Shown: positions 1 through 64,000 of the stretch, one piece after another | Numbering within the stretch: position 1 is the stretch's first letter | Layout: each line of letters begins with the position of its first letter | From: Amphibalanus amphitrite | Lineage: Eukaryota; Arthropoda; Thecostraca; Balanomorpha; Balanidae | Direction of reading: 5' to 3' | NCBI RefSeq assembly: GCF_019059575.1 | Contig: NW_024881980.1 | Location: forward strand, 248,001-312,000 | Length of the DNA stretch: 64,000 nt | Program-made: the position numbers and the translations under genes | Notes under the pieces: model-generated | Database searches by the model: none | Seen by the model: only the letters and a program-made list of their open reading frames with translations | Told to the model about the DNA's origin: nothing

Positions 1-881
1 GCCGGCACAGGGGGGGGGGGGCCTAAGGTTTTTCGCGAATAACTCGCGTAAAAAGCGGCCGATCGCGACGAAACTTTAAGTACCCTCGCATTGATCAATT
101 CTACACCTACCCTAAAAAATTTCATGACCCTGACCCAAATGACCTTGGACCTGTGACCTCTTTTCCGAGACCATGTTTGGCCGGAATCGCTATTCGGCGT
201 ATGTCGGCTCGCATTAGCCGCGCGTTTGCAAGCTTTTCGTGGTTTCAAACGTTCAAACATGTGATTTGCTGTTGCTCCCATACATTAGGGTGGGTTTCAA
301 GGTCACCTGAAGGTCAGGTCAGGTCATTGACCTTTGGTGACCTCGGGTGACCTCGGTTCACTTTTTCGAGTTTTACATGTTTCTAGGCTAGTTTTTGGAG
401 CTGAATTCGAATTTAGCAACCATTTGAACATTTACGAAGTAGTTTTGGTGCCTTCGTAACATGTTACGAAGCTGTCAGAGGCGGTTGACACGTATTACGA
501 ATACCCGTCACAACCCCTACCGGTTGACCTGACCTGACCTGACCCGACCTGGTCTAAATGCTTAAAGACATCATCTCTGATCAAAACTAACACGATATTC
601 GTGATCAGCAAGCACCCCGGAAAACCACATAGCAGCCACACTTTACGACTTTCTAACAGGTCCCGATTTTCCCGGTTTTCGGGTCATTGACCTGACCTGG
701 AAGGTCACCCGATGAACTAGGACCTTAAAATTGGGTATCATTGGGTTCCTCTCGTGACGGGCAACACGCTCGTTTTTTTTCCGCGAAGCTCTAGCTCGAT
801 CAGGGGCCAAACGCGAGGGGGGGTCGTACCAACCCCCCCTCGTGCCGTCGAAGGACACAAAATGGCCTGTGCCGGCGAGGG
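1..881 (-). mobile_element. TTAA-flanked G/C-hairpin element, copy 1 (cut by window edge)
   Basis: The right end reads GTGCCGGCGAGGG followed by TTAA at 882-885. The left end begins inside the terminal sequence (GCCGGCACAGGGG). The interior matches the copy at 51786-53129 in reverse complement over most of its length. It has a G-run/C-run hairpin near 819-840 and many TGACCT hexamers. No transposase ORF is present. Confidence 0.85.
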
Positions 882-885
882 TTAA

Positions 886-1500
886 GTCGCATTGACGTCA
901 TCGAAAAATGCAGCTAGAATGCGTTTTTTATTTGTTCGACACTAGACAGATATGTGCTGGTTCTTGGTACAAACAGCTATGCTTCGCTTCTTCCAATGTG
1001 CAGTTCATCGTTTTACGTTTTTCATAATACAGATCGAATGCTTTAGAAAGGCGAACTCTTGTTCATCGAGCTGTAATAACGTAACTAACTATTTACTGCA
1101 TTCAGAAGCCTGGACGGATCTGCAGGTACATACAGCTGATATGGTTATTTTCTCCGATTGGAATTGATTTTCCTTGGTAGACCATAATCGAATCAGACCG
1201 GGCTAGATCAAATCACGAAGACGTATTGTGTCGTAATGTCTGGAACTGCTGTTTTGTGTCAATTTGCTAGGAAAGTGCAGGTTTAACTAAGAGTAACGAC
1301 TTAGTTATACGCAATTAATTAGATTTCCCATGAGGCTCTCCTTGTTGGGTATTTCGGCGACTTTCCAAGAAAAGTGAGCCTTCTTTTGTTTAAGGCCCCG
1401 AGGTGGGTATGTACGTACCTTTTAATCTACTCACATTTAGGTAGGCACTCAGCAGTCCGTGGCGATTTGCTTTCCTTATTTTCTAGACTCGTAACCGACT
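886..1500. other. Intergenic, nothing recognised
   Basis: This stretch is moderately AT-rich. Both strands were read and no coding, RNA or repeat feature could be supported. Confidence 0.4.
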
Positions 1501-1519
1501 AACGTGTGTATGTATACTC

Positions 1520-1961
1520 GATCCTCTTCAGTAACTCTCTTATCCCTCTCTCCTCTCCTCTTCTCTCCTCTTTCCTCCTTTTCTGTTCCCCTTCCTCACC
1601 CTTCAATGCCCCCTCAATTCCTCTCCACTCTTCCCTCCTCTGCCTCTCTCCGCTCTCCTCTCTCGCCGTATGACGTCACAGACGCCCACCGGAAGGACGG
1701 ACGATAGCTGCCAGCCTCCTTCCGCCGCCCTTCAGAAGAACTGCCGCCACCGAGACCGTCCGTGGCGGGCAGTCCAGAGTGCAGTCCGGCTGCAGTCCAG
1801 CCCAGCTGCGCGACCTCTCTGACCTGGTGCTGGTGCTGGTGTAGCCGCAATCAGTGCTGGTGTAACTGTTATCAGTGCTGGTGCAGCCGCCGTCACTGCT
1901 GGTGCAACCTCAATTGGTGCTGGTGTCTCTCTGCCGCTACTGTCGCTGACATCCGCTTCGG
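1520..1961 (+). promoter_or_regulatory. CT-rich and 21-bp-repeat region, possible leader exon of the Tre1-like gene
   Basis: A pyrimidine-rich stretch (1520-1665) leads into GC-rich sequence with a TGACGTCA site at 1671-1678. A 21-bp repeat with a GTGCTGGTG core (about 1830-1940) follows, then a possible splice donor (CGG/GTGAGA at 1961). This would suit an untranslated first exon spliced to 2335. This is inference only. Confidence 0.3.
1830..1940. repeat. 21-bp tandem repeat
   Basis: There are about five imperfect units with the core CAGTGCTGGTG. Because 21 is a multiple of three, every frame reads as a repeat (for example WCW-type on the + strand, PALI-type on the - strand), which explains the open frames here. 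Confidence 0.7.
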
Positions 1962-2334
1962 GTGAGACCAATCTAACTTGCCTTATTATTTCTCGACATC
2001 TCTCGTACCGCTGTGATTGCTAATTAACGTGCTCTGTCGGCGGACAGTTTCTAGTAATGAACTTTTTAGGGAATTGCAGGTGTTGCTGAGAGTAAAAGCT
2101 GTGTACGTCAACTTTTTCTAGGAAATTGCAGCTTTAGCTGAGAGTAAAAGCTGTGTTACGTATAATTTATTAGATTCATAAAATTTCACGTAATTTATGG
2201 TGAAAACATAAATTGCTATTGCATATTTTCGGAACATTACATATTTTTTTGTCATGAATTATTTCGTATTAAGTGTGAGCAATACCTATAACTTCAATTC
2301 CAATCAGTTTAAAACTATTTTCACAACTTTCCAG

Positions 2335-13423
<11,089 letters not shown>

Positions 13424-13433
<10 letters not shown>

Positions 13434-13450
13434 TATGTAATAAAATAAAA
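13424..13450 (+). promoter_or_regulatory. Cluster of AATAAA poly(A) signals
   Basis: Overlapping AATAAA motifs (13424-13429, 13428-13433 and again near 13439) occur about 360 bases after the Tre1-like stop codon. They are the first such cluster noticed and are likely to end its transcript. Confidence 0.5.
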
Positions 13451-14271
13451 AGCAGCAGACTAGCAATGAATTCCACGAATACACATGCTACCGTCTCATA
13501 TCATATACTACTTATCAACACGGCGATTGCAACCACATATCTGATATCGGATATATGGACAACCTGCTTTTGAGAAAACTCTCACGGCTCAACATACCAG
13601 AAAATAAGGCATGACAAGCGTCGCCGCTTCTCTGGTTTGGGTTGGGGACGCCGAAGCCGGATTCCCAGCGGCTCGCCTCAGTAATGTTTCGTCACCCGAC
13701 ACCCGATGACGTGTGGATGACGCCAACACCAGGACGTCATTAGCACATCATCACGTCATCACGACACACCCTTGTCACGGACGACAACACTACTGGAAAA
13801 GAAAACATTTAGTTGAGCAGCAAACGGACCGCAGGCGCCACGCAGACAATGGCGTAAATGAGCCCTTTAGGCGTTTGCATAGCTCATAAAAACTGTACCG
13901 CAACGGCAAACCTATCTGTATTCAACATATTGCTACGTTATAATATCAAAGTCACATGTTTATTTAGGTAAGTTTTTTTAGTTTCAGCCGACAATCTAAA
14001 TCATTAGAGGTCACATTTTGTGGACGACGCTCCCAAGTGATAGCTGGATTCAACAAGATGTGGACGGACGGTAAGCTAACAGAGGGACAACGCCGAGAGC
14101 ATGCCGGAGAAAGCCCGGTCTACAGCGGATGATAGACGTTTCCCTAATCTATGTTAGGTATGTTACGTCTGTATATATGTGTCACCTTGCGCCCTACTGG
14201 ATAAATGAGGATCCGTTTTAGCGTCCGTTCCTACATAAATGCTAAATATTGAAGCAGTTAGGTACACACTT
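13451..14271. other. Intergenic, nothing recognised
   Basis: Unique-looking sequence. A short run of TGACG-type motifs occurs at 13700-13790, but there is no supported gene or element. Confidence 0.4.
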
Positions 14272-14275
14272 TTAA

Positions 14276-15461
14276 CCCGCGCCCTGCTGGGGGGGTGTTT
14301 GAACACCCCCCCTTGTGGTTTTTCGCGAATATCTCAAAAACGGCGGCGCGGAGCGCCGCCGTTTTTGGTACACCTTATCATACATCAATTCTACACATGT
14401 TGTGAAAATTTCAGACCAAGGTCATTCAAGGTCAGGTCACCAGGTCACTCGAAGTGACCTCACCTCATAAAAAGTTTCAATGTCTGTCATAGCTACACCG
14501 AGTGACCGATCGCTTTGAAACTTTCAGCGATTGCTAAGAGCATTAGCATGTACAAAATGTATATCTCAGAATTTTGATATCGATGACCTAAGGTCAGGTC
14601 AATTTTGCGACCTCACCATTATAAGTCAATGGGAGAAAATTGAAATGCGCCTGTTTTGGACGAAAGACATTATAAACACTCCCAAACACTGAATTACAAG
14701 TGGTTTAGACACACTGAACATGAAAATGGTGTCTGTGACCCCTGTTTATGCCCTGAGGTCATCTTAGGTCACGAATGGTATCTAACAGTTTTTCGCAAAT
14801 AACTTTTGATAGAGGCATGCTAGAGCGATGAAAACGCCTTAGATGTGTTCAGCTCGACGATACGGATCGACTGATATGCAACATGACCCTTTCCGGTCAG
14901 GTCATGACCTTGACCTGAGGTCAAATTTTCAAGTTGACCTTTCAAGGTCAAATTATAGTTCGTTCGATGCGTCTTGACGAGAGGAACACGATGCCGGTAA
15001 AAGTAAGCTCGTACAATGCTTGGGTCAAAAGTTATTGCAGAAAAACTGTTTCCGAAAAAATCGGCTATTTTTGCAGTTTTTGCCCCCTGCAGGCAAAACC
15101 GTTGACGTTAGGTCAAATCTGAGAAAATTACTCAGAAAGGGCGTTAATAGGGCTATCGAATGCGCTTTTCCGCGGCGCTGTAGCTCTATTGGTTCCCGAG
15201 TTATGCGTTGGCTTCTTGGAAATTTTCGACATTCGACCTGGAAATCGGCGAAAATTTGCCTTCAATGACCTCTGGTGACCTGACCTTTGACCTGACCGAA
15301 AAATTGACCGAAGTGATTTCCTCATTATTTTTGACGCTCTTTCGAACGCCGCCTTCCGCGTATCGCTACGTGGCCCAGGAGCCGAGTTAGAAGGGGGGTG
15401 TTCAAACACCCCCCCCCCCCCAGCAGGGCGTGGAAATCCAGGACCCCCAGCCGGGCGCGGG
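14276..15461. mobile_element. TTAA-flanked G/C-hairpin element, copy 3
   Basis: TTAA lies at 14272-14275 and 15462-15465. The ends are CCCGCGCCC and GGGCGCGGG. The hairpins are G-run/TGTTTGAACA/C-run at the left and G-run/TGTTCAAACA/C-run at the right. The interior has many AGGTCA hexamers. Confidence 0.85.
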
Positions 15462-16667
15462 TTAACGTGTTAGCTCATTTCCTTATTTTATCGACACAAA
15501 TTTATTCCTTGGAATTTCTTTTAACGAGTCCTTAGTGATAAATCGTAGTTCTTTACGGTTCTTTGGTGCCTCTTTACGAGCCATCGAAGAAACCAGGCCG
15601 CACTGGGACCCACTACCTCACCGGCATCCTCGGCCACGGGCTAGCGCTCAATCGGTGGGTTTCATCATACTGACAGGGTTTATAACGAAAAACGAGATCA
15701 AACACTTAGGAGGTATTTCGTTGGCGTGATAATAAGAAATTGTCCTTTGCATAATGCATGTCCTGACTCCTGATAAGGTCTGGCTACACTATGCGTTTTC
15801 TGCGTGCGTTTTTTTTTGCGAGTTTGCGTGTTTTGCGCAGCGTAATATCGTTCTTAAAAAAACAGTTATTATTAATATAACTTCTTTAATATTTATATTA
15901 AAATTAATACAACGCTTATATTCACTAAAAGTTTATATGAAAAACATATAACAAAAACGTTATGTCCAGGGGTGCGGAGCCGGAGCCGGAGCTGGAGCCG
16001 GAGCCGCTGGAGCCGACATATTTTGTCCGGAGCCGGAGCCGGAGCCGTGAAACAATATAGCCCGGAGCCGGAGCAGGAGCCGTCAGAAAAGGCGGCAACT
16101 CCGGCTCCTTTTTTAAGAGGAAAATTATTGACATAGTTCGGTTTGACAGTACAAGGCAGTAAAACGTTTGGTATTCAAAATAGCCTTGTTATGCAAGTAC
16201 AGAAGCAACTTGACTTGAACCAATCCCTTCATCTTTTTTTCTTCCAGCAGTATTTATTTGTATAGACCCAGTAAACATGCCGACGTCGGCCCGACGTCGG
16301 CCGACGTCGGGGTGACGTCGGCATCTCGGCATCGGCATGCCGACGTCGGCCCGACGTCGGTCCAACCTCGGCACGACGTCGGCTGGATGTCGGATATGCC
16401 CGCAGCCCGCATGTACCGACGTCCAGCCGAGGTCCAGCCGACGTCGGGCCGACGTCGGACCGAGATCAATTGCTGGGGTCCAGCCGACGTCGGGCCGACG
16501 TCGGACCGAGATCAATTGCTGGGGTCCAGCCGACGTCGGGCCGACGTCGGGGCGACGTCGGACCGACATCGGCCGCTGTTTTGACCGTTAAAATAATATA
16601 AAATGCATGTTTTATGTTTCATAAAGAGCTTCTGTATTCAAAATATCCTCAGGAAACTCAAATCTTC

Positions 16668-17125
16668 CTCCACGCCGCAATCCCCTGATCCGGACTGGAC
16701 GGGAAACTTTATCCCATTTGGGATTGCCCGTAAGCCGAGCTCGCCCGCAGCCGGGTGCGGTGAGTGCTTGGGGGCTGCTCGGCCTATCCTTTGGTCAGGC
16801 TCAGCCCCGGTAACTCACCAGGGCCGGGCCCAGTTCATATAGAAAGGCCAGTCGGCAAGTGTCACTTTGCCAAAGTGCCACTTATCAAAGGGACACTTTG
16901 GGAAACGTTGGTGCAGGTGTGTAAGAGTGGCTAATGGCTATATGAATCCATTGTGGGGTCGCCCTTTCCAATAAGTGTCACGTAACAGCAATGGGACCAG
17001 GGACTCTATATGAACTGGACCCAGGGTGCTCGCCAAGAAGACCAATGTCTCCATCCTATCATCCTGCCGGCTCTGAAATGGTCTTGTCAGACCGAAAGGG
17101 CATCACCCAACAAAACAAACTGAAT
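16668..17125 (-). repeat. SINE-like interspersed repeat, copy A (with insertion)
   Basis: In reverse complement this matches 50945-51215 (GCCCTTTCGGTC, AAGACCAT, CAGAGCCGG, GGAGACATTGGTC, GGGGCTGAGCC). A piece of about 200 bp at about 16828-17028, with inverted ends CCAGTTCATATAGA, interrupts it. Confidence 0.65.
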
Positions 17126-17130
17126 TCGCT

Positions 17131-17207
17131 ATCTGGCTGCGTGGTGTAGTGGTTAGCGCACTAACCTCGCGTTCAAATGATACGGGGTTCGAATCCCATC
17201 GCCGGAT
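17131..17207 (+). repeat. tRNA-like sequence (SINE head or tRNA pseudogene)
   Basis: The acceptor arms ATCTGGC and GCCGGAT nearly pair. A-box-like GTGGTGTAGTGGTTAGCGC and B box GGGTTCGAATCCC (17185-17197) are present. The T-stem and anticodon arm are imperfect. B-box-plus-tail pieces recur at about 17250-17320. Confidence 0.6.
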
Positions 17208-18147
17208 GATGCTTTTGGCGTGTTGTCCCAGTAAACATGCCGACGTCGGCGACTGGGGGGCTCGAATCCCGCCGCCGGTTAATATTTTTGGCGCGTTGTC
17301 CCAATAAACATGCCGACGTTGGTCCCGTCGGTCCAACGACAAACGATCTCGTCAACCTCGGCAAACGACCTCGGCCCGACGTCGGCTCGACGTCGGCTGG
17401 ACTTCGGCTGGACGTCGGAACATGCGGGCATATCCGACGTCCAGCCGATGTCGGGCCGAGCCTCGGCCCGACGTCGGCATGTTTACTGGGGAGGATGTAC
17501 TGAGTAGTGGAGCCGGAGCCGGAGCCGCCGGAGCCGGACCATTTTACTCGTAGCCGGAGCCGGAGCCGGAGCCGCCATGACATTTCACCCGGAGCCGGAG
17601 CCGGAGTCGATTTTTTTCTCCGGAGCCGGAGCCGGAGCCGTCTGAAATTTCCACGGCTCCGCATCCCTGGTAATGTCGTTTCTTTCTAGAACGGTATTCC
17701 GCAAATCACGCAAACTCGCAAAAAAACGCACGCAGAAAACGCATAGTGCAGCCAGACCTATACAGCTCTCTGAGGGCAGGTGGATCCAACACTATTGTGT
17801 GAGCGTGTTATATCTATTTCCATGCACTGCAAATTATGTTGAGAATCACCGCATACTGCATACCCAATACCCATGAGAATTTCTCATATCAGGGTACATA
17901 CATCCCTCTCCCCGGCCACACCTCTCGGGACACGCCAAGCACACTTCTCAGGAACTTTCAGACAGTAGGTATCATGTCGCTGGCACTGGTAGCGTACTGC
18001 GTTCATCCCTCGGTCCAAATACAAATATTTTGGCCCAGGGGCACACCTTTCCATGACCGAATCAGGGTACATACATCGTACGCTCGACATCATACTGACA
18101 GGTTTTATAACGAAAAACGAGATCAAACACTTAGGAGGTACCTACCT

Positions 18148-18413
18148 ACTAGAGATGTCATTCGGATACCAACCTTTTGGTATACCGATACCAAACCGAT
18201 ACCAACTTGGTATTCGGTATTTCAAGGCGAGTGGATTTGGTATTTTGTTGGTATTATGAATCCTCACTAATGTAAAAGAGGCTGAGAATTTGGTAAAAAG
18301 TTGGTATTTTCCTCACATTCCCTAGTCGGTTTGGTTTCGGTATTTTCCCATGGATATTGTTGGTAGTTGGTTTGGTATCGGTATCTCGATTTTCCGTAAT
18401 TGACATCACTAGT
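18148..18413. mobile_element. Short hAT-like element rich in GGTAT repeats
   Basis: The ends ACTAGAGATGTCA and TGACATCACTAGT are flanked by ACCTACCT at 18140-18147 and 18414-18421, a perfect 8-bp target duplication. The body is GGTAT/ATACC repeats in both orientations. Confidence 0.75.
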
Positions 18414-18794
18414 ACCTACCTACCTATATCGTTGGCGTGATAACAAGAAATTGTCCTTTGCACAATGCATGTCCTGACTCCTGATACAGCTCTCTGAGGA
18501 CAGGTGGATCGAACACTATTGTGTGACCGCGGTATATCTATTTCCACGCACTGCAAATTATGTTGAGAGTTTGCATACCCATGAGAATTTCTCATATCAG
18601 GCCGTTCAGGAATCCTGACTCTTCGGGCCGAATATGGATGTTTGTTGTGTAGTAGAGTCCCGGATTGGGTGCAGCGTTTTTTCTCGGCAGTGTTTCGGAA
18701 TCATGGTAGCGTTGATATCACTCCGACACCGACTCCGGGTTTCCGGTCTGCCCGAGTTCTCGGGCTCCGGGTCAGTGCACTGTCATTTGACGTA

Positions 18795-19025
18795 CCGTAA
18801 GGTGGGGCTATTTGAGACAGTGGGGCTATTTGAGACAGTATTTAAAATTGTTATAAAATAAAAACCGTTTGAAATTTATGCTTAATTTTTGCACAGGCGA
18901 TTTACTGCTCGATTTCACATCTCCCTGAGCAAAAATATCACAAAAAATCAAACGATCTTCACTTTATAGCGACTTTAAATACTGTCTCAAATAGCCCCAC
19001 TGTCTCAAATAGCCCCACTTTACGG
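18795..19025. mobile_element. 231-bp TA-flanked MITE
   Basis: About 50-bp perfect inverted ends (CCGTAAGGTGGGGCTATTTG...) lie between TA dinucleotides at 18793-18794 and 19026-19027. Each end contains a direct pair of TGGGGCTATTTGAGACAG. Confidence 0.85.
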
Positions 19026-19027
19026 TA

Positions 19028-22000
19028 TAACCTTCGCCGGCAGACAGTACAGCAGCAGCTGGGGTAACCAAGATTCCTTTGGGGTAACAGTTGTTGGAGT
19101 GCAACCCTCCTATGGGTTTCGCTAGCTGGATGCCACACCGCTTGTGGTCTGGATGCCCTGCTGAACATTAAATACCCGAAGAAGGCATCCATTGTCGGTC
19201 GTAATCGCACACTCGCTATCGGGGGTCGCGCTCGCGAGGGTCCGGAGTCGCCACCCCCCGCCCCCCTTCGAAGCCTCGAATGATTTGGATCTGTATGGGA
19301 GCATGGTGACTGGCGAAGCCCTGGCCTTATTTGAGCAAATGAGACCGTGGGTGACTCATTTTAGGCGATAGCTGTAAAAATCAGCACAGGAATGATATGT
19401 TTCGCAAAATTATTTTACTATTAATTTTAGGGACCCGAAAAAGCATCATATGGACACACTATAACTCTGTTTGGAAGCCCCCTTATCTTATCTCAAGCCT
19501 TCAGAAATTGTCATTTGCTTTAACTTTTATCAGCCAATGTTACGTCATGAAGCAAAAAGTTTTTCGTCAAGTTAACATTCGAGAAGAAATCAGAAGGTCG
19601 AAAATTTTTGATTTTTAAAAATTAACTGGCTTATTTCTCAAGTTTTATTTGTAGTTATCTATATTTTATGTTTCCTAGTCATTGTATCTCACTTGCGATT
19701 TACCAGTTTCATGACGTCATTTTCCAACAATGAAACGTGACTGAATCTCAATTGATACTTCCTTGGCATGACCCCGGCGCTCAGACACAGAGTTGATCGC
19801 GGATTTCGTGGGAGGTGGAGTGGATAATCCAGCGAATCATGGCTTAAGATAGCGTTGAAGTAGTAATGAAAATGTTTGCTGGATAGACAAATTGTTATTT
19901 TCAGTGTTGACTGTGATTTTAGACAAACGCAACCATGAGGTAAGGGCAGTTCTTGGTTTCGATTTTGCTTGTCTCTGGGCGTTGTCCGGTTTTGCCGCAT
20001 TGTCTTTGTCGTACTATTTAGCGAATTATTCAGCTTGTAACTAATTTTTTGCTGGATGTGTTTCAAACATCGATACAGATATGTCAGACATACTCTTGTC
20101 CCAAAAGTTCATTGTTATTCACGATTATGAATTCCAATTTACAAAGAACCTAGACCTGGTACCTCAACCTAACTTTGAAGAAAAACATTTGCTTCAAGGT
20201 TGATTTTTCAAAAACCTTATTAGCATGATATGTGTGAACAACATCATGGCATTGTAGTAATTTATCTTGGTTTTACCAATCTTTGTGAATTGTAATGGTC
20301 TGTGTAGACCTGGAAGCATAACTAGTAAGGGCTTTGGAATGCCTTTGAATGTGTGCAAGCGTGTTAATTTGCAGATTAGATTTGATTCACAATGTGAAAA
20401 TAATCTGATAAGCATTATTTTTATGTATTTTGAATGTTATTTGCCCTTGAGAAAGCGAATACAGCAAAACGTGGGGCAATTAATGTGTCTAATTTTTACT
20501 TGAGAATGATTTAAAGATTAATGTTTTACGATAAATGATGATTTAGAGTAACAATTAACAAAACTTCTTTGCTGCATTTATACAGTCAAGCTACTCTATG
20601 CTCCTCTAACGTCTTGTTACAAAACATCGTCCCGATATTTGCTCCTCGTAGTAGCTCCTCCAAGCTTATCTTGATTCACATCTTTCCTGTCTTTGCACCC
20701 TCTAAAAGCTGGACAAGTTGACAAAATAAGAGCCTTAAAAGAAAGGGCATATCCTTCTAAGCTTAAAAAGTGAGATCACATATCAATACTTATGATAGTT
20801 TTCCACAAAACATTGCTAAGCTACACACAACTACCCATTGATTCAGGTAGGTAAGGTGAGGTTATGTTAGGTAAGGTTAGGTCAGGTTATATAACGTACC
20901 TGCTTTTTTAGGTGTAAATGATCATTTAAACAATTTTCTAGGTTGATATATGGTTTTTGACAGTATGGCCTGGTTTCTAATCATTTTTAAGCCTAGGGTG
21001 CAAATGGAGGATTTCACTGAAATGTTGCCATGGTTGTTATGAAATGGTTCTCCTCAACGCTCATCCAACTTCCTCCTCAATTCTTTTTTTTTACCTTGGG
21101 AGCAGACCCAGTGTGTACTGCTATATCAACTAACAATCATTTCTCCATCATTAAAGACAAGGGAAAGGGTCTTTTTTTTGTCACATTTGAAAACCTCCTG
21201 CCCATCAGACCTGTGCTGTTATTAAAAAAAAAAATCATTCTCACTGCTTCACCATGTTCTGCTAAGGCCTAAGCCCATCTCAATTTTTCATTAACCTTTT
21301 GCCACTACTGTTCTCCTCCCTCATCCCAATTGAGTTGGTTTTGCAAAGGAGGCTAAAGAAGACATAAATTGATATTGGTGCACATAATACAATTATGAAT
21401 CATATGCATGACATTTGATTGGAGTATGAACTATGAAGTGTTATTAGGGAGTTGAGAAGGCTGAGTATGATTTTTTTTACTCAAGGGCTTCAGATTTTTA
21501 CAATGTTTTTGTATGAACAACTTAATATCTCAAAATCAGCATTGGTGCACCATTAATTCTATGCTCTGTAGTACACAAACAACTGATTTCCTTTCAGAAA
21601 TTGTTCTGTGGCATCCCAAAAACAGCTCTTCTCTTAGCTCATCCAATTATATCATTTTAGAGAAGCAGCAGGGACATGCCAACTGTAGAATTAAGACACC
21701 CTTGGCAAATTCTTCTGGTAAGGTAAAACCCTAAGTGTGATTTCTAATAAGGCCACTCTGCAGGTGTTAGCTGTTAGGTTAAGACCAATATATTTTATTG
21801 CTTTTCCATGTTTTCCAGGCAACTCTTCTAAGTATGATTAATCCTAATCAAATGTGCAGGGCTTTGTTTTGATGAAAAGGGGCAAGCATGGCACTGCTAT
21901 GTTTCCTTGCCTTGCAGGAGAAAGAACTTGATTTATGGTTTCAAGTTTGCAAAAAATCAAAAATTGTAGAATTTACCTATGCCTTCATAATATATTTTTG

Positions 22001-22954
22001 GTACGACTTAACATCACAGTGAGTCAGTGCTCTAAAATTGGATTTTGGTTGGGTGTGCTGATGAAGAAAATTCTTAGGTTGAGAAAAAAAGAAAGTAAAT
22101 AACTGATGTATTTTTGCAAAATGGTGTGATGCTAATTTTTATGCCAACTGATAAACCAGGATTTCATGTCAGGATCTTGAAAGGGTGTGAAACAAAAGGA
22201 TGTGGGTGCATCAATTGTCAAGTGACATGTAAACTGGCTGTTCGAATACATGAAACCTTTTTCAGAGATGAAGTAAAGTCAGTCATTCATATTTTAGGGA
22301 TGAAAATATTTCCCATCAGGTGTGATTTTCCACCAAAAAGTCTAAAAAATGGAACACTGCAGTGAGTTAATGAGTACCTACTTAGATCCCTGAGCATGAG
22401 CAGCACTTGTCTATCACCACTTAATGATTTCAAGGTGGGATGGTCATTTTAATTACTGGCAACTTCTTATGTAGGCTTGAGCTTGAACGAGAAGGCTGGT
22501 TCATGTATTCCTGGCAATAATTCATAAAATGTATGCAAGAATTTCTCATTGGCTTTGGTTTGTGTGCTGCCTTTTTAGGAACTATGATGCTTCTGACTTC
22601 TCTCGTTTGAATTTGAGTTTCGTTTGAGTACCTACTGCTTTTTGTCTATCCCTCCAACAGATCATTTGTGCCCAGTTACAGGAGAGTGCTTGTTCCTCTT
22701 CTGCCCCTAGGCTACAGCGCAGCTGAGAGCGTAGTTCCTATTCTTCCTGTTGGCTGGTTGGGGACAGGTGGCACAGGGTATCCAACCCAAGTGCTTCCAA
22801 CATTCGAACCGAATCCCTAACAGGGTCGACCAACGAACTGCATTACTTTTTGATGTATTTTTTGTTTAGTGTTTTAATTTGGATTCTGACGATATCTCCA
22901 ATTTATCATTTACCATTGCTATGTGAGCATTGTGATGTGTTTTGTCATTAATTT
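19028..22954. other. Long intergenic stretch, nothing firm
   Basis: AT-rich sequence without recognisable exons or complete elements. A degenerate AGGTTAGGT tract at 20840-20895 resembles arthropod telomere-type TTAGG units but is too short and irregular to call. The first exon of ena may lie here or in 23073-23970. Confidence 0.4.
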
Positions 22955-23072
22955 CATTCGGAGAATATGGTGGGCATCTTTTGCGATCATAGTTCTTGGC
23001 TAGGCCGAGCTATCATTCGGAGAATATGGTGGGCATCTTTTGCGATCATAGTTCTTGGCTAGGCCGAGCTAT
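22955..23072. repeat. Perfect 59-bp tandem duplication
   Basis: A 59-base unit starting CATTCGGAGAATATGG and ending GGCCGAGCTAT occurs twice without a gap (22955-23013, 23014-23072) and with no difference, so it is recent or an assembly artefact. Confidence 0.95.
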
Positions 23073-23970
23073 TGGTAGGGTAAGCTGCTGACTTCCTTTC
23101 AGTCCCACCTGGACACAGGCTTTGTTTATTGTCGTGACGTAATGCGGCTGTGTGCGGATAGGAAAGTATTGTTTTCCCGTTAGCCGCGGAAGGCTATTTC
23201 CTCGCCAGTGCCGAGCGCAAGGTGCATGACAGAAACGATCACTTAGCTACAACAGAATATGCCTTAGCTAGGCTGTTTCCATGTGTCGTAGGTAACTTAC
23301 CTGATTATTTATGTGTTTTTTTTTCTGGTGAAGTCAGCTTTCATGGCTATCAGCGTTAAACATTGCCTTTTGAGTGACCCTGATCATACCACCCAAGGAG
23401 AGCTCAGAATGCATCAACAGTTCCGGCGACTTCCTGTAGGTACCCTGTGACGGGCGCGGTAGCCGGGTCACGCGAGCTCGGCTCCGTTTGTTTGGAGGGC
23501 CGCTCTGTTTATGTGCGTGCTTTCGCTGACACGGCCCCCGAGACGCGGCCTCCTCGGCCGGGCCCGAACCCGGCCCGCGCCGTCTGACCCATTGCCACAT
23601 AGAGCTGTCACATACCATCACATACCCACCATACTGCCGATCCCATTCTGCGTACCATACTTTGTTGATAACGCGGCCCGTACTCCATCGCTTTATCAAT
23701 GAACACGATAACTGCACCAGATCAGCGTCATTTTCTTGATTATTTTTACCACTTTTTACATCTACCTCCATGTCGTCATTGTCCCATTGAATCGGGATGT
23801 GATATCACTGAATCTCTGACGTCATTGCAATGTAACTATATAACGTCACATCTCGTGTCAATGCAACGATATGGCATCTTCCGGTGTAACATGATATTCG
23901 TAATCCAACTTTACAAATCTGACGGTGTAACATCACAAACTCTGACGCCGTTGTGACGTCACCGTTTCAG
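23073..23970. other. Sequence upstream of the ena EVH1 exon
   Basis: GC-rich patches at 23440-23590. The short N-terminal ena exon is expected upstream but could not be identified. Confidence 0.35.
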
Positions 23971-31363
<7,393 letters not shown>

Positions 31364-31539
31364 TTGCCAGGCGCACGGGAGATTCGACAAGACACATCAC
31401 ACACATATATGTGAGAGCCAACGATTGGAAGTGACCAGAGATTACAACATGTGATAGAGACAGCAGTGTTGACAATCGGCTGAGAGACGTGCCAGAGCGC
31501 CGCTGCTACTCGGCCGAACGACCCGTGCGACAGACACTG

Positions 31540-31640
31540 GTGTCGCATTGTCGCGCGGTGCAGTGGGCGACACAGACTGTCGCGCAGTGAACTGAGCGAC
31601 AGACTGTCGCGCGGTGAAGTGACGCGCCGCACTGTTGCGC
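31540..31640. repeat. Tandem repeat in the ena 3' region
   Basis: About three to four units of CTGTCGCGC followed by a GTGAA..GCGACAGA-like sequence, period about 28-31 bp, some 200 bases after the ena stop codon. Confidence 0.6.
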
Positions 31641-33709
31641 GCTCGGCTGACTACTAGGGCGAGTGATTGGGCCGGCGATGCGAGCTAACCTGTTGAGGAG
31701 ACAGTGCGGGCTGCAGAGAAGGACAGAGGGCGCTGGTCGACGGGATGGACCAGCCACAGCCGTGGTGGCGGTGTCGCCAGTCCCTGCGGAGGACATGTAA
31801 CCCGCGTCGGCGACGGCAGAGAGACGACGGACCGGCGCGCGACTGGACGCGGCCACGGCGGACGCGTCTGAAACCAAAGAGACTGAGGAAGACGATGGAA
31901 AGTGTTACCGTGCGGGCGCCCCACGCGCGGGGATGAGCCGAGCTTGTGTGTGGCCGCTGGCCGGGCCGGATCGGCCGCAGTGCGAGCCCCAGATGCGCCG
32001 AGCGGCCGCCCGCGCCGGCTCACGGCGGTTTGTGTATACGGCGAGGCATTGTCAGACCGCGTGTCGGCTTGGATGTGTACAGAGACCTGACCGACGCCGC
32101 GGCGCGACGGTGAACAGGGTGACAGATTGGAGGGTGGCCGAAAAACGAAACAGTCATCTCCGATTATTATTTATGATAGAATCTGCGGTCCAAGCCTAAC
32201 TGGAGTATTCCCAATGATTTATGTTTTTAGTTTTCTACGTTTTATTATTATTGATGCTGATGATGACGGAGGTATATATGCAGATAGTATGACGCGTTTG
32301 ATGTGAATTACTAGCTAGCTTGTGACAATATAGCTAGAGGCCCTGTGAGCTCGAGGGCCGGGCGGAAGGCGCCCGGCTCGGCAGTCGTCGCAGTAACCTG
32401 CTTTTATACGGTCGGTGCGAATGGCGCGATCACGCGAGCGGAGTGCTTGTGTACAGTTTGGTATACAGACTCGATGTAATCGTGCAATCAGTGTTGCGTG
32501 CCATGGCGGTGTCTGTGCGCGCGGCGCCGGGCACGAGACGCGTGACGTCACCGACGCAGACCGCCCCAGGCATGCCATGACCCCGCCGGACGGCGCAGAC
32601 AGACAGACGCTCCGGCGCTCCCCGCCGGCGGCCGGAGGACTGCCGCCGAGCCGACTGCGGCGGCCGCTTTCGTAGTACGACTGTACATTTTACACTTCAA
32701 TATACCGATCCGTATTGGAGGATACGTGTGTGACGGTGGGAGTGCGGAGAGATCTAGTGAAGGCGAAGCTAGGAAAGATGCGCTAACCGACGATACCGTA
32801 CTAACCTGAGCAAGTTCATCTGCAAGAAGTGATGGCGAAATGAAAACTCGAGACGATTCCGGTCATGAAAGGGTAGCGTTGTTTTGGGACATTACCGTCA
32901 TATGATCAGGCGCAGAAACAGCAAATAAGTTTGAGGCAAGATATTTATTTATCTTTTGATACGTACACGGTGCAATGGTATTCACACAATGCGTTACTTT
33001 TCAGTCGCGGTCTTGGTCGTGATCAACACGAATGAATGAAAAAATCAAAATCCTTCATTATCTTCAAGCTGAAGGAATTTGGTAGCAATATGGAAGCGCA
33101 TTAATCAGCTGATCCAGTTGTTTGTTTACATTCCGAAGTTCAAAACAAAACGTGTGGATTTTGAAGAACAGGCTTGAGAAGAGGTGCGTATGGTTGTTAG
33201 GTGGGGATCTATAATGAATTAATTTAGTAAAGTTAAATTATTTAGCGACATTCATGTGCTTTGTAGCTTTTAAGGTCATGGTATGCTGGTGTTGTGAAAA
33301 TGTCATGGATGCTTTTCTGTTTCAGAACTGAAGTGTCAGAATTGCGCCGTAGAATTCAAATTCCTACATGGCTCATGGCTCAATATTGTCAAAAATTATA
33401 TATCAACCCAGAAAATTGTTCAAGTTCAGTCATATCACTCCTAACAAAAAGCAGATACTTCAAGTGTTTTGTGTAAGAAGTATCATAAGTAATGATGTGT
33501 GATCGCAATTTTAAGCTTAGAAGAATGTGTTCTTTCCTTTCATGTTCTTATTTTGCCAATTTGTCAAGTTTTACAAGGTGCAAAAAAGGTAATTGCCAAA
33601 AGCCCTAATTATCTACCCCTGATTATAAATAAATGACATGTATTGTTGGTGTTTTCAGTCACATTTCAATTAAAGTATAAATCTACAGTAACTTACTGTT
33701 GCGTTCAAC
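31641..33709. other. ena 3' region and intergenic DNA
   Basis: CpG-rich from 31641 to about 32700, with open frames that are composition artefacts, then AT-rich sequence up to the D2LIC start. No exon or element could be supported. Confidence 0.4.
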
Positions 33710-48158
<14,449 letters not shown>

Positions 48159-50944
48159 GCTATGAGCTCTGAGCTACGAGCGCTGAGGTGCGAGCTCTGA
48201 GCTACGAGCTGCAGCTACGGCAGTTCGACTAGCCTCCGGGAATTTGGAAGCCGGATCAGCAAGTTGAGGTCTCATTAACCGATTCGCGGTGGCGTCGGTA
48301 ACGCTTGGCCAACTGTTGACGGCGCCAGCGGCTAGTCATTCTATGCTGAACTCGTCTCAGTCTCTCCCAGAACACGCTCTTTTGCGAATAGCTGCGGTCG
48401 ATATCTTAGCACGAAAACACATCGACTGGAGGCTGTTTTTTTGTCCACTTAAACGCACATCTCGCACACACTGTGATATTGTCCAAGGCACTGTGATATT
48501 GTTACTTGTCAGCCGTCCATGATCTCAGCTAGAAAGGTATATACAGGATTTGTACCCAGACGCCGCTTGCTATCAGTAATGCACATAGCTAGTCGCTTGT
48601 CTTCATTATGGATTGCGTGCTAAGAGCCCTTGAATCCTCGCGTGCTCGTCATCTATTCATGACGATCCGTCCATGATTCTTTGATCTCTCGTGCATCATT
48701 TATTGCGTTATTACGTATTGAGATCGCTGTGTTATCAGAGAAGTAGTTATAACGTTTTTGTGATGCTAGGTCATATATGATACTTTTTCTCGTTAAGTGA
48801 TTTCAGTCACACGATGGCTGCCGCGTACTCCAAACTGCCACAAATGCTTACAGCCTCGCTTGTGACCCTTGTATCGCACTCTTTAAATTGAAACACGCAT
48901 GAAGAATCTGGCTCCTGAGCTAGAGCGCCAATTAAGCTCTCAAAGCTCGGCCAAAACACGCCCGCTCTCCCAACATCCGTGAGGCGTGAGTCGCCTAAAA
49001 CACACTGTTTGTTTGTGAGCTGCCTCCGTCCCCACACTCTGCTGTTGTCCCTGTGTGTGTGAGTGAGCTCTCTGACTCCTTGCGACAGAGCGGCCCTGTT
49101 CAGTCCCGCAGAGGCCTGCCAATGCGGATGCCGAGTCCGGGAGACGAGCGCATCGCGCGGCACGCTTTAAGAAACCGCGCAGGGGGAGTTGGTGAATGAC
49201 ATCTTTCTTCTCTCTCAAGTCTAGGCTGGCGAACCTACTTCGGTGTTTTATGAATCTGTGCTTTACCAGTCAATGCAATTTTATCGACACAGTGCGCCAT
49301 TATGATTAATTATTTTGATTTTTTAGGCATAAAAAATCATTAAAATAGCTGGGAGTACTTCTGTCAACTATTAATGTCAATTCTGTCTCCATGCATATCG
49401 GACCATATTCTGTTGATCCTGTGTCGTGGTCCACTCTGATGTTCGTTCGACCGACCGCCGCGTTCGTCACCTGCACGCTCTCTGATTAATCACCACCACT
49501 GCCGGCCCCTCACGGCGCCAAATTGCCGCTCCGGTCCTGTCGTATATGACGGGCGGCTCCGTCCAGCTAACGGCGTGTCCCACATTACCTGCCGGGACTT
49601 GGCGGCCGAAAATGACACGGTCTAGTGTGACGTGAGTTATAGACCGATTTGTTTTACTCGGGTGATGTGGTGTTATTGCGGTTGTGTGTGCTCTACTGTG
49701 TTATATGTTTGCATCACGTGCTATTTTGTGATATGGCTCGGTGTTATTTGTGTTGCGTTTTTATCGATCTTTATAGCGCACTTCCATTGTGTTGTAATAT
49801 TCGTCATTGGCCAATATCGTTACATTCGTAATGCATTTTGTATAACTTTATGCGTCCGATACGTGATGCTTGAAACTTTGTTTCATTCGCAGTCTTGCCA
49901 TCACCACGACCTCAACTCAACTGTTTTATTTATTTTATTGTTTTACAAATGTCGGTCTATTCAGTCATTTTTTTGTGAATGTTGATCTGTAATTTTACGT
50001 GACAGGCGTCAACAGCCACAAACATTACGGTTGTGTTGTTGAATGCGTTTGGTATCTCGATATTTGTGATGCCTCGCTTATTTTCTTCATTCAATTCGCT
50101 TGTTTTGTGCCTCGACTGCAATACACTAAGCGGAACCCCTCGATTGGCAATAGCGTGAAGTTGCCACTGTGTCCGAACATTGGCCTAGCCCCGGGGGCCT
50201 TGTTCCAGGCTCGTTGGACACAAACCGGCTTCGATCTCGTCCACGCTTCACTGGCATTTGCCGTGAATATTTCATTTTCCCGGCTATTCCGAGCGCTCTC
50301 GAACCTTCCATTATCTTTTTACCGGGAATTGGCAGTAAGCCGGAGAGAGCATCGGCGCTTGGCAACGGCGTTACGGACGGATAAACAGACGGTTACCCGG
50401 TACCTACCCTCTACCCAGCCATACCCAGAAATAGCCGATACCTTGTGTAAACTGATTGAGCGTTATGACTTATAGCTAGAACGCTCTTTGCTTTACGAAT
50501 AGGTCCACACCACACGATGCACTCAAGGCAGACTACGAACGAGAGGCTGGTTTGACAAGTTAATAACTAACAATGAAGCATGCCCGGTCGGTCGGCTCGA
50601 AACTAATCTATGTCCGATGTTTTGCACTACCGTCTCCTTCTCTTCCTTCCTGGACTCGCCCCTGCTCGAGTGCCGCCTACATCAGATGACTACCTGACGC
50701 CGCCTCTGCGGCAGAGGTCAGGCCCGCAAGCGCTGTGACCAGCCCGCGGCTACAGGAGCGGCGTCATAGTCCCTGATACCGGCGGTAAGTCGCCTCGATA
50801 TGGTGCCTGTGCGGGTGATTTTGTGTTTTGGTCGAAGGTGACGTGTGGTTATATAGTGTGAACGTTCAGAGTTTGGTGAATTGCAGAGTTCGCGCGTTGC
50901 ACTTGAGGGAGCCACTTTTTCTCGTTTGTTTGTTTTGTTTGTTT
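48159..50944. other. D2LIC 3' region and intergenic DNA, nothing recognised
   Basis: The first part (48159-48240) has repeated GAGCTACGAGC-type words after the stop codon. No clear poly(A) signal, exon or element could be supported in the rest. Confidence 0.4.
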
Positions 50945-51215
50945 TGTTGGGTTAGGCCCTTTCGGTCGTCAAGACCATTGCAGAGCCGGAAGGATGGTAG
51001 GAATTAGGGGGAGACATTGGTCTGGGCAGGCACCCTAGTGAGTCGCCGGGGCTGAGCCCGTCCAGAGGACAGGCCACCCAGCCCCAAGGCACTCACTGCA
51101 CCCGGCTACGGGGTGCGCTCCCTCGGGAGCAGCGGTGCCGCTCCAAGGGAGCAGCCCGCATGAGATAAAGTTGCCTGTCCAGCCCGGAGGGGGGTTGCGG
51201 CGTGGAGGAAAAGGA
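50945..51215 (+). repeat. SINE-like interspersed repeat, copy B
   Basis: It shares ordered blocks with 16668-17125 in the other orientation, including GCCCTTTCGGTC, GGAGACATTGGTC and GGGGCTGAGCC. Confidence 0.65.
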
Positions 51216-51781
51216 TTTCTGTTTCCTGAGGATAGAAGCACGGAACGGTGTTTTCTCGTTGATGTTCGTTTCAGTTTATTTTCCGTTGAACTGAACTGCG
51301 AAGGGTGGACAATGGACATGGGTCGGCTCACCTAACGTGATGCCATGCCGCCATCGAAAATCGAAGACATCAACAAATGTTCTTTTCAGACATTGGAACC
51401 GACGAGCGCCACACACTACGTCAGATGGCTGCGCCGGCCTCGGACCGCCTGTCCAGGACACCTTTCATCGGAACAGTACGAGGTCAGTCCAACTCTGCCC
51501 CCGCAGTCAGTCACGTGCGTGACTTCATCTGTGTGCAACGACACTGTACGACGGAGCTAGTCCTGTAGATTGGTCGTTTTCGGTGGCCGGCAGTGATGGA
51601 CATTCTGAGATTCAATGATGATTTCGCAAGAGGTGATACAGTTGTCAACTTTCTGAGGAGTTCCTTGGCTTCCAGGCATCCAACCGTGAACAACAACGAT
51701 CAATTATCTGCCAGTAAAATTAGAATTGATTACTGTAGCAAGGCCTAGACATGGTGGGCCTCATTCTATAAATTATTAGCT
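51216..51781. other. Intergenic, nothing recognised
   Basis: Several overlapping short open frames on the + strand, none with a recognisable domain or splice context. Confidence 0.35.
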
Positions 51782-51785
51782 TTAA

Positions 51786-53129
51786 CCCTCGCCGGCACAG
51801 GCCATTTTACGTCCTTCGACGGCACAAGGGGGGGGGGGTACGACCCCCCCCCCCTCGCGTTTGGCCCATGATCGAGCTAGAGCTTCGCGGAAAAAACGAG
51901 CGTGTTGCCCGTCACGAGAGGAAGCCGACGATACCCAATTTTAAGGTCCTAGGTCATCGGGTGACCTTCCAGGTCAGGTCAATGACCCGAAAACCGGGAA
52001 AATCGGGACCTGTTAGAAAGTCGTTAAGTGTGGCTGCTATGTCAATGTGGTTTTCCGGGGTGCTGATCACGAATATCGTGTTAGTTTTGATCAGAGATGA
52101 TGTCTTTAAGCATTTAGACCAGGTCGGGTCAGGTCAGGTCAGGTCAACCGGTAGGGGTTGTGACGGGTATTCGTAATACGTGTCAACCGCCTCTGACAGC
52201 TTCGTAACATGTTACGAAGGCACCAAAACTACTTCGTAAATGTTCAAATGGTTGCTAAATTCGAATTCAGCTCCAAAAACTAGCCTAGAAATATGTAAAA
52301 CTCGAAAAAGTGAACCGAGGTCACCCGAGGTCACCAAAGGTCAATGACCTGACCTGACCTTCAGGTGACCTTGGCAGTTGCTGGAAATGAGGCCGCTTTC
52401 TGGTCCCGGCGTTTTATTCTCCTCGCGGGTTAATCCCGTCCAGCGTTTAGCCTTTCGGGACCCACTAGGGTCGCGGTTGTTTTCGCCGCTCGCCCCAGTC
52501 GAGATGCAAAGTTAATAGTCACACGAAGCTTATTTAGGGCCAGCCAAACCAGTCTAGTCTGGAGTTACTGTTAAATGTATGCATATAGATGAAAGAAAAA
52601 GGCTTTGTAGAATCGATTAATTTCGAAGTCGTATATTCAGAGGCCCCAAATAAACTTCGTGCGACTATCAACTTTGCATCTCGAATGGGCCGGGCGGCGA
52701 AAACAACCGCGGCTCTGAGAGGGTCCCGAAAGGCTAAGCGCTAGACGGGGCTAACTCACCCGGAGAATAAAACGCCGGGACCAGAAAGCGGCCTCATTTC
52801 CAGCACTGCTTGACACTCACCCTAATGTATGGGAGCAACATCAAATCACATGTTTGAACGATTGAAACCACGAAAAGCTTGCAAACGCGCGGCTAATGCG
52901 AGCCGACATACGCCGAATCGCGATTCCGGCCAAACATGGTCTCGGAAAAGAGGTCACAGGTCAAAGATCATTTGGGTCAGGGTCATGAAATTTTCAGGGT
53001 AGGTGCAAAATTGATCAATGCGAGGGTACTGAAAGTTTCGTCGCGATCGGCCGCTTTTTACGCGAGTTATTCGCGAAAAACCTTAGGTGGGGGGGGGGGT
53101 TGCATCAACCCCCCCTGTGCCGGCGAGGG
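51786..53129 (+). mobile_element. TTAA-flanked G/C-hairpin element, copy 7 (most complete pattern)
   Basis: TTAA lies at 51782-51785 and 53130-53133. The ends are CCCTCGCCGGCACAGG and CCTGTGCCGGCGAGGG. The left hairpin is G-run/TACGA/C-run near 51829-51854 and the right is G-run/TTGCATCAA/C-run near 53089-53115. Tandem GGTCA occurs at about 52122-52146. A foldback MITE is nested at 52374-52809. Without it the element is about 910 bp. Confidence 0.9.
52374..52809. mobile_element. 436-bp foldback MITE nested in copy 7
   Basis: Inverted arms of about 175 bp (GCAGTTGCTGGAAATGAGG / CCTCATTTCCAGCACTGC) are flanked by TTG at 52371-52373 and 52810-52812. The copy at 1-881 lacks it, which gives the empty site. 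Confidence 0.85.
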
Positions 53130-53133
53130 TTAA

Positions 53134-53574
53134 TGCGATCCAACAAGGCCATGTCGTTGGTCGCTTGAGACGGCAGCGTCCTGAGGGCTCTGCCATGCTC
53201 CGTGAAGTGGGCACGGCATATTAACACCGCGGGGAGATCCCAGTACGTGCGTCGAATTGAAGTCGGATGATCCAATAAGCTTCCTGGTCTCATACCCAGG
53301 GAGCCTCCTTACGACTTGAAGTTTTATCTCTGCGCACACAAGTTTGGCTCTATACCCTGAAACTTGCTGCTCACGAATAAGTCATCGAGTCGCCGGTGAT
53401 CTTAGTGAAGCAGGTTATTCCCCAGCATTGGTCGGCTGGCCCAGGAAAGTAATGTCTGATTGAAGTAATGGAGTAGGCTGGTCTGGAGTGGGATACTGGC
53501 CGTTGGGAGTGTTAGACCGACTGAATGTATGATACCGTTACCGTTGATGCAGTCGAGTATGATATAGGGACCAT
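53134..53574. other. Intergenic, nothing recognised
   Basis: No coding or repeat feature could be supported. Confidence 0.35.
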
Positions 53575-53700
53575 CCGTCGGGGTATTTTGGCCATCCTGT
53601 CAACCGGTGAGAGGCCTCTCGTTTGTGACCGTTCGGTGGGCGTGGCCTGCCCTCCGGTGCGTTTTACCGTCCGGTGACTGGTGAGAGTGTTTTGCAATCT

Positions 53701-54485
53701 GGGCCTCGTTTCATAAAAGGAATTACTTACGGCGTTCCGTCAATTATGCCAGATTTGGCGTATTTGATGCCAATTCGGTTTCATAAAGCCGGAGACCGGA
53801 GTAATTCACGCCATCGAAATTACGGAGCTTCATTTACGGCAAATTGAAATGCTCGATTCCGGACCAATTGATGCCATTTGGGTTTCATAAAACGACGTAA
53901 TTAACGCCAAATATTTTATCAAGCTCTTGATATCAGTGGTGTAAACTACGCACAAAAATGTTGCGTGAATTTGAATTAATGTGAAGATTCGAAGCTAATT
54001 TTTAATATATTTTATCATGTTGAGCCCGGTGAGGAAGAAAGAACAGCCAAAATGAGAAAAAGAAACTGCAAATCTTCTGTACCAGTCGCTTTTTGTGGCC
54101 ACTATCGGAATTTTGTTTATTCGCCGCGCCGCGCCACTTTCGTAGTTAGGCACTTCTGCTTAGCTGGCTTTCTGCTGTTTTCAATATACCTATTGTTTTA
54201 ATAAAGGATGGTCATCAATATCAATTTTGTTTTTTCAAAAATAATTTTTAAGATTTAAATTCAACATAATTGTTTTATAACTTCTCGTAAAAAATAAGTG
54301 TTGACATGAAATTGTAATTTGTAGGACGCTTGATAATCTACGCAAATGTGCTTAGTTACGGAGGTGTAAACAATTCCAGTTGTGGCTTTGTGAAACGGCT
54401 TTATTTGCGCTCCGTAGTTTGAAAGGGTGTGAATTACAATTACGGAAAGGTGTAAGTTACGGCAGAGCTTTATGAAACGAGGCCC
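53701..54485. mobile_element. Inverted-repeat element with GGGCCTCGTTTCATAAA ends
   Basis: GGGCCTCGTTTCATAAA at 53701 is mirrored by TTATGAAACGAGGCCC at 54470-54485. Short TTACGGC/GTAATT motifs repeat near both ends. No ORF is recognisable. Confidence 0.7.
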
Positions 54486-55598
54486 TGGTGGGATTGTGTT
54501 CGGTGGGAGTATGTTTTCCCGGTCGGTGGGAGTGTCAGTCGGGTGGGAGAGTTTGACCGTCCCATAGGCGTAGGAACGTTTTCGAAAGTGGGGGGGCCAG
54601 GCTCCCACCCAGCTAACAGGAAACGTTACTACAACGTTGTCACAACGTCGTGTTTCGGTAAGTTGCGAAATTACGTTTTAATTACGTTGTAGCAACGTTC
54701 TGAACGTTGTGAAGCCATGGTTTGGTCCGAAAGTTGTGGTAAAACGTTGTGACAACGTTTAATTGGTACGTTGCAGCAACCGCGCACATGCAATATTATA
54801 TTTTGATAATGCATGGTGACATATATGACCATATAATGCATTTCCTTTGACTTTCAATGCGCATTTTCAGTTTTCATCATTAAAGTTGACATGTTTTAAC
54901 ACTTGGACTGTTCCCGTTGTCAGCTGGTGGTCGCCAACACGTTGTTAAAACGGTTTTTCACAACCTTGACATTAAAGGTACTCAGGGTAACTTTTAAAGG
55001 GGGAAAGGGGAATTTCCCCCCTTCGAAAATTCCGCTCCCCCTTTCAAATTGTGCGTGAACGGCTAGGGAGGGAAGGGGGAATTTCCCCCTTTCAAATTTA
55101 TTTTTGAGCCCATTTTCAATCAGTTCGCTACTCAGATTCTATAATCATCGTTGATCAGACTCTAGTCATCAATCAACGTTGCTGGCGCTTAGATAATTTT
55201 CAATTTGAGGTTCCCTCCAACCATTTTACGTTCAGTGCAGCGGTAACTCCAGATTTGACCCGATACCGATCGGATGGTCGGTGGGACCGTCTCTTGTCTT
55301 GTCTCTTCCGTCTCTTCGCAATCACTGACATATTGCTACAGGCGTCGGCGTAGAAACCGGCGGGGGACGGGGGTCATGACCTCTCCAAACCAAGGGTCTT
55401 CCTTCGAACCAGGGTCCTTCAATCGGTCTTGGCCTAGCAAACATAGTCACGTGTTAACCTCTCTCTATTTAGAAAGGCGCTACTTGATGTTTGGCCGGGG
55501 TAGTAGGTTGATACTACTGATTGACATTTGCAAGGGCGCAGTCGAGTTGGGACCTCCCCCGCCCCATACCGCTAAGATGGGCTTTCTCTCTATCTCTC

Positions 55599-55790
<192 letters not shown>

Positions 55791-55837
55791 CATGTGTAAA
55801 TTGCAAAGCGTCATTGGCATGTTTTGCAACATCACAG

Positions 55838-55954
55838 GCGGAGCTAGAGGCTTGCAACTATCCCTATGTAAACGCGGCTGTTATCCGCGGCTGCCAGCAA
55901 GCCACGCGGGCCGCTACTCTGGCGAACGGTGGACCGCGCCCTGACCTCGCCTGA
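55838..55954 (+). CDS. Exon-like open frame, function unknown (tentative)
   Basis: After an acceptor-like ATCACAG the frame reads [20 protein letters not shown] and ends RPDLA then TGA. It has a coding-like composition but no family I recognise, and no matching upstream exon was found. It lies inside an inverted-repeat element, so it may be a captured gene fragment. Confidence 0.25.
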
Positions 55955-56336
55955 GGGGCCGTGACGTCAGTGTCACCGGCCGGCGTTCAGAGCCAGCCGG
56001 CCGAGCCGCAGTCTACGCAGCGCGAGCGAGCAGTGAGGGCCGGCGGCGGGCGCGGCTGAGATTGAGATAGCTGGAAGATGAAAGATAGCGCAAGTTGTCT
56101 GCGTTTGATGCGATTGTTGCTTTGACTGGTAAGTCAAAGTACCATTTACGATTAGCATTTGCAAGATTGTGCCTTGTAATATCGTGCGGTCTAGGCTATA
56201 GTTCATTGTAGCTCTAGCCTCTAAGGTGTTGACATGTTTGATCTAGCCTGTCGCACTGTTACGGGAAGTAGTGCAGGTATTTTTGTGATTTTTTCATGAA
56301 TTGAATATGTCTGATTTTCCCTCATGTCTTCCCGCA

Positions 56337-56539
56337 GACGTCCTGCAACTCGTCAGCGCGCCTTGTGGCAGGCCTACTGTCGGCAATGCGGTAGCGAAGT
56401 GGCTGTCCGGAAGCTGCGACCGGAACGGGGAATGCGCAGACCGTCTGGTCAGGCACTGCCAGCTGCCTAGGGACATCGAGGCCGCAAATGAGCCGGTGCC
56501 TAACGGTCCGCCGAGTGATCCTCCCAGCGAGGGTTAGTG
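56337..56539 (+). CDS. Exon-like open frame, function unknown (tentative)
   Basis: After TTCCCGCAG one frame runs in from the acceptor: DVLQLVSAPCGRPTVGNAVA, then KWLSGSCDRNGECADRLVRH, an acidic/Pro tail and TAG. A second overlapping frame is also open for about 45 codons, which weakens the case. No family is recognised. It lies in the same element as 55838-55954. Confidence 0.25.
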
Positions 56540-57639
56540 AAGAAGTGAACTTCCACCAGTTCTGGCGTGCTAGCGGCTAGCGCTAGAGCCGGTAGAACCC
56601 AATTCCGTCCCACGCCCCCATGGGGGCGCCCCTGGGCCCCATGCCCCATCACCGATGCCGCCGCTGTCGTTTTTTTTTTGTAAATTGACCTGTGATGTAT
56701 TGAAATATACACTTCTTACATGCCTTTTTTACAAGTCTAGAGAACGGGAAGAGAGCGTCGGAAACACATTCTGAGTATGTTGCGAACACGTTGAGAGGAC
56801 GTTGCGAAAATGTTTGGACGTTTACTCAGGGTCGCAGGGACGGCAATACGAAGTAGCGACAACGTGGTGCGCACGTGATAAAAACGTCGCAGAGACGTTG
56901 CCAAAGCGTTCTATACTCCTTGTAGTCACGTTGCGGAAACGTGGTGACAACGTTCCAGAAACACTGTTGGCACGTTACAGAAAACATTTCATAACGTTGG
57001 CGGGACGTTATAAGAACGGTTTTGGGACGTCACGGCCACGTTACAGAAACGTTGTGATGACATTCAAATGCATGGTCGGATGACGTTGTCACGCCGTTGT
57101 CTGGAGTCTACAAAATTACGTTGTCACAACGATAAATCGGAACGTTGTGGTAACCATTTGACAACGTTTAAACGACGTTGTAACAACGGCAAATTGTTAG
57201 CTGGGCAGAGGTCTAAAACCTAACCCACCCCCAAAATCCAATTTCTCCTCGGATTTCGGCCACTTTGTTTTCGCAAACATGCTCAGAGGTAAAAAAAATC
57301 GAGACAAAACCAAAAATAAAAGTAGTTAAATTTCAGGGAGAGTCCTGTCCATAAACTCAAACTGATTGACGCGTTCCCCTGTCCTCCGCAGCCGTTGGCA
57401 CCCATGCAAATTCCAGAGGCATCCAGCAGCTTTTTCATTAAGAGCAAGCGTGAAATGTGCAAAGCGAGTCTTTTCAATATACCTATAAAAATCAGCATGA
57501 ACGGCCCAGCTAGGCTCAGCCAGGCCTGTAACGTTTTTAAGAGGTTTTATATTAGCGACCACTGCAACTGGGCTGATTGACTGTCAGAGGCCGGTGTGGG
57601 ACTTTTAGAGGCCGGTCTGGGCCCTCAGAGGCCGTTTAA

Positions 57640-58612
57640 CACTCGCCGGCCCGGACCTATAAGTTTTCTACATACGCGCCGGCCGAGGGGGCGGGGAGCA
57701 GGTACGACCCCCCTCGCCATTTTGCCCCAGGTGGAGCTAGCGCGTCGCGGAAAAAACGAGCGTGTGCGCCGTTACGAGACGCAGAGATCGATACCCGATT
57801 TTAAGGTCCTAGGTCAACCGTTGACCTAAGGTCAAGTCAAGTGCCTCAAGGCACAGTTCCATTTTTGGTGAATAACTTCGCAAAAAAACAGCCACAGAGC
57901 CGCGATTTTGCCAGCATCGTGTTAGCCTCTCTCAGGCGCGTCGAATGATATACTTTTTGTTTGGGTGAGGTAAACTTAGAGTGTTGACCTCGGGTCACGG
58001 TCAGGTCAGCGCCCCCAGGTCACGAAATTGGTCGAATGAGGTCATGTCTCATATCCTTCGATTCGGAAGGTCTTCCTGAGTCCATTGGTGGCTTTCCCGA
58101 CTCGCTAGCTCAATTTGATCGGTAGTTATTGACGAAAAACTAATATGACCCTTATAACGTCATAAATGACGTCGCGCAAGGTCAACATTGCAAAAGTGAC
58201 GCATCGAACCTTGCAAGGAGTGCATGAAATCACGATTCGGTGTGCTTGAGATAGTTGGAGATCGTTCCCGGCGCCAGAAAAAGTTTTCAGTTTATCCCCA
58301 TTGACTTATACCTAATGGTGAGGTCACGAAAATGACCTGACCTCATATGACCTTAAGACAATCCGAGATGTACAAGTTGTGGAGACTTCTAATGGATACT
58401 AGGTCCTGCAAGGTTCATTTCCCTGTGAAATCTCCTCTGGCAGTGAGGGCGTTGCGAAGTTGCGACATCTGAAGACCGTGCAGAGGTTCACTTATCAGTG
58501 ACCTGATCTGACCCGAAAATGCGGTTGGTGTCAAAAGATCCGGCTTGATTCAAAGGTCAGGTATGCCAAGCTTCAGCTCTCTATCGCCGGCGTGTTCGGA
58601 GCTATCGCGAAA

Positions 58613-58667
<55 letters not shown>

Positions 58668-58703
58668 AGGGGCGGCACCCCCCCCCCCCCCGGCCGGCGA
58701 GGG
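57640..58703. mobile_element. TTAA-flanked G/C-hairpin element, copy 8
   Basis: TTAA lies at 57636-57639 and 58704-58707. The ends are CACTCGCCGGCC (first base changed) and CCGGCCGGCGAGGG. A (TA)n tract sits near the right end. AGGTCA hexamers fill 57805-58350. Confidence 0.8.
58614..58664. repeat. (TA)n microsatellite
   Basis: Pure TA, just inside the right hairpin of TTAA copy 8. Confidence 0.95.
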
Positions 58704-60186
58704 TTAAAGCCCTCAGAGACCAGTACAGGGCCTGCAAAGAGCAGTTTGAGACTTGGGCCATCAGAGGCTAATGTGGGTCCTTACAGGCCAGCATGGGCCC
58801 TCAGAGGTCAGTGTGGGACCCTAAAATGCCGGCATGGGCCGGCGTTGGACCCCAGAGGCCAGCAGAAGGCCCTCAAAACCAAGATGGGCCTCTGAGGCCA
58901 GCATCGGTCTTCAGAATCCAGTGCAAGGCCCTCAGAGGCTAATGTGGGTCCTTACAGGCCAGCATGGGCCGTTAGAGGTCAGTGTGGGACCGTAACAGAC
59001 CGGCATGGGCCGGCGTTGGACCCCTAAGGCCAAGATGGACCCTCAGAGGCCGATGCAGACCCTTAGAGGCCGGCATCGGGTCTCCAGAATTCAGTGCGGG
59101 GCCCTCAGAGGCACCTAAAGGCTAGTCTTGAGACCCCAGAGACAGAAATGAGGCCACCAGAGGCCGGTGTGAGGCCCTCAGACGTCGGCTGGGCCCTTGA
59201 GGCCGGTTTAGGGGCCCTCAAATGCCAGTGGAGGACCCTCAGAGGTCAATGTGGGTTCTCTGAGGTCAATGTGGGCGCTTGACCGCCATTGAAGGGCCCT
59301 CCGAGATCAGTGTAGGACCCTCAAAGACTGGTTTGGAAGCTGTTAATAGCTGGCGTGGGATTCTTGAGCCTCGTGACAATCGAATAAGTGCCAGAGCCCC
59401 ATACGCCCATGGGGGCCCATTGTTTGTTTGGGGGGGGGGGCAAATAGAGGGGCAGATACAGACATTGCTAGCCCCCAGCCTGTTTGAACCGAGGCGGGGG
59501 CACGGTCACCCTGGCCCCCAGCTAGTACGCCTTTGACGAACTATGCCAACCCCATGAAGCAGATCTGGTCAAGCGTTGGTCGTTTGTATACGCATTCTCC
59601 TGCACCGTGCTAGTATTGTCTTTATACCTTTTCAGTGCTCGCTGTCCCGTATATCGTAATCAACAAAATGCTGCGGCACCAGGACTCACAGTCTTGTCTC
59701 TGATATGGTTTTCTTCATTGAGTGAAGGAAATTGCGGTCAATAACGCTGTAGAAACAAAAGGGAATCTTCACTAAAGGGCAAGCTGAATAGTTGTCAAGT
59801 TCTGGTGTTTAGGGTACCGGGTGGTAGGTACAGATAGACACTTAAGTCAGCAAAAAGTGGGGGGGGGCCAGTTAACATTGCTGGCCCCCCCACCTCCGAA
59901 AGTGGGGGGGCCATGGCCCCCCCGGCCCCCCCTGTTCCTACGCCTATGGCACCGTCCGGTGGTAGGGACCGTCCGGCCGTCCGGTGAGAGTGACTGCCCG
60001 GTGGGAGTGGTCGGCCGGTGGGAGTGTGTTTTACCGTCCGGTGGGAGTGTGTTTTTGTGGTGGGAGAGTCCGATGGGAGTATTGTTGCCGTCCGATGGAG
60101 GTGTTGCTGTCGTCCGGTGGGAGTGGCGTCCGGTGGGAATGTCCTGGTCCCTGCAGTGGGAGTGGCGTCCGGTGGGTACCGGTAAT

Positions 60187-61898
60187 ACCTGCCGGCTCGC
60201 CGTGGCCCGCTGCCCGCTGGAGCGCGCTGTCTGGCCAAAGGCCAGCATAAACATAGTCCTGCTGGCCGCGCTGGAACGCCGGGGCACGACCGGGGGGGGG
60301 GGGGGGCAGACGCCTGTTTTGGCCGAACTCCGACCGCCCTCGCCGCCGCCGGCCAGGCAGCCGTCAGCACCGCCCAGCCGCCCGTAAATAGGAAAATAGA
60401 CGGGAAGTTTTGTGCTGTTTTTAGCTCTGTCGTCTGCTCGAAATTGATTCTGAGGTTTTGTTTTCGATGACACTACTTGAAACTTAGGAACATTTTCAAA
60501 GTTGCCAAGAAATTGCCACCGTTCATTTTCAACAAGTGACATCATTTGATCTTTCCCATTTACCTAGGGATCATCTGAATTCTGAGCATCCTTGGATTTA
60601 TGAATGGACGATAACGGAATTTTCCAGTAGAGCTGGGTCAAATAGCCCCAAACCATGTTTTATGTGCAACATTATTTGTTTTGGCCTGTGGGCTGTGGTT
60701 GGCCTTATCAAGCTGTCAATCAACCATTGATAGGCAGTAGGCACACGCCCGCTGGATCTTTTCCAATTTAATCAATTGCTCTATCGCCTCTGATGCTCTC
60801 AATGAAACTGTTTGCCGAGCAAACTTCAACTTTGTTTTGTCTGCCGGAAATGGTCAGTTATTGAAAGCCAGAGTTTAAATGGACACTCCTACTCCGATTC
60901 AGCGGATGTGTATGAAGCTGTCGATCCTATCTATCGCTAAACCACAGCGGTTGCCTGACAGGCTTTGCCTAACCCATGGCGTTTAACGTCAGAACTTAGG
61001 CCGTCTCAAATGTATCCACCGCTCACAAACCTCACTGATGCGCCTCCGGGCCAGTCGTGACGTCATGTGTTATCGTTCCGTTCCGTTCCGTTCCGTTCCG
61101 TTTATTGAATATAATTTGGGATCACACATTGAACAATTTATAATTTATGGCACTGTCAAACGGGATTGGTCGGATAAGGATTCACGTGTTGGTTTTGTTA
61201 GAATACGGACAGTCAGTGTTAAAGGTTATATTGGGGAGTTTGACAGTGCCTAACCAGACGGTAACGCAAAGACGAGATCAAAAAGACGAGTCAGCGGTCG
61301 TTCCAGAGAGCGGCGACCCAGCACCGCCGCCGAGCGTGGCGGTCATCTGGCACCCGGCGCCAAGCACCAGCCGGGCCTAGGTCGATGGGGATAATGTCCG
61401 CTCCACCGGCGGCGCCACCCCACAGTAGCACGATATTACAGCCAGCTGCCAAGTCATGAGGGGGGTATCGTCACCGGCTGCCTCAGCGGCTCCCAGGTGC
61501 CGGTCACCGCACATCCGGCGGTGACCGGATGTGCGGTGATCAATAACACAGATCGTGGCGTCATCTGTGTTATTGAAACGACGTCTTTCTAAATCCCCGT
61601 GTCTGGCCGTGAGCGCTGACTTTGAAGGGGCGCCGCGCCCAAGCAGTGACACATTCACCGCTCTGGGGCTCTACCTACTGTCCCTAGCCTTGATCCTGAG
61701 CACGGCGAAACGGAGCTGTCAGTGGCGCGGGCAGGGTGAAATTAGAGCAAATCGGCGGCGAACTGGGGCCTGAGGTGATCAAGGTTGAAGTTTATTCAGG
61801 ACAGTGGTCAACAGAAGGACGGGATTAGGAGGAGGACAGATAGGACGGTTGGTGGCTAGACCTGAACGGTCTGGTTAGGATGGAACTATCACTAATCC
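60187..61898. other. GC-rich then mixed sequence with hairpins, no gene supported
   Basis: 60200-60390 is a GC-rich open stretch with no recognised product. A (GTTCC)n run lies at 61075-61102. Paired perfect hairpins lie at 61505-61576. A CAGTGGCGGATCC word, a frequent transposon end, begins near 61899. Confidence 0.4.
61505..61576. repeat. Two adjacent perfect 14-bp hairpins
   Basis: CACCGCACATCCGG/CCGGATGTGCGGTG has a 6-nt loop (61505-61538). It is followed at once by TCAATAACACAGAT/ATCTGTGTTATTGA with a 9-nt loop (61540-61576). Confidence 0.85.
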
Positions 61899-61964
61899 AG
61901 TGGCGGATCCAAGGGGGGGGGGGGGTCACATGGGTCATGGCCCCCCTTGAGGCCCGGGGGCCCA

Positions 61965-63390
61965 AAGACCTGCCAGGGGCACCACCGGCCTATCAGGGGT
62001 ATCACAGTCCTGACAGGGGCACCACAGGACCGCCAGGGGCACCACAGGCCTAGCAGGGACACCACGGGCCTGGTGCCCCTGGGCCCTGACAGGACTGTAA
62101 CGCCCCTGACAAGCCTGAAGTGTCCCCGGCAGGCACGTGGTGCCCCTGACAGGCCTGAGGCGCCCCTGCAAGGCCGGTGGTGCCCCTGGCAGGCCTGTGG
62201 TGTCCATGGCAGGCCTGTGGTGCCCTTGCTAGGCCTCTGGTGCCCCTGACAGGCTTGTAATGCCCCTGGAAGGACTGTGGTGCCCCTGGGCTCTGACAAG
62301 CCTGAGGTGCCCCTGACAGGCCAGTGGTGCCCTTGCTAGGCCTGTGGTGCCCCTGGCAGGCCTCTGGTGCCCCTGACAGGCTTGCGGTGCCCTTGGAAGG
62401 ACTGTGGTGTCCCTGGGCCCTGACAAGCCTGAGGTGCCCCTGACAGGCCCGTGGTGCCCTTGTTAGGCCTGTGGTGCCCCTGGCAGGCCTCTGGTGCCCT
62501 TGCTAGGTCGCTGGTGCCCATGGCAGACCTCTGGTGCCCTTGCTAGGCCGCTGGTACCCCTGCGCCCGGAGAGGACTGGTGCCCCTGAAAAGTCTGAAGT
62601 GCCCCTCGGCAGGCCCGTGGTGCCCCTGACAGGCCCAAGGTGCCCCTGCGAGGCCGGTGGTGCCCCTGGCAGACCTCTGGTGCCCCTGACAGACCTCTGG
62701 TGCCCCTGGCAGGTCTGTGGTGCCCCTGGCAGGTCTGTGGCGCCCCTGGCAGACCTGTGTTGACTGGTGCCCCTGCTAGGGCGCTGGTGCCCCTCACAGA
62801 CCTGTGGTGCCCCTGGGCCTTGACAAGCCTGAGATGCTTGGCTATGACAGGCTCGTGGTGCCCCTGATAGACCAGTGGTGCCCTTGCTAGGCCTGTAGTG
62901 CCCCTGGCAGGCCTCTGGTGCCCCTGCTACCCCTGCGCCCGGAGAGGACTATGGTGCCCCTGAAAAGCCTGAAGTGCCTCTCGACAGGCCCGTGGTGCCC
63001 CTGGGCCCTGACAGGCCCAAGTTACCCCTGCGAGGTCGGTGGTGCTCCTGGCAGGCCTCTGGTGCCCCTGGCAGGTCTGTGGTGCCCCTGGCAGGCCTGT
63101 GTTGACTGGTGCCCCTGCTAGGCCGCTGGTGCCCCTCACAGGCCTGCGGTGCCCCTGGAAGGACTGTGGTGCCCCTGCCCCTAGGGGTGCTCATGGACCC
63201 AACAGGCCCGTTGAGCCCCTGACAGGCCTGTCGTGTATACTTGCTAGACCTGTGGTGCCCCTGCTTCCTGGCAGGCCTGTGGTGCCCCTGGCGGGCCTGT
63301 GGCGCCCCTACAAGGCCGTAGGTGCCCCTGACAGATTTGTGGCGTCCCTGGAAGGACTTTGGTGCCCCTGACAAGCCTGAAGTGTCAAGG
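61965..63390. repeat. 20-bp GC-rich minisatellite with an orientation switch
   Basis: Units of TGGTGCCCCTGGCAGGCCTG, with a 27-bp variant containing GGGCCCTGACAAG, fill about 1.3 kb. The first few units (61965-62068) are in the opposite orientation. Long open frames on both strands are by-products. Confidence 0.9.
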
Positions 63391-63437
63391 ACAGACCCTT
63401 TAGACGCCAGGGTCAAGTTCGTCGGACTGACAACGAT

Positions 63438-63645
63438 TTGCTTACCTGATAACGTGGCTCCATATCAAAGCGTACAAAATCCTAGCATACAATCATTAAA
63501 ACATACAAAATCGTAACATACAACGCGCAAAACCTACAAAACAGGCCGGGTAGGGGACAGTCAAAACATACAAAAGCGCAGCGTACAAAATCGTATCATA
63601 CAAAAGCGCAAGGTACAAAATCGTTTCACACAAAAAGGCAGGAGA
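63438..63645. repeat. Short tandem motifs CATACAAAATCGTA
   Basis: About ten loosely spaced copies of TACAAAA(T/G)CG, roughly 17-20 bp apart. Confidence 0.65.
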
Positions 63646-63881
63646 TAATTAATGACATTAATTAAAGTACGCATCATGCAAAACCGTTCCACATTAATTT
63701 TCATCATTTCGTCGTCCTTGAGATGTCAATTTTCACATGGATCAAAACCTACAATTTCCACTGCGCTTCGAGCGACATCTTTGTTACAGGTTTGCGCAGT
63801 TACGAAACTTTCCTCTAGAGGCCTCCTCTGTCAACGCACAGGCAGGCTTCGCACAGCCAATGTTTTTTGCTTGTTTATACA

Positions 63882-64000
63882 GTGAGCGCCGGTCTCGGAG
63901 CGGCGGGGCGTCCCGGTGCCGCCGCCGTTCCCTCCCTCAGGCCGGGCAATGTTTCCCCTCCTCCGTAGACGGCGCGGCCCCGCAGGAAACGGCCAAGGCC
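63882..64000 (+). CDS. Possible exon running off the window (tentative)
   Basis: After a plausible acceptor (TATACAG) a GC-rich frame reads ERRSRSGGASRCRRRSLPQA and stays open to the window end. No family is recognised and GC-rich DNA often stays open by chance. Confidence 0.2.

Follow-up and report, generated by a model that had tools for sequence, protein, structure and literature searches.

The closest described system is piggyBac of Trichoplusia ni (T. ni), the two ends of which are unequal. According to the parts of its structural description considered here, the ends are LE35 and RE63, and RE contains an insertion and a repeat, RE bp 34-63 matching LE bp 7-35; a dimer of CRDs, the C-terminal zinc domains of the transposase, binds a 19-bp palindrome (bp 17-33, dyad near bp 25), lengthening of RE by five bp halves the activity, and the proposed assembly is a tetramer whose inner dimer sits on RE (PMC7351741). 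The authors of the structure call the lopsided piggyBac ends puzzling and enigmatic (PMC7351741). Asymmetric sub-terminal repeats are already known in both piggyBac and CsuPLE1.1, as the cited part of the latter's description states (PMC4273485). The typical piggyBac TIR, in the relevant part of another report, is 12-19 bp long and starts with CC[C/T]T (PMC2872659); two of the families described below start with CCCG.

The DNA analysed here, a 64-kb stretch of the Amphibalanus amphitrite genome referred to as the window, carries eight elements which, judged by their sequence, are very probably MITE-like, non-autonomous members of piggyBac, of the type and with the end layout known from T. ni. 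All eight TTAA-flanked elements listed in the original prediction exist, with G-run/C-run dyads near their ends. In the short end the TIR, about 16 bp long in the window, is followed directly by the dyad; in the long end a spacer and a repeat of the inner TIR (the duplicate in the list below) come between this TIR and the dyad. The window shows 15 element ends, the short end of A1 being cut off by the window start. The elements, together with an insert in one of them, are the following:

1..885, minus strand: A1 (family A); truncated at its short end by the window start, with a decayed dyad there; the long end lies at 885 and has its dyad at 817-839; duplicate offset 27; about 95% alike to 51782-53133.
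7045..8236, plus strand: C1 (family C); short end 7045, dyad 7062-7094 with the core CAGAATCTG; long end 8236, dyad 8159-8192; duplicate offset 27.
14272..15465, plus strand: D1 (family D); short dyad 14289-14312, long dyad 15393-15421, the core at either end being TGTTTGAACA; duplicate offset 27.
37751..38663, plus strand: B1 (family B); short dyad 37770-37800, long dyad 38586-38617; duplicate offset 27.
42838..44023, plus strand: C2 (family C); left flank TTTA; short dyad 42855-42881 with the core CTATTTATAG; long end decayed, with a C-run at 43967-43977; duplicate offset 26.
44114..45030, minus strand: B2 (family B); long dyad 44160-44186, short dyad 44987-45011; duplicate offset 27.
51782..53133, minus strand: A2, the element first reported; long end 51782, inner TIR repeated at +27, dyad 51828-51854; short end 53133, dyad 53089-53115.
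52374..52808, no strand assigned: foldback insert nested in A2, about 435 bp (query bases 593-1027 of the 1344-bp copy), with long inverted arms CTGGAAATGAGGCCGCTTTCTGGTCCCGGCG...
57636..58707, minus strand: A3, distantly related to family A; dyad of the long end 57687-57713; short end 58707; duplicate at offset 33, either decayed or divergent.

TTAA adjoins 14 of the 15 visible ends, so the TTAA flanks claimed for all of them fail only at the left end of 42842-44019, which reads TTTA. Within the window a 20-base end motif has 13 matches at no more than two mismatches vs 0.02 expected from 100 shuffles, and G5+...C5+ dyads number 18, compared with 0.73 on average and never more than 2 over 30 dinucleotide shuffles. 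Thirteen of these dyads lie inside elements beside an end and five lie outside, while A1 and A3 at their short ends and C2 at its long end have dyads that are decayed or were missed by the G5/C5 scan. Members of the same family are alike (about 95% for A1/A2, 91% for B1/B2), their flanks are unrelated and the homology ends at TTAA, as is expected of insertions. The eight copies had been taken for one multi-copy family; they do have a layout in common, and it is mostly in layout that they are alike, their sequences falling into four or five families (A, B, C, D). Family A comprises 1-881 and 51786-53129, with 57640-58703 as a distant third member. The TIR starts with CCCT in families A and B (CACT at one A3 end) and with CCCG in C and D. 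None of the eight elements contains an ORF of at least 150 aa, ten long ORFs of the window gave no Pfam match above the cut-off, and no Rfam match in the window reached the gathering score.

Several other structures lie in the same window. Among the matches listed for the foldback insert of A2, none covers it except A2 itself and its own inverted arms. An inverted-repeat pair at 45218-46142, of about 330 bp each and 96% alike, is located some 190 bp from B2. Two GGGGGAATTTCCCCC-type palindromes are found within 90 bp at 54999-55089, and further G-run/C-run dyads at 59859-59932 and 61913-61946, all outside the eight elements; the dyad at 61913 comes after AGTGGCGGATCCAAGGGGG and possibly marks the end of another DNA transposon type. 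A large degenerate repeat array, the translation of which gives GAPQACQGHH-like units, occupies 61950-63400.

The ends had been described as mirror images, which they are not, because the long end adds the spacer and the second inner-TIR copy. Measured from the tip, TTAA not counted, the dyad starts at 13-15 bp in six short ends, at 40-42 bp in six long ends and at 47 bp in the long end of A3. The second copy of TIR bp 5-16 lies at offset 27 in six of the eight long ends (A1, C1, D1, B1, B2 and A2; 9-11 of 12 identities), at 26 in C2 and at 33 in A3. Short ends, used as a control, reach at most 8/12; the top score is that of B2, also at offset 27, and probably comes from its G-run. The offset of A3, this B2 score and the broken short dyad of A1 are among the points that speak against the main reading, others being the CCCG starts and, as described below, the incomplete pairing of the cores, the unequal TIRs and interrupted frame of H, the one-sided palindromes of L011 and L037 and the failure to find a transposase between ends of families A-D. 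The same step is found elsewhere in the genome. A search with a strict short-end pattern provided 30 loci, 20 of which could be paired with a second end; the offset is 27 in 12 of these copies, 26 in two, 25 in one and 36 in one, the remaining four comprising three in which an inner end flanked by TGTA was taken and one with no clear repeat. Seven further long ends from five families gave best offsets of 27, 27, 26, 28 and 27, the fourth of these being weak (7/12).

What is kept at these sites is their agreement within an element. TIR bp 9-16 differs among families yet matches across its three sites in the same element: 130 of 144 positions are identical vs a permuted mean of 77.8 (0 of 20000 permutations), in a test on six elements from which the near-identical siblings A1 and B1 were left out. 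Each element can be described as carrying three copies of the TIR core-domain site, one per outer TIR and one more 27 bp inward on the long end, together with a G/C-armed palindrome at either end when intact.

The end patterns were counted over the whole 807.5 Mb assembly, with reversed patterns as controls. The strict short-end pattern has 11,745 matches on one strand and 11,696 on the other (control 0), the general short-end pattern 22,042 on the plus strand (control 4) and the long-end pattern 19,590 on the plus strand (control 0). The minus-strand counts of the latter two, 84,352 and 80,090, look inflated in our opinion, because long G-runs give several starts each. If the plus-strand counts are doubled and each element is taken as about 1 kb, the number of elements would be some 40,000 and their share of the assembly about 5%. 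The end pattern has no match in the viral_contigs collection and two in the genome_contigs collection, both without the dyad and taken as chance. That the G-runs and hairpins are artefacts of assembly or chance is an explanation of practically negligible probability: the homopolymer length does differ among copies, as such an error would have it, but the copies number thousands vs 0 to 4 for the reversed patterns. Moreover, when 48 short ends, defined by a G-run starting at bp 20 or before, were compared with 46 other ends, the run started at bp 14-16 in 47 of the former and at bp 40-45 in 44 of the latter.

The sequence between the G-run and the C-run is palindromic and family-specific. The 26 distinct cores, taken from 47 rows among which are decayed and badly parsed ones, have 117 mirrored positions, of which 69 pair (59%) vs a shuffled mean of 31.8 (0 of 20000). 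All 11 short ends of the D-type TIR with a G5/C5 dyad have the core TGTTTGAACA, and their G-runs range from 6 to 15. In short ends with 5-8 G the centre of the palindrome lies at a median of bp 25.5 (range 21-29, n=21), and further in where the runs are longer. Since the core is constant and the run length loose, the dyad is best read as a putative protein-binding palindrome with slipping arms, and the G-run/C-run "hairpins" as what are most likely paired landing sites for the mobilising transposase. The original prediction had instead suggested recognition of the ends through quadruplexes and i-motifs, and had held the hairpin to be foreign to piggyBac. Recognition through non-B DNA, be it a G-quadruplex/i-motif or an extruded hairpin at each end, appears very unlikely. 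Pure G-runs of up to 17 and C-runs do occur near both ends, and the copies with long runs could in principle fold; but 21 of the 48 short ends have only 5-8 G, and both symmetry and family specificity sit in the non-G core, which stays fixed as the run changes. In addition, the same place in T. ni piggyBac is a known duplex CRD site, as its structural description has it (PMC7351741). The palindrome as such is therefore not foreign to piggyBac, and it is in the G/C homopolymer arms that the present one differs. No report of G/C-armed dyads at piggyBac or other transposon ends was seen among the open papers listed on this subject.

The original prediction had pointed to TTAA and the CCC starts as piggyBac traits and proposed a search for a larger relative with the same ends and a transposase. 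Larger relatives with ends of this kind exist, and they encode DDD transposases of the piggyBac class. A search of the genome with PF13843 listed 116 piggyBac matches, 30 of which were taken as loci; 18 of the 30 showed a TIR pair of other types, and in three elements, E, F and H, the transposase lies between G/C-palindrome ends:

L044:210-6182: E, with a frame of 683 aa, or 673 aa when counted from its first Met; holds a nested 1-kb MITE.
L076:533-5255: F, with a 666-aa frame.
L043:1055-5031: H, with a frame interrupted by one stop.

Another copy of F, in L077, is 99.95% alike across 4102 bp, but the final 621 bp of F (its short end) have no match there. A second copy of H extends across L078 and L079, 98.3-99.4% alike by segment besides an insert of about 836 bp; H is bordered by TTAA on either side, its flanks differ at the two loci, and its TIRs are two rather different sequences. 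In all three elements the short end is 5' of the ORF and the long end 3', and the TIR is repeated at offset 27, with 12/12 identities in E and 11/12 in both F and H. Among solved structures, their transposases match T. ni piggyBac 6x67 best, at 228, 196 and 255 bits for E, F and H, respectively (for H via a 500-aa part only), piggyBat scoring 69, 78 and 108 bits. The transposase P0001 matches PF13843 with an E value of 2e-64, and its Asp residues align with those of T. ni PB (DDD). The C-terminal tail CxxC-x4-C-x2-H-x(4-7)-CxxC is present, as in T. ni, in the transposases of E, F, H and L038.

The path from such a transposon to a MITE can be followed in family E, whose MITE (L043:5028-6206) corresponds to E bases 1-128 plus 4964-5973 at 89-91% likeness and, by its sequence, is a plain internal-deletion derivative of E. 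The window family D is about 67% alike to F across some 600 bp at the long end. No transposase was found between ends of families A-D in the loci examined, and it is through the sister families E, F and H that these are linked to transposases. Two further observations were made in this material. A single TTAA at L043:5028-5031 is common to H and the family E MITE, which stand back to back, and the contig C2644, probably mitochondrial, gave a COX1 match with ten read-through TGA codons.

Other piggyBac families are abundant in the same genome. In L024, L011 and L021, which represent the three of about six such families compared with solved structures, piggyBat stands ahead of piggyBac (99/41, 111/77 and 92/79 bits, the last pair being close), and most of the other piggyBac tails read, by eye, CxxC-x4-CxxC-x4-H or similar. 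L011 and L037 have a perfect or near-perfect non-G palindrome centred near bp 24.5, at one end only, the 27-bp repeat being absent. Two elements considered as autonomous partners, L030:7-3825 and L041:1869-6449, belong to these other families and are inserted into G/C-palindrome MITEs, L030 at a TTAA and L041 with a target duplication of ATAA; both were rejected as partners because they interrupt G/C-ended elements.

TTAA duplication is also a trait of Kolobok. That the eight elements belong to this or another TTAA superfamily, or are moved by the piggyBat-nearer transposases of the genome, is nevertheless a very remote prospect. The TTAA alone would suit the former, and for the latter there are the abundance of the other piggyBac families and their two copies nested within G/C-ended elements; both nested cases, however, are insertions into such an element, and the three transposases that do lie between such ends are nearest to T. 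ni piggyBac. Furthermore, ten other piggyBac elements of about six families have different TIRs, score no higher than 5/12 for a 26-28-bp repeat at those offsets and show no G/C dyad in any of their 20 ends.

The interiors of the elements have a feature of their own. AGGTCA, a nuclear-receptor half-site, and its complement TGACCT occur 155 times in the window, 125 of them inside the eight elements (14.3 vs 0.54 per kb, 26-fold), and form clusters in the interiors of all eight, e.g., at 14419-15288. In 12 MITEs of about as many families, with a cluster defined as at least two sites, the clusters are mostly spaced by about 165 bp: 24 of 33 spacings fall within 145-205 bp vs a null mean of 6.5 (0 of 5000), an interval picked after the data had been seen and misfitted by nine spacings. 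The ratio of AGGTCA to TGACCT is 49:22 in the short-end half and 16:103 in the long-end half, i.e., the sites mostly point inward. The first cluster lies about 180 bp from the long tip in 15 of 15 elements; its distance from the short tip is about 170 bp in the 10 elements used, C1, C2, L053 and H being without it there and L047 having been dropped from this measurement as its palindrome was not found. E and F also have AGGTCA sites in their non-coding parts, and H has fewer; the ORFs of E, F and H hold 1, 1 and 0. In six other piggyBac elements such sites are few (0 to 1.5 per kb).

Two simpler origins of this ladder were considered. A remnant of tandem repeats appears unlikely after self-comparison with the motif masked, in which 5 of 14 sequences retained a single direct self-match (E<1); one of these five is near the ladder step, in the 3' part of F (shift 173, E 3e-6), which does fit. 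Anchoring on the palindromes is unsupported, because the distance between cluster and palindrome differs between the ends (145 vs 124 bp). The step of about 165 bp is near nucleosome spacing, and no such ladder was seen among the open-licence PMC papers listed on this subject. It may be proposed, tentatively and with more doubt than confidence, that the interior is a working chromatin ladder, in which the AGGTCA clusters recruit a host DNA-binding protein between phased nucleosomes and keep the element compact or open, with its ends able to synapse, and which has been kept across families otherwise diverged; the obvious guess for the factor is a nuclear-receptor-like protein. If functional, the ladder would represent a transposon organising its own chromatin, and would have spread many AGGTCA sites through the genome.

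As to the ends, the simplest mechanism is that of T. ni piggyBac, with the G/C-armed palindromes as candidate CRD sites, because both the step and the position of the palindrome match. A transposase supplied by the larger relatives would place one catalytic dimer on the two tips, and its C-terminal cross-brace zinc domains would dimerise on a palindrome. A second, inner dimer would occupy the duplicated site and the palindrome at the long end, and the 27-bp step would set its phase relative to the first dimer; excision and TTAA-targeted insertion would then proceed as for piggyBac. The G- and C-runs would be palindrome arms that lengthen and shorten through slippage. Binding of the protein, its assembly into a tetramer and current mobility of the elements are what we infer by analogy with T. 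ni piggyBac. The genome in this respect provides many natural replicates, in which families with different TIRs and palindromes have kept one step of about 27 bp; its other piggyBac families lack the layout, and those looked at have another zinc-tail pattern. The link of end layout, tail domain and tetramer assembly is thus directly testable in this genome, which also supplies new ends and transposases of separable specificities.

Compared with the described systems, in each case on the basis of the cited part of the report, the coral CMITEs resemble the present elements in being piggyBac-type MITE families with differing TIRs and interior traits in common, and differ in being about 100 bp long, with a common 75-bp interior and no motif ladder described (PMC2872659). 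CsuPLE1.1 of Chilo suppressalis has TTAA, a 13-bp TIR and asymmetrically placed sub-terminal inverted repeats; it differs in that its repeats are of 25 bp, its transposase is nearest to PGBD3 and its description mentions no G/C dyad (PMC4273485). In piggyBat of Myotis lucifugus CRD dimers likewise bind palindromes and there are several sites per end, but the palindromes are on the left end only, the repeat step is 44 bp and the CRD fold is another one (PMC11707139, PMC13405395); E, F and H also match piggyBat less closely than they match T. ni piggyBac. T. ni piggyBac (IFP2) is alike in its TTAA, CCC start, short 5' and long 3' end, inner-TIR repeat step of about 27 bp, palindrome near bp 25 and zinc-tail pattern (PMC7351741). 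The barnacle elements are set apart from it by their G/C homopolymer arms, a core specific to each family and TIRs that differ past CCC (PMC7351741), as well as by pattern counts of tens of thousands of ends and by the AGGTCA clusters in their interiors.
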